From contig PCXZ01000031.1 of NCBI GenBank assembly GCA_002762985.1, positions 1-50,115 of the forward strand: a DNA stretch of 50,115 nucleotides, in the 5' to 3' direction. This DNA is from Candidatus Woesearchaeota archaeon CG10_big_fil_rev_8_21_14_0_10_44_13 (GTDB lineage Archaea; Nanobdellota; Nanobdellia; Woesearchaeales; UBA12501). A program made the position numbers and the translations under genes. Under the pieces are notes generated by a model. That model was not told the origin of the DNA and searched no databases. It worked only from the letters and a program-made list of their open reading frames with translations. Below, in pieces: positions 1-50,115 of the stretch; the first letter of the stretch is position 1; each line of letters begins with the position of its first letter.

Positions 1-333
1 CGGTTTTTGAGTATGAACCTCGCAAGGTTCAGTAGCTCCAAGCGGCGAGTTTTTATTATTTGATGATGCAGGTTTAGTTTGAGATTGTTTTTTTAATCAA
101 AAACCGTCCCAATGGGGGTATATTTTAAAGATAATGCTCTTTCTCTTTTTTCATCCAAACATAACCCTCCCAAAACCGAAGCAACGATCAGCCATCCCAC
201 CCTATCACCTCAAGGTGCCAGATGTGTGAAGGAAGAGCAGATATTTTAGCGAGTGGTTGTGCAAAAAACAATTATGCAGCCATAAGCCATATAAAAGATT
301 ATTGAATAACACATAAGAAATAAAACAATTAAT
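1..333. repeat. Interspersed hairpin element, copy 1, in a gene-free stretch
   Basis: No gene is seen here. Positions 15-30 form a hairpin (arms GAACCT and AGGTTC, loop CGCA). It sits in a scaffold, GAGTAT before and AGTAGCTCC after, that recurs at 43211-43243 with a different stem but the same loop. Further shared pieces follow: CGAGTTTTTATTATTT near 45, ATCAAAAACCG near 98, a CACCT/AGGTG hairpin near 208-220, and GTGGTTGTGCAA near 254. The rest is AT-rich and gives no signal. Confidence 0.6.
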
Positions 334-1020
334 TCACTTATCGACCAGCTTCACTTCCTTTATCACGAGCAGGCCAGTATTCACGTTCTCCATGTTCGTC
401 TCTGACTTCAGGATTTTTATCCTCTTCTTGAACAGTGGGCAGTCTGTCACGAAAGTCTCGTATTCCCCTCCTTCACCTGCGACATGGATGTGGTGTTTCC
501 TGTTTAGCTCCTTAAGCCTTTCGATCATATTATGGTCTATCCTCTTCCCCAGGAAATCCTTTGTCAGGCCTTCTGCTGCAATGGCGCTTATCACTACCTC
601 GAATCTCGCCTTCACGAGATCATCAAGGTATTGTTCAGGGTCGACTTTCCATATCGGCGAGAAGACGTCGATCTTCAGCTCATCTGCGATATTCTTGACG
701 CGGTCATACTGGTATTTTGAAGCGATTGCGCCCACGATCAATGTGTTGATATGGTGCTTTTCCATGGCGAACTTTATCGCGTTCCTGAGGTCCTCAAGCT
801 CCGCCTCTTTCTCGCCTTTTGTCTCGAAGATGAGCAGGGGGATCTCCATCGCTTCTGCCTGCTTCTCTGCGAATTCGATGTTTGCTGTATGGAACATGTA
901 AGAGGCCTTGTTGTCAGACACAAGGCTTAGGAGGCATTCCACCTTATACCCTTCGCCTATGGCCATATAGGCCGCATAAGTGGAATCTTTCCCTCCAGAA
1001 AACAATACTGCCGCTTTCAT
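334..1020 (-). CDS. dph6: Diphthine--ammonia ligase (Dph6-type ATP pyrophosphatase)
   Basis: 228 residues. The N-terminus carries the PP-loop SGGKDS at residues 8-13, which binds ATP. A C-terminal GEGGEYETF segment is typical of the Dph6/MJ0570 family. In that family the enzyme amidates diphthine on elongation factor 2, the last step of diphthamide synthesis, in the cytoplasm. Length is normal for the archaeal form. A GGAGGT ribosome-binding site lies about 13 bases upstream, and the start overlaps the stop of the HEPN gene by 4 bases (ATGA), so the gene is the third member of an MNT-HEPN-dph6 operon. Family membership is clear. The exact reaction is inferred from homologues. Confidence 0.85.
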   Translation of the reverse strand: MKAAVLFSGGKDSTYAAYMAIGEGYKVECLLSLVSDNKASYMFHTANIEFAEKQAEAMEIPLLIFETKGEKEAELEDLRNAIKFAMEKHHINTLIVGAIASKYQYDRVKNIADELKIDVFSPIWKVDPEQYLDDLVKARFEVVISAIAAEGLTKDFLGKRIDHNMIERLKELNRKHHIHVAGEGGEYETFVTDCPLFKKRIKILKSETNMENVNTGLLVIKEVKLVDK

Positions 1021-1424
1021 GTTGATTTTTTGACCTCCTTAAGGAATTCATCCACATCTTTTTCCAGCTCTTGCGTTATCGAGTGGAAAACCTTATCATC
1101 ATCAATCCTCCCATATTCATGGACGATCAGATTTCTCATGCCCTTTGCAGCCTTCAGTCTTTTTGCCAGTCCCTCATTGATGAAATTATGATTTGATAGT
1201 ATGTTAAACGCGTCAGCATCATCCTCAGGTATCTCAAATCTCTTTGCCTTTATCGCCATGAAAGCGAGATCTACTGCAGCTTCAACTATCTTCTCGACGT
1301 ATCTTTCGCATGCCGCTCTTTTCTCTATGCTTGACCTGTATTCTTCAATCTCGGACGGGACTATATCCTTAAGCTGGCTTATGAATCCATGAATCTGCGT
1401 TATCTTGTCATCTATCCTTTTCAT
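1017..1424 (-). CDS. HEPN (HepT/DUF86-like) toxin
   Basis: 135-residue, mostly helical protein. Near the C-terminus it has R-N-L-I-V-H-E-Y, which fits the R-x4-H-x-Y signature of HepT-type HEPN RNases or AMPylation targets. It lies directly after, and overlaps by 4 bases, an MNT nucleotidyltransferase gene. That is the standard order for MntA/HepT modules, in which the nucleotidyltransferase neutralises the toxin by modifying the tyrosine. It also overlaps dph6 downstream. The catalytic residues are present, so an active toxin is plausible. The assignment rests on motif and context. Confidence 0.82.
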   Translation of the reverse strand: MKRIDDKITQIHGFISQLKDIVPSEIEEYRSSIEKRAACERYVEKIVEAAVDLAFMAIKAKRFEIPEDDADAFNILSNHNFINEGLAKRLKAAKGMRNLIVHEYGRIDDDKVFHSITQELEKDVDEFLKEVKKST

Positions 1425-2026
1425 GCTTCAGCTCCGAATATCCTTTCCATCCTGATGAAATAATCATCATCCTTCAGATATCTTATTGAGAAATCAGTAT
1501 TATCATACCTATCGGTCTTGTAGAGGACCTTATGGTTCCTGGCAATATCCCGTTTTATTTTCTGCGGAAGAGAATTGAAGACCTGGATATCCACCTTGTC
1601 CGGAAGCTGCGCCAGTATCCTTATCCTGAATTCTGTCGTCTCTTTCAATGACAAGTCCTTGTCGAACACGGCGCATATATCAATATCTGACCTGAATGTG
1701 AAAGATTTATCTGCAAAAGAGCCGAAAAGGAGGATCGCTTTTATACTGCCGCTTAACTTGTCACTAAGGATCGCGTCGGTTGCTTTCTTGATTATTCTCT
1801 TGTTGTTTTGGTTTTTCCCCAGCTTGAACTCGTTCCTGAACTCTGCAGCATGCTCAATGAACTTAAGCTTAGGTTTTATGTCCCTGCTCAGCCTGTTATT
1901 TTCCGACTGTTTCAGTGGAAGACCATCTAACTGCTTGAATATTATCTCTAACTCTTTCTTGCCGAATATCTTTCTGGCATCCTTATTCTCTTTTAAAAAT
2001 TCTCTTAGCCTCAAAATAATCACCAT
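1421..2026 (-). CDS. MNT-type nucleotidyltransferase, antitoxin of the HEPN pair
   Basis: 201 residues. The C-terminal half has the minimal nucleotidyltransferase motif GSFADKSFTFRSDID, i.e. GS-x-x-(9)-D-x-D. About 100 residues before it are not part of the minimal MNT fold and may recognise the toxin or DNA. In MntA/HepT systems this protein adds AMP to the HEPN toxin. The start is uncertain. ATG at 2026 lies about 11 bases after the expected transcription start; a TTG at 2014 is preceded by GGTGAT, a plausible ribosome-binding site. The promoter holds repeated GGTTAT half-sites, suggesting autoregulation. Confidence 0.8.
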   Translation of the reverse strand: MVIILRLREFLKENKDARKIFGKKELEIIFKQLDGLPLKQSENNRLSRDIKPKLKFIEHAAEFRNEFKLGKNQNNKRIIKKATDAILSDKLSGSIKAILLFGSFADKSFTFRSDIDICAVFDKDLSLKETTEFRIRILAQLPDKVDIQVFNSLPQKIKRDIARNHKVLYKTDRYDNTDFSIRYLKDDDYFIRMERIFGAEA

Positions 2027-2029
2027 TTA

Positions 2030-2054
2030 GGTTATTATAACCATTATTGTGGTT
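2030..2054 (-). promoter_or_regulatory. Operator-like inverted repeats of the MNT/HEPN operon
   Basis: GGTTATTATAACC (2030-2042) is a 13-base palindrome with 6-bp arms. It overlaps AACCA/TGGTT arms at 2039-2054. Both lie between a TATA-like TTTATATA (about 2059-2067, minus strand) and the start codon, where a repressor would block transcription. Confidence 0.5.
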
Positions 2055-2101
2055 ATTTAGTATATAAAGCTTTTGTTTATAAGAGACAGAAACAGACAGG
2101 A

Positions 2102-2932
2102 TCATCCTATATAATTCGCCTCATCCTTCATCTTCCCGGATTTCGCCGCCTTCGATGCCTTCTCAAGCTCCTTTGTCCTCTTCATCAGCTCTTTCTCGAC
2201 TTCCTCTATCTCGTGCCCGAATTTCTTCATGTCGATGCCGAATTCGAGCTTTGTATTGAGGACTTCGAGTATCTTCTGGCCGCCTTTTATGCCCAGGTAG
2301 AAAGGATTATGGAATGTCTCTGCAAGATAACATGCTGCTTCGATATCTTTCTCTTTTGCGAGGCCAGTCAGCAATCCAGTGGCGCCTATTATCGGGCCGA
2401 CAACACCATAAAGGTTCTTCTGGACATCGACCCCTTTAGTGTACTTGCTGATCATCTCTTTTGAGCTTCCTGTGCAATATACCTTCGGCTTTTCAGGGAT
2501 GCTCTGGAGCCCTATGCCCCCCAAGGTGATTATCTCTTTCCCCCCCAATTCCTTCAGCATGTCGAGTATCTTGTACGAGAATTCATAGGCTGCCTCCTCT
2601 TCCAGAGGCTGGACGTCCCCTGCAAGGAAAAGGATGTCCCTTGAATGCTGCCTTTTTCCTGCCTTCGATCTTTTCGTCTTGACTGCGTTTTCGCTGAACT
2701 TCTTATAATAGATGAACACAGAAGGTATCTCAACGACATTGTTCTCATCGACAAAAGCGGAGTGCGGGAATGAAAGCGATCTCACTTCATAGAGCTTCTT
2801 CGCCTTCATCTCATCAACCAAGAAATCGACCACGATCTTGCCGACATTGCCTATGCCAGGAAGGCCCTCTATCATCACAGGATTGTTAAGCTTAGGGATG
2901 GTATCGATGAGCTTTTTTACGTTGATGGTCAT
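2102..2932 (-). CDS. PAC2-family proteasome assembly chaperone-like protein
   Basis: 276 residues. The N-terminus (MIEGLPGIGNVGKIV, about residues 18-32) and the central LGGIGLQSIPEKPKVYCTG region are typical of the archaeal PAC2 (formerly DUF75) family, whose members PbaA/PbaB bind proteasome alpha subunits. The C-terminal 40 residues are Lys/Glu-rich and probably helical. A TATA box (TATATAAAC, minus strand, 2954-2963) lies about 25 bases upstream of ATG, which implies a leaderless transcript. In many archaea this family is encoded beside aIF2-alpha and nop10. Here it is about 13 kb away. Confidence 0.82.
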   Translation of the reverse strand: MTINVKKLIDTIPKLNNPVMIEGLPGIGNVGKIVVDFLVDEMKAKKLYEVRSLSFPHSAFVDENNVVEIPSVFIYYKKFSENAVKTKRSKAGKRQHSRDILFLAGDVQPLEEEAAYEFSYKILDMLKELGGKEIITLGGIGLQSIPEKPKVYCTGSSKEMISKYTKGVDVQKNLYGVVGPIIGATGLLTGLAKEKDIEAACYLAETFHNPFYLGIKGGQKILEVLNTKLEFGIDMKKFGHEIEEVEKELMKRTKELEKASKAAKSGKMKDEANYIG

Positions 2933-2980
2933 AATAGAAAATATGGGAGGGTTGTTTATATAGTTTGTTGTTGGGAAATC

Positions 2981-4498
2981 TTAATTTCTGCCTGAGAAAT
3001 ATACCTTTTCCCCATTAAACGCTTTCAGCTCAACGCCTGTCTTTTCGCCAGCTGCATTTTCAAGTATGCCTACATCTATTGCCTCGAGGCCGAATTGTTT
3101 TATCATTTCTATCGCCTTCTTAGGATCCTTTGTCGTTATAAACCCTTCATTGCCCATCGGCCACTTTGAATATGATGTCTCTGCTGATGTGAAATTCGCA
3201 CCCACCAATGCAAGCTCTCTCCAGTCCGGAGGGAAAAGATTGTCTATTGAGACAAACAGGTCGTGCTTCGCTAATGGCTTTGCAAGCTTGCTGTCATAAG
3301 CGCCGCCGCTCATATGATAGACGCTTGTCGCCAGATCATTATCAACCAATTCCTTGAAAACAGGATAGAGCACTGTTGAAGGCTCTGCCAGATACTCAAG
3401 GAATAATTTCCCTTCCTTTGTATCCTGGTAATTCTCCCCGAACAATCTTATCGCTATCTTCCTTTTGTCTGTTATGCCGTTTGACCTTGGGGTTGGCTTT
3501 CCGCGGATTGCTATGAGGTGCTCCCCCGCGCCTGGTTTTAGCGGATTTTTCAGCCTCTCTTCATCTATTGTGCTGACTACAGAACCGCTTATGTTGTATG
3601 CCTGCTTGCCATCTGCGAATCCGCAAATCCTTTTTCCAACAATCTCCTGCTGGATTATGCATGCAAGATTTCCAAAGCCGCGCTTCCTGCTAGTGAAAGA
3701 AAGAGTATGGGATTCTATCTTCGAGAATACCCCATAATGTTCTTCATCAAGCTCCGCAACACCGGAAAGAGCCCTGGCCCTTGCGCCTAGTTTCATAGTA
3801 TCATCAAAGACCATTGCCATCCAATCTTCTATGCCCAATTCCCATCTCCGCGTACGTTCATAGAACTCAACCTTTGTTCCTACACCATCGCAATTTGCAT
3901 AAATCGCTTCTCCTTTAGGATCAAATACTGCATAATTGACGCCATCTTTTTGCCCTACAAATGTACCACCGCCAAGAATCAATCTCACAAAGTCTTCATT
4001 ATCGAGTTTATTGAATTTGCTTGATCTATCAATCAGACTTATCATTGTGGCCGAGATATTTGCCTGATAGAGAGGCGAAACCCTTGCTCCAAGAATCGCA
4101 TTCTCCCCGTTCATTATGACCAATCCAGCCCTGTTCGCTTTTTCAGTCAAAGCCCCCCCTATTTCTGTAATCATAGAAATATCTCCGGTATTAGAGTTTA
4201 TATCATCTGCGAACGCCAGAGGTGTGGCGCCGATAAGCAGTGCCTGTTCAACCAGTCTGTCAACTACTGATTCTGCATAAGGTTTCAGATTCTCCTGTTT
4301 GGGGTCTCCTCCTGATGAATGGACGGCAACAACATGGCTTTCAGGGATCCTTAATACAGCCACCCCATTCATGCCGTCTTCAAGAACTTCAACGAATTCT
4401 GAATTTTTTAATGTAGGAGCGCATATCTTAGCCAATAATGCAGAGCCTTTATCTCCCCGTTTAATCACTTTTTCTATATAAGTATCAACTTTATTCAT
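2981..4498 (-). CDS. PurM/AIR-synthase-like ATP-binding protein
   Basis: 505 residues from the chosen start. The second half carries PurM-type motifs: DGVGTK (phosphate/Mg binding), RSNG, and SGGAY near the C-terminus. The first 170 residues are extra compared with the roughly 345-residue PurM and may be a partial second PurM-like half or a separate domain. PurM makes aminoimidazole ribotide in purine synthesis, but other PurM-fold enzymes (ThiL, SelD, HypE) use the same motifs, and no purine genes lie nearby. ATG 4498 is preferred over 4567: GGTGG precedes it, and a TATA box lies inside the longer reading frame. Confidence 0.62.
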   Translation of the reverse strand: MNKVDTYIEKVIKRGDKGSALLAKICAPTLKNSEFVEVLEDGMNGVAVLRIPESHVVAVHSSGGDPKQENLKPYAESVVDRLVEQALLIGATPLAFADDINSNTGDISMITEIGGALTEKANRAGLVIMNGENAILGARVSPLYQANISATMISLIDRSSKFNKLDNEDFVRLILGGGTFVGQKDGVNYAVFDPKGEAIYANCDGVGTKVEFYERTRRWELGIEDWMAMVFDDTMKLGARARALSGVAELDEEHYGVFSKIESHTLSFTSRKRGFGNLACIIQQEIVGKRICGFADGKQAYNISGSVVSTIDEERLKNPLKPGAGEHLIAIRGKPTPRSNGITDKRKIAIRLFGENYQDTKEGKLFLEYLAEPSTVLYPVFKELVDNDLATSVYHMSGGAYDSKLAKPLAKHDLFVSIDNLFPPDWRELALVGANFTSAETSYSKWPMGNEGFITTKDPKKAIEMIKQFGLEAIDVGILENAAGEKTGVELKAFNGEKVYFSGRN

Positions 4499-4527
4499 GC
4501 ACCCACCAGAAACAAAAAAACCAAGCC

Positions 4528-4538
4528 GATATAAATAT
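4528..4538 (-). promoter_or_regulatory. TATA box of the PurM-like gene
   Basis: ATATTTATATC on the minus strand, about 30 bases upstream of the ATG at 4498. It lies within the open frame of the longer alternative start, which argues against that start. Confidence 0.5.
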
Positions 4539-4718
4539 CTTTCCATAGCCTCGGAAAACCCAGGCAAGGATTTGTCAGTGTTCAGTTGCTAAACTTTACA
4601 ATCTCATTTAATCTCCAAAATCTGCTCAATAGTCGTTTCCTGCGGATTGAACATCTCGATTATCTTCGGCTCAAAAGGAAGCCCCCTTTCGTAAATAGGC
4701 TTCAAGATAGAAACATTT

Positions 4719-4745
4719 ATATATAAGGCATATATACTTATATAT
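4719..4745 (+). promoter_or_regulatory. Operator/TATA region of the DUF2683-RelE pair
   Basis: Perfect inverted repeat, arms ATATATAAG (4719-4727) and CTTATATAT (4737-4745), with a 9-base AT spacer. It overlaps the likely TATA box and ends 10 bases before the antitoxin ATG, as expected for an autoregulated TA operon. Confidence 0.5.
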
Positions 4746-4755
4746 GTGATATAAT

Positions 4756-4983
4756 ATGGTACAAGCTGTAATAAATATAGATGAACACGCAAATAGGGTT
4801 CTGAATATAGTAAAGGCTAAGTTTGGCCTGAAGGACAAGTCTGAGGCCATAAACTTGGTTGTTGGCGAGTATGAACAGACTGCCCTTGAACCGGAATTAA
4901 GGCCTGAATATAAGGCTAAATTAGCTAAAATCATAAGCGGCAAACACCTGTCTCGGGAGGAATTTGAAAAAGAGGTAGCATAA
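4756..4983 (+). CDS. DUF2683-type antitoxin
   Basis: 75 residues. MVQAVINIDEHANRVLNIVK followed by FGLKDKSEAIN is typical of the DUF2683 family common in archaea, with a ribbon-helix-helix-like N-terminus for DNA binding and an acidic C-terminal tail (LEPELRPEY..) that would wrap the toxin. The downstream RelE-like ORF begins at the base after this gene's stop codon, so the two are translated as a pair. An inverted repeat overlaps its promoter, consistent with autorepression. The assignment as antitoxin comes from family and arrangement. Confidence 0.8.
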   Translation: MVQAVINIDEHANRVLNIVKAKFGLKDKSEAINLVVGEYEQTALEPELRPEYKAKLAKIISGKHLSREEFEKEVA

Positions 4984-5250
4984 ATGTATGTTGATTCATA
5001 CAGTGAAGAAATCACTAAAAAGTTGGCAAAACTCAGGAAAAAAGACCCACCCCATTATTCCCAAGTCAGGAAAAAGATGGACTCAATATTGGCCGACCCC
5101 GGGCATAATTATAAATTTTTAGGATATGGCATGAAGGGCATTAACAGGATACATTTGGGGCATTTTGTCCTGGTGTTTAAAGTAGACCATCAAAACCGGA
5201 TTGTTTCTTTTGAAGATTATGATCATCACGATGTTGTCTATGGGAAATAA
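4984..5250 (+). CDS. RelE/ParE-superfamily toxin
   Basis: 88 residues, a normal RelE length. The pattern SEEITKKLAKLRKKDP near the N-terminus, a middle GIN-RIHLGHFVLVFKV strand block and a C-terminal EDYDHHDVVYGK match archaeal RelE/StbE-type mRNA interferases, which cut mRNA in the ribosome A site. The C-terminal His and Tyr residues could be catalytic. It follows its antitoxin with no gap. The family call is good. Whether it is a ribonuclease or a gyrase-directed ParE type cannot be told from the sequence. Confidence 0.78.
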   Translation: MYVDSYSEEITKKLAKLRKKDPPHYSQVRKKMDSILADPGHNYKFLGYGMKGINRIHLGHFVLVFKVDHQNRIVSFEDYDHHDVVYGK

Positions 5251-5352
5251 GTATATCCTCACCAATTCCAACAACACCCCCAATCACCCAAAAACCTTTA
5301 TATATAACCAGTATATAAAAACCCCTTAAACGGTCATTAAAAGAGGCAAAAT

Positions 5353-7188
5353 ATGTATTTTGGAAACCCTGCAGGCTACTATGCCCTATTAGGAGTTCTT
5401 GCCCTCATCATAATCTATCTCATAAGGCCCAGGCCGAAGGATATGACGCTCCCTTCTCTCATGTTTTTCCTGAAGGACACAGGCCTTGCGAAGAAGAAAT
5501 CATTCCTTGAAAAGCTCCTCCGCAACCTGATTTTCCTTCTTCAGCTTATTGCGATAGCGGGCCTCGCATTCTCAATAATGCAGCCTTCGATAAAATCAAG
5601 CTATGACACCACAGCAGAGAACACAGTGATTGTGCTTGATGTCTCTGCGAGCATGCAGGCAGACGGCAGGTTCAGCGAAGCGGTGAATATCGCAGAAGAT
5701 TCCCTTAAAGGCGACGTAAGCATAATCCTTGCAGAAGAGACGCCATTAGTCGTACTTGACAGGGGTTCGAGGTCAAAAGCGAAGAGTTTGCTTGATTCAG
5801 TGAAGGCAAAAGATATAGGCACGAATATAGGCGATGCAATGCTCATGGCAAAGGACATCCTCAACGGGCAGGAAGGAAGGGTCCTCGTATTGAGCGATTT
5901 CATGCAGACCCAGGGCCCTGACCCCAATGTTGTGAGGAAGATACTCGAGGCAGAGAAGGCAGTGGTCGATTTCGTCGATGTCTCAGGCAAGCCCGACAAG
6001 GGCAACTTCGGGATAATAGACCTCTCGATAGAGAAGCACAATACACTAATATACATAAAGAATTACAACAAGGAGAGCAGGGCTATTACTGTAAGCGTGA
6101 TAAACGGCAACAAGGAGATAAAGAAGATGTCAAAGACCTTCCTTGCGGATTCCGTCGAGACGATAAATTTCGAGACGCAGCCGGGCATAACAGAGATTAG
6201 GATAGAGGACAGCGATGATCTTGATGCCGACAACAAGGCTTACATAAGCGCGCCCGACAAGATAGACATCAGCGTCCTGCTGATAACGAACAATGTGAAT
6301 TCATTCCTGAAATATGCCCTTGAATCCTCGAAAGACATCACCCTCAAGATAGCCGAACCGCCGATCCTCCCAAAGACGCAGGATTTTGACGTCGTGATAA
6401 TGTCTAATGTCGACAAGAGCAAGCTGCTCACAGGCACGATAAATGAGATAAAGAAGAATGTCGAATCAGGGAAGCATTTCATAGTTGCAGCGCAGGACAC
6501 GATGCAGCAGATAGATTTCCTCGATACCCTCCCTGTATACCTGATGGAAAAGAAGGAGAAAGAGAACGTGAAGATATATTCTTATTCAGATTCAGATGAG
6601 GACAAATACGACTTTGCAGGAGAGAGCTCGATAGATTACGGGACTACGCTGAAATATTTCACAGCCACTGCAAAGAACGGCTCAGTGATATATGCGATGG
6701 CAGGCGATTCCCCCATAATAGCGTCGATGAAGATCGGCGCAGGGAACGTGGTCTATTACGGGATATTCGATGATTCATCGAGCTTCAAGGCATCGCCATC
6801 CTATCCTGTCTTCTGGAACGAGCTGATAAATTCCCTCATGAACACGGATGACATATCCAAATTCAACTACAAGACCGGGAAGATACTCTCGACGAACACG
6901 CAGATGGATGTCAAGACGCCGCAGGGCACGATCAAGGCGAACATTATAATAATGGACAAGGAGGGCATTTATGAGGTCGGAAGCCTCAAGATAGCCGCCA
7001 ACCTGCTCAATGAGAAGGAGTCGGACATCTACCAGGCGACGAACATACAGACCATGAAGCACGACTCCTACAAGGCAGGCAAGGTCCAGCGCGAGAAGGA
7101 GACGAATCTTGAGATGTACCTGCTTGCTCTTGTCGTCCTTTCATTGCTGGCAGAGATGGCATACGTGAAATACATAGGTGACCTATAA
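5353..7188 (+). CDS. BatA-like membrane vWA protein
   Basis: 611 residues. The N-terminus resembles the aerotolerance-regulator (BatA) N-terminal domain: TM segment at 7-24, a loop with LPSLMFFL, second TM at 57-76. A vWA domain follows with the metal site DVSASM at residues 96-101. A long region after it (about 210-590) is predicted extracytoplasmic beta-rich, and a final TM lies near 590-606. In Bat/MoxR systems such proteins are thought to work with a MoxR ATPase in building or maintaining surface complexes. It is the first gene of the cluster, and the next gene's ribosome-binding site overlaps its stop. A weak GAGG precedes the ATG. Confidence 0.75.
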   Translation: MYFGNPAGYYALLGVLALIIIYLIRPRPKDMTLPSLMFFLKDTGLAKKKSFLEKLLRNLIFLLQLIAIAGLAFSIMQPSIKSSYDTTAENTVIVLDVSASMQADGRFSEAVNIAEDSLKGDVSIILAEETPLVVLDRGSRSKAKSLLDSVKAKDIGTNIGDAMLMAKDILNGQEGRVLVLSDFMQTQGPDPNVVRKILEAEKAVVDFVDVSGKPDKGNFGIIDLSIEKHNTLIYIKNYNKESRAITVSVINGNKEIKKMSKTFLADSVETINFETQPGITEIRIEDSDDLDADNKAYISAPDKIDISVLLITNNVNSFLKYALESSKDITLKIAEPPILPKTQDFDVVIMSNVDKSKLLTGTINEIKKNVESGKHFIVAAQDTMQQIDFLDTLPVYLMEKKEKENVKIYSYSDSDEDKYDFAGESSIDYGTTLKYFTATAKNGSVIYAMAGDSPIIASMKIGAGNVVYYGIFDDSSSFKASPSYPVFWNELINSLMNTDDISKFNYKTGKILSTNTQMDVKTPQGTIKANIIIMDKEGIYEVGSLKIAANLLNEKESDIYQATNIQTMKHDSYKAGKVQREKETNLEMYLLALVVLSLLAEMAYVKYIGDL

Positions 7189-7189
7189 G

Positions 7190-9685
7190 ATGGCATACCC
7201 GATAATATCAGAAATATTGAATTACATGAAGAATGTATTCCTGAATGTGATAAGCCTGCCTAAACACCTCTATCTGCTGAAGAACATGAAAAATCCTGGC
7301 ATAATCTTCCTTTTCCTTGCCATAGGCATAGGCCTTTGGTATCTCATCAGGAGGGATTTCATAAAATTCAGGACAAAAGAGGAGAAAGATGCCTACATAA
7401 AAGAAAGGAAGTGGATAAGGATATATGTTGTCATATCAAGGGTATTGATGCTGCTTTTGATAGGGGTCGCTTTTGCGTCGCCTTTCATCATGAAAGATGA
7501 GGTCGTGCAGGGGGATCTTTCCATCTCGATACTTGCCGACAACTCGACATCATTCGATCTCTTCGACAAGGGCATAGCGCCGAAACTCAAGGATGACCTC
7601 GACCTCACATTCCCTGCTACACTGAAATATATCGCGCAAGGCACGAAATCAGACATAAGCGGAGGGATATTGAACAGCCTGAAAGGCAATGACAATATCC
7701 TCCTGATAACCGACGGCCAGAACAACTTCGGGAAGAACCTAAGGGATATGATACTTTTCGCTGCAAACATCAATTCGACGATCAGCGCATTGGACTTAGA
7801 GCCCATACACCCCGACACAAGCATAGTGGTCAGGGGCGTAGATAAGGCGATAAGGGGTACAGAGACCACTTTTGTAGTCAAGGTCACGCAGGCAGGAGAG
7901 CCCAAGCCTTACAAGGTGAAGGTGAGGATAGGCCAGGATGAGGTCTTGAGCGAAGAGGCAGAAGGCCCGAACACATTCAGGTTCTCGAAGAAGATGGGCG
8001 AGGGCTACCACAAGATAACTGCAGAGCTCGATATAAAGCCTGAAGACGACTCCTTCCCTGAGAACAACGCATTCTATAAGACGGTGGAGATACTTGCAAG
8101 GCCGCCATTGTACATGATGGCAGAGAAAGAATCATACTTCTACTCGATAATGATGGACCTGTACAATTTCAAGAGGGAGAAGGAATTCCCGTCTGACCTT
8201 GAGCCTTATGTCGCCATGATAATGGATGATATCAGCGCAGAGAAGATAACCCGCGAGAATTATGAGGCCCTGTCGAATTTCGTGATGAACGGGTCAGGCC
8301 TTGTCGTCATAGGCGGCCAGACATCTTATAACACAGGAGGATATAGGAACTCTTTGCTTGAGACGATACTTCCTGTGAAGACGATGGAGAGCGAGAAAGA
8401 AGGCATAAAGGATGAGAGCGTCAATGTAGTGATACTTGTCGACATATCAGACAGCACAGGGGGAAGGTTCAGCGCGACTTCAGGAGACAAGAAAGTGGAC
8501 GTTGAGAAGGCCCTTACTGTAAACATACTTAAATATATCAAAGGCGAAAGCAAAGTAGGCATAATAGTATTCAACACTAATTCATATGAGGTCTCCCCAT
8601 TGGAGCCATTGAACCAGAAATCCGGGCTTGAGGACCAGATCATGAGGCTTGTCGACGGAGGAGGCACAGACATCAGCGAAGGCCTTAAGGGGGCCATCTC
8701 AATGCTGAATAAGGTTAAAGGCAGCAATAACATAATCCTCATCTCAGACGGCGTCACTAACTCGCCTGAAGCTGCGTTTGCGATGACAGAGAGGGCAAGG
8801 AGATTGGGCATAACTGTCTTTGCAGTCGGCGTAGGCAGCGACACTTCAGAAGGCACGATGAAGAGCATAGCCTCGATAGGCGGCGGAAGCTTCTATATGC
8901 CTAAGAATGCAGAGAAGCTCAAGATAATATTCGGAGAGCCTGAAGAGGACGCAGAATGCAATGATGAGAAGAAAAGGGTGAGGATACTGGATGAGAATCA
9001 TTTCATAACAGAGGGCCTTGAGATGGATGCCATACTCACAGGATATAATTATGTCGCCCCAAAATCCAGCTCAAATCCCGTTATTGTGACATGCGACGGC
9101 AAGCCCATAATAACCGTATGGAGATACGGCCTTGGAAGGGTCGTCTCTATGGCCACTGATGACGGGACAAAATGGGCAGGAGAGATGCTGAGCGCAAAGA
9201 ATTCCGAGATCATAACAAGGATGATAAACTGGGCCATAGGCGATCCGAAAAGGAAGGATGAGTTCTATGTCGAAGCGGCAGACACTACGCTTGGCAAGCC
9301 CATCATAGTCAAAGTGAAATCGAAAGAGGCGCCGTCATCAGACCTGATAAACTTCACGAAGGTAGATGATAACAAGTATCAGGGAGAATTCAACCCGAAA
9401 GAGGCAGGATTCTATGACATATTCGGCACGGAAGTGGCTGTAAGCTATAATGATGAGCTCCAGAATGTGGGCATGAATCCTGAGCTTTATGACCTTGTCA
9501 GGGCCACAGGCGGGGACGTATTCATGCCTGATGACATCAAAGGCATAATAAACAAGACAAAATCGGTCTCAAAGAGGGTCGAGACAAGCGAGCAGTTCAT
9601 AAGATGGCCGTTCATACTCATGGCCATGCTCTTATTGCTCATAGAGATAGCCGTAAGGAGGATATGGGAGACCACAAAAGAATGA
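7190..9685 (+). CDS. Large membrane protein with two vWA-like domains
   Basis: 831 residues. Two TM segments near the N-terminus (about 36-54 and 78-100) and one at the C-terminus (about 805-822). A first vWA-like segment has D-N-S-T-S at 117-121 and a complete second vWA metal site D-I-S-D-S begins at 418. The layout resembles the BatA/BatB and glutamine-amidotransferase-like membrane proteins encoded with MoxR. A GTG at 7178 also opens the frame, but it lies within AGGTGA, a good ribosome-binding site 9 bases before ATG 7190, so 7190 is preferred. Probably co-transcribed with the preceding gene. Confidence 0.75.
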   Translation: MAYPIISEILNYMKNVFLNVISLPKHLYLLKNMKNPGIIFLFLAIGIGLWYLIRRDFIKFRTKEEKDAYIKERKWIRIYVVISRVLMLLLIGVAFASPFIMKDEVVQGDLSISILADNSTSFDLFDKGIAPKLKDDLDLTFPATLKYIAQGTKSDISGGILNSLKGNDNILLITDGQNNFGKNLRDMILFAANINSTISALDLEPIHPDTSIVVRGVDKAIRGTETTFVVKVTQAGEPKPYKVKVRIGQDEVLSEEAEGPNTFRFSKKMGEGYHKITAELDIKPEDDSFPENNAFYKTVEILARPPLYMMAEKESYFYSIMMDLYNFKREKEFPSDLEPYVAMIMDDISAEKITRENYEALSNFVMNGSGLVVIGGQTSYNTGGYRNSLLETILPVKTMESEKEGIKDESVNVVILVDISDSTGGRFSATSGDKKVDVEKALTVNILKYIKGESKVGIIVFNTNSYEVSPLEPLNQKSGLEDQIMRLVDGGGTDISEGLKGAISMLNKVKGSNNIILISDGVTNSPEAAFAMTERARRLGITVFAVGVGSDTSEGTMKSIASIGGGSFYMPKNAEKLKIIFGEPEEDAECNDEKKRVRILDENHFITEGLEMDAILTGYNYVAPKSSSNPVIVTCDGKPIITVWRYGLGRVVSMATDDGTKWAGEMLSAKNSEIITRMINWAIGDPKRKDEFYVEAADTTLGKPIIVKVKSKEAPSSDLINFTKVDDNKYQGEFNPKEAGFYDIFGTEVAVSYNDELQNVGMNPELYDLVRATGGDVFMPDDIKGIINKTKSVSKRVETSEQFIRWPFILMAMLLLLIEIAVRRIWETTKE

Positions 9686-9843
9686 GAAGAATGAGCCTGG
9701 GCGATAATCCAATGAAAAACAGTAAATGTGAGGTTAAATATTTAAATAAATAAGCGATATATGGCTTCGTTATAGCTTCGAAGCACATAAAACCTATAAA
9801 AAAGTTAATAAAGGCCCTAAGCGCCTTAAAAAGCGGTGAAAAC

Positions 9844-10326
9844 ATGGCATATATGAGGAAGAACGTGAACATTTTCCTTCTTTTTGTGATAGTGGTTGTT
9901 GTGCTCTCGATAACGGGCCTTACGACATACTACCAGTCCACTTATAAGAACCTTTCCACAAGCTATGACACCAAACTGGCAGAAGTGGAAAAGCTTCTTG
10001 CGGATCTCAATAGCGAAAGGACGAACCTAAACAAGACAACACTTGAATTGACGATAAAAGAAGAGAGGGAGACAGAGCTCTCAGGACAGTATACTGCGGT
10101 GACAAATACCCTCAAATCAACAGAGAATGAGCTTGATGACACCAAATCTACGCTTGAATCGACCATAAATGAGCTTGTCCAGACAGCACAGAACCTTGCG
10201 GACGCTAACACAGAGATCCAAAAATTAAATGCCAATATAAACGGCCTTGAGCTGCAGATCAGAGGCCTGCAGAGCAAGCTGGGTGATTGTGAGGATGAAA
10301 AAGCATTGTGCACTTGCCCCAGTTGA
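9844..10326 (+). CDS. Single-TM coiled-coil protein of the MoxR cluster
   Basis: 160 residues. One TM segment at about 8-28, then a long heptad-rich Ser/Thr/Asn-containing coiled coil (about 40-150), ending in a short Cys-containing tail (CEDEKALCTCPS). The rod probably points outward from the membrane. No family is recognised. GGTGA lies five bases before the ATG. It is in the same direction as its neighbours within the vWA/MoxR cluster, so it may be a structural or bridging partner of the membrane vWA proteins. The three C-terminal cysteines could form disulfides or bind metal. Confidence 0.65.
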   Translation: MAYMRKNVNIFLLFVIVVVVLSITGLTTYYQSTYKNLSTSYDTKLAEVEKLLADLNSERTNLNKTTLELTIKEERETELSGQYTAVTNTLKSTENELDDTKSTLESTINELVQTAQNLADANTEIQKLNANINGLELQIRGLQSKLGDCEDEKALCTCPS

Positions 10327-10418
10327 AGATAGGTGAATGCTGAAGATGATAGTAAAGATAAGGACAATCGAAACAGCCTGAAAGAACAAACAGCTTAAAA
10401 GAACATTAAAAGAACAAG

Positions 10419-11216
10419 ATGAAGCAATTCATAAATGTAGTGAGGGAGATCAAGGGCGTTCTTGCAGGGATAACGCTGTTCTACATCTTCATGGACGCAG
10501 TGATAGTCTTCCTCATAACTTATCTCCTATTGATAATATTTGATCTGCCGCCGATGGCGGCATTGATACCGGCCATATTCTATTTCGGGTATTCCGCTTA
10601 TGAGGAGACAAAGATCAACAAGGTGAGGATTGTCGAGAAATTCTATCCGCAGCTGAATGTGAAGCTTAGGACTGCTGTCGATTATGCGAACGTCGAGAAT
10701 GAGGTAGTGGATGACCTGCACAGGGAAGTGATATCCGAGATGAAGGAGGTCGCTGCTTCATCTTTCTTCAACAGGAGAGAGACATTAGAGAAGATAGCAG
10801 TGATAATAGTCCTATGCTTCGTGATTGTGGCGATAACATTCTTCGGGGTAAGCTTCAATGCTTTCAACGGCAAACTGAAGGAGGTGTTCGGCGCTCTAGG
10901 CAGCGGCCAGGATTCCGGCGATAAGGACGGCCAGATAGCCCAGACTGTAGGCGGTTCTGCCGCAAAGACAGACATCTATGGCCAGAAATCGATAGCAAAG
11001 CTCGGGGACAAGGAGATTGAGGTCGAGCTTAAGACTTCGTCCTATGAATTCGTGATAAGGGAGGCAGGGGAGATCCAGGAGGAAGAGGAATTCCAGTCCC
11101 TTTCACCTGAAGATGTGACTGCTGTCGAATCGAAGAATTACAATGAGAAGATCCCTGTGGAGAAAGACAAGCAGGAGCTGATAAAGAATTATTTCAGGAA
11201 GCTCTCAGAAGGATGA
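10419..11216 (+). CDS. Membrane protein of the MoxR-vWA cluster
   Basis: 265 residues. Two adjacent TM segments near the N-terminus (about 18-60), a cytoplasmic region (about 61-125) and a third TM near 128-146, followed by a hydrophilic tail with Gly/Asp-rich and Glu-rich parts. No enzymatic motif is visible. Its position just before moxR resembles the DUF7502-like membrane proteins of archaeal MoxR clusters. That family name is a weak recollection. A role as membrane anchor or substrate of the MoxR/vWA machinery is inferred from neighbours only. Confidence 0.6.
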   Translation: MKQFINVVREIKGVLAGITLFYIFMDAVIVFLITYLLLIIFDLPPMAALIPAIFYFGYSAYEETKINKVRIVEKFYPQLNVKLRTAVDYANVENEVVDDLHREVISEMKEVAASSFFNRRETLEKIAVIIVLCFVIVAITFFGVSFNAFNGKLKEVFGALGSGQDSGDKDGQIAQTVGGSAAKTDIYGQKSIAKLGDKEIEVELKTSSYEFVIREAGEIQEEEEFQSLSPEDVTAVESKNYNEKIPVEKDKQELIKNYFRKLSEG

Positions 11217-11341
11217 TAAGACAGGATGATGATGTATGACCTGTGTGTAATCAAAATATAATCAAAAAAGAAGGATGACATAAGGATAAACCAGATTAAA
11301 AAGAAGTAAATTAAAAAAACCAAGTAAAAAGGAGGGAGATT

Positions 11342-12280
11342 ATGAAGAACTATAAGAGCGTTTTCGACACGATATTCAGCGAGATGAACCACGTCGTGGT
11401 GGGCCAGCAGGATGTCATGGAGCAGACTATAGCAGCGATGCTCTGCGACAGCAATGCCCTGCTCGAAGGTTACCCCGGGCTGGCAAAGACACTGATCGTG
11501 AAGACATTATCCAGCCTCATGGACCTGAAGTTCAGCAGGATACAGAGCACACCTGACCTTATGCCCTCGGACATAACGGGCACATACATAATAGAGGATC
11601 ATGGCGGAAAGAGGGAATTCAAGTTCCAGCAGGGCCCGCTTTTCGCGAACATAGTCCTTGCAGACGAGATCAACAGGGCCACTCCAAAGACGCAATCGGC
11701 CCTTCTTGAGGCGATGCAGGAGAAACAGGTGACAGTGGGCAACACCACATTCAAGCTCGATCTTCCGTTCTTCGTGCTTGCGACGCAGAACCCCATAGAG
11801 CAGGAAGGCACTTATCCCCTGCCTGAAGCCCAGGCAGACAGGTTCCTGCTGAAGATAAAGACCGATTATCCTAATTATGAGGATGAGGTCAAGATAGTGG
11901 ACAAGTATTCTGCAGAGCTCACAGAGCACAGGCTGAAGCCTATCCTTGAGAAGAAGAACCTGATCATATTGCAGGGCATCACAAGGCAGATACCCATCGC
12001 AAATGACCTCAAGAGGAGGGCAGTCAAGATAGTCACAGAGACCAGGAAGAGGAAGGATCTCATGGAATATGGCGCATCACCGAGGGCATCCATAGGAATC
12101 ATAATGGCAGCCAAGGCAAGGGCATTGATAAGGGGAAGGAACCACGTAGCCACAGAAGACATAGAATCGATGGCTTACCCTGTCCTCAGGCACAGGATAA
12201 TCCTCAATTTCGAGGCAGAGAGGAAAGGCATGTCTGCTGATGATGTGGTGAAGGAGATATTGACCAAGGTGAAGGAGTAG
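11342..12280 (+). CDS. MoxR-family AAA+ ATPase
   Basis: 312 residues. Walker A GYPGLAKT at 43-50, then the MoxR signatures VLADEINRA (Walker B) and ATQNPIEQEGTYPLPEAQADRF (sensor 1 with the family insert). It is full length with all nucleotide-binding residues. MoxR ATPases act as chaperones that insert cofactors or remodel partners, working with vWA proteins, here the two vWA membrane proteins upstream and DUF58 downstream. GGAGGGAG precedes the ATG at good spacing. An interspersed hairpin element separates it from the DUF58 gene. Confidence 0.92.
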   Translation: MKNYKSVFDTIFSEMNHVVVGQQDVMEQTIAAMLCDSNALLEGYPGLAKTLIVKTLSSLMDLKFSRIQSTPDLMPSDITGTYIIEDHGGKREFKFQQGPLFANIVLADEINRATPKTQSALLEAMQEKQVTVGNTTFKLDLPFFVLATQNPIEQEGTYPLPEAQADRFLLKIKTDYPNYEDEVKIVDKYSAELTEHRLKPILEKKNLIILQGITRQIPIANDLKRRAVKIVTETRKRKDLMEYGASPRASIGIIMAAKARALIRGRNHVATEDIESMAYPVLRHRIILNFEAERKGMSADDVVKEILTKVKE

Positions 12281-12440
12281 GGTTTTTGAGATTGATGATT
12301 AATGTTTATAATAGAATAAGTGTGGTTTTTCATCAAAAACTACCCCTCCCAAAAGATATGAACCCACCTATGTCCCACCCTTACATACGGATGTGCTCGG
12401 TTGAACAAAGCGAGAGCACATTTGTCTAAAAATTTTAAAA
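12281..12440. repeat. Interspersed hairpin element, copy 2
   Basis: It begins at the moxR stop with GGTTTTTGAG, as copy 1 does. A GTTTTT/AAAAAC hairpin (about 12335-12350) may end transcription. The block CCCACCCTTACATACGGATG (near 12379) is identical at about 24922, followed in both by a GTGC...GCAC hairpin (12400-12420) whose inner bases differ. It splits moxR from its usual partner gene. Confidence 0.6.
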
Positions 12441-12471
12441 CATAAAAAAATAAAACACAATTTCCATCAAA

Positions 12472-13320
12472 ATGATCGACACGACATTCCTGGACCAGCT
12501 GAAGAGATTCAGCCTCATAATCAATAAGAGGGTCACATCAAGCTATTCCGGCGAGAAGAAATCCGTCGCAGAAGGCCGCGGCCTCATCTTCAAGGACCAC
12601 AGGATGTACGCAAGAGGCGATGACATAAGGCTTATAGACTGGAAAGTGTTCGCAAGGACTGACGACCTGTATGTGAAAAGGTATGAGGAAGAGAGGAACC
12701 TCTCGGTGCATATACTCATAGACGGCTCAGCGAGCATGAATTATGGCAAAGGCCTGAAGAAATTCGATTATGCGTCGATGATCGGCGTGGGTTTCGCCTA
12801 TCTGGCCCTGAGGGACAATGAGAAATTCCAGTTCTGCACATTCTCAGATTCGCTTGAGCTGTTCAAGCCGAAGAGGGGCATGAACCAGCTTGCAGGCATG
12901 GTGATGCACCTGAACAACACGAAGAAAGAGGGGAATTCGAAGATATATGAGGCGGTCGCAAAATACAAGAAGGTCATAGGCTCAAGGTCATTGATAATCC
13001 TCATATCCGATTTCCTAATAAATATCGACGAGATAAAGGCTGCCCTGTACAGGCTTGGAGACCACGAGATAAAGGTGATACAGGTCCTTGATCCAGTCGA
13101 GAGCGACCTTACGCTTGAAGGAGACCTCAAACTCATGGATTCAGAGACAAAAGAGCTGCTCAAGACCCATATAAGCCCGAGGCTGAGGATGGAATACCAG
13201 TCAAAGCTCAACAGGCACATGAACGAGATATCGGACACGTGCAATAAGCTGGGCATAGATTTCTATTCCATAACGACGAACACGCCAATTTTCGACGCCT
13301 TCTATAAGATCCTAAGATAG
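12472..13320 (+). CDS. DUF58 protein (vWA-like), partner of MoxR
   Basis: 282 residues. The stretch YARGDDIRLIDWKVFARTDDLYVKRYEEERN (about residues 47-77; key residues RGDD, DW, RT) is the DUF58 signature, followed by a vWA-type metal site D-G-S-A-S. These proteins are usually encoded directly after moxR and are thought to be the cytoplasmic adaptor for its ATPase cycle. A hairpin element separates it from moxR here, so it probably also has its own AT-rich promoter immediately upstream (12425-12470). No ribosome-binding site is seen, in line with a short leader. Confidence 0.88.
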   Translation: MIDTTFLDQLKRFSLIINKRVTSSYSGEKKSVAEGRGLIFKDHRMYARGDDIRLIDWKVFARTDDLYVKRYEEERNLSVHILIDGSASMNYGKGLKKFDYASMIGVGFAYLALRDNEKFQFCTFSDSLELFKPKRGMNQLAGMVMHLNNTKKEGNSKIYEAVAKYKKVIGSRSLIILISDFLINIDEIKAALYRLGDHEIKVIQVLDPVESDLTLEGDLKLMDSETKELLKTHISPRLRMEYQSKLNRHMNEISDTCNKLGIDFYSITTNTPIFDAFYKILR

Positions 13321-13362
13321 TAACTGAGATGGTGATTGGGCATTGATTGTATCAATGTTGTA

Positions 13363-13899
13363 TTAATCCGGCTTTTGATCGGTCTTTTCCTTGTTATTTC
13401 TTCGGCAATATCCTAATATCCTGTATGTCTTATGCCTAATGTCGAAATGGACCGCAGAACCATGCCCTAAAGTTTCTATATGTTCAGTCACGCCGAACTC
13501 TTTTCTCCTGAAATACTTCGGGAAAAAATTGACGACCTCCAGATGAGAGACTATGATTATGCCTTCAGCATTCTCTCTTCTTCCATTCAGAATTTCCATC
13601 AGGAAACCATTGCAGTCATTGAAAGCGGACCCATAGCTGCCTTCAGGAGCCCCTTCTCCTGTCCATAGATAAGGAATCACTTCGACCAAATAGGATATTT
13701 CCCTCTTTGCAAGGCGTAATGTGATGGTCTTTGCGCTCTCTATGGCAATCGGCGCTGATGAAGAAAGTATGTATGCAGAGCTTCCGTTCAGGATATTGTT
13801 GATATCATCGCCCAGGACAGCTGCCTGAGCACGGCCTTCATCGCTCAATTTACCATCAATGCCCTGTGTCCCGTGCCTTGCAACGAATAAGTGTTCCAT
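13363..13899 (-). CDS. Histidine phosphatase (phosphoglycerate-mutase-like) family protein
   Basis: 178 residues. It opens with the catalytic R-H-G at residues 8-10 (phosphohistidine at His9), and the second catalytic histidine is in V-S-H at 119. The usual arginine of the S-x-x-x-R-A-x-Q-T segment is absent (SSSAPIAIESA here), so substrate binding may differ or the enzyme may be weak. Small members of the family (SixA-like) remove phosphate from proteins or small molecules. The substrate cannot be told. A TATA-like TTTATAAA lies just upstream near 13919-13930. Confidence 0.75.
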   Translation of the reverse strand: MEHLFVARHGTQGIDGKLSDEGRAQAAVLGDDINNILNGSSAYILSSSAPIAIESAKTITLRLAKREISYLVEVIPYLWTGEGAPEGSYGSAFNDCNGFLMEILNGRRENAEGIIIVSHLEVVNFFPKYFRRKEFGVTEHIETLGHGSAVHFDIRHKTYRILGYCRRNNKEKTDQKPD

Positions 13900-14098
13900 C
13901 TCAGAGGGGATATGCTTTTATTTTATAAATCTTTTGTGTCTGTTACTACGCGCGAGAAGATATATCTATCCAGATATCTTCCATAGGTATAGCTAAGATT
14001 GGCAACAAACTTTTTATGCCCCTTTTACAACCTAATAATACATAAACAACTAATAATATATAATGGTCTATGGCGGCATATGGCTTAGAAGAGGGTTC

Positions 14099-14932
14099 TT
14101 ATCCGGCCTTATGCACTTTATTTCCGATTCTCCAGACGATTAAAACTGCTGTGACATAAACCGTCCAAACCAGGACCTGCATGAGCGATGGGCTTCCGGT
14201 ATATCCGAATAAACCTTTCAGGATGCTTCCGATATTGCCTTTGTCATGCAACAGAGGATAGCTTCCATCAGGATTAAGCCCGGGGTTTATATCCCAGACA
14301 TGCTCGACTAAAGGATGGATGATGCCCGCTTCATCAAACTCGTGCGCTGAAGACACTATCAGGCCGGCAGCGAAAAGTATAAGTATGATATTTGTGATCC
14401 CAAAAAATCTCTTCAGGTTTATTCTCATAAACAATATGAATGATGCATAACCGACAGCTATTGCAGAAACAATCCCTAGCGATGCCCCGATAATGTCATT
14501 GCCTGCAGATGCAAAGCTTGCTGCGCTGAGGAATATTATGATCTCTATCCCTTCCCTGAATATCGACACGAATACGAGCATAAAAAGCCCAACATTATTC
14601 ACTTCTTCGATCTTTACAGAGACCTTTTGCTCTAAATCCTCTGCCATATGCTCCTGTTTCATCATCCATATTATCATCGAGGTCATGAGCAGCGCGCCCA
14701 TGAGCATTGTTGTGCCTTCAAATATCTGTTCTGCGCTGCCTTCAAAACCGCCCGCCATGGTCTCGAACATCAATGCGCCCATAAGGCTGGCAATAATCGC
14801 AGAAAGGATCCCAAGATAGACCACTTTATTGTATTTCGTCTGTCTTGTCTTGGCAAGATAGCCGAGGATTATGCCTATGATGAGCACTATCTCAAGCATC
14901 TCCCTGAACATTATCACAAATTCCTGTATCAT
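14099..14932 (-). CDS. FTR1-family iron permease
   Basis: 277 residues with about seven TM segments. Two copies of the family motif R-E-x-x-E occur, REMLE at 10-14 and REGIE at 126-130. They form the iron-translocation path in Ftr1/EfeU proteins. The His-rich loop near 217-232 (HEFDEAGIIHPLVEH) could bind metal. No multicopper oxidase or EfeO/EfeB gene is adjacent, so the oxidising partner, if any, is elsewhere. A TATA box lies about 65 bases upstream of the start, near 14997-15007, giving a leader of about 40 bases. Confidence 0.85.
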   Translation of the reverse strand: MIQEFVIMFREMLEIVLIIGIILGYLAKTRQTKYNKVVYLGILSAIIASLMGALMFETMAGGFEGSAEQIFEGTTMLMGALLMTSMIIWMMKQEHMAEDLEQKVSVKIEEVNNVGLFMLVFVSIFREGIEIIIFLSAASFASAGNDIIGASLGIVSAIAVGYASFILFMRINLKRFFGITNIILILFAAGLIVSSAHEFDEAGIIHPLVEHVWDINPGLNPDGSYPLLHDKGNIGSILKGLFGYTGSPSLMQVLVWTVYVTAVLIVWRIGNKVHKAG

Positions 14933-15078
14933 ATCTGTGGCCCGCCTGTTTTTCAGCTTATTTTCAGATTCTTCATGTGTTGCTGGAAAATGACATGATA
15001 TATAAATATTGGCACAGGACAGATTTTGGGATTCCAGGGATAAAACATAATAAACATGATCCTAATCAAGCAATATTC

Positions 15079-15918
15079 CTACTCAAGCAATATGCCCTTC
15101 AATCTTGTTTCATAATATTCTATGAAATCCGTTATTTTTGCCAACGGCCTTCTTTTCTCCCTTCCCTTTATCCTATAAGCAAACTCTTCGCGCAGACGAA
15201 AATAATGCATTGCTGCTGGCGGGACCGAATAATCGAGTGATGTTATCCTCCCTATATCCTCCTCAGTCATAAGCTGCTTGAATCCCCTGATATATCTCTC
15301 CCTGTTCTCTTCGCTTGTCTTGAGACCTGAGATCGATACAAGCGTGTCGACGAGAAGATTTGTGTCAATATCCTCAAAACTCATCCTGGGATTTAATATT
15401 AACTCGGGATCGATGGGAATGGCTTTCTTCTGGCCATTCTGGCCGTAAACACAGAGGAAATTATCAAGATGCGGGTCTGAATGGAGGATATCAGGATTCC
15501 TGTGCCTTTTCGCAGCTTTCCTTATCCTGTCATAGAGCTCAAGGAACAATTCAAAAGCATCGCCATGGTTTTGCTGACCCAATTCTTCCTTGTATGATCT
15601 GCTGTTGTCTATGAATGCGTAGGTTATCGCAGAATCGCTGTAATCTATCAGTTCAGGCACTTCTATACCTTCATCCTTCCATAACTGAAGGGTCCTGACC
15701 TCCTTTTCAATCAGCTTGCTCCTGTTCCGTACAGCCGAAACATGTCTTTTGAAAGGTATCATCGAAAGAAGATATAAGCTCAATGGGTCGCTCCATCTCC
15801 TTATCATGCTTACAAGATCAGTCCCATCAGTCTTGTAGAATAATAGCCTATCCTGCTCTATCAGGAAGCATGAGGACGTGCCGTTCCCAATCAGTTTTGC
15901 ATTATCCAGACACACCAT
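15079..15918 (-). CDS. Protein-kinase-fold (APH/RIO-like) phosphotransferase
   Basis: 279 residues. It has a kinase-fold catalytic loop H-S-D-P-H-L-D-N (His146, Asp148, Asn153) and a metal-binding I-D-P-E (Asp170). The N-terminal lobe has the lysine-bearing strand LLFYKT and a glycine loop GNGTSS (11-16). This layout is shared by aminoglycoside-type, lipopolysaccharide core and RIO/Bud32-like kinases. The substrate cannot be assigned. A GGAGAGGTGGG stretch and a TATA box (near 15955-15963) precede it. It stands alone between the iron permease and the nop10 operon. Confidence 0.65.
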   Translation of the reverse strand: MVCLDNAKLIGNGTSSCFLIEQDRLLFYKTDGTDLVSMIRRWSDPLSLYLLSMIPFKRHVSAVRNRSKLIEKEVRTLQLWKDEGIEVPELIDYSDSAITYAFIDNSRSYKEELGQQNHGDAFELFLELYDRIRKAAKRHRNPDILHSDPHLDNFLCVYGQNGQKKAIPIDPELILNPRMSFEDIDTNLLVDTLVSISGLKTSEENRERYIRGFKQLMTEEDIGRITSLDYSVPPAAMHYFRLREEFAYRIKGREKRRPLAKITDFIEYYETRLKGILLE

Positions 15919-16023
15919 ACTGCCACACTATCCCACCTCTCCTCATACAAACATTTATATCAATGGAAAGAAGAAGTATTGTCTGCAACTATATAAAATT
16001 TGCTTATCCGATAATTCCCATTC

Positions 16024-16173
16024 TCACTCAATCCCCTTGGCCTTCCTCCTATAACCGCCGTACTTGTCCTCAGGGGAATACTTCGGGGGCTTTGGGTTTA
16101 CGGTCTTCTGGCCGCAGTGCTCTTCTTTCATGGTATAAACGCCGCAGACAGGGCACCTCATTATGTGTTTCAT
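16024..16173 (-). CDS. nop10: Ribosome biogenesis protein Nop10
   Basis: 49 residues, beginning MKHIMRCPVCGVYTMKEEHC and ending YRRKAKGIE. The Cys pattern (C-P-x-C near the start, a further Cys at 20), the H-C-x-x-x-T, and the K-P-P-K-Y-S-P-E-D-K-Y-G-G-Y-R-R segment are the hallmarks of archaeal Nop10, a zinc-ribbon subunit of the H/ACA RNA-guided pseudouridylation complex that also binds Cbf5. It lies downstream of aIF2-alpha in the same direction, the conserved archaeal order. Two direct repeats TTTGATAGTTA occur in the gap (near 16235 and 16251). Confidence 0.92.
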   Translation of the reverse strand: MKHIMRCPVCGVYTMKEEHCGQKTVNPKPPKYSPEDKYGGYRRKAKGIE

Positions 16174-16267
16174 TTTATCAGAGAATGTTTTGTTTATTCA
16201 CGTCTTATTTCTTTTTATTTATTTGATCATCCTTGTTTGATAGTTACCTTATTTGATAGTTATGGTT

Positions 16268-17056
16268 TCATGAGGATTCAGCGGCCTTTGTGGCGCCTTT
16301 CCTTACGAAATCCCCTTCCCCTCCTTTTGATTTGAGGAAGTTTATCGCAGCATCAGCGGATTTCTTTATCATATCCTCTGCTTTCTTGTAATTGTCAGCA
16401 GTGGCTTTTATGGTATATCTCCCTCCGCCGATATACTGCAGGACAATATCCTCGCCCTGCGCTTTTTTCAGGGCCTCTTTGATCAGATCGACGCCTTCAG
16501 GAGAGTATGTCACAAGGTTTATGAGCCCCTCGACAGAGAATTCAGGCGGCCTTATCTTGAGCTTTATCATCTCAGTCAGATTTTCAGCGGCTTTCTTGTC
16601 GAGTATCTTCTCAAGGGAATACTTGTCCATGGACACGTCCTCGAAGCAGCTGAATAGATTAGGGTATCCTGATGTGTTTATGATCTTGTCATAGATCTCC
16701 TTCATCTGCACCTTGAGGTCTTTTGCGATCAGTTCGACGATCTTCTCCGCTTTCTGCTCCTGCTTTATCCAGTCGTTCTTCGCCCTTCTCTGGGATTCTG
16801 TGACCCTTCTCAGGGAAAGGTCTATATGGCCTCTCTGCTGGTCTATTCTCATCACCTTGCAGATGCTTTTCTTGCCTTCATTCACGAAATCCCTTATGTT
16901 CCTTATCCTTCCGGGAGAAATCTCAGAAATGTTTATGATCCCTGTCTTATGGCCGTACTCGTCCAGCGTCACGAAGACAGAGCCGTGCTGTATCTTTGTG
17001 ACTGTGCACAGGACTATTTCGCTGTCTTCAGGGAATCCTTTTTTTGTGTAGAGCAT
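16268..17056 (-). CDS. eif2a: Translation initiation factor aIF2, alpha subunit
   Basis: 262 residues. The N-terminal S1 domain (about 1-85) has GSVFVTLDEYGHKTGIINISEIS and ends in DLSLRRV. The helical domain (about 90-175) and C-terminal alpha-beta domain (about 180-250, with RPPEFSVEGLINLVTYSPEGVD) follow in the usual order. With the beta and gamma subunits it carries initiator Met-tRNA to the ribosome. The gene lies between eS27 (18 bases upstream) and nop10, the conserved archaeal cluster. It is full length, with nothing missing. Confidence 0.95.
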   Translation of the reverse strand: MLYTKKGFPEDSEIVLCTVTKIQHGSVFVTLDEYGHKTGIINISEISPGRIRNIRDFVNEGKKSICKVMRIDQQRGHIDLSLRRVTESQRRAKNDWIKQEQKAEKIVELIAKDLKVQMKEIYDKIINTSGYPNLFSCFEDVSMDKYSLEKILDKKAAENLTEMIKLKIRPPEFSVEGLINLVTYSPEGVDLIKEALKKAQGEDIVLQYIGGGRYTIKATADNYKKAEDMIKKSADAAINFLKSKGGEGDFVRKGATKAAESS

Positions 17057-17074
17057 TTTAGAGTGCTTATTCGC

Positions 17075-17260
17075 TTATTCAAGAACCTCCAGTATTCTTG
17101 ATTTCACCCTTGATTTTCCGCCAGTAGGCTCAGCAAGGACCTTGCCGCATACGAGGCAGTTTATGTTTATCGATGCTTTCCCGAATATGATCTGCTCATT
17201 CTTGCACTTCGGGCATCTCACTTTCACGAATTTTGACGATGGTTCTTTTACTGGTCTCAT
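17075..17260 (-). CDS. rps27e: Ribosomal protein eS27
   Basis: 61 residues, with a zinc ribbon formed by VRCPKCKN (C-x2-C) and NCLVCGK (C-x2-C). The family pattern F-x-x-V-[RK]-C-P-x-C and the C-terminal basic segment ([15 protein letters not shown]) are intact. It is a small-subunit protein conserved in archaea and eukaryotes. It is directly upstream of aIF2-alpha and downstream of eL42 in the same direction, so the four genes are probably one ribosomal/translation operon. Confidence 0.95.
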
Positions 17261-17366
17261 TATGATCTCCTCCTATGAATGTCGTATCAGTATGTCATAT
17301 CAGTTTATATAGGGTTATCCTCGATTGTCTTCGGCTGTTTTCTTCAGTTGTTTTTCAGTTTTCAGA

Positions 17367-17675
17367 TTACGTGAACTCTATCCTTTTCGCCCTGAATCCT
17401 TTTTTCTGGGCGTGGCTTTTCTTGCATTCCTTGCATTCGTACCTGAAATCCGTCTTCTTTGTCTGCTTCTTGCCAGTCATCTTCCATTTGGTAATTGCCG
17501 GCTTTGAGTACCTGCCCAGGTTGCCGTATCCTCTTGCCTTTCCTCTCAGCCTTGCCCTGTACTTAGAACCATAGGTCAATGATCCCGGGTTCTTTTTCTT
17601 GGATTGTGTAACCTTATGTTCTGTATGCTTCTTGCAGTAAGGGCAGTATCTCCTTACCAGTTTTTTCATCTTCAT
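17367..17675 (-). CDS. rpl44e: Ribosomal protein eL42 (L44e)
   Basis: 102 residues. C-P-Y-C near the N-terminus and C-x-x-C (YECKECKK) near the C-terminus form the zinc site. The basic centre (GSKYRARLRGKARGYGNLGRYSKPAITKWK, about residues 37-66) is typical of the protein, which lines the ribosomal E site. GAGGTG lies 7 bases before the first ATG, supporting that start over the ATG two codons later. It heads the eL42-eS27-aIF2-alpha-Nop10 operon. Confidence 0.95.
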   Translation of the reverse strand: MKMKKLVRRYCPYCKKHTEHKVTQSKKKNPGSLTYGSKYRARLRGKARGYGNLGRYSKPAITKWKMTGKKQTKKTDFRYECKECKKSHAQKKGFRAKRIEFT

Positions 17676-17829
17676 TTTTGCACCTCAAGATCAATATGTT
17701 GTGTGATCTTTAACATCTTTCTTTGCATCTTTAAGTTAACATCTTTAAGCATGATATCGATGCATCATAAGCCTGATATTAGCCAGATATTATCGATTTA
17801 ATGCCTTTTTATGGCTGAATAAGACCTTT

Positions 17830-18621
17830 TTAAGCCCCGTTTCCGTTTTCCATGACTTCTGCACGGCCTTTTTCAATCAGGACATTTGCCGCAGCCTCAG
17901 GAAGGCTTGCTATGTCCTCTTCCTCAAAAGGACCGTAAATGACCATGTCTGGACCTATAAACTTTGGCATAGGGTTTAAAAATCTTACGGTTTTTGTCTT
18001 TTTATTGGCCATAGCTTCCTTTTTTATTTCTTTTGGTTTCAGCTCTGCATCGCCAGGAGAACTCCCAGGTATGTCTGATGCCCCTGCAGAGACGGCAGAA
18101 ACATCTGAGCCGGGCTGATCATAACCATTATTAGGGGCATTATTGGCTTGCATACCCTGCATGCCATTGGCCGAAGAGACATCATTTTTCCTTATTGAAG
18201 GCATCTTCTTGTCGAGGACATTTGTCAGGATGCCTTCCCTGAACCTGTCCAGGACATCATTCACGCTCTCGTAAAGCTCTTGTTCTTCCTTCAACAGGAC
18301 AGACGTGTTGATTATGTTGGTCTTTGTCCTTGACTTGTTCAGAGCCATGTATATTATCTTCTTTTCCCTTCTCTCGTAAAGCTCCTTTAGGATCTTCCTT
18401 ATGTTCATTATCTGGACCCTTGTCTTCTCCATCTCTTCCTCTGAGAAGAGCTTTCCCTGGCTTGTCTCCATTATGCGGGTCTTGTCCCTAAGGTAATCTA
18501 TGACATCCTGAAAGAATGATTCCTGCAATTCCTGCAGATCTTCCCTGCTCTTTTCCCTCCTAAGGATCTCAAAAAGAGTCTCGTAGGTTATATTTACGTC
18601 TTTATTTACTGCTTCCTGCAT
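17830..18621 (-). CDS. gins51: DNA replication GINS complex subunit Gins51
   Basis: 263 residues from ATG 18621 (269 from ATG 18639). The helical A domain (about 1-140) is followed by a low-complexity linker (Asn/Gly/Ser/Pro, about 145-200) and the C-terminal small B domain (VRFLNPMPKFIGPDMVIYGPF and beyond). Archaeal Gins51 pairs with itself or Gins23 and links MCM to the replisome. The linker is long compared with most Gins51 proteins. A GGGGG run before 18621 favours that start, but either fits. It is divergent from the radical SAM gene, with separate TATA boxes. Confidence 0.85.
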   Translation of the reverse strand: MQEAVNKDVNITYETLFEILRREKSREDLQELQESFFQDVIDYLRDKTRIMETSQGKLFSEEEMEKTRVQIMNIRKILKELYERREKKIIYMALNKSRTKTNIINTSVLLKEEQELYESVNDVLDRFREGILTNVLDKKMPSIRKNDVSSANGMQGMQANNAPNNGYDQPGSDVSAVSAGASDIPGSSPGDAELKPKEIKKEAMANKKTKTVRFLNPMPKFIGPDMVIYGPFEEEDIASLPEAAANVLIEKGRAEVMENGNGA

Positions 18622-18677
18622 GATGGCCCCCAAATACATGTAATATGACTGTTATTCCTATTTGTATGTGGAGGGGG

Positions 18678-18744
18678 TTTATAAAGATTTTTAGTCGGGA
18701 GGCTCTGTCCTGATCGTCCTTGCTTATTGCACTAGTTTTATAAA
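18678..18744. promoter_or_regulatory. Divergent promoter pair, gins51 and radical SAM gene
   Basis: Minus-strand TATA (GTTTATAAA, 18678-18686) serves gins51. Plus-strand TATA (TTTTATAAAC, about 18736-18744) serves the radical SAM side, with transcription expected to start near 18766. A 25-codon frame beginning at ATG 18771 starts almost at that point. Confidence 0.45.
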
Positions 18745-18801
18745 CAAAAGTCATTTCATGCAGGGCACGGATGGGCCGAGAACAAGGCAATAAGACAGAA
18801 C

Positions 18802-20049
18802 ATGCCAAAAAACATATCAGCAATGCGGAACAGATCAGCCAAGCTTGATTTTGATACATTAGAATTTGAAGATAAGGGTGATTCTGCAGCAGTTGTTGCA
18901 GTAAGGCTCATGAGATTGTTCGAGTTCATGATAGATAAGAAAGACCTGGAAAAGATAGGGAAATTCCATGTGCAGAAAAATTCGATATCCTTCGAAGGCG
19001 TCACAGAGGAGGATGCAGACAGGAAATTCAACAGCCTCATCGCGAAGAATATGCCCCATCTCAGGAACAGGCTGACAGGAAGGAAAACAGTCTATGTCCA
19101 TCAGAATTCAGGCATCCCCCTCATCGGCACTTTGTACTTCGGCATTGTTGACAAAGGCTCTGACATGATAGAGATAAAGCCGATAACAGGATGCAATATC
19201 GACTGTGTGTTCTGCTCTGTAGGGGAAGGCCTGCACTCAAAGAAAGAAGCAGATTATGTCGTTGAAGATGATTACATCATCGCTGAGCTGAAGAAACTCC
19301 TTGATTTCAAGAGGCATGATGGCATGAAGATATTCATCAATCCCCATGGGGAGCCACTGCTCTATTCCAATATCATACCTCTTGTGGAGAAGATATCTGC
19401 GTTCGGGTATGTTGATACTATCTCTATCATCACGAACGGCACAATGCTCACAGAAAAGCTCATAGATGAGCTGGAAGGAGCAGGCCTTACGCAGATGAAC
19501 CTCTCGCTCAATTCCCCGGATCCTGAGAAATCAAAAGCCTTATCCGGCCTGAATTCTTATGATATAAGCCGTATAAAGGGCATGGCAGAATATGCATGCA
19601 AAAACAAAAAGCTGAAGGTGGTCATAGCCCCTGTCTGGATCAAAGGCCTGAATGATGATGACATTGAAGAGCTCATAAAATTCGCAAAATCCATCGGCGC
19701 AGGGATAGGCATACAGAAATTCATCGCCCACAAAGGAGGGAAGAAGCCGTCAAAGGAGATTGAATGGGACGAATTCTACGGGAAGATAGATGAATTTGAG
19801 AAAAAATACGGCTTGAAACTGAGATACTGCGAAAAGATAGAGAAGACAAAAGAACTGCCGATGCCTTTCAGGAAGGATGAGACCGTCAAAGCAGCGGTGG
19901 TCTGCGAAGGGAGGAGGAAGAACGAGAGGATCGCTGCTGCGGAGCAAAGATCTATACTTGTCTATGGCTGCATGAAGAACAATGGCTCTGAGATAAGGGT
20001 AAAGATGAAGGCTGCCAAGCATAATATATTCACTGCAGAAGAGATATGA
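18802..20049 (+). CDS. Radical SAM enzyme of unassigned function
   Basis: 415 residues. The iron-sulphur motif C-N-I-D-C-V-F-C (Cys131, 135, 138; C-x3-C-x2-C) follows an EIKPITG strand. NPHGEP, ITNGTML and NLSLNSPD are typical of later strands of the SAM barrel. The first 95 residues and the last 90, which contain two cysteines (CEGRRK and YGCMK), are additional. The tail could be a TRAM-like RNA-binding segment, but this is only a possibility. The enzyme should make a 5'-deoxyadenosyl radical. The substrate is unknown. The N-terminal dozen residues are weakly supported; the start may be the ATG at 18823. Confidence 0.75.
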   Translation: MPKNISAMRNRSAKLDFDTLEFEDKGDSAAVVAVRLMRLFEFMIDKKDLEKIGKFHVQKNSISFEGVTEEDADRKFNSLIAKNMPHLRNRLTGRKTVYVHQNSGIPLIGTLYFGIVDKGSDMIEIKPITGCNIDCVFCSVGEGLHSKKEADYVVEDDYIIAELKKLLDFKRHDGMKIFINPHGEPLLYSNIIPLVEKISAFGYVDTISIITNGTMLTEKLIDELEGAGLTQMNLSLNSPDPEKSKALSGLNSYDISRIKGMAEYACKNKKLKVVIAPVWIKGLNDDDIEELIKFAKSIGAGIGIQKFIAHKGGKKPSKEIEWDEFYGKIDEFEKKYGLKLRYCEKIEKTKELPMPFRKDETVKAAVVCEGRRKNERIAAAEQRSILVYGCMKNNGSEIRVKMKAAKHNIFTAEEI

Positions 20050-20200
20050 TTTTTATCAAAAATCGCAGAATACTGTAAACGCAAAGCGTTTCCAGGCCTG
20101 CAAACCCTTTTTGCAGTACCTCTGCATTTATACCGGGGTCTTTTTTCGTTTCATGGGATTTTTGGAAATACTTCGGCCTTTAGGCCGAAGATATTTATTG
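20050..20200. repeat. Hairpin-rich element after the radical SAM gene
   Basis: The gene's stop runs into a GATTTTT/AAAAATC hairpin with an ATC loop (about 20049-20066), followed by AAACGC/GCGTTT, CTGCAAA/TTTGCAG and CTTCGGCC/GGCCGAAG hairpins up to 20190. A TACCTC segment near 20125 recalls the TAATACC motif of the 43 kb block. The first hairpin may also end transcription. Confidence 0.5.
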
Positions 20201-20241
20201 CATAATGAACTAAAAAACCATAAACAAAAGATTTATATATC

Positions 20242-20272
20242 AGTTATATATTAATTATATATAAATATAACT
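20242..20272 (+). promoter_or_regulatory. Operator-like repeat of vapBC
   Basis: Arms AGTTATAT (20242-20249) and ATATAACT (20265-20272) flank an AT-rich centre, between a TATA box near 20230-20239 and the AAGGTGA ribosome-binding site. The position is right for VapBC autorepression. Confidence 0.45.
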
Positions 20273-20284
20273 AAAGGTGATAAA

Positions 20285-20503
20285 ATGGCAGTCGAGGCGA
20301 CAACAAGGAGATGGGGGAATTCGATAGGTATCATCCTCCCAAAGGAATTCGTCGAGAAAAACCATATCGGGCCCGATGAGGGCATACTGCTCGAACTGGT
20401 CAAAAAAGCGGACCTGAGCGAAATATTCGGTTCATTGAAGACAAAAGGAAAAAGGATGTCAGGGCAGGCTTTCAAGGATATGGTGAGAAAAGGATGGAGC
20501 TGA
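20285..20503 (+). CDS. vapB: AbrB/SpoVT-type antitoxin (VapB)
   Basis: 72 residues. The N-terminal swapped-hairpin DNA-binding fold is shown by RRWGNSIGIILPKEFVEKNHIGPDEGI. The C-terminal tail (FKDMVRKGW) would hold the toxin. AAGGTGA lies four bases before the ATG. It overlaps the PIN-domain gene by 10 bases and thus belongs to a VapBC pair, in which the antitoxin blocks the ribonuclease and represses the operon through the repeat found upstream. Confidence 0.82.
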   Translation: MAVEATTRRWGNSIGIILPKEFVEKNHIGPDEGILLELVKKADLSEIFGSLKTKGKRMSGQAFKDMVRKGWS

Positions 20504-20868
20504 AAACATATTATTTCGACACTTATGCCTTCTTTGAGATGATCTCCGGGAATCCGGCCTATAGGCGGTTTGAGAGGGACATCGCATTACTGACTTCTAG
20601 ATTTAATCTCATGGAGCTCTATTACGGCCTTGTCCTGAAGCATGGGCAATCTGCCGCAGAGAGGTATTATGGTGGGTTCCTCAAGTTTTGCGTGGAGCCT
20701 GATGATGAGACTATAAAAGAAGCGATGATATTCAGGACAAGAAACAAAGACTTAAGATTGTCGTATGCTGATTGCATAGGATATACTCTCGCATTAAAAA
20801 GAAGGGTTAAATTCCTGACAGGGGACAATGGTTTTAAGGATCTGCCAAATGTGGAATTTGTGAAATGA
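20494..20868 (+). CDS. vapC: PIN-domain ribonuclease toxin (VapC)
   Basis: 124 residues. Asp9 (YYFDTYAF), Glu42 in NLMELYYG, and Asp in SYADCIGY and LTGDNGF form the usual acidic metal-binding cluster of PIN nucleases. VapC toxins cleave tRNA or rRNA. It overlaps vapB by 10 bases and has a standard length, and all four acidic positions are present, so activity is likely. The short gap downstream (20869-20910) leads to a convergent glycosyltransferase gene. Confidence 0.82.
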   Translation: MELKTYYFDTYAFFEMISGNPAYRRFERDIALLTSRFNLMELYYGLVLKHGQSAAERYYGGFLKFCVEPDDETIKEAMIFRTRNKDLRLSYADCIGYTLALKRRVKFLTGDNGFKDLPNVEFVK

Positions 20869-20910
20869 TATCATAGAAAAAAGGAGCGTAACGATATCAT
20901 AGAAAACAAA

Positions 20911-21681
20911 TCAATACTCTATCCCTTTCCAGCTTTTTTCCATGTTCACAAGATGCTCGCATCTCACTTTGGTATCTACGAACACCCTGAATCCCTCTTT
21001 CCTTGCGTCCTCTGCGAACTTTGCGTCATCAAAGCTGTCGTCTGCCCATGAAAACCTCACTTTCTCGAGGACTTTCCTGCTTATGAGCATGCAGCCCAGG
21101 CCCGTAAAAAGGACTTCCATAAGCTTCGGTTCCCTGACATGATCCATCGAAAGCTGGCTGTGGATCTGCTCCGGCCCTGTTATCTTCCCGCTGAGTATCT
21201 TCTCCTGTATCGCTGTCCCCTTGAATTTCACGCCTTTCAGCACCTCAAACTCTTCCTTGCTGACAGACATGTATGCCAGAGGCTTGATCTGGGATATGCC
21301 GTAATTATCCTTGAAAAAATTGAAATAAAGGCCGCCTACGATGTCTTTCTTGTCTTCCAGTAGCACTTCTATGATATTCACAGGAGGAATCACGTCCTGC
21401 TCAAGGCTCAGGAGATAATCATATTTGCCGTCGAGAAATCTCTGCCTGAGGATGTTCCTTGAATCAGCTATAGTCTCCCTTGCCCTGTCTTTCCTTCCTG
21501 CCCTCACGACATCTATCCCTAATACCATTATCTTCCTTGAATATGCGTCTGTCTTTGAATTGTCCACAAGAAGGATGTCATAATCGCCATAGCTGAGCTC
21601 TTTCACCCTTGTCGCATATCTTTCAAGGCAGTACTCTTTCCCTTCGAATGTCGGCGACCCTATAAGGACTTTCAGTTTCAT
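20911..21681 (-). CDS. Family-2-like glycosyltransferase
   Basis: 256 residues. The N-terminal nucleotide-sugar fold includes VLIGSPTFEGKEYCL and a DYDILLVDNS strand. At 94-96 the acidic metal motif reads E-Q-D, taking the place of the usual D-x-D. A later F-x-x-D-x-x-F-x-x-D-A-R-K-x-G-F segment resembles the base region of GT2 enzymes. No TM segment is seen. Its position beside the S-layer gene suggests a role in surface glycosylation, an inference only. The S-layer terminator separates the two genes. Confidence 0.68.
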   Translation of the reverse strand: MKLKVLIGSPTFEGKEYCLERYATRVKELSYGDYDILLVDNSKTDAYSRKIMVLGIDVVRAGRKDRARETIADSRNILRQRFLDGKYDYLLSLEQDVIPPVNIIEVLLEDKKDIVGGLYFNFFKDNYGISQIKPLAYMSVSKEEFEVLKGVKFKGTAIQEKILSGKITGPEQIHSQLSMDHVREPKLMEVLFTGLGCMLISRKVLEKVRFSWADDSFDDAKFAEDARKEGFRVFVDTKVRCEHLVNMEKSWKGIEY

Positions 21682-21764
21682 GAGGGGTCATGCTGGTTTA
21701 TGGTTTAAAAATGTTTTGCCGGAAAAAATGTGCTGTGCGTTATGGCAGACAAATGGCGGATAAT

Positions 21765-21800
21765 AAGAAGAATAAAAAGAAAAAAAAAGAAAAAAATTTA
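21765..21800 (-). terminator. T-rich terminator of the S-layer gene
   Basis: On the minus strand, a run of about 35 bases made almost only of T (with single A or C) starts within 10 bases of the S-layer stop. Poly-T tracts of this kind end archaeal transcription. Confidence 0.6.
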
Positions 21801-21809
21801 GCCAAGGTT

Positions 21810-24320
21810 TTACTGTGGAGCCTCGACCTTTATGTCAGACAAGCTTGTACCTGTAACAACAACTTCTTTGCCAGATAGAGCATAGTCCTTGTAGTTTGCA
21901 ACTACAGTTGTTGCTCTCCTGGTGTCAGCTGCGCCGTAGCCTGCTACTAGCATAGCCACATTGTTACCATTCTCGTAAAGCTTTATCATAGCTTTGCCAG
22001 CCTCGAAGCCTGCTGTGCAGTCTTCTGAAGCGCCCATGATAACTTTCGCAGCGTTGTTTGCACAAGGTCCGCCGACGACGATCAGGTTCTGTGTCTTCTC
22101 CTGACCTTCGATCTCGCTTGCAAGTTTCGAAGCCACGTTGATCGGGTTCAAGGTAACTGTGGTCAGCTCTCCGCCGCCTGCTCCAGTAACTGTCGCTCCA
22201 ATCGGTGCGATGAATACGTTGCCTATGACCTGCTCATCAGGGTACGCCAAGGTCAGATCATTCTTGTTGTACGAATCGTAGGTCACTAAGGTTCCCCACT
22301 CATCTGCATAGTACTTCGTATACTTGTCGCTCTTGCTTGCTCTGACATTGGAGTTGTTCCACTGCGAAGCAGGTGTTGTAGCACCAAGTGGTTGTAATGT
22401 AGGCGCATTGATCCTCAACTCTTCATCAGTCGTGTACCAGAAGACGCTCAGGTTCCACTGTAAGTTGTTGGTTTCCTGGTTCTCTTCTTCCACTATGACG
22501 AATGTTGTGTGGTTCACTGTGTCTCGGCCATTGCTTGTTGTGCTGCTTCCCCATCTTGGCACTATTGACAGGTTTGCTCCGTACTTGGTCTCTATTATCT
22601 GCTGCTCAGATGTTGTGCCGAGCATGGTGTTCGTAGCCGTGAAGATCGGGTCTGCGTCGTAACCTATATTTAAGGTCACTGTTCCCAAAGAACCAAGCTC
22701 TATGAGAGAGTCCGCTTCTACTGTGAACTTCTTGTCTTCGTAGACCTTTCCAGTTGTCAAGTCCTTGATGTCTGTGGTGTTCGCTTCTGTGTTGGATGAG
22801 ATATCAGCTATCTCCATCACGTGTGCTTCTTTGCCTGATGTAACAAGCAAGAACATCACTCCCTCAACAGCGTTGAATGATGCTGCTCCTTCCACATCAC
22901 AGTTATCTCCCTCAAGCAGCAATCTGCCGTCGCAATTTGAGCCCGAGAAGTCGTCTCCAAGGTTCAATACTGACCCTGATCCGCTCTCTGTGAAGTTCAT
23001 ATAGAGGGGTATTGTGACCAAGTCGCCATTGTTGTTGTAGAAGGTGAATTCTGCACCATCTGACGTTGTTGACAAGGTCATTTCCTCTGTGGTCTTCGAG
23101 ACGCCTTCGAATCTTGCTTCGAATTTGCCGAAGATTGGGTCAACTATGCTTCCGCCTTTCGGGACGTATGTTGCGTCCTGCGGGGTGAAAGTCACGTTGA
23201 ATCCATCCCATTTCTGTGAGGGTACATCTCCTGCAATGATGTCTCCATCAGAACCAGAGACTTTGACTCCGTCAACCTTGATCTCTTTGCCGTTCTCTAT
23301 TATGATCTCTCTTGCTCCGACGTTCAATTTGCAGATATCTACATCCTGCAGCTGAGCGTGCACTGCTACTGCGTCAGTCACTCCTATTGTGACTCCGTTC
23401 ACAGTCTGTGTGTTTCCTTTGTCGATCCACACAACATCGCCGTCTACGCTTACACCGCACATGTTCTCTGCATCGTTGACATCAGTCACTTCGACTTCGT
23501 GCTCTACGCCGCTGACAGTCCTCTTGATTGTCTTGCCCTGCTGGAGCCAGATTATCGTCTCGCCTGACAGCAAGGTGAATTTGTTTGCCCTGTAATCCGT
23601 TGTAGTATACTGGACATCTATGACTGTATAGTCATCGCCCTGTATCTTAACTACAGTGTTCTCAAGGTCTGCTGCTGGTGTGTCTGTCGATGTGTTTGTG
23701 TAGTCCACAGATGTGTCGAACAACAGTTTGTATCTGTACATGTAGTCGCCAGAATCGTCGTCAAACATGAGGTAATCTGCTGCTACCTTGTCGCCATTCG
23801 AATCTGCTGCGAATGTCAATAGGCCAGTTCCCTTGTTGACTGTTCCGTTGTTGACGCCTAGTGTGTCATAGAAGTAGAGCCTCTGCTCATAATCTTCTTT
23901 GTTGTCTGTCTGTCCTTCGTTGTCGTTGTATGTGTTGTCTGCCAATAAGACCGGCAGGTCTGCGTTGTCCAATGGAGCCCCAAGTACGTCCTGGATTTCG
24001 TCTCCATAATTCAGGTGGTCACCTGTTTTGTCTATCTTCTTGCCTTCGCTGATGGTCACTACTGGCATTCCGCCGCCGCTAACAGCGACTTCCTGTCTCA
24101 TAGCGAACTGCAGGTTTGCACCTACATCCACTGCGCCGACTACGTCCTGAGCTGCTGCCTGGTCGCCCACTATGATCAGTGCATTAAACTGACCATTCTG
24201 TACGAATGGTGCTGGGTATGCTGACAGGTCTGCTGCCATTGCGCCCAGTATGGTTGCACCAACCATGGTGATTCCTGCGCCAAGTGCCGCTATCTTCTTT
24301 ATTGCTTTGCGCACTTTCAC
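21810..24320 (-). CDS. S-layer protein
   Basis: 836 residues, begun by GTG at 24318-24320 with GAGGTG six bases upstream. The signal peptide is about residues 1-29 (KKIAALGAGITMVGATILGAMA). A following APFVQNG..ALIIVG and a C-terminal LIVVGGPCANNAAKVIMG..GKAMIKLYENGNNVAMLVAGY are hallmarks of archaeal S-layer proteins with paired N- and C-terminal domains. The middle is Thr/Asp/Asn-rich and beta-stranded. Codon choice differs from neighbours (for example many GTT/GCT codons), as expected for a very highly expressed gene. The protein would cover the cell as the outer lattice. No C-terminal anchor is visible. Confidence 0.9.
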   Translation of the reverse strand: MKVRKAIKKIAALGAGITMVGATILGAMAADLSAYPAPFVQNGQFNALIIVGDQAAAQDVVGAVDVGANLQFAMRQEVAVSGGGMPVVTISEGKKIDKTGDHLNYGDEIQDVLGAPLDNADLPVLLADNTYNDNEGQTDNKEDYEQRLYFYDTLGVNNGTVNKGTGLLTFAADSNGDKVAADYLMFDDDSGDYMYRYKLLFDTSVDYTNTSTDTPAADLENTVVKIQGDDYTVIDVQYTTTDYRANKFTLLSGETIIWLQQGKTIKRTVSGVEHEVEVTDVNDAENMCGVSVDGDVVWIDKGNTQTVNGVTIGVTDAVAVHAQLQDVDICKLNVGAREIIIENGKEIKVDGVKVSGSDGDIIAGDVPSQKWDGFNVTFTPQDATYVPKGGSIVDPIFGKFEARFEGVSKTTEEMTLSTTSDGAEFTFYNNNGDLVTIPLYMNFTESGSGSVLNLGDDFSGSNCDGRLLLEGDNCDVEGAASFNAVEGVMFLLVTSGKEAHVMEIADISSNTEANTTDIKDLTTGKVYEDKKFTVEADSLIELGSLGTVTLNIGYDADPIFTATNTMLGTTSEQQIIETKYGANLSIVPRWGSSTTSNGRDTVNHTTFVIVEEENQETNNLQWNLSVFWYTTDEELRINAPTLQPLGATTPASQWNNSNVRASKSDKYTKYYADEWGTLVTYDSYNKNDLTLAYPDEQVIGNVFIAPIGATVTGAGGGELTTVTLNPINVASKLASEIEGQEKTQNLIVVGGPCANNAAKVIMGASEDCTAGFEAGKAMIKLYENGNNVAMLVAGYGAADTRRATTVVANYKDYALSGKEVVVTGTSLSDIKVEAPQ

Positions 24321-24445
24321 TTAAAACACCTCTTGTGTTCTTTCTTTGTTGGCTATCTATTTTGGCTATCCGTCTACAAATTGGCTATCCTAGCCTTAGA
24401 AATAAAGGCTTTGTTGTAAAAAGCCACTTTGGTTTATAAAGCTTT
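24321..24445 (-). promoter_or_regulatory. S-layer leader with TATA box and three GATAGCCAA repeats
   Basis: TTTATAAAC-type TATA (minus strand, 24433-24441) lies about 115 bases upstream of the GTG start, giving a leader of about 90 bases. The leader contains GATAGCCAA three times (24349-24357, 24362-24370, 24381-24389, minus-strand sense). The GAGGTG ribosome-binding site is at 24327-24332. Confidence 0.55.
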
Positions 24446-24780
24446 TGGCTCTTTTTGGGTTTAAAGGCGTTTAAAACAACTATTAGGCCGTATTGCCTAA
24501 CAATAACCAGCATACAGCAGTTCATCACTCACTAATGCTGATTTCGTTTTTTGGTGCCTTTTTGGCTAGCCTATATTATTATATAGGCTAGATTGACCCT
24601 TTATGGCTTTTTATTGCTCGGATAACCAATCTATGAACAAGGTGTTTAAGTGGGCAGGATTTATATAATTATGGCGGAACGAAGAGGTCAAATAGCTATT
24701 TTATAGGTCCAAATTGGAAAAGAAGGTGATATAGTGGGCCGTTTGTTGAATTTATTGTTATTTCTTACCAAAAGTTTATT
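24446..24780. other. Gene-free stretch with a strong palindrome upstream of the S-layer gene
   Basis: No gene is seen. 24566-24591 is a palindrome, arms CTAGCCTATAT and ATATAGGCTAG with a TATT loop. Near 24486-24501 TTAGGC and GCCTAA face each other. The rest is AT-rich with no recognised signal. Confidence 0.5.
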
Positions 24781-25045
24781 TTAGAGCTTATTTGTTCTTT
24801 CCTCAAAAAGTACCCCGCCCAAAATCCATGAATCCATCGCCATCCCAGAGATGGTTACGCCCATCTCGAGGGCAAAGCCCAGTGGGGATTTCCTTCGGAA
24901 ACCCCACGAAAAAAAACATCCCACCCTTACATACGGATGTGCGCGATTAAATAAGCGAAAGCACACACTAGTTTCATAAGAAATGATAGTTATTACATCC
25001 AGTTCGGACCATTTCGCTTCGCTCATGGTCCTAGTTTTGTTTTTC
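24781..25045. repeat. Interspersed hairpin element, copy 3
   Basis: It shares with copy 2 the block CCCACCCTTACATACGGATG (near 24922) and the GTGC...GCAC hairpin after it. It also holds hairpins GGGC/GCCC (24868-24878), a long imperfect arm pair GTGGGGATTTCC and GGAAACCCCAC with a TTC loop (about 24880-24906), and GGACCAT/ATGGTCC (about 25003-25032). An open frame crossing it is not gene-like. Confidence 0.6.
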
Positions 25046-25046
25046 C

Positions 25047-25067
25047 CAGTTTTTTATTAAAAAACTG
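25047..25067 (-). terminator. Terminator after tRNA-Leu
   Basis: Arms CAGTTTTTT (25047-25055) and AAAAAACTG (25059-25067) with a 3-base loop, starting at the 3' end of the tRNA. In minus-strand sense this gives a T6 run just after the mature end and a hairpin that includes the terminal base. Confidence 0.5.
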
Positions 25068-25196
25068 CGGGGATGAGGATTTGAACCCCAGTAGGCGCTA
25101 GGCCAACAGGTCCTAAGCCTGTCCCGTTTGGTCCGAAGATTCTGAGGACCTATGAAAATCCTCTGGATTTTCGGTTGACCGCTCCGGCATCCCCGC
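25066..25196 (-). tRNA. tRNA-Leu (anticodon UAG) with an apparent D-loop intron
   Basis: Acceptor strand GCGGGGA (25190-25196) pairs with TCCCCGC, discriminator A, no encoded CCA. The anticodon arm has ACAGG/CCTGT stem and loop CTTAGGA (anticodon at 25113-25115, UAG). The variable arm has a GGC/GCC stem as in class II Leu tRNA, and the T arm has TGGGG/CCTCA with TTCAAAT loop. The D arm (CCG/CGG) is interrupted by about 47 extra bases (about 25128-25174). Removing them gives a normal D loop GGTCAA plus ACGG. GGUC/GACC, an AAC bulge and CGAA/UUCG form a relaxed bulge-helix splice motif. Confidence 0.85.
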
Positions 25197-25312
25197 ATAG
25201 CTGGAAGTTTAGAAGGATTGTTTAAAAAGGTTGCGGGGGTTTGGGCTCTGTCCTGAATAAAGCTGAATAAAGGTTTGCAGCAATATCACGAGGCTCTATC
25301 GATATTATCCAT

Positions 25313-25786
25313 TCATATATCCAGGATCTCTGCAATAGCATAGTATCTTTTTTTCATCTCTGATAGCTGCGAATGTGTGATTTCCTTTTTTTCAATCTTT
25401 ATTTTAAGGTCCTTTTCTGCATCTTTCACTGCATCACCGATGTCCTGCATCCTGCCTGAGTACAATGCCCTGCAAATATTGTCTGCCTGTTCCTGCGCAA
25501 GAGAATCAACAGCAAGATCGATCTCTTTCATCATCCTTATGGCATCTTCGCTGCCAGCCAATCCTTTCTCTGCGACATATCTTTCAAATGCCTTTTTTTC
25601 AAGCATGGCTTTCTTCGCTTCTTCGACATCGGCAAGAACGCCGTAATCATCCCTTGCTGATGCGCATAGCCTGTCAAGCATGCTGATTGTTTTGTCATGG
25701 TATAATCTCATCTCTCCGGAATAAAGCGCTTCAGCAAGGACCCTTCTTGTCATTTCAGACTCATAATTGTTTATGTCGATTCCCAT
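25313..25786 (-). CDS. Small helical protein of unknown function, third gene of the AAA operon
   Basis: 157 residues, highly charged and alpha-helical, with heptad-like spacing in the C-terminal half (VKDAEKDLKIKIEKKEITHSQLSEMKKRYYAIAEIL). No TM segment or signal peptide is seen, so it is cytoplasmic. No family is recognised. It follows the AAA ATPase by 65 bases in the same direction and has GAGG before its ATG, so it is probably translated from the same transcript. It could be an adaptor or substrate of the ATPase. That is inferred from position only. Confidence 0.6.
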   Translation of the reverse strand: MGIDINNYESEMTRRVLAEALYSGEMRLYHDKTISMLDRLCASARDDYGVLADVEEAKKAMLEKKAFERYVAEKGLAGSEDAIRMMKEIDLAVDSLAQEQADNICRALYSGRMQDIGDAVKDAEKDLKIKIEKKEITHSQLSEMKKRYYAIAEILDI

Positions 25787-25851
25787 AAAGCATTGCCTCT
25801 TTCAGTGTTTTTCGGTGTTTTCCTTCGCTCATGCATCCTCTTCCTATCTTC

Positions 25852-27366
25852 CTACTTTCCTGCATCATACTTTCCTGGATCCCCAAGATATGCAGAAAGC
25901 GACAGGTCAAAATGATGCTGTTCGATGAACAGGGACCTGTCTTTTATGGAGTACATGCCTGCCTGATTGCAGATGAAATGGAGAGCCCTGAAGTTCGCGC
26001 CTTCTGTAGTTTCTGCAAGGCTGCCGATATCTATCTCCCTCAGTTTCATCTTCTTTGTCATGGCCTTCAATGCCTTGGCCCTGGAATCCCTGTCCGGCAG
26101 GCTGAATCCGACATGATAGTATGAAGGGAACCTGTCGCAGAATGTCCCGTCGAGCAGATGATAATAGTTTGTCGCGACTATCACTTTCACAGAATCAAGC
26201 GGATTGAAGCCGTCGATCTCTGCAAGCATCTGGTTCACGACATCCATGGAATATCTCCCATCGTCAGAATCCCTTGCCATTATGCACGCATCAACCTCAT
26301 CTATGAAGACTATGCTTGGGGCAAGGGCCCTCGCATCAGAGAACAGCTGCCTGACCATCATCGGGCCGTCCCCAAGGTATTTCTTCCTGAATTCAGGGCC
26401 AGAGACATAGAAGAACGGCAGCTTCATCTCATTCGCCAGGGCCTTCGCTATGAATGTCTTTCCAGTGCCAGGCGGCCCGTAGAATATGAGGCCTTTCGGA
26501 GCTTCAATCCCTTTTTCCCTGAACTCTTCCCTTCTTTCTATCGGCAGCCTTATCGCATCATAGATCAATCCCTTCTGCGTTTCCAGTCCGCCTATGTCAT
26601 CAAAAGTGATGTCAGGAAGATTTCTCGCAAGGAAATGATATTGCATATCATGCTCTCCATTAAGCCTGGCGGCCTGATTTTTTTTCCCTGCCGCCATTAT
26701 CTTCTTGATCTTTTCTTCTGCAATATCCTCAATGATTGATCCAGTTATGAATCCTGAATAGGTCTTATTCGATGGCATGATTACGGGGCTGCTTTTGATC
26801 GCGCTATCGAATGACGGGTCTGCAGCAGAGTCCCTGATCTTCGCTGTCTGCGCAATGACCCATTCAAAATAATTCACAGTGAGCTCTGATATCATCCCAG
26901 GGTTAATGCTGTTAGCCGCTTCGAGATATCTTGTCATCAGCTCCCCAATCACTAGTTTTTCCCTGAGGAGGGGATCCCTCTCATATTTCCTGAAGTCAAG
27001 GCTGTTCCTCATGAGGCCTTTCATCTCTTTTGTCTTTGTGATGCCTTTCGATGACATGAGAGACAATGCCTCATTCGCAGCGATATTCGCAGAGTATGAA
27101 TCCAGCAGGGCTTCTTTCTCAAGATAGCCAAGACGGGGACATGGACTTGCGATGCCTCCTGCAATCAATCCTCCTTCATCTTTAAGTGATCTCTTCACTG
27201 CCCTGTATGTGCCGAGAAAATCCGCGAAAGCGGCCCTCAATACATCTTTTTGGCTGCTCTTGTTTATGGTATCATCTACGAATGACCTGGCTATCTGGGA
27301 AAAACCTTCTTTTATGGCCTCTTCAAGACCGCTCTGGCTCACTCTTATGCTTCTTGCGGCAGTCAT
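25852..27366 (-). CDS. AAA ATPase with unrecognised N-terminal domain
   Basis: 504 residues. An N-terminal helical region of about 240 residues is of no known family. The AAA module then follows: DITFDDIGG (252-260), Walker A GPPGTGKT (297-304), pore-loop-like KYLGDG (329-334), Walker B IVFIDEVD (352-359), sensor 1 ATN (398-400). The arginine-finger region reads CDRF, so one of the usual two arginines is replaced. The AAA part resembles PAN/FtsH/Vps4-type ATPases, and no protease domain is attached. It lies 14 bases after a coiled-coil gene, its likely partner. Confidence 0.78.
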   Translation of the reverse strand: MTAARSIRVSQSGLEEAIKEGFSQIARSFVDDTINKSSQKDVLRAAFADFLGTYRAVKRSLKDEGGLIAGGIASPCPRLGYLEKEALLDSYSANIAANEALSLMSSKGITKTKEMKGLMRNSLDFRKYERDPLLREKLVIGELMTRYLEAANSINPGMISELTVNYFEWVIAQTAKIRDSAADPSFDSAIKSSPVIMPSNKTYSGFITGSIIEDIAEEKIKKIMAAGKKNQAARLNGEHDMQYHFLARNLPDITFDDIGGLETQKGLIYDAIRLPIERREEFREKGIEAPKGLIFYGPPGTGKTFIAKALANEMKLPFFYVSGPEFRKKYLGDGPMMVRQLFSDARALAPSIVFIDEVDACIMARDSDDGRYSMDVVNQMLAEIDGFNPLDSVKVIVATNYYHLLDGTFCDRFPSYYHVGFSLPDRDSRAKALKAMTKKMKLREIDIGSLAETTEGANFRALHFICNQAGMYSIKDRSLFIEQHHFDLSLSAYLGDPGKYDAGK

Positions 27367-27380
27367 GCTTCAGCCACGCT

Positions 27381-28640
27381 TCATTGCTCTCTCCTGCTGA
27401 ACAGGTTGTCGAAATTCTGGTATGCCCTAAGGCATTCTTCCTGCCTCATCTTGTCCATGACATTCCTTGCGCCATCAGATGCGCTGGCAGGATAGACAGG
27501 AAGGCCATTCGGCGGACAGCCTCTCATCTTAGCGCTCTCTATCAGGGTGCTTGAGAAATCCTCCTGTATCTGCTTCAGGCCTTCCTGCATCTTCCTCATC
27601 TCGCGCAGCAGTATCCTCCCTTCCTTAAGCTCTATTGCGATCCCGCATTTCCTGTAGTCTTTTATCATGCTGTCCAGGATGTCATAATGGCTTTTCGCCT
27701 GCTCAAGCACGTGCTCGCTCTCGTCCCTTGCGAGATCCATATTCATGTAGAATGACTGCTTCCATGAATAGATAGCAGAATCCCTGTTGATGCGCCTTGC
27801 TGCTGCGCGCTGCTGGCTGTATAACCTGCCGAGATCCTTCCTCATGGCTGCTATCTCGCTGGCCGCTTCAGCATTCCCTGCTGCCTGCACTTGTCCTGAT
27901 ACTTTTTGTTCCTGCCCTCCTGATGCTCCACCTTCCTGCAGCCTCTTCGTCTCTTCTTCAATCTTGGAGATGCTTTTAGAAAGCACATCAAGCTCGAACT
28001 TGTCATCCCTCAGGCCCTTCTCAAGGGCATCTATCTGCCTGTTGTATTCCTCTTCCCTTCCCTTTTCGCGGGAAAATTTCTTTTCATAGAACATTATCTG
28101 CGTTTCAAGCTCTTTCATCACCCTCTCTGCCTGCCTCGCGCCGACATCAGCGTTTATCTTTCTTGCCGCCTTGTCTTTGAAATTTGCGCTTATCTGGCCG
28201 GCGATATAGATGACCGCTTTCTCATGCAGCCTGTAATGGTCCTCATAGTTCCCAGTGACGAATATATCCTGTATCTTCCTGTCTATGCCTGCAAGCTTCT
28301 TCTCGAGGGTCTCAAGATATCTTATGTTGTCCTCTTCCTGCTTCTTCTTCATATGCTCTTCATATTTGTTTATGAAGACCTGCTTGTCATTTCCTATGCA
28401 GTCGAGAACGATATCCTTTGCTTTCCCTGATTCCAGGTTGAGCAGGTTCTCAAGTATATCAGAAAGTTTCTGCTCTCTCAATCCGAACTCTTCTGCTGGT
28501 GTTTGATGCAGCGTCTGTTCCTGCTGCGGATCCTGAACTGACCCTTCATCCTCGATCATCAAACCCTGCCCCATTGCATTTCCCATCTCATGCCCTGCTG
28601 CACAGCTTCCTGAACTATTCTCTTTTTCTCCTGGTCCCAT
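27381..28640 (-). CDS. Cytoplasmic coiled-coil protein, likely AAA partner
   Basis: 419 residues from ATG 28640, chosen because GAGGAGGAGG lies six bases before it. The first 45 residues are low-complexity and Gln/Glu-rich; long heptad-containing helices follow (about 60-330) with a Gly/Ser/Gln break near 240-265. The C-terminus includes a short conserved-looking helix (QKDEECLRAYQNF-like). No catalytic motif, TM segment or known family is recognised. It ends 14 bases before the AAA gene, which suggests translational coupling and a stable complex of the two. Upstream frame up to 28682 is less likely translated. Confidence 0.62.
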   Translation of the reverse strand: MGPGEKENSSGSCAAGHEMGNAMGQGLMIEDEGSVQDPQQEQTLHQTPAEEFGLREQKLSDILENLLNLESGKAKDIVLDCIGNDKQVFINKYEEHMKKKQEEDNIRYLETLEKKLAGIDRKIQDIFVTGNYEDHYRLHEKAVIYIAGQISANFKDKAARKINADVGARQAERVMKELETQIMFYEKKFSREKGREEEYNRQIDALEKGLRDDKFELDVLSKSISKIEEETKRLQEGGASGGQEQKVSGQVQAAGNAEAASEIAAMRKDLGRLYSQQRAAARRINRDSAIYSWKQSFYMNMDLARDESEHVLEQAKSHYDILDSMIKDYRKCGIAIELKEGRILLREMRKMQEGLKQIQEDFSSTLIESAKMRGCPPNGLPVYPASASDGARNVMDKMRQEECLRAYQNFDNLFSRREQ

Positions 28641-28682
28641 TTTCATCCTCCTCCTCATTGAAAAACTTATTGAAAATTCCAT

Positions 28683-28987
28683 TGAAATGATTGAAAGCGT
28701 GTTCTGCTTTATATGCCGAAAACATCATCATTATGATTCTGCTCTCATCACTCTCATGAGAATATCATGTTTCCATTTTTAATAAGCCTTTACTGGAAAA
28801 AACCGGAGGAATTCCGGAGATAGATGTGCAGAATCGGAAACTTTCCGGAAAAAGAGGGGAAATCCGGAGGATTTGCAGAGGGCATGTAAAAGGCGCCGGG
28901 AAGGGCTTTTTGAAGCGTTTTAGGTGGGGGCGAATATGGAAAGGAAAGATTTATATAGGATTTACTACTATAAGGGGGTGTAGTTTA
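28683..28987. other. Divergent intergenic region with CCGGA-rich hairpins and TATA
   Basis: No gene is seen. Between 28800 and 28880 CCGGA/TCCGG motifs recur: CCGGA-GGAAT-TCCGG at 28803-28817, TTTCCGG at 28843, and AAATCC/GGATTT around 28859-28874. A plus-strand TATA box TTTATATAG (28949-28957) serves the TPR-kinase gene, and this position argues against starts further upstream. Confidence 0.5.
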
Positions 28988-31747
28988 ATGGGGCTTGGTA
29001 AGATGGATGATGATAATGAAGGCGGAAGTCTATTGGAGGATTTGATAAACAAAGGGGTGCAGCTGTTACAAAACAAAAACCCGGAAGAAGCAGAGATCTG
29101 CTTTAAAAGAGCTTTAGAGATGAACCCAGAGTCTGATATTGTACATAGGGGATTCACCTTTTATTACCATGCAACCGGCAATATGCAACTAGCCTTAAAG
29201 GAAGCGGAAATAGCCTGCAGGATTGACAGCGAAAACCCATATAATCTATCCAATCTTGGTAATATCCTCTTTTTATCAGAAAATTATGATCGGGCTATCC
29301 TTTATCTGAAAAAGGCGATTGAGAAAGGGGCTAAAAATCCGCATCATCTGCATTATAGTATTGGTACGATATTCCAAAGGAATGGCAGAAACAAAGAAGC
29401 AGTCGATCATTTCATGAAAGCAGAGGAGATGGGATTTAAGAATACTGAATTGTATAATAAGATGGGCTCTTGTTTCAGGCAATTGAAGCGATTCGATGAG
29501 GCAGAGGAGACATTTAAAAAGGCTCTTGAGATAAATCCTAAGTTTGAAAGCGCTTATCTCGGCTTAGGTAACATATATCTTAATAAGGGAGACTTGGAAA
29601 AAGCAGAAAGTGCCTTTTTGAAATCCCTTGAATTGAATAATGATAACAAAAATACTTTAAATAGCCTGGCAGGGGTATACTTTAAAAGAGGAGAATATGA
29701 AAAATCAATATTTTATTTTGATAAGGCGATTGAAGCAGGTTATGATCTTGCTTCCGGTTTGATAAGCATCTCATCTGTCCTAATCCTTCAAGACAAAAAA
29801 GAGGATGCAGTCAGATTATTGAAGGAAGCTTCTAAAACGAATGACAGCACAGAATTACAGAGGATAGTGCATATCTCGATAGTATTGAATGAATTAGAGC
29901 TTGGCAGGGATATATGCAATAAAATTTTAAGTATCGACCCGAATGACCATTTGGGATATTTTAGTCTTGGGAGGATAGAATGCAAAAAAAATAATTTAAA
30001 AAGAGCAGAACAACTCTTTAAAAAAGCGATATCTCTTGATGATTGTTTTACAGATTCATTTTCTTGGTTGAGCAAGGTTTACAATGAGATGGGAAAACCA
30101 GACAAAGCATTGGCATGCATAAAAGAGGGGTTTAAGATAACACAGAATGATGCGGGTTTATTTTTAAATGAAGGGTACAGCCATCTTCTTGAAAAAAAAT
30201 ATGCTGAGGCGACGGTGTGTTTTGAGAGAGCGAGAGAACTCGATCCGACAAATTTTGAACCGGCGCATGGTTTAGGCGTTGTATCTCTCGAGAGAGGTGA
30301 TTATTCAAATGCGGAAAAAAAATTCGATGAAGCCCTTGCTATTTTTTATAAGGAATCGGCATCTCATCACTGCCTGGGCGTCATCCGTTTCAAACAAGGC
30401 AGATTCAAAGAAGCGGAAAAAAAGTTTTTGGAAGCGTTAAGTATAGATGGCAGTTATGGCCCCCCATATAACGGTCTGGCACTTGTTTATATGGAGATGA
30501 AAAGATTCCCTGAAGCGCTGTACAACATGACTTCAGCAATAGCTCTCGAACCAAACCGAATCATTTATCGCAGAAATTTGGTGGAGCTGTTAAATAAAAT
30601 TAATTCAGTGGATGATGTAATCGGAATGTGCGGTGATTTCCTGAAAGAGAACCCTTCTTTTTCTGGGATGAACCATATTCTTGCAATGCTTTTAGATTTT
30701 GTATATGACTCAGGAGAAGAAGCGGAACCATATTACCATAAGATGATAGAGATGATGAAAAATGATCCAAATTTCATGCAAAATCTGAGAAATTATGGCA
30801 ATTCAACCAATCCTGTGAAGGTAGACTCTTTCAACCCCATAACAGAGAAGATGTTTTTCATAAAATGCAATGATGGAAAAAGGAGTATGGAATCAGAGAA
30901 AACAAGGCTAAAGAATGAATTTGCAATAAAAACTTTTGTCTCAAATGCATTAAAAATGTATAATCCTGCTTCGAAGATAGAAAAGCCCGTTGCTTTCTTT
31001 GGCCATTCAGACGGAAATATCTATCTTATCACAAAAACAGAGGGGAGAAGAAACCTGAGGGATGCGGGTATGGAAGATGGTTATGATAACCCTGCCATGG
31101 AAGAAAACGTCCTCAAGTGTCTCCTCACGCTTGCAGAGATGCATGGTGTAATAACCAAGGAACTCGATGGCACGAACAAAATTGATGTTTTTGATGGAAG
31201 GAGGGAATACAAAGTTGTCCTTGGAAAATTTGATTATCAGCATGATCTCAACAGGAGGCTTTTTGACAGATTCGGCCATAGTAAGGATTCAGAAAAGCTT
31301 TCAAGATTGATGCTTGATTTTATAAGAGGCGAGACTATTGGCCAGGATTTCTTTATACATGGGGATATGTATGAGACAAATGCCCTTGAAGGCGGTTCAA
31401 TAGTCGATTATGAGAAGTGCTGTCTCGGGGATCCGACATTGGATGCTGCTGGAACCCTGAACAATCCTTCATTCAATTTTGATCCTATGGGGCCTTTTGA
31501 AGGGTATTACAACCATTTTGTGGAATGTTATGACAAGCAATGTAAATTTGCTGATTTTAAGAGGTCATTTTTTGCACATAGGTTCTTTTATTCAATCGGT
31601 TTTGCAGGCAGCAGATTTTTCCATAAGGATTATGATGTTGCGCAGAAACTTGCTGACAGGGCCATAGGCATGATGGAAGAAAAAAAGTTTGTTGAAATGA
31701 AAAAGAGTTTTATTGATTATATGGGTGGTTCTTTAAAAAGAAAGTAG
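28988..31747 (+). CDS. TPR-repeat protein fused to a kinase-fold domain
   Basis: 919 residues from ATG 28988. Longer frames upstream cross the TATA box at 28949-28957 and are not favoured. About 14 tetratricopeptide repeats (about 20-580) are seen, each with the A-x-x-x-F-x-x-A-L/I-x-x-D/N-P pattern. The C-terminal part (about 640-919) has a kinase/APH-type fold: I-H-G-D at 790-793 with Asn at 798 in the catalytic loop and D-Y-E at 807 for metal. The protein is probably cytoplasmic and could phosphorylate a ligand brought by the TPR superhelix. The region is more AT-rich than its neighbours, hinting at acquisition. Confidence 0.7.
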   Translation: MGLGKMDDDNEGGSLLEDLINKGVQLLQNKNPEEAEICFKRALEMNPESDIVHRGFTFYYHATGNMQLALKEAEIACRIDSENPYNLSNLGNILFLSENYDRAILYLKKAIEKGAKNPHHLHYSIGTIFQRNGRNKEAVDHFMKAEEMGFKNTELYNKMGSCFRQLKRFDEAEETFKKALEINPKFESAYLGLGNIYLNKGDLEKAESAFLKSLELNNDNKNTLNSLAGVYFKRGEYEKSIFYFDKAIEAGYDLASGLISISSVLILQDKKEDAVRLLKEASKTNDSTELQRIVHISIVLNELELGRDICNKILSIDPNDHLGYFSLGRIECKKNNLKRAEQLFKKAISLDDCFTDSFSWLSKVYNEMGKPDKALACIKEGFKITQNDAGLFLNEGYSHLLEKKYAEATVCFERARELDPTNFEPAHGLGVVSLERGDYSNAEKKFDEALAIFYKESASHHCLGVIRFKQGRFKEAEKKFLEALSIDGSYGPPYNGLALVYMEMKRFPEALYNMTSAIALEPNRIIYRRNLVELLNKINSVDDVIGMCGDFLKENPSFSGMNHILAMLLDFVYDSGEEAEPYYHKMIEMMKNDPNFMQNLRNYGNSTNPVKVDSFNPITEKMFFIKCNDGKRSMESEKTRLKNEFAIKTFVSNALKMYNPASKIEKPVAFFGHSDGNIYLITKTEGRRNLRDAGMEDGYDNPAMEENVLKCLLTLAEMHGVITKELDGTNKIDVFDGRREYKVVLGKFDYQHDLNRRLFDRFGHSKDSEKLSRLMLDFIRGETIGQDFFIHGDMYETNALEGGSIVDYEKCCLGDPTLDAAGTLNNPSFNFDPMGPFEGYYNHFVECYDKQCKFADFKRSFFAHRFFYSIGFAGSRFFHKDYDVAQKLADRAIGMMEEKKFVEMKKSFIDYMGGSLKRK

Positions 31748-31748
31748 C

Positions 31749-32657
31749 TTAATGTTTTAGGGCGATAAGCGGCCCTATGAGATTAAAGATTTCCTGGGCA
31801 ATCACGATGGAGTGATGCAGTATAATCTCATCAGTCTTATTTTTTCTTCCAAGATATTTATCAAAATCTTTCACCATTGATTTTCTTAGTTTTGCTATCT
31901 TAACGATTTTTTTTGGTTCAAAAGCATAAAATGATTCATAAAACAATCGCAGCATCTCCCCTGTTTTTTTATAAAAATCCATGATCTCTTTATTGACCCC
32001 ATAATCATTTTTTATCAGATAATCAAACAGGTATTTATATTCGTCTGATATTTTTTCCAATTGTTCTATGATGACATAAAGAAAAGTTCGTTTATTTTCT
32101 TCGATATGGTGCCTCCTATTTAATGTTCTTCTGCAAAATGTCGTTAATCTGTTATTTGTCTCCTCTAAAAGGCGTAAATTCTTCAATTTTACGAGATCCT
32201 TATTGTTTATTGCAACATAGCCTTCCTCTGCCTGCATGAGCGATGTAAGGAATATCCTTCTTAATATATCATCAAAACCTTCTTTTAAAACTTCCGATAT
32301 TATCTCTATGCTGCAATAATCCCCTTCTTGTTTTACTATTTCATAACCTATTGTTTCATTCCCCATTGCATGCTGAACAAGCTGTATATCTTCAGGCCCT
32401 TTAAGCAGAATTTTTATCTTATCATACCCTTCCTTGTACAAAGAATGGATGGCCCTGGGTATGAGAATGTCGAACTCAGCCATATCTATCTCGAGGGACT
32501 GATCCTTTGATTTTTCGCCTAAAGAAAAGGTGATGGAATCTGTCTTTTCAATGACCTCCACTTCATCCCCCTGCTTAACACCATACTTCCTTATCCATTT
32601 GCTAGGCAAAGAGACGGTCAAGGTGTTCATGCCTACCCTATTGACCTTCCTTTTCAT
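31749..32657 (-). CDS. AbrB-PhoU fusion transcription regulator
   Basis: 302 residues. The N-terminus (about 1-45, KVNRVGMNTLTVSLPSKWIRKYGVKQGDEVEV) is an AbrB/SpoVT DNA-binding fold. The rest is helical and fits archaeal PhoU-like phosphate-uptake regulators (helix bundle with a long middle region). PhoU proteins in bacteria act on phosphate transport. No phosphate transporter lies here, so the ligand is unclear. Its stop is one base from that of the TPR-kinase gene (convergent). The upstream gap is shared with the divergent metalloprotease operon. Minus-strand TATA at 32682-32690 suggests a leaderless transcript. Confidence 0.75.
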   Translation of the reverse strand: MKRKVNRVGMNTLTVSLPSKWIRKYGVKQGDEVEVIEKTDSITFSLGEKSKDQSLEIDMAEFDILIPRAIHSLYKEGYDKIKILLKGPEDIQLVQHAMGNETIGYEIVKQEGDYCSIEIISEVLKEGFDDILRRIFLTSLMQAEEGYVAINNKDLVKLKNLRLLEETNNRLTTFCRRTLNRRHHIEENKRTFLYVIIEQLEKISDEYKYLFDYLIKNDYGVNKEIMDFYKKTGEMLRLFYESFYAFEPKKIVKIAKLRKSMVKDFDKYLGRKNKTDEIILHHSIVIAQEIFNLIGPLIALKH

Positions 32658-32700
32658 GCTATAAACCCCTATAAGCTTGTAGTATAAATACTTTTCTCTG

Positions 32701-32720
32701 TTGTAATTATGTAATTACAA
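32701..32720. promoter_or_regulatory. Palindrome in the shared divergent promoter region
   Basis: Perfect palindrome with arms TTGTAATTA and TAATTACAA around TG. It lies between the minus-strand TATA of the AbrB-PhoU gene (32682-32690) and the plus-strand TATA (about 32741-32750) of the next operon. Half-sites TATAATTG and CATTACAAT follow near 32730 and 32772. A dimeric regulator, perhaps the AbrB-PhoU protein, is the likely binder. Confidence 0.6.
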
Positions 32721-32801
32721 TAATCATTATAATTGCAAAAAGTATATATATCTTAAAGAATATAGTACAATCATTACAATAAATGGTTGGAGGCACTCAA
32801 A

Positions 32802-33065
32802 ATGGGGATAACAAGACTAGCAGCATACGCGGTCGTGGCAGCGCTCTCATTCGGAGGGGGCTATGCGGCGCATTATTACCAGCAGAACAAAGACACGAAT
32901 TACACGATAGGCGTCACAAGGGACAACTTCGGCATAAAGAAGAACGAAGGGATAGAACAGAGAGTCGACAACACAGCTGATGAGGCAAGGAAGAGATTCA
33001 ACAAGAAGAGAAAGGATGCGGCTGATTTTTTCCATGATATCGGCGAAAAGGTCGATCCTGACTGA
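32802..33065 (+). CDS. Small single-TM protein, first gene of the metalloprotease operon
   Basis: 87 residues. One N-terminal TM segment (about 3-22, ending in a glycine-rich GGGYAAHYY), then a charged helical tail with KRFNKKRKDAADFFHDIG. GGAGG lies eight bases before ATG 32802; an upstream TTG (32787) overlaps that site, so the ATG is preferred. No family is recognised. The TM end could be a signal anchor with the tail outside. Same direction and short spacing to the next gene (about 66 bases) suggest an operon. Confidence 0.58.
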   Translation: MGITRLAAYAVVAALSFGGGYAAHYYQQNKDTNYTIGVTRDNFGIKKNEGIEQRVDNTADEARKRFNKKRKDAADFFHDIGEKVDPD

Positions 33066-33131
33066 ACATTGGCGATGATGGGCGATGAGCAACACTGAAT
33101 ACAGACAGATGGACTCAACTGAGGGGACAAG

Positions 33132-34889
33132 ATGAAAGAGATAAACGGAAACATCACATTCGGGGAATATAATTACTCGTTCAGGGTTCCCGAGAAGTAT
33201 ATAGGCGGCACAGTCGGGCAATTCCTGAAAAATCTAGCAGATAACGGGCCTGATGATGAAAATGGCCCGGCCATCATAAAGAAAACCCTGAAGAGATGCA
33301 TGGAAAGCACAAACGCTGCTGCAGATAAGACTTTTGTGGCGCTCAGCAGGAAAGGCTCAAAAGCGGCCGAGAAGGTCTCGCTCAAGGACCCGATCGTGCT
33401 GTATGTCTCCAGCAGCAACGGCAGCTGCCATATTGACGGCAGTCTTGTCATAATGGAAGATTGGAAGGAGGCGGACAGCATCTATGACAGCCTTGAAGTA
33501 TGCAAGGACAAGCTCATACCTTATGTCGACAAGATGAAGCAGAATGTGGAATCCCTGATGACAGCATACAATGACCAGAATTCTCCGATAAAGGAATGCA
33601 GCGATTATGTAACAGAGGCGTTCAAGATAACCAAAGAGGAAAGGGGGAGGAAAGACAATGTCCAGGCATATAACAAAGAAAAAGTCCAGAAAGTCCTGGA
33701 AAAGAACAGCCATATCGAGGAGGCGAACAGGGAAGCGAGACAATACAATGAGCAGATAAAGGATGATAATGAAAGGATAATGCGGTACAACAAGAGAGTC
33801 GACCAGGAAATATCCTTCAGGAATCATCATCCTGTGCTGGCTTTCTTGAAGGAGATACTCAGCAACGTGAGCTATGAGCATGAGGAACTGCATCCTGAAA
33901 AGGCAGAGGCCAGATGCGAGAAACTTGAGCTTCTGCTTTACAGCCCGAAATATTCCGTGAATGACTGGAAAAAATGTGAACCGGGTTTTAGCGTCGATGA
34001 CGGGTCATTCGACACGGAAGGCATGCCACGCGCACGCGGTCCGGCTATCACAGAGATGACTCCTGGGCTGGAGGAGAAGATAAAGGAGATATATGAGAAG
34101 AATGAGAAGCGATTTGAGGGGTTTGAGACGGCGGTCAACAAGTCCATATTATACATGTCCGGGAAAACATTCAATCTTGTCCTCAACGACAAGGGCGTCG
34201 ATATCGACATAGTGAGGCACCCGGTCGTATCAGCCGAGATATTCAGCAGGGTGCTTGCAGGGAACATAGAATACCAGAAGCAGAGGATAAAGGCGCTGAA
34301 GGAAGAAAAGACAAAAAATGTCCAGAGATCCAAGGATCTTGCTGATGAGATCTCAAGTATGAAAAACCTGGATGACGGCTACTACCAGAAAAAATCAGAG
34401 CTTACTCAGATTGAGCTTGCTGTCAGGGCGAACGAGAGGGAGCTGAATGACACGATAAAGAACACCATCGACCTGCATGACACGTTCGAGAGATCCGACA
34501 TGTACTGGAGGGCGATAAGCCAGATGACGCAGAATTTCACAGAATGGGTCAATGACACCAGGAGGCTCGCATACACAGCCTCGATGAATCTCGTCTTCAC
34601 GCAGGGGGCCAAGGACATAAACAACCTCACTGAGCTTGTCGAGAGCACAGGCGAGACGCTGAGCGAGATAGGCGGTTCCTATGAGGCCATGCTCGGGAAG
34701 GAGATAGGCATAGGCTGCTTTGAAAAGCCGCTTTCATTGCTGAACAAGGTGATGGAGCAGTGGGGGATAAAGAACATGCCATTGCCGGACGGAAAGAGCG
34801 TGAACCAGCAGAAAAAAGAGATTGTGGACAGGAGATGGAAAGAGCTTTTCGGCGAGGAGGATGAGGGATATGAGAGCGCACAACCATGA
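33132..34889 (+). CDS. Cytoplasmic coiled-coil protein of the metalloprotease operon
   Basis: 585 residues. Charged helical regions with coiled-coil character lie near 160-235 and 390-480. The N-terminal part (about 1-110) is mixed alpha-beta (NGNITFGEYNYSFRVP and following). No catalytic motif, TM segment or signal peptide is seen, so it should be cytoplasmic or peripheral to the membrane. Not recognised as any family. Its last 20 bases overlap the start of the metalloprotease gene, so the two are translationally coupled and probably act together. Confidence 0.6.
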   Translation: MKEINGNITFGEYNYSFRVPEKYIGGTVGQFLKNLADNGPDDENGPAIIKKTLKRCMESTNAAADKTFVALSRKGSKAAEKVSLKDPIVLYVSSSNGSCHIDGSLVIMEDWKEADSIYDSLEVCKDKLIPYVDKMKQNVESLMTAYNDQNSPIKECSDYVTEAFKITKEERGRKDNVQAYNKEKVQKVLEKNSHIEEANREARQYNEQIKDDNERIMRYNKRVDQEISFRNHHPVLAFLKEILSNVSYEHEELHPEKAEARCEKLELLLYSPKYSVNDWKKCEPGFSVDDGSFDTEGMPRARGPAITEMTPGLEEKIKEIYEKNEKRFEGFETAVNKSILYMSGKTFNLVLNDKGVDIDIVRHPVVSAEIFSRVLAGNIEYQKQRIKALKEEKTKNVQRSKDLADEISSMKNLDDGYYQKKSELTQIELAVRANERELNDTIKNTIDLHDTFERSDMYWRAISQMTQNFTEWVNDTRRLAYTASMNLVFTQGAKDINNLTELVESTGETLSEIGGSYEAMLGKEIGIGCFEKPLSLLNKVMEQWGIKNMPLPDGKSVNQQKKEIVDRRWKELFGEEDEGYESAQP

Positions 34890-36306
34890 TGGCACAGAGC
34901 AGGGCATTATCGACAGGATGAATGAGGAAGACATGAGAGTAGCCCATGAATATTCTTGCGGCAAGAAGAGGCCTATGGGAGGCGCATTTGATTTCCTGAA
35001 GAAGAGCAGGAGGGTCCCTGAGGATTCCCTCAAGGATACTGCTGGCGATTCGCTTGAGGAGAGGGCAGCCGTCATAAATTTCCCAAAAAATCCCCTTAAG
35101 GATGATGCAGCAGGAAGCGGATATGCAGAATGCCCTGAAAAGCCTGCGTTCCAGAGGAAAAAGCTAGGCAGGCCAAGGACAAGAAAAGGCCCGCTGATGG
35201 CTGCGCTCCTGATGTTAGTCACAGCATACGCTGGAATCAGTCTTTACGCCAGGATCGGGAATAAACTGTCTGATATGGATAAAAGATATACGAACCTCAT
35301 AACTGATATGCAAAACAGCAACATGAACATGATGGCCGGCATGGAGAAGATATTATATTCAGAGCTCGGGAATTTCGCAGAGCTTCTCAAAGACGGGTAC
35401 AAGAAGAATGATGAAAGGATAACTTCGCTGCAAAATTCATACGATGGCAAGATAAGCCATATTGAGGATTCCCTCTACAAGGAATTTGAGAGGAAAACTT
35501 CTGACATAAGGGATTCGATCGCCGGCCTGAGGAACGAAGCGGGCAATGACAGGGAAACGCTTGAGAGCAATATAACGCTGATAAACAACAACATAAACAG
35601 GCTTGAGTCTGAGATGAGGCAGTACAGCTCGCAATCAGACAAGATAAAGGAGCTTGAGTCTGAAGTCAATCTCCTAAAGGAAAAGCTTGATGATGTGAAT
35701 CTTCAGAATCCTTCAACGCCAGTCATTTACATCAGGCCTTATATAGATACGACTACAAGGATAAGGCAAGGCCCTATCAACTCCCATCTCATAGACATCA
35801 ATTCTTTTGAGGATACATCCGTATACACGACTGCGCTTGCAAGGGCGTCTGAAAACCTGAAGTCAAACTTCAACATAAGGCTTGAATGGAGCGATTTCAG
35901 CAGTTACACAACAGCAAGCGATGATACAACTAATTCTGCTTTTGGCGGCTTCAATAATTTCGTAAACTCCCAAGACTCTTCTGGCAGCCAGAAAGGGATA
36001 TATGCTTTTTTTTTCAGAGGAGAAGATAATGATGATGCAGCAGGTATTGGAAGATGGGAAGGGAATAGGATAGCCATAGACTATTCAAGAGATGTTAAGT
36101 GGGTCACGCATGTAATCCTCCATGAACTGGGGCATAATTTCGGTCTGACATATAATAATCCGAAAGATACGCACCATCTGGGTGATAGGGGGTATATAAT
36201 GTCCCAAGGAAGCGGGCTTTCGTTTGAGTGGGATCCTGACAGCAAAAGACAGATCATTGAGAAGCTGAATTCAGGCGAACTCAACCGCATTATCACTTAC
36301 TTTTAA
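34870..36306 (+). CDS. Membrane-anchored coiled-coil protein with metzincin-like domain
   Basis: 478 residues from ATG 34870, chosen because GAGGAGG lies nine bases upstream. The N-terminal 100 residues are hydrophilic and basic near the membrane (RKKLGRPRTRKG), then one TM segment (about 114-134), a coiled-coil stalk (about 135-275) and a globular domain. That domain has H-E-L-G-H-N-F-G-L-T-Y at 418-428 and a Met-turn I-M-S near 443-445. Metzincins use H-E-x-x-H-x-x-G-x-x-H; the third His is Tyr428, so zinc binding may be altered, or HH at 435-436 may substitute. Signal-anchor orientation would put the enzyme outside. Confidence 0.7.
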   Translation: MRAHNHDGTEQGIIDRMNEEDMRVAHEYSCGKKRPMGGAFDFLKKSRRVPEDSLKDTAGDSLEERAAVINFPKNPLKDDAAGSGYAECPEKPAFQRKKLGRPRTRKGPLMAALLMLVTAYAGISLYARIGNKLSDMDKRYTNLITDMQNSNMNMMAGMEKILYSELGNFAELLKDGYKKNDERITSLQNSYDGKISHIEDSLYKEFERKTSDIRDSIAGLRNEAGNDRETLESNITLINNNINRLESEMRQYSSQSDKIKELESEVNLLKEKLDDVNLQNPSTPVIYIRPYIDTTTRIRQGPINSHLIDINSFEDTSVYTTALARASENLKSNFNIRLEWSDFSSYTTASDDTTNSAFGGFNNFVNSQDSSGSQKGIYAFFFRGEDNDDAAGIGRWEGNRIAIDYSRDVKWVTHVILHELGHNFGLTYNNPKDTHHLGDRGYIMSQGSGLSFEWDPDSKRQIIEKLNSGELNRIITYF

Positions 36307-36423
36307 GACATGGCCGTAATTCCAAAAAACATAAGGTCCTAACTATCACTATGTGCGCTCTCCGATGAACTGCAAAAAACCAAAAACCTTATAAATGCCC
36401 TATTTTTTTATCAGGTATTCTCA

Positions 36424-36444
36424 GCTTATAAGGGTCTTATAAGC
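36424..36444 (+). promoter_or_regulatory. Palindrome upstream of the eS1 gene
   Basis: Arms GCTTATAAG (36424-36432) and CTTATAAGC (36436-36444) around GGT. It lies about 95 bases before the eS1 start. Each arm contains a TATA-like TTATAA, so it could be a paired promoter element or an RNA hairpin. Confidence 0.4.
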
Positions 36445-36538
36445 AGGAAAACGCGCTTAAAAGGCGTAAGGACAATCATCAGGCATCATAAAAGCAAACG
36501 TAAAAGCAGATAAATGAGTTCAGGACATTCATAAAAAA

Positions 36539-37321
36539 ATGGCAAAAGCAGTTGAGAAGACAATAGACATCTGGAAGAAGAAGAAATGGCACAAGGTGCT
36601 GGCTCCTAAGCTTTTCAATGATATGGTCATAGGCGAGACCCCTTCTTTAGAGCCGAACACGCTCATAGGCAGGACGCTCAAGATAAACATGCTCACTCTT
36701 ACAGGGGACATAAAGAAGCAGAATATCGACATCACATTCGAGATCGAGAAGGTCATGGGCGACACAGCCTACACAAGGATAAAGAAATTCGAGATAAACC
36801 CTGCTGCCGTGAGGAGATTCATAAGGAGGGGAAAGAACAGGGTCGATGATTCCTTCATCTGCCTGACTTCTGACAACAAGAAAGTCAAGGTCAAGCCTTT
36901 CCTTGTCACATTCTCAAAGACCACTAATTCAGTGCTGTGCGCATTGAGGAAAAGAGCGAGGGAATTCTTCGCAAGGGCGGTCAAGAGCACGACTTATGAT
37001 AACTTATGCAGGGAGATAGTCACATATAATGTCCAGAAGGCGATGAGGGACAACCTCAAGAAGATATACCCTCTGAGGGTCTGCGACGTAAGGGTCATGG
37101 AGATCTGCGAGAAAGAGGGCGTGAGAGTTTTGGAAGTGATCGCACCTGCAGTTCCGCCCCGGGCGCAGGAAGCCCCGAAGGCTGAGAATATCGAAGCCGA
37201 GAAAGCCGAAGAGAAGCCTGAAACGGCCCAGGAGATGCAGGAAGAGGCGCCTAAATCAGAAGAGGCTGCTGAAGAAGAGAAGCCGAAGAAGAAGGCCAAG
37301 AAAGACAAAAAAGATGAGTGA
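36539..37321 (+). CDS. rps3ae: Ribosomal protein eS1 (S3Ae)
   Basis: 260 residues. The conserved N-terminus (KKKWHKVLAPKLFNDMVIGET) and the middle FEINPAAVRRFIRRGKNRVDDSFICLTSDN match archaeal eS1. The last 55 residues form a Glu/Ala/Lys-rich tail (EEKPETAQEMQEEAPKSEEA...) that exceeds most homologues. The protein is part of the small subunit near the mRNA exit and binds rRNA. The gene runs straight into a ferredoxin gene. It starts right after a short A-tract without an obvious ribosome-binding site. Confidence 0.93.
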   Translation: MAKAVEKTIDIWKKKKWHKVLAPKLFNDMVIGETPSLEPNTLIGRTLKINMLTLTGDIKKQNIDITFEIEKVMGDTAYTRIKKFEINPAAVRRFIRRGKNRVDDSFICLTSDNKKVKVKPFLVTFSKTTNSVLCALRKRAREFFARAVKSTTYDNLCREIVTYNVQKAMRDNLKKIYPLRVCDVRVMEICEKEGVRVLEVIAPAVPPRAQEAPKAENIEAEKAEEKPETAQEMQEEAPKSEEAAEEEKPKKKAKKDKKDE

Positions 37322-37323
37322 GC

Positions 37324-37518
37324 ATGGCTGAGAAAAAACCAAAGCCAGTAGTCGACAAGAGTAAATGCACAGGCTGCGGGACATGCGTCTCTGTATGCCC
37401 CATGGAAGTGTTCAAGGTCGAGAAATCAAAATCAGTCGTGAAAAAACCCAAGGAATGCATAGGATGCAGGGCATGCGAAGCCCAGTGCCCGTCAGAGGCG
37501 ATAAAGATCGTTGAATAA
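37324..37518 (+). CDS. Ferredoxin, 2x[4Fe-4S]
   Basis: 64 residues. Two cysteine motifs C-T-G-C-G-T-C-V-S-V-C-P and C-I-G-C-R-A-C-E-A-Q-C-P each follow C-x2-C-x2-C-x3-C-P and bind a [4Fe-4S] cluster. It is a soluble electron carrier. The partner oxidoreductase is not in the window. A GTG at 37318 overlaps the eS1 stop and opens the same frame. ATG 37324 is taken as the start. Its coupling to a ribosomal gene is of interest but may be only proximity. Confidence 0.9.
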   Translation: MAEKKPKPVVDKSKCTGCGTCVSVCPMEVFKVEKSKSVVKKPKECIGCRACEAQCPSEAIKIVE

Positions 37519-37604
37519 GCATTGAATAATATTTCTGTTTTTTCAGAAAACGACAATCCTTCTGCATCTTATAACATCTCTGATTTCTATAATCTCCCTA
37601 TATC

Positions 37605-38348
37605 TCAGCGCACAGCCGCATGCGATTCCTTCCTGATCTTGTCCAGCCTGGCTATTACATAATCCTGCCTGTCTTTGGGCATCCCCTTGTATTTCATGTA
37701 TTCCATTATGGCCCTGTCAAGAAGAGGGATGTAGATATGGATTATGTAATCCTTCGTGTTCTGGTCCATCTCGAAGCCGAAATTTTTCTCGAAATTTACT
37801 GCTCTCACGAGCGCTGCTTCAGGCCGGGTTATGTTGGGATTCATCAGGATGATCTTCTTCTCTTTTATGCCTTCAATGGCATTGAGCGATAATATCTCCC
37901 TGAGCGCAGGATCATATACTATCGTGCCCAGGTTGAAATCGCTTCCCATCATGAAATTCCCGAGGCTGATCCCTCCCCCTCTTCTTGCGGGTTCTGAAGA
38001 ATATTTCATGACATCTATCTCATGGCCGCCTATCTTCCATTTCACATTGCCGTAATAATTGCTGTCCACTTTGCCGGGAAGACCCCTGCACAGCCGGAAA
38101 AGATCTACCTTCTGCCTGGAATCATCAAGTATGATGTCAGTATCAGACGGTTTTATGTCTATCCCATGGTATTCCTTCAGCAGGACATTCCTGACAGTGC
38201 CGCCTATCTCCTGGAACGGGATTTCAATATCCTGGAAGCGCGCAACAAGCATGTCGATGTATTGCTTGACAGGAGAATCTGCCCTGGATTTTTCCACTGC
38301 CCCGATCAGCTTCTCATCGGTCTTATAGGTTATTATTTTCAATGCCAT
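37605..38348 (-). CDS. Nucleotidyltransferase with poly(A)-polymerase/CCA-enzyme-type head domain
   Basis: 247 residues. The motif I-G-G-T-V-R-N (48-54) followed by S-D-T-D-I-I-L-D matches the G-G-x-V-R-D and D-x-D of class II PAP/CCA-adding heads, with Asn in place of the usual Asp after Arg. A helix-rich region (about 165-247) follows, shorter than in full CCA enzymes. It could add nucleotides to a small substrate or act on RNA. The substrate is unknown. The gene is alone on its strand between the ferredoxin gene (convergent) and the unknown 38.5 kb gene. Confidence 0.62.
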   Translation of the reverse strand: MALKIITYKTDEKLIGAVEKSRADSPVKQYIDMLVARFQDIEIPFQEIGGTVRNVLLKEYHGIDIKPSDTDIILDDSRQKVDLFRLCRGLPGKVDSNYYGNVKWKIGGHEIDVMKYSSEPARRGGGISLGNFMMGSDFNLGTIVYDPALREILSLNAIEGIKEKKIILMNPNITRPEAALVRAVNFEKNFGFEMDQNTKDYIIHIYIPLLDRAIMEYMKYKGMPKDRQDYVIARLDKIRKESHAAVR

Positions 38349-38394
38349 CTTGTCTTTTGCTGTTTTTTTTCTGTTTTTCTGTGTTTTTCTGATT

Positions 38395-38493
38395 AGGTCA
38401 TGAAAAAATCATAAAAAAAGCTTACATCGCTGCCTTTCGGCAGCGGAATTCAGCTTCGTCATGATTAACCGCATGACACGGGGTTGGTGAGAA
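38395..38493. repeat. Short hairpin-bearing intergenic stretch
   Basis: CGCTGCC/GGCAGCG with a TTTC loop (about 38436-38453) and GTCATG/CATGAC with an 8-base loop (about 38458-38477). It resembles the hairpin blocks elsewhere in the window. Confidence 0.4.
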
Positions 38494-39351
38494 TTAAACT
38501 GTGAGAGGGGCAGATGCCAGTATGATGGGCCTTTTTTCTTTTGTTGGATTAATAATTGATGCATGATCGGGCGGGGCATTATACATGCTGAATGTTTTTG
38601 GACCCCTATAAGGGCCGATTTCTACCCCCCTATAATCTTCAAGATGCATATTGACGATTGATTGCCTGAAAGGCACAAGTTCTCCGTTCATGTTCCTTGT
38701 GGCATTCCCATTATCGTCCCTATAACAGGCATATGTCGCTGCCACTCCGGTTATATCATCGATATAAGGCCCGCAGCTTTTTTTGTCCTGTCTTGATTGG
38801 AATGTCTGGATCAATGCATCTGCATTAAAATGCGAAAGTCTTCCTAAATCTGACTGTGTCAATATGATCACTTCGATATTTGGGTCTACAAGAGGGGTAA
38901 GGGCTGCAACTTCAGTTCTTGTGCCGATATTGTTAGTCGGCTTTGTCTCATCTTCTGATAAAAAATTCTTAGGCAGGGCAGTTCTGATGATATCTTCATT
39001 ATCCACCCCAGGGTATTTGTTTATCAGGCTGCCCTTATATTTCAAAATATGCGAGGTGCTGGTATCAAAGAAATAAACCCAGTCACCATCCTTCTGCAGT
39101 TCCTGCCATGCGAAATAATTCATGAACTCCTTTTTTGTAGGAAGGTAAGAAACTTCCCTGAATCCTTCTTTTGGCCTCGTGACAAGGGATTTTGCTCTCT
39201 CAAATACATCTTTATCGCCGCAAACCAGCGTGATTCCGTTGAACGAAGCATTCTCAAGCTTAGCCCCATTAAAACTCATCTTAGGCAATAAACACAGGCA
39301 ATAGTGCTCAACAAGCATTTCAAAAGGTGTTTCCTGTAGGGTTGGTGCCAT
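38494..39351 (-). CDS. Unrecognised protein with a possible degenerate diadenylate-cyclase (DAC) motif
   Basis: 285 residues, no TM segment. Not recognised with confidence. Two stretches recall the DAC domain: NIGTRTEVAAL at 141-151 stands where DAC enzymes have L-G-T-R-H-R-A-A-L, and VIILTQSDLGRLSHF at 161-175 where they have V-V-S-E-E-T-G-R-I-S. The spacing between the two fits. The catalytic H-R of GTRHR is replaced by T-E, and no clear D-G-A motif is seen, so activity making cyclic di-AMP is doubtful. It could be a remote or inactive relative, or the resemblance may be chance. It is isolated, with hairpins downstream. Confidence 0.4.
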   Translation of the reverse strand: MAPTLQETPFEMLVEHYCLCLLPKMSFNGAKLENASFNGITLVCGDKDVFERAKSLVTRPKEGFREVSYLPTKKEFMNYFAWQELQKDGDWVYFFDTSTSHILKYKGSLINKYPGVDNEDIIRTALPKNFLSEDETKPTNNIGTRTEVAALTPLVDPNIEVIILTQSDLGRLSHFNADALIQTFQSRQDKKSCGPYIDDITGVAATYACYRDDNGNATRNMNGELVPFRQSIVNMHLEDYRGVEIGPYRGPKTFSMYNAPPDHASIINPTKEKRPIILASAPLTV

Positions 39352-39520
39352 AGTCTTTTTTATTATGATTTTATATGCCTTTTTTACACTATTTTATCAT
39401 ATCATCTACCAAGTATCTAATATACGCTTCCCTATATTTATATCTTTCTTAGATAGTTTTTTTGTTTTTTGCCAAAAAAAGCGAAAGATTTATTAATAAA
39501 TAAAAAATTCTACCTTCATC

Positions 39521-40525
39521 ATGACTAATTTCGATAAAGATTTAATCTTCCTTTACTCGGAGAATGCAAGGATAAAACTGAAGGATTTAGCCAATATGCT
39601 TAAAAAAAGCCCTCAAAGGCTTAAATATGGCTTAAAACATCTGGAAAATGAGGGCATAGTCAATAATCCCTTCACAATAATCGATTACTCGTTTTTTGGC
39701 CTTATATTGTTCAGGGTCTATTTTAAGGGAGGGTATATCAGCGAGGGGCAGAAAGAGGACATACTGAAGAAACTGGGCGAAAACCCCTCTATTGTTTCCA
39801 TATATGAGCTTTCAGGGGAATTCGATCTTGCGATCGAGATGAGCTCGCCTAATCCTTCAAGATTCAACAAGGAGCTGAAAAAAGTAATCGATCTCATACC
39901 CACGCTGAACAATTACAAGATCATATTGAATCTTGTCAGCCATATCTATCCGAGAGGATATCTTGCAGAGAATCCCTCTTTTGCAGACATCACCGACCAT
40001 GATATAATAGTGGGCGGCGACAGGGTTGTCGAGGAATTCAGCAATGATGAGATGGCGATAATGAAGTCCCTGCTCAACAACCCCAAGATAAGGCTGAGCT
40101 CGCTTGCCAAGCAATCAGGCATGAATGTGAAGACAGCAGTCTCCATCCTGAAGAGCCTCAGGAAAAGGAGGATAGTCAAGGGGTTCAAGCATGTTATAGA
40201 CACGAACAGGCTTGACATAAACAAGTTCAGGCTTTTCCTTAAGCTGCACAATGTCAGCAAGGAGAGGGAGGATCAGCTGATGGCATATCTCATGAAGACA
40301 AGGGAGGTCATCAATGCAAACAAGACAGTAGGCGACTGGGATCTTGAAGTCGATATGGAATCGCTGGACAAGATAAGGATAAGGCGCATGATCCTGCAGC
40401 TCAGGGAGGAATTCAAGGACCTTATCGAGACTTTCAATATAATAGAATTTTACAGCTATTATAAGAAGGCCTATCTCCCCCAATACCTGTTCGCGCATGA
40501 TAAGGGCGAAACAAAAACTATTTAA
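39521..40525 (+). CDS. Lrp/AsnC-like regulator with two tandem halves
   Basis: 334 residues made of two Lrp-like units. Unit one: HTH about 5-50 (DKDLIFLYSENARIKLKDLANMLKKSPQRLKYGLKHLENEGIV), then a RAM-like ligand domain (about 55-145). Unit two: HTH about 172-220 (NDEMAIMKSLLNNPKIRLSSLAKQSGMNVKTAVSILKSLRKRRIV), then a second RAM-like part to about 315. Tandem Lrp-type regulators are seen in DPANN archaea. It is probably a DNA-binding transcription factor. An AT-rich TATA-like stretch lies about 30 bases before the ATG. No adjacent target gene is obvious. Confidence 0.78.
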   Translation: MTNFDKDLIFLYSENARIKLKDLANMLKKSPQRLKYGLKHLENEGIVNNPFTIIDYSFFGLILFRVYFKGGYISEGQKEDILKKLGENPSIVSIYELSGEFDLAIEMSSPNPSRFNKELKKVIDLIPTLNNYKIILNLVSHIYPRGYLAENPSFADITDHDIIVGGDRVVEEFSNDEMAIMKSLLNNPKIRLSSLAKQSGMNVKTAVSILKSLRKRRIVKGFKHVIDTNRLDINKFRLFLKLHNVSKEREDQLMAYLMKTREVINANKTVGDWDLEVDMESLDKIRIRRMILQLREEFKDLIETFNIIEFYSYYKKAYLPQYLFAHDKGETKTI

Positions 40526-40615
40526 ACGATAATCAGGATAAGCTGTTAGACATCCCCTGGAGCGGGAAAGGGATGATGGAAAGGATGATGAAAAAAAAGG
40601 GAAAAAAGAAGTGAA

Positions 40616-41215
40616 ATGATGAGCATATGGACCACACTTTTGGCAGGATTATCATATTTCTTAGGATTATTTGTCTACTGGCTGTCCATAATCTTCGTCC
40701 TGCCTTTCAAGAACCTTGAGATATTGTGGATCCTCATCCCGATATGGGTGAACTTCATCTTCGCTGATTTTTTCCAGGAGAAGAAAGGCACATCATTCGG
40801 CAATGCGATCGCCAATGGCGCTGTCATGCTGTGGGTCGGTGTCGACTGGATAAGGTTCCTTGTCAGGAACCATGCAGGGTTCGACTGGGTTGTGATCCTG
40901 AAATTTTTCCTGTGCCTAGTTGTCGTCGTCTGGGGGTTCCTTGTGATATATGAGGGCATAAAGAGGAAGAAGATAATCCATTTTATAGGCAGGATAAGGG
41001 TTGTCAGCTATGTGATGATGGTGCTGTCCCCTCTGATTTATAATCTCACGAATGTCACATTCAAGTATATCGCCGTGATAATCCTATTTTCGCCGGTATT
41101 CTATCTCTTCTTTGAGCTTATTGACAAGTATGCGCCTACACCGAGGATATATGAAGAGGATGAAGGCAGGAGCAACGGGCCCGGGGGTTTTGGGGGGTTA
41201 GGCGGTTTGAAGTGA
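40616..41215 (+). CDS. Integral membrane protein of unknown function
   Basis: 199 residues. Five TM segments (about 5-25, 33-48, 62-80, 92-112, 122-160 as one or two). A short hydrophilic C-terminal tail ends in a Gly-rich run (NGPGGFGGLGGLK), a tail type often seen in archaeal membrane proteins. No family is recognised. Two adjacent ATG codons open the frame (40616, 40619). It follows the tandem Lrp regulator by 90 bases in the same direction and may be its target. That is inferred from position. Confidence 0.55.
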   Translation: MMSIWTTLLAGLSYFLGLFVYWLSIIFVLPFKNLEILWILIPIWVNFIFADFFQEKKGTSFGNAIANGAVMLWVGVDWIRFLVRNHAGFDWVVILKFFLCLVVVVWGFLVIYEGIKRKKIIHFIGRIRVVSYVMMVLSPLIYNLTNVTFKYIAVIILFSPVFYLFFELIDKYAPTPRIYEEDEGRSNGPGGFGGLGGLK

Positions 41216-41293
41216 GCCCAGAAGGATATGATGGGAAAATATAATAAGATAAGAACATAATAAAAAAATAGAATAAAAATAAGATTCTAAGAT

Positions 41294-41812
41294 TTACCTG
41301 CAGCTTGTTGTCGGGACGATCACGCGCTGATTGAGGCATACCTTGTCTGAGCCGTCAACATTTACTATGGCCCTTATCTCGACCTTCTTCGCGTCCTTGT
41401 TTGCGCTGAAAGGTATTGTGTATGTTGTCGCCTCTCCGCCCTTAACTTCGCCCATCAATGTCGCTGAAGCGAGCTCCCCATTATTCTCATCATAGAGGAA
41501 ATACTTCGCTCCTGTCAGCGGATCAAGCCCATTATGGACTATATCCACATCGATATCGCCGTTGGCCAGAAGAGCGCATGCCTTGTAGCCTATCGCTGCT
41601 GCTGTAGTGCATGTATATTCTTCTGTCACTTCCTTGCCTGCTGCTGTTGCAGTGCCTGATGCAGGCTCTGATTCTGCCTGGATTTCAGGCGTCGGCTCTG
41701 CAGCCGGTGCAGTCGGCGCGCCAGTGCCAGCGCTTTGGCTTAACTGCTGTTTTGCGCAGCCGGACATGGCCAACAGACCCAGAACAACCAATGCCAATAA
41801 TACTTTTTTCAT
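41294..41812 (-). CDS. Secreted lipoprotein of unknown function
   Basis: 172 residues from ATG 41812, which has GGAGGG seven bases upstream. The signal peptide (KKVLLALVVLGLLAMSGC) ends in lipobox M-S-G-C with Cys near residue 19, suggesting lipid anchoring. A Pro/Ala/Glu/Thr-rich linker (about 25-58) then leads to a beta-rich domain of about 105 residues with four cysteines (positions of C in YTCTTAAAIGYKACALL, VCLNQR and PTTSCR), consistent with disulfides. No family is recognised. Not obviously part of an operon. Confidence 0.65.
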   Translation of the reverse strand: MKKVLLALVVLGLLAMSGCAKQQLSQSAGTGAPTAPAAEPTPEIQAESEPASGTATAAGKEVTEEYTCTTAAAIGYKACALLANGDIDVDIVHNGLDPLTGAKYFLYDENNGELASATLMGEVKGGEATTYTIPFSANKDAKKVEIRAIVNVDGSDKVCLNQRVIVPTTSCR

Positions 41813-42015
41813 CAATTTCCCTCCTTTTGGCAAATGCCTTTAAGGGCTTTTAAACATATTTGTTTATAAATGTTTTTGTCGGAGAAAAGGCAGCCGGAGA
41901 TCCTACGGAATCCAGCAATTTTGCCGGAAAGCTTCCGTTTTCTGATATCAAAACCCGCAAATTCTCCGGGTTTTTCCTGCAAAGGCATATAAAAAATATT
42001 TTCTTATCTTTTTAC

Positions 42016-42372
42016 ATGGACGAAAACTTCCTTCTCAGATTGGCGGTCGCATGCAGCGTTCTGGGATTGGTCGTCCTTTATGTGATCGCAGGGACGATGA
42101 AGATAGACGAGACTGCGCTGAACAGGATCACCAATGGGATGAGCGATGACAGCGTGATCGTGAAGGGGAAGATATCAAGGATAACAGACAATGATGATGT
42201 CATGGTCATCGAGCTGCAGAAGACCGAGAAGATCTCTGTCATGATGTTCAAAGGCAAATATCCGGGCTACCTCGGCATAAGGGAGGGGGATTCTGTCGAG
42301 GTCCTGGGCAAAGTCACTGACTACAAAGGCCAGAAGGAGATAATAGCAGAGAGCGTGAGGTTCGTAGGATGA
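42016..42372 (+). CDS. Small membrane-anchored OB-fold-like protein
   Basis: 118 residues. An N-terminal TM segment (about 6-25) precedes a beta-barrel-like domain (about 48-118) with SVIVKGKISRITDNDDVMVIELQ, a PGYLGIREGDSVEVLGKVTDYKGQKEIIA block and a terminal strand, resembling an OB fold that binds nucleic acid or oligosaccharides. A TATA box near 41988-41998 is about 25 bases upstream, so the transcript is near leaderless. An alternative start upstream would run through the promoter. It shares four bases with the following small gene. Confidence 0.6.
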   Translation: MDENFLLRLAVACSVLGLVVLYVIAGTMKIDETALNRITNGMSDDSVIVKGKISRITDNDDVMVIELQKTEKISVMMFKGKYPGYLGIREGDSVEVLGKVTDYKGQKEIIAESVRFVG

Positions 42373-42527
42373 TGAGATGGGACATAACACTGACCTCATA
42401 TCTTGCCGACGGAAAGAGGGTGTACAAGGTGACAAGAAGGCTGCCGGGCATGTCTGTGTCTGAGACAAGGATCTTCAAGTCGAAGAAAAGCGCAAGAAAA
42501 CAGTTCAGGGAGTGGCTCCTATGTTAG
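42369..42527 (+). CDS. 52-residue basic protein of unknown function
   Basis: Starts at ATG 42369, overlapping the OB-fold gene by four bases (ATGA), and ends with TAG at 42525-42527. It is basic and has a compact beta-strand/helix pattern: MRWDITLTSYLADGKRVYKV, then RLPGMSVSETRIFKSKKSARKQFREW. The even mix of charged and hydrophobic residues and the tight overlap favour a real gene. No family is recognised with confidence. Its last bases overlap the end of the LMW-PTP gene on the other strand. Confidence 0.65.
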   Translation: MMRWDITLTSYLADGKRVYKVTRRLPGMSVSETRIFKSKKSARKQFREWLLC

Positions 42528-42829
42528 ACAACGCCTGCAATCCTTGATTTAAGGACCTTCACAAGCTCTGGCTGGTTATAATAGAATATGTCAGGTATAT
42601 CGAGGGAGACAATGCGCTTCTTCATGTATTCCCCAGGAAACCTTTTTCCTATCTCTGCCCTATGCGCATCTTCCATGACCACGATAAGATCCGCCCATTC
42701 GATATCCTTCTTTGTGACAGGATTCTCATTGTAAAGGCCTGCTGACCTGGTTTCAAATTTGCTTTTGAACAGCTCTTCAGCTGTCCTGCTCCTGTTCTCA
42801 TTCTGGTTGCATATGAAAAGGACTTTCAT
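42524..42829 (-). CDS. Low-molecular-weight protein tyrosine phosphatase-like protein
   Basis: 101 residues. The active-site loop C-N-Q-N-E-N-R-S (Cys7, Arg13) fits C-x5-R-S of the LMW-PTP fold, which is also the fold of arsenate reductase ArsC. A distal D-I-P-D (77-80) stands where the family has D-P-[YFW] as general acid. It is shorter than the usual 140-150 residues, so the C-terminal helix region is reduced. It could remove phosphate from tyrosine or a nucleotide. No tyrosine kinase is seen nearby. The stop overlaps the convergent small gene. Confidence 0.72.
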   Translation of the reverse strand: MKVLFICNQNENRSRTAEELFKSKFETRSAGLYNENPVTKKDIEWADLIVVMEDAHRAEIGKRFPGEYMKKRIVSLDIPDIFYYNQPELVKVLKSRIAGVV

Positions 42830-42904
42830 ACGGATGATAAGTTGGCTAAATATTATAAATTTTGCTTTTAGGATCTTGTTTGATTTTTATTATCTGGGCT
42901 TTTT

Positions 42905-43330
42905 TATTGAAAATGGCGTAAGCCATTTTCCGGCGGTTTAAAGAAAATCCCGACTAAAGTCGAGATTTTCAGACTTGCGAACTTGTTCGCAAGTAATACC
43001 TCACACTTCAGTGCGATTGCGCCATGATCAAAAATGCAAAGCATTTTTGGCACGCCAGAAATCTTTGATTTCTGAGCGTTTTCAAGACTAAAAACTCGCT
43101 ATCTATGCGAGGAGCGTAATACCCCCACATTTATGTTGGGGTAGTCACCGAGCCCAGCGAGCGTGACTATGAAAATCGCAATTTTCCGTAGTCAAAAATA
43201 GAATATTTTTGAGTATGAAAATCCGCAGATTTTCAGTAGCTCCGAGCGCGAGTTTTTATTATTTTATCAAGAACCGGTCCACCCCTCAACCTCAAGGTGC
43301 TTGGTTGTGCAAGAAAAAACTTATAAGCAA
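42905..43330. repeat. Dense block of at least eleven short-loop hairpins (copy 4 of the interspersed element)
   Basis: No gene is seen. From 42909 to 43234 nearly every base is in a small hairpin: arm/loop pairs include GAAAATGGC/GTAA (42909-42930), CGACT/AA inside GAAAATC arms (42943-42970), ACTTGCGAAC/TT (42973-42994), CAAAAATGC/AAA (43029-43049), CAGAAATC/TTT (43056-43074), CTCGC (43095-43111), CCCCCACAT/TT (43122-43141), TAGTCAC (43142-43169), GAAAAT/CGCA (43171-43186), CAAAAATA/GAA (43193-43211), GAAAATC/CGCA (43217-43234). The right part then matches copy 1 (CGAGTTTTTATTATTT, ACCTCAAGGTGC, TTGGTTGTGCAA). Confidence 0.7.
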
Positions 43331-43344
43331 TATTAATGGGACGC

Positions 43345-44106
43345 TCAATTCTTCACAGCGAACAAGAACCTGTACGGCCCTGCCTTCGATTCGATGTTCT
43401 TGAACCTTGATCCCTTGTCCTCGAGGATGAACAATGTCGAATGCCCGTAATCCACTACGCCTATGTCCATCAGCGGATCATAGAAGCAGTCATGGTAAAC
43501 GTCAAAATCATTCTCTTTCTTCTTCTCCAGCAGCTTAGTTATCATCCTATGGACCTTGGCGAGGCGCACAGGGACTTTTGCGCCGAAGAATTCCAGCCGG
43601 TCTATCGTATTGTTCTGTATGACATTGACAGGGAAATGCACCTCGAATGTGACATCCTCTTCTGCTATTATTGTCTTTGTCGTGACGTTCCCGAACTCCA
43701 GCTCATAATCCCTCTGCCTGTTCTCAACGTATTTATAGATGCACAGTATCATGTTCTTGTCCATGAAATCCGACAATTCCTCTGTCATCCGGTCTATTGA
43801 AGCCAGCGAAGAGCCGTTATCATATGCATAAGCGACCTTGAGGTTCGAGTCATTGAGATAAGGGCGTGAAAGCTGTATGTGGCCCCCCTGCATGCCCATC
43901 TTCAGCAGGGCAAAAGATCCCGTGTTCTCGACGCACAGCGTTATCTGGTTCTTGAGCGCCGATTTAGGCAGGAAGCCTGCCTGTTTCTCCAGATTGCCTT
44001 TTTTTAACTCATTGATGAGATATGTGGCTGCGAAGATCATCATGAGTATGACTACCCCTGTCATGATGAATGCTGAAAGCTGTGATCTCTTATTATTTAT
44101 TCTCAT
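43345..44106 (-). CDS. Membrane-anchored exported protein (pilin-like N-terminus)
   Basis: 253 residues from ATG 44106. The N-terminus (NNKRSQLSAFIMTGVVILMMIFAATYLI) has a basic stretch followed by a hydrophobic helix, like a type IV pilin-like signal with the processing site near the KRSQ. The rest is an extracytoplasmic mixed domain with single cysteines at about 58, 122 and 206. It is not recognised. It overlaps the 648-residue exported protein gene by 14 bases and is the last gene of a three-gene operon. Its partner genes are all exported, suggesting a surface complex. Confidence 0.6.
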   Translation of the reverse strand: MRINNKRSQLSAFIMTGVVILMMIFAATYLINELKKGNLEKQAGFLPKSALKNQITLCVENTGSFALLKMGMQGGHIQLSRPYLNDSNLKVAYAYDNGSSLASIDRMTEELSDFMDKNMILCIYKYVENRQRDYELEFGNVTTKTIIAEEDVTFEVHFPVNVIQNNTIDRLEFFGAKVPVRLAKVHRMITKLLEKKKENDFDVYHDCFYDPLMDIGVVDYGHSTLFILEDKGSRFKNIESKAGPYRFLFAVKN

Positions 44107-46039
44107 CTTTTTCCGGCCCATATTTTTCCAGCATATTGTCATAGCTCACTGCGGCCCATGCCTGCAGCTTGTCCCTGAAAAGCTTCTCTGCTTCTGTGTT
44201 CGGCGTGAAGACGACGATCGCCTGCGTGCTGTTGCATATCCTTCCCAATGTCTTGTCGATCACGCCCATCAGGGGGGTGTTATCCTCTAAGTCAGATGAA
44301 TATAGCAGGACATAAGGCGGAGATTTCGGCTGCCTGTTGAAATCCTCGAACCTGAACACATGGCCTGATATCTTTTTTTCGATGATCCTATGGAAGCCCG
44401 TGTTCATCTCCGCTGCGACATCTGTCTTGTTGTCTATGTTGCTGTTCAGGATAGTTAGATTGACGTTCTTGCCGCCTATGAGATTCAAGAGCGCCCTGTT
44501 GCTGTAATCGAAGCTCATGTACACTGGCATGAACTCGAGCTCTGCCGAATTGTATGATTCCATGCTCTCTATCTGCGGCATGAATTCCCTGAACCTATCA
44601 TACGTTATCACCGCATTCAGCTCTATGTTCTCAGGCAGTTTGACATACCCCCATGAGTTTGTATCAGTGCTGTTCAGGAATTCCGCATAAGGCAGGAATC
44701 CGTCCTTGTAGAAACCTATCGTATAATCCTCATATCCTGTGTTCAGGAGAGAATAGCTTTTTTCCTTGTCATCCTTTGCGATATAGCTGTACCTGCAGCC
44801 AGGGCATAATGCTGTCAGGACAGGGCTTAGTATCACCTGGATGAATCCTGCATCAAAATCTATCTTCGCAGTGCTGGCCCGGCATTCTGATATTATGTAT
44901 TCTGTGAATTGCTTTTCTGTGAACTCAAGCGTGCCCCTGCTCATGCTGTATTCAGGGGTCTCTGCTGCCTCAATCTTCATCTTCGCATTGTTCTCAGCTG
45001 CCCTAAAGGTTATCTTTGACATGTTGAGGAAGACGCCTTTGCTCATCGTGAAATCGACCTGGTTAGGCATGATGCTGACCTCGAATGAGCTGTTCTCAGC
45101 GTAATCCACCTTGATGTCAGGGCTTGAGCCTTTGATAGGGTTCTCCAATGTTGCTGTGTTGTTGTCCTTCGCCGATTTCACGTCCGCATATACTAATCTG
45201 TTGTTTATTACAGAGAAAGTGGAGTCTTTCACGTCCGTGAATGTCGTGCTGCCTATCGTCACTGAATCGGCAGTCGTCACTGTGAATGTACCCTTCTTGC
45301 CCTCGTAATTGTTGACATTGGTCGATGTCGTAGTCTGGTATGTGACGGTGTCTGCTGCCGCCACCCTGAAATCGTCCTGCGAGAAGACTATGTTCTTGCA
45401 GTTCGTGCATCCGACAGCAGTGCCCGGGACATTGAATGACTCTGCAGATGACGCTGTGATCGTTCCTTGCTTGACTTCGTAGTTCTGGACGTTTGTTGAG
45501 ACTGTGTTCTGATAATCTATTTGACGGGCCCTTAACGCCTTGAAAAGATTTTGGTTTGTGAATGTCATCTGATAAGCGCCAGCTATCTTGAATTGGGGTG
45601 TGCTGGTCTTTATCTCTAGCGTTCCTCCGTCGCTTTCAGGGGTGTATGAGAGCGGCGTGTCCGGGTCCGTAAGGACGTTGTTCCCGTTCTTCTTGTCGTT
45701 GAAATTGTCGCCTGAAGGTGTCCTTGTTATCGAGAATTGGTCCATCATGCTGGCAAAATTCTCGAACAGATCGAAGTTGAAGACTTCTTTCACGACTTGG
45801 GTTGTTGTAGCTGGGTTTTTATTGAAGACATCTTTGAAGAAATTGACTATGCCATCCCTTATATCTGTTGTGATTATTGTTTCGACTTCATCATGGGTTG
45901 CATCAGCTTCGTAGCCTTCTGCGTTAGGGTCGAAACCTCCACCCGTATTTGTTGTTGGTACTCCATCAGTAGCACTTACATGAAAAATATAAATGGATAA
46001 GATTATAATTAATAAGAAAACCTTATAATTTAATTTCAT
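44093..46039 (-). CDS. Large exported protein with internal repeats
   Basis: 648 residues from ATG 46039, preceded by GAGG at five bases; an upstream ATG at 46072 would overlap the neighbouring gene. A signal peptide (about 1-23, ending VSA) is followed by Thr/Asn/Asp-rich beta-strand sequence. Two related segments, YQNTVSTNVQNYEVKQGT and YQTTTSTNVNNYEGKKGT, each about 50 residues apart, suggest repeated domains. Cysteine pairs occur as C-T-N-C and C-P-G-C. No family is recognised. It is probably a surface or secreted protein, and its position between a Tat-type thioredoxin-like protein and a pilin-like protein supports that. Confidence 0.6.
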   Translation of the reverse strand: MKLNYKVFLLIIILSIYIFHVSATDGVPTTNTGGGFDPNAEGYEADATHDEVETIITTDIRDGIVNFFKDVFNKNPATTTQVVKEVFNFDLFENFASMMDQFSITRTPSGDNFNDKKNGNNVLTDPDTPLSYTPESDGGTLEIKTSTPQFKIAGAYQMTFTNQNLFKALRARQIDYQNTVSTNVQNYEVKQGTITASSAESFNVPGTAVGCTNCKNIVFSQDDFRVAAADTVTYQTTTSTNVNNYEGKKGTFTVTTADSVTIGSTTFTDVKDSTFSVINNRLVYADVKSAKDNNTATLENPIKGSSPDIKVDYAENSSFEVSIMPNQVDFTMSKGVFLNMSKITFRAAENNAKMKIEAAETPEYSMSRGTLEFTEKQFTEYIISECRASTAKIDFDAGFIQVILSPVLTALCPGCRYSYIAKDDKEKSYSLLNTGYEDYTIGFYKDGFLPYAEFLNSTDTNSWGYVKLPENIELNAVITYDRFREFMPQIESMESYNSAELEFMPVYMSFDYSNRALLNLIGGKNVNLTILNSNIDNKTDVAAEMNTGFHRIIEKKISGHVFRFEDFNRQPKSPPYVLLYSSDLEDNTPLMGVIDKTLGRICNSTQAIVVFTPNTEAEKLFRDKLQAWAAVSYDNMLEKYGPEKDENK

Positions 46040-46053
46040 TGTGGCCTCTTTTA

Positions 46054-46530
46054 TTATTGATTTTCTATCCATTTAACTATAATTTTGCGTATTTCTTGTT
46101 CAGGAACTTTTTCTGTTGGGGATCCCCTAACACGATAAACCAATCCCCCATCTAAATACATATTAGTTACAGGAAGGAGATCAACCCCATACTTCTCTTT
46201 AATCACAGCCCAATTCTCCTTCCAGTTCGCATTCACCTTAGGATTATAGCTATCATCCAATTCATAAGAGCAAAACTTCACCTTGTCCCTGTATTCACTA
46301 ACAAGCCACCTGTAAAGCTGGAAGATAGTGGGTGAATAACTCTCCCAATTCGAATAGAACAGCACAATGGCCTTGCCTTTGCACCCATAGACCTCTTTGC
46401 TGAAATTATAATCATTGACAACAGTCGTTATATCGCTGATCTTGGCGTCAGCGCCAAAAAGCAGTTTGGGAGCAAAAACAAGAGCTCCTCCAAACTTAAG
46501 AACCTTGCCTATAAAACCTCTTCTTTTCAT
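46054..46530 (-). CDS. Thioredoxin-like protein with Tat-type signal, lacking the CxxC
   Basis: 158 residues. The N-terminus K-R-R-G-F-I-G-K followed by a hydrophobic stretch and A-D-A is a twin-arginine-type signal peptide. The mature part has a thioredoxin-like pattern (KAIVLFYSNWESYSPTIFQLYRWL, DLLPVTNMYLDGG), but the active-site C-x-x-C is replaced by E-S-Y-S. It could therefore bind partners or act as a chaperone rather than exchange disulfides. A TATA box near 46552-46562 and AGAGG precede it. It heads the operon of exported proteins. A Tat translocase would be needed elsewhere in the genome. Confidence 0.6.
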   Translation of the reverse strand: MKRRGFIGKVLKFGGALVFAPKLLFGADAKISDITTVVNDYNFSKEVYGCKGKAIVLFYSNWESYSPTIFQLYRWLVSEYRDKVKFCSYELDDSYNPKVNANWKENWAVIKEKYGVDLLPVTNMYLDGGLVYRVRGSPTEKVPEQEIRKIIVKWIENQ

Positions 46531-46603
46531 TTTACGCCTCTTAAAACCCCTCTTTTTATATAATTTGCGGGCCTAAATCCTTCAAAAACAAACATTTAAA
46601 TAT

Positions 46604-46623
46604 TAGTATGATTTATCATACTA
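46604..46623 (+). promoter_or_regulatory. Operator-like palindrome before the second MNT gene
   Basis: Arms TAGTATGAT (46604-46612) and ATCATACTA (46615-46623) flank TT, just before ATG 46626 and 4 bases after an AT-rich TATA-like stretch (46590-46600). A dimeric HTH protein binding here would block transcription, in keeping with the HTH in the next gene product. Confidence 0.6.
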
Positions 46624-46625
46624 AA

Positions 46626-47165
46626 ATGGAAAAGATAAAAGCCCTGTTTTTTGAAGACACCCTCAAGAGATGGCATTTCGAGGGAATTGTGAAAGAGAGC
46701 GGGATGAGCAGGGAGAGGATCAATCATTATCTCAAGGAACTGCTCAAAGAAGGGTTCATAACACGCACGAAGCCGAAAGGAAAAATGCCTTATTACACTG
46801 CGAACAATGATTCAGAAAAATTCCGTTTCGAAAAAAGATTTTATGGATTAAGCAGGCTTGAGAAAAGCGGCCTTTTTGAGCATCTCAATTCAATCAGAGA
46901 GATAAAGACAGCGATCCTTTTCGGAAGCTTCAGCAGGGGGGATTTCAGCAGATCAAGCGACATAGACCTGTTCATATACGGCGATGCGGACAGATTCGAT
47001 AAAGCGAAGTTTGAGCTGATTACAAAAAAGAATATCCAGCTGTTCAGCTATACGAATCCTGCGGATATGAAAAAAGATCTTGATCCGAAACTGATCCCAA
47101 ATATTTTTAAAGGATTCAGCATCAAAGGGGACATAGAGCCTTTCAAGGTCGATCTCAATGCCTAA
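46626..47165 (+). CDS. MNT nucleotidyltransferase with N-terminal HTH (antitoxin)
   Basis: 179 residues from ATG 46626; an ATG at 46608 lies inside the operator palindrome. An N-terminal winged-helix segment (about 10-65; KESGMSRERINHYLKELLKEGFITRTK) is followed by the MNT motif G-S-F-S-R-G-D-F-S-R-S-S-D-I-D. It should bind its own promoter palindrome and neutralise the HEPN partner whose gene overlaps it by 8 bases. This differs from the pair at 1.0-2.0 kb, which has no HTH. Activity of the nucleotidyltransferase is likely, as all motif residues are present. Confidence 0.78.
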   Translation: MEKIKALFFEDTLKRWHFEGIVKESGMSRERINHYLKELLKEGFITRTKPKGKMPYYTANNDSEKFRFEKRFYGLSRLEKSGLFEHLNSIREIKTAILFGSFSRGDFSRSSDIDLFIYGDADRFDKAKFELITKKNIQLFSYTNPADMKKDLDPKLIPNIFKGFSIKGDIEPFKVDLNA

Positions 47166-47616
47166 AGAAAAAACACCCGAAGAAGTCTATGATGAGCTTG
47201 TCACTGGCGGCCTTTATGAAGAAGCGAATCTTGACGGGGATGAGATAGGAAAGGTGCTGAAGCTCGCCGCAGAAGATTATGGATTCGGAAAAGAGCTGAG
47301 AAAGATCAGCAATGCGAACTGGAGGGTCATCTTCAATATAAATTATGATGTCCTGAGGGAGCTTTGCGACCAGATGATGAGGTTCAAGAAGCAGAAGATA
47401 AGCAACCACCAGGGATTATTCGCCTTTGTGATGCTAAAATTCCCTGAATTAGAGCTCGATTGGAAATTTTTTGAGACCATAAGGAATGTCAGGAACCAGA
47501 ATAAATACAAGGGTGCTGACATAACAAGAGATATGTGGAAGAAGGTTGAATTCCAGATGGATCTCTACATCTCAACCCTGAAGAAAGAGATTGAAAGAAG
47601 GCTTAAAATTGTTTAA
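47158..47616 (+). CDS. HEPN-like toxin of the second MNT pair
   Basis: 152 residues, mostly helical. Its C-terminal half has R-N-V-R-N-Q-N-K-Y, close to the R-x4-6-H/Y pattern of HEPN proteins, although no His stands at the usual catalytic place (Tyr follows). It overlaps the MNT gene by 8 bases, the usual MNT-HEPN order. With the His missing it may be inactive as an RNase, or act by another member of the family. A convergent or following gene is separated by about 100 bases. The assignment is from context and pattern, not a strong domain match. Confidence 0.62.
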   Translation: MPKEKTPEEVYDELVTGGLYEEANLDGDEIGKVLKLAAEDYGFGKELRKISNANWRVIFNINYDVLRELCDQMMRFKKQKISNHQGLFAFVMLKFPELELDWKFFETIRNVRNQNKYKGADITRDMWKKVEFQMDLYISTLKKEIERRLKIV

Positions 47617-47714
47617 TCTTTGTTTTCTTGTTTTTTCGCAAACCCTACGAAACCCCCGTAAGATTTCCGAAAAAAAACCATAACCCATATAAAACTGAAA
47701 ATTCCATCCTCTTC

Positions 47715-48917
47715 ATGTTTTTAGAGATCATGATTGCAATCATCCTGGGCGTCGCAGCAGGCATTTTCACAGGCATAACGCCGGGCATCCACACAAATCT
47801 TGTGGCAGTCGTCCTTGTCTCGGTCTCTGGATTCCTTCTCAGGTACACAAACCCTGTCGTGCTTGCCGTCTTCATGATCGCAATCTCGATAACAAACACA
47901 TTCATAGATTCGATACCTTCTATTTTCCTGGGCGCGCCTGAATCAGAGACTGCTCTGGGCGTCCTTCCAGGCCACCGTTATCTGCTGAAAGGCTTCGGGT
48001 ATATGGCAGTAAAGCTCACATTGATAGGCTGTTTCGGAGGGATGATACTGAGCATATTGCTGTTCCCTCTCTCTATCCCTGTCGTCAAATTCATCTACCC
48101 TATTGTGCAGGATTATATAGGCCACATCCTATTGATAGTAGTCATCTTCATGATCCTGCGGGACAACCATAAGCTATGGGCCTTGTTCGTCTTCATGCTT
48201 TCAGGGACATTCGGCCTTGTTGTCCTGAACATGCCCAACCTTTCACAGCCATTGTTCCCTATGCTTTCTGGATTGTTCGGCATAAGCACGCTTCTGATCA
48301 GCCTGAGGGACACCAACAGGATACCTGAGCAGAAACAGGAGCAGAGGATAAAGATAAAAAAGACCATTGCGATTAAAGCATTGCTCTCTGGCCAGTTCTC
48401 AGGGTTCCTGAGCGCGATATTTCCAGGCCTGGGCGCTGCGCAGGCTGCGGTCATATCCATGCAGATAACGAGGAGATTGGGAGATCATGGGTTCCTGATC
48501 CTTGTAGGCTCTATAAACACTGTTAATTTCATGCTGAGCATCTCTGCATTGTATGCGATAAACAAGGCAAGGAACGGCTCCATAGTCGCGATCTCCCAGC
48601 TCATGGAGAACATAAATCTTCATATTGCCATTATATATCTTGCTGCAGCATTGGTCGCAGGGGCATTCGCTGTTGTCGCTGCGCTTAAGATAGCAAGGAT
48701 ATTCTCAAGCTTCATAACCAGAATAAACTACAAGAAACTTGTGGTCTCTGTGATACTTTTCATAACAGTGATGGTCTTCATGCTTTGCAGCTGGCTCGGC
48801 CTCCTTGTCCTCTTGGTCAGCACTGCGATAGGGATAATACCTGCTGAAGTGAAGGTCACAAGGACGCAGAGCATGGGATGCCTGCTGATGCCTGTGATAG
48901 GGTATTTTTTGATGTGA
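47715..48917 (+). CDS. TctA-like membrane transporter subunit
   Basis: 400 residues with about ten TM segments. Two similar glycine/proline-rich motifs, GVAAGIFTGITPGIHTN near the N-terminus and GFLSAIFPGLGAAQAAV in the middle, match the TctA family's signature loops in the two halves. TctA proteins are the large membrane subunit of tripartite tricarboxylate transporters. The small TctB and substrate-binding TctC genes are absent here, as in many archaeal homologues, so substrate is unclear. A TATA-like CATATAAAAC lies about 25 bases upstream of ATG 47715, indicating a leaderless mRNA. Confidence 0.78.
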   Translation: MFLEIMIAIILGVAAGIFTGITPGIHTNLVAVVLVSVSGFLLRYTNPVVLAVFMIAISITNTFIDSIPSIFLGAPESETALGVLPGHRYLLKGFGYMAVKLTLIGCFGGMILSILLFPLSIPVVKFIYPIVQDYIGHILLIVVIFMILRDNHKLWALFVFMLSGTFGLVVLNMPNLSQPLFPMLSGLFGISTLLISLRDTNRIPEQKQEQRIKIKKTIAIKALLSGQFSGFLSAIFPGLGAAQAAVISMQITRRLGDHGFLILVGSINTVNFMLSISALYAINKARNGSIVAISQLMENINLHIAIIYLAAALVAGAFAVVAALKIARIFSSFITRINYKKLVVSVILFITVMVFMLCSWLGLLVLLVSTAIGIIPAEVKVTRTQSMGCLLMPVIGYFLM

Positions 48918-49919
48918 TTATTCCTTAAACTGCTTTTTGGCATACCGGTTATAAGTTGTCTTAGAAAAATTGAATATTTTTGCAAGAGATTCCTTGAATT
49001 TCTCGCTTTCGGGAATAGTTACACTGGCTGATGGGGCCTCACTGTAAGTTATCTTCTTCTGATTCTTAACAGTCAGGTTCAAATCTCTTGCTGTCTGCAG
49101 ACCGATATCATAATCAACAAACCCTTTCTCGCACATGAAGGTGTATAACTTGTTTATCTTTATAGGGAGCCTTAAAAATTCCTCTTCAGAGATGTCTCCG
49201 CTTTTTATCCTATGAACAGTCTCGACGTAAAGCGCGAACTGCATAGCTCTCAATGGACCGCTCTTGACATCAATCTTAGAAAAATCAATATCACTGCCTT
49301 CTGTCTCTTGTATCAGCTTGTTTGTTGTAGTCAAAGGCCCCTTAAGCTCCCTTGATATGAACATGTTCAGGTCTTCATCTGAAACTTCTTTGATCTCCTT
49401 GTATAGCTGTTTTCTTGCATTATTGAACATCTCCTCGTCGCCATACATGAATTTTGTCTGCAGAGCATATGATGGATTGAAATATCCTTTCTGATAAGCC
49501 ATCCTATCTTCACCGACTATCTTCACCAATTCATGAGCGTTCTTGGGTTTTCTTATCTCAGGACATATTACTATCTTTGTCCCTTTTAGCATATTCCCTA
49601 TCCTGTTATTCAATTGTGTCAAGGGGCCTTCATGAGATCCTTCTCTGAGCATATCTTCTTTTGTCTCTTTGCTATCAACAAGAACAAGGAAATCAAGATC
49701 CGTGTTATATGTTAATTCGTTCCTTGCTGCACTGCCAAACCACGATAATGCGAATTTACCTTTTACTGGATAAGTTTCAAAAGTCATCTCTGCAGCGCTG
49801 CTGCCTGCTTGCCTTATTACTACAGAATAATCTGCTATTGTGCACATCCCATCAAATAGCTTTCTCTCTGTATTCTGGATGAGCCTGTTAAGAGTTTTTG
49901 TCTGAATTTGAGTATCCAT
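48918..49919 (-). CDS. GlnD/DUF294-like nucleotidyltransferase
   Basis: 333 residues. Motif F-G-S-A-A-R-N-E-L-T-Y-N-T-D-L-D (G-S-x-x-R-x-E-x9-D-x-D) resembles the nucleotidyltransferase domain of GlnD and DUF294 proteins. A helical region follows (about 110-300) in place of the GlnD HD domain and ACT repeats, which are absent. It might modify a protein or nucleotide. The target is unknown. A TATA box (TTTATATAG, minus strand, 49945-49953) lies about 30 bases before the ATG. It is similar in surroundings to the promoter of the TPR-kinase gene. Confidence 0.65.
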   Translation of the reverse strand: MDTQIQTKTLNRLIQNTERKLFDGMCTIADYSVVIRQAGSSAAEMTFETYPVKGKFALSWFGSAARNELTYNTDLDFLVLVDSKETKEDMLREGSHEGPLTQLNNRIGNMLKGTKIVICPEIRKPKNAHELVKIVGEDRMAYQKGYFNPSYALQTKFMYGDEEMFNNARKQLYKEIKEVSDEDLNMFISRELKGPLTTTNKLIQETEGSDIDFSKIDVKSGPLRAMQFALYVETVHRIKSGDISEEEFLRLPIKINKLYTFMCEKGFVDYDIGLQTARDLNLTVKNQKKITYSEAPSASVTIPESEKFKESLAKIFNFSKTTYNRYAKKQFKE

Positions 49920-50039
49920 CTTGAACTTTATAAGGTATTACTACTATATAAATCTTTCGTTTTTTAACCACTAAATAGTAGTATATTTAAGCCATTTAAA
50001 GTCCTATCCCAAAACTGATGGACGTAACCATCTCCCTGT

Positions 50040-50115
50040 GATCGCTTATTTTCTTATTGAAAATTGTCGGGGTTTAATACCTCGGACTTCAGTCCGACAA
50101 TTGTCAAAAACCGCT
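50040..50115. repeat. Interspersed hairpin element at the window edge
   Basis: Arms AATTGTCGG and CCGACAATT (about 50058-50098) enclose a TAATACCTC motif and a CGGACT/AGTCCG hairpin, as in the 43 kb block (CACT/AGTG). It runs into TCAAAAACCG at the end of the window. The stem bases differ from those of the other copies. Confidence 0.55.

Follow-up and report, generated by a model that had tools for sequence, protein, structure and literature searches.

The window (i.e. the whole 50,115-nt stretch of archaeal DNA that was analysed) contains a 359-bp non-coding block (copy E1) between an LMW-phosphatase-like gene at 42524-42829 (- strand; PF01451) and an ORF at 43345-44142 (- strand) for which no Pfam match was obtained. 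The features of this block are listed in Table 1. Twelve perfect inverted repeats, a few of them overlapping, were present (arm length, 5-10 bp; loop length, 2-8 bases), and near-perfect inverted repeats occurred in addition (e.g. 42943-42970, 43120-43143 and 43144-43167). Coverage by perfect hairpins whose arms measured 6 bp or more was 42.8% in positions 42911-43235, the 325-base stretch with the highest hairpin density in the window, as compared to a window-wide mean of 4.0%. None of 1000 dinucleotide shuffles reached this coverage (maximum of 28.6%). Predicted folds were approximately 10 standard deviations better than those of shuffles on either strand, with energies of -133.7 kcal/mol for the + strand (shuffles, -85.3; z -10.1) and -139.0 kcal/mol for the - strand (z -11.3). 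A first-pass annotation had described a hairpin-packed non-coding block at 42909-43234. The presence of at least 12 hairpins, with a coverage and fold beyond those of shuffles, bears out this description, and comparison of same-genome copies with unlike flanks widens the block slightly on both sides.

Searches of the block for tRNAs, Rfam families and long ORFs gave no match. The same annotation had ruled out a CRISPR array and a tRNA cluster, and we agree: neither of these identities, nor that of an Rfam RNA, was supported by the searches. A solitary hairpin, CTTCGGCCTTTAGGCCGAAG, was observed elsewhere in the window (20171-20190; context AATA..GATA) and resembles the CTTTAG-loop hairpin of the element.

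Table 1. Features of element copies in the window (a slash within a motif marks an insertion point)
Feature	Coordinates	Strand	Basis and remarks
Whole element (copy E1)	42904..43262	+	359 bp; ends TTATTGAAAAT ... GTTTTTATTAT; non-coding; same-genome copies with unlike flanks; 93% identical full-length copy at G000:C16:56490-56850
Left-end hairpin GAAAATGGC-GTAA-GCCATTTTC	42909..42930		Inverted repeat and copy comparison
Hairpin pair (42943-42970, 42973-42994)	42943..42994		Inside short stem-loop GGTTTAA/TACC, which is uninterrupted in the 139-bp copies (E1 vs E7/E8)
54-nt double-hairpin module TGATC-hairpin-GGCACGCC-hairpin-GAGCG	43025..43078		Missing in copy E3 (CCA/TTTTC); the part common to DPANN archaea
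Central AAGACTAAAAACTCGC with local hairpin CTCGC..GCGAG	43084..43111		8 copies in genome
Hairpin TACCCCCACAT-TT-ATGTTGGGGTA	43120..43143		Both arms differ from copy E2; extra inserted hairpin pair in E3 and E5
Hairpin chain (43144-43167, 43171-43186, 43192-43212, 43216-43235)	43144..43240		Complementary linkers CTAT, GTAG, GTAT and GTAG
Right end GCGAGTTTTTATTAT	43248..43262	+	12 exact copies in genome
Right end of second copy, truncated by contig start	1..59	+	Right end CTCCAAGCGGCGAGTTTTTATTAT

A dispersed, modular element in the host genome

Approximately 14 copies of the element are present in the host genome (1.52 Mb, 36 contigs). Complete copies are 359, 358, 350 (containing an N gap), 306, 258, 164, 139 and 139 bp in length, and the total is made up of the twelve places with the exact right end of Table 1 and two further copies that gaps or contig ends interrupt. 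When the block was compared with the host genome by BLAST, many partial copies were returned in addition to the full-length copy of Table 1. All complete host copies begin with TTATTGAAAAT and finish with GTTTTTATTAT whilst their flanks appear unrelated, demonstrating a dispersed family with identical, fixed ends. With regard to the terminal inverted repeats and target duplication of a MITE derived from a DDE transposon, the element ends are only weakly inverted (TTATTGAAAA and ATAATAAAAA), and the copies have TTAT on either side, where a fixed 4-bp duplication is indistinguishable from element sequence. Five contigs (C8, C9, C16, C21 and C27) start or stop within a copy, i.e. the copies break the assembly, as repeats do. 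The ends of C16 and C21 overlap within a copy and these contigs may be neighbours.

Comparison of the copies revealed a layered construction. Two large hairpins make up the 139-bp copies, and longer copies add hairpin pairs at fixed sites. One such pair lies within the short stem-loop GGTTTAA/TACC of the longer copies, another within the loop CC/TTTAGG of E3, E5 and E6, and one or two units are added after ATAG in GGAGATAG/CTCC; the 54-nt double hairpin is present in both E1 and E2. Hairpin number in chains of the type found at 43144-43240 varies among elements. The units follow a common plan of linker-hairpin-linker-hairpin-linker, with complementarity between the middle linker and both outer linkers. 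Three linker sets were read directly from the sequences, namely ATGC, GCAYGC and GCRT; AAC, GTT and AAC; or ATAG, CTAT and GTAG. These linkers may serve as recognition sites. The module is near-symmetric under reverse complement, and hits of its covariance model coincide on the two strands. Alternative pairings are available to the 5' arm of the left-end hairpin, with a distal CCA (43022-43024) and TTTTCA (43079-43084) that are split by the inserted module, and to the central AAGACTAAAAACTCGC region (43084-43111), which forms an inverted repeat with the right end (43248-43263). The first-pass suggestion of a mosaic of REP-like units was therefore right in kind, the element being dispersed and modular with units that are cleanly present or absent. 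Other nested hairpins, with AATCCCAGACGAGCTTGCGAGTCGGGATT-type stems, occur in the host genome at 1420-1590 of locus L014 (G000:C30).

Spread among archaea and insertion sites

Matches to the block at E <= 0.001 were found in 104 of 288 genomes of the order, mainly via the 54-nt module. Twenty copies of the module (alignment A2) were used to build a covariance model, by which the module was detected in 181 of the 371 phylum genomes searched. The exact double-hairpin pattern was found in 12 stretches of the GTDB collection (84,980 species), all of them archaeal records labelled as Aenigmatarchaeota, Nanoarchaeota, Woesearchaeota, DPANN group or 'archaeon' and none bacterial, whilst the right-end pattern was not found in GTDB r220 genomes. 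A virus or phage origin was rejected, as phage records did not match the block and the double-hairpin pattern was not found in IMG/VR. Further families of the order also contain same-ended relatives. One genome of another family (G208) has >14 near-identical elements, full or cut by contig ends, with the ends TTATTGAAAAT ... TTTTTGTTAT, and genome G098 contains approximately 60 pieces of a related element. A different element family was observed at loci L169-L173 of genome G181, bounded by outer inverted repeats of the type AACAACAATGGC..GCCATTGTTGTT and with a related double hairpin in the interior.

Filled and empty sites provided evidence for insertion. A whole element of approximately 250 bp in G098 is missing from the aligned orthologous site of the congener G136, where the flanks are joined with a short gap; this was the only whole-element empty site found. 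Clean presence/absence pairs of 50-55 nt were obtained for modules in E1 as compared to E3, in two G098 loci (L174 and L176), where the loop of CCCCGACC/TTTAGGTCG is the site of the module, and in a tRNA-Ser(TGA) duplicate of G137. This duplicate contains two module insertions, GGTA/TTGCG and TTGGG/TATCC, and an intact gene is located 216 bp further on. Junctions at both of these sites and at CCA/TTTTC and GACC/TTTAG were clean with no target duplication, demonstrating that insertion is precise. The intact copy directly downstream led us to reject RNA introns as an explanation of the two tRNA-Ser cases. Interrupted tRNAs of further genomes (i.e. Gly-CCC, L094; Leu-CAG, L090; Arg-TCG, L177) also became whole when a module was taken out of the sequence, together with some adjoining bases in two of these three cases. 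Broken or partial tRNA duplicates bearing modules adjoin intact or nearly intact tRNA genes at L225, L277 (G137:C5), L146 (G135), L088 (G187) and L178 (G376). The tRNA neighbourhoods look like module hot spots.

An A preceded the module in 84 of 116 cases and a T followed it in 71 of 116. In 19 of 110 insertions the two flanks showed complementarity of 6 bp or more, as compared to 5.3 expected from permutations, indicating that pre-existing hairpins are favoured insertion sites. The E1 module occupies a stem arm and not a loop. An intergenic bias was evident, as only 4 of 39 modules were located within ORFs of at least 120 aa as compared to 67% of random positions. One element of approximately 250 bp (G098:C27; L176, 414-1101) was observed near codon 3 of a gene, open and in frame, where it adds approximately 80 residues ahead of the part matching the G136 gene.

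Stem evolution, a candidate mobiliser and rival explanations

Stem pairing was examined in alignment A2, whose rows were partly picked for possessing hairpins; 10 of 20 pairs were changed on both sides, with a covariation score of 0.347 as compared to 0.133 in shuffles. Among 116 unique modules detected by the covariance model, 113 different arms were found, and the stem pairs comprised 1894 Watson-Crick pairs, 28 plain mismatches and 6 G-T pairs (0.3%) in hits whose selection by hairpins or a structure model favours paired stems. The corresponding numbers for 22 tRNAs of the same loci were 446 Watson-Crick pairs, 38 G-T pairs (7.9% of 484) and no mismatches. As the pair scoring treated G-T and mismatch alike, the difference in G-T content between modules and tRNAs is not a product of that count. 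Stems that are highly variable between copies and yet Watson-Crick perfect argue for upkeep as DNA and against a structured RNA, since G-U pairs would be permitted under selection for an RNA fold but not under templated DNA correction. Covariation, the absence of which the first-pass annotation would have taken as a refutation, is strong but DNA-like in character. Between E1 and E2, which are near-identical copies, one hairpin loop is flipped (GCGAACTTGTTCGC and GCGAACAAGTTCGC) and hairpins are swapped in both arms at once, and a similar loop flip distinguishes G181 copies (CAAAAATCAGAGATTTTTG and CAAAAATCTCTGATTTTTG). Such flips and two-arm replacements probably represent events on folded DNA.

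A single Y1 gene was detected in the host (G000:C30:45-389), scoring below the NCBIfam IS200 cut-off and with only 21.8 bits for the REP-associated family (cut-off of 80); TnpB was not found in this genome. The element was more frequent among Y1-positive than among Y1-negative genomes (24 of 40 vs 21 of 78; P = 6e-4; 118 genomes, uncorrected for phylogeny and genome size). Of 14 module-bearing genomes tested, ten were without Y1 (G098, G010, G137, G031, G181, G109, G041, G065, G376 and G433); two of these ten (G010 and G433) are single-contig genomes and one (G098) is rich in copies. All 19 Y1 loci inspected were flanked by their own IS-type hairpins and not by the element; the flanks of the host locus, which is cut by a contig end, and of 18 others do not match TTATTGAAAAT...GTTTTTATTAT. 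A role for Y1/RAYT as a necessary mobiliser is unsupported, given the ten genomes without Y1, and for the same reason membership of the REPIN/RAYT system is not claimed. A REPIN-like mode of working (i.e. non-autonomous and single-stranded) is plausible. The IS200/IS605-type elements at three Y1 loci of relatives (L113, L120 and L122) have a common hairpin, CCCCGCACTttAGTGCGGGGAGG, downstream of Y1; it recalls the CTTYAG-loop hairpins within the element and a distant origin is possible.

Our preferred reading, to which we assign a probability of roughly 0.7, is that the block is a copy of a non-autonomous, non-coding, nested palindromic mobile DNA element of DPANN archaea, built of hairpins within hairpins in a REPIN-like layout. 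Double-hairpin units of approximately 45-55 nt would insert precisely without target duplication, often into the loops of other hairpin-forming sequences, older element copies included. Movement may proceed via single-stranded DNA with the hairpins folded, by a putative enzyme acting in trans, and the stems may be maintained by strand-templated correction or hairpin flipping at replication. Any service to the host would be incidental. A more specific proposal, that the units form a REPIN/RAYT- or PATE-type system and are moved in trans as single-stranded DNA by an IS200/IS605-related Y1 (HUH) tyrosine transposase, is tentative: it fits the two near-inverse bulged hairpins and conserved short linkers of each unit, the intergenic location without target duplication, the host Y1 gene and the enrichment of element carriers among Y1-positive genomes, but is countered by the Y1-lacking genomes, by the separate hairpins of the Y1 loci and by the lack of TnpB in the host.

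Growth without a transposase, in which template switching by the replication machinery multiplies hairpins and the element spreads by ectopic copying, would explain the loop inversions, the two-arm block replacements between near-identical copies and the many module-bearing genomes without Y1; precise ends conserved across the order and bursts of near-identical copies resemble enzymatic transposition instead, and we regard this route as improbable. A similarly low probability is given to the proposal that units are inserted, flipped and re-templated by events at the replication fork on folded single-stranded DNA, with neither their own transposase nor that of a resident IS involved, forming a self-nesting, stem-randomising class of selfish DNA spread across DPANN phyla. 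The one large structured RNA suggested in the first-pass annotation, or a family of such RNAs with helices kept by selection, would account for the deep fold and the strong two-sided covariation of the module. This explanation is very unlikely, as both strands fold equally well, Rfam has no match, G-U pairs are almost absent, length varies between 139 and 359 bp, and modules are gained and lost and stand solitary at many loci. Least probable are ordinary transcription terminators or REP-like regulatory palindromes. The intergenic location and two terminator-like sites on the - strand would fit such an identity, but this count is little above that of shuffles (mean 0.6, sd 0.7), and the size, nesting and dispersal are unaccounted for.

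Comparison with known palindromic elements

The genomes of DPANN archaea are small and are regarded as streamlined. About half of the phylum genomes searched nevertheless carry modules, often in many copies. In these units the insertion and re-templating of DNA hairpins are recorded naturally, and filled and empty sites are available for comparison. No description of such an element was found in the literature searched, most subscription journals being outside its coverage. On the preferred reading, the block represents a nested form of palindromic miniature mobile DNA, a class that is already known.

REPINs/BIMEs with RAYT (TnpA-REP) of bacteria are miniature non-autonomous palindromic elements mobilised by Y1 transposases, with two inverse REP hairpins per unit and an intergenic location, and compensatory changes are reported for the REPIN spacer (PMC3116915, PMC6006769). 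Only subclass 1.1 (IS200) of the Y1 enzyme family was found in archaea (PMC6006769). Two inverse palindromes also form one symmetric unit in the archaeal module. One fixed GTAG foot is, however, used by REPIN/RAYT, whereas the module has ATGC, GCAYGC and GCRT linkers and GTAG/CTAT is confined to one sub-unit type; moreover, the stems of the element are freely diversified, its units nest within units and most module-bearing hosts tested are without a Y1 gene. Double-hairpin or repetitive hairpin-forming elements also invade intergenic DNA of fungal and sponge mitochondria with no known enzyme, and flanking duplication is absent for those of Allomyces (PMC2800124). The archaeal element shares these double hairpins, the intergenic location and insertion without flanking duplication, but resides in cellular archaea, is phylum-wide and exhibits hierarchical nesting. 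Sponge elements have conserved stems and variable loops, whereas the stems of the archaeal element vary with compensation.

IS200/IS605 elements and their palindrome-associated derivatives have single-stranded DNA hairpin ends, no target duplication and a TTAT-like flank. All three features recur in the archaeal element, which differs in being without a transposase, in having a host without TnpB and in possessing hairpins throughout and not just at its ends. Palindromic elements of Rickettsia are hairpin-forming insertions able to lie in genes. The in-frame G098 copy at a gene start is reminiscent of these elements, but the low number of modules within long ORFs sets the archaeal element apart.
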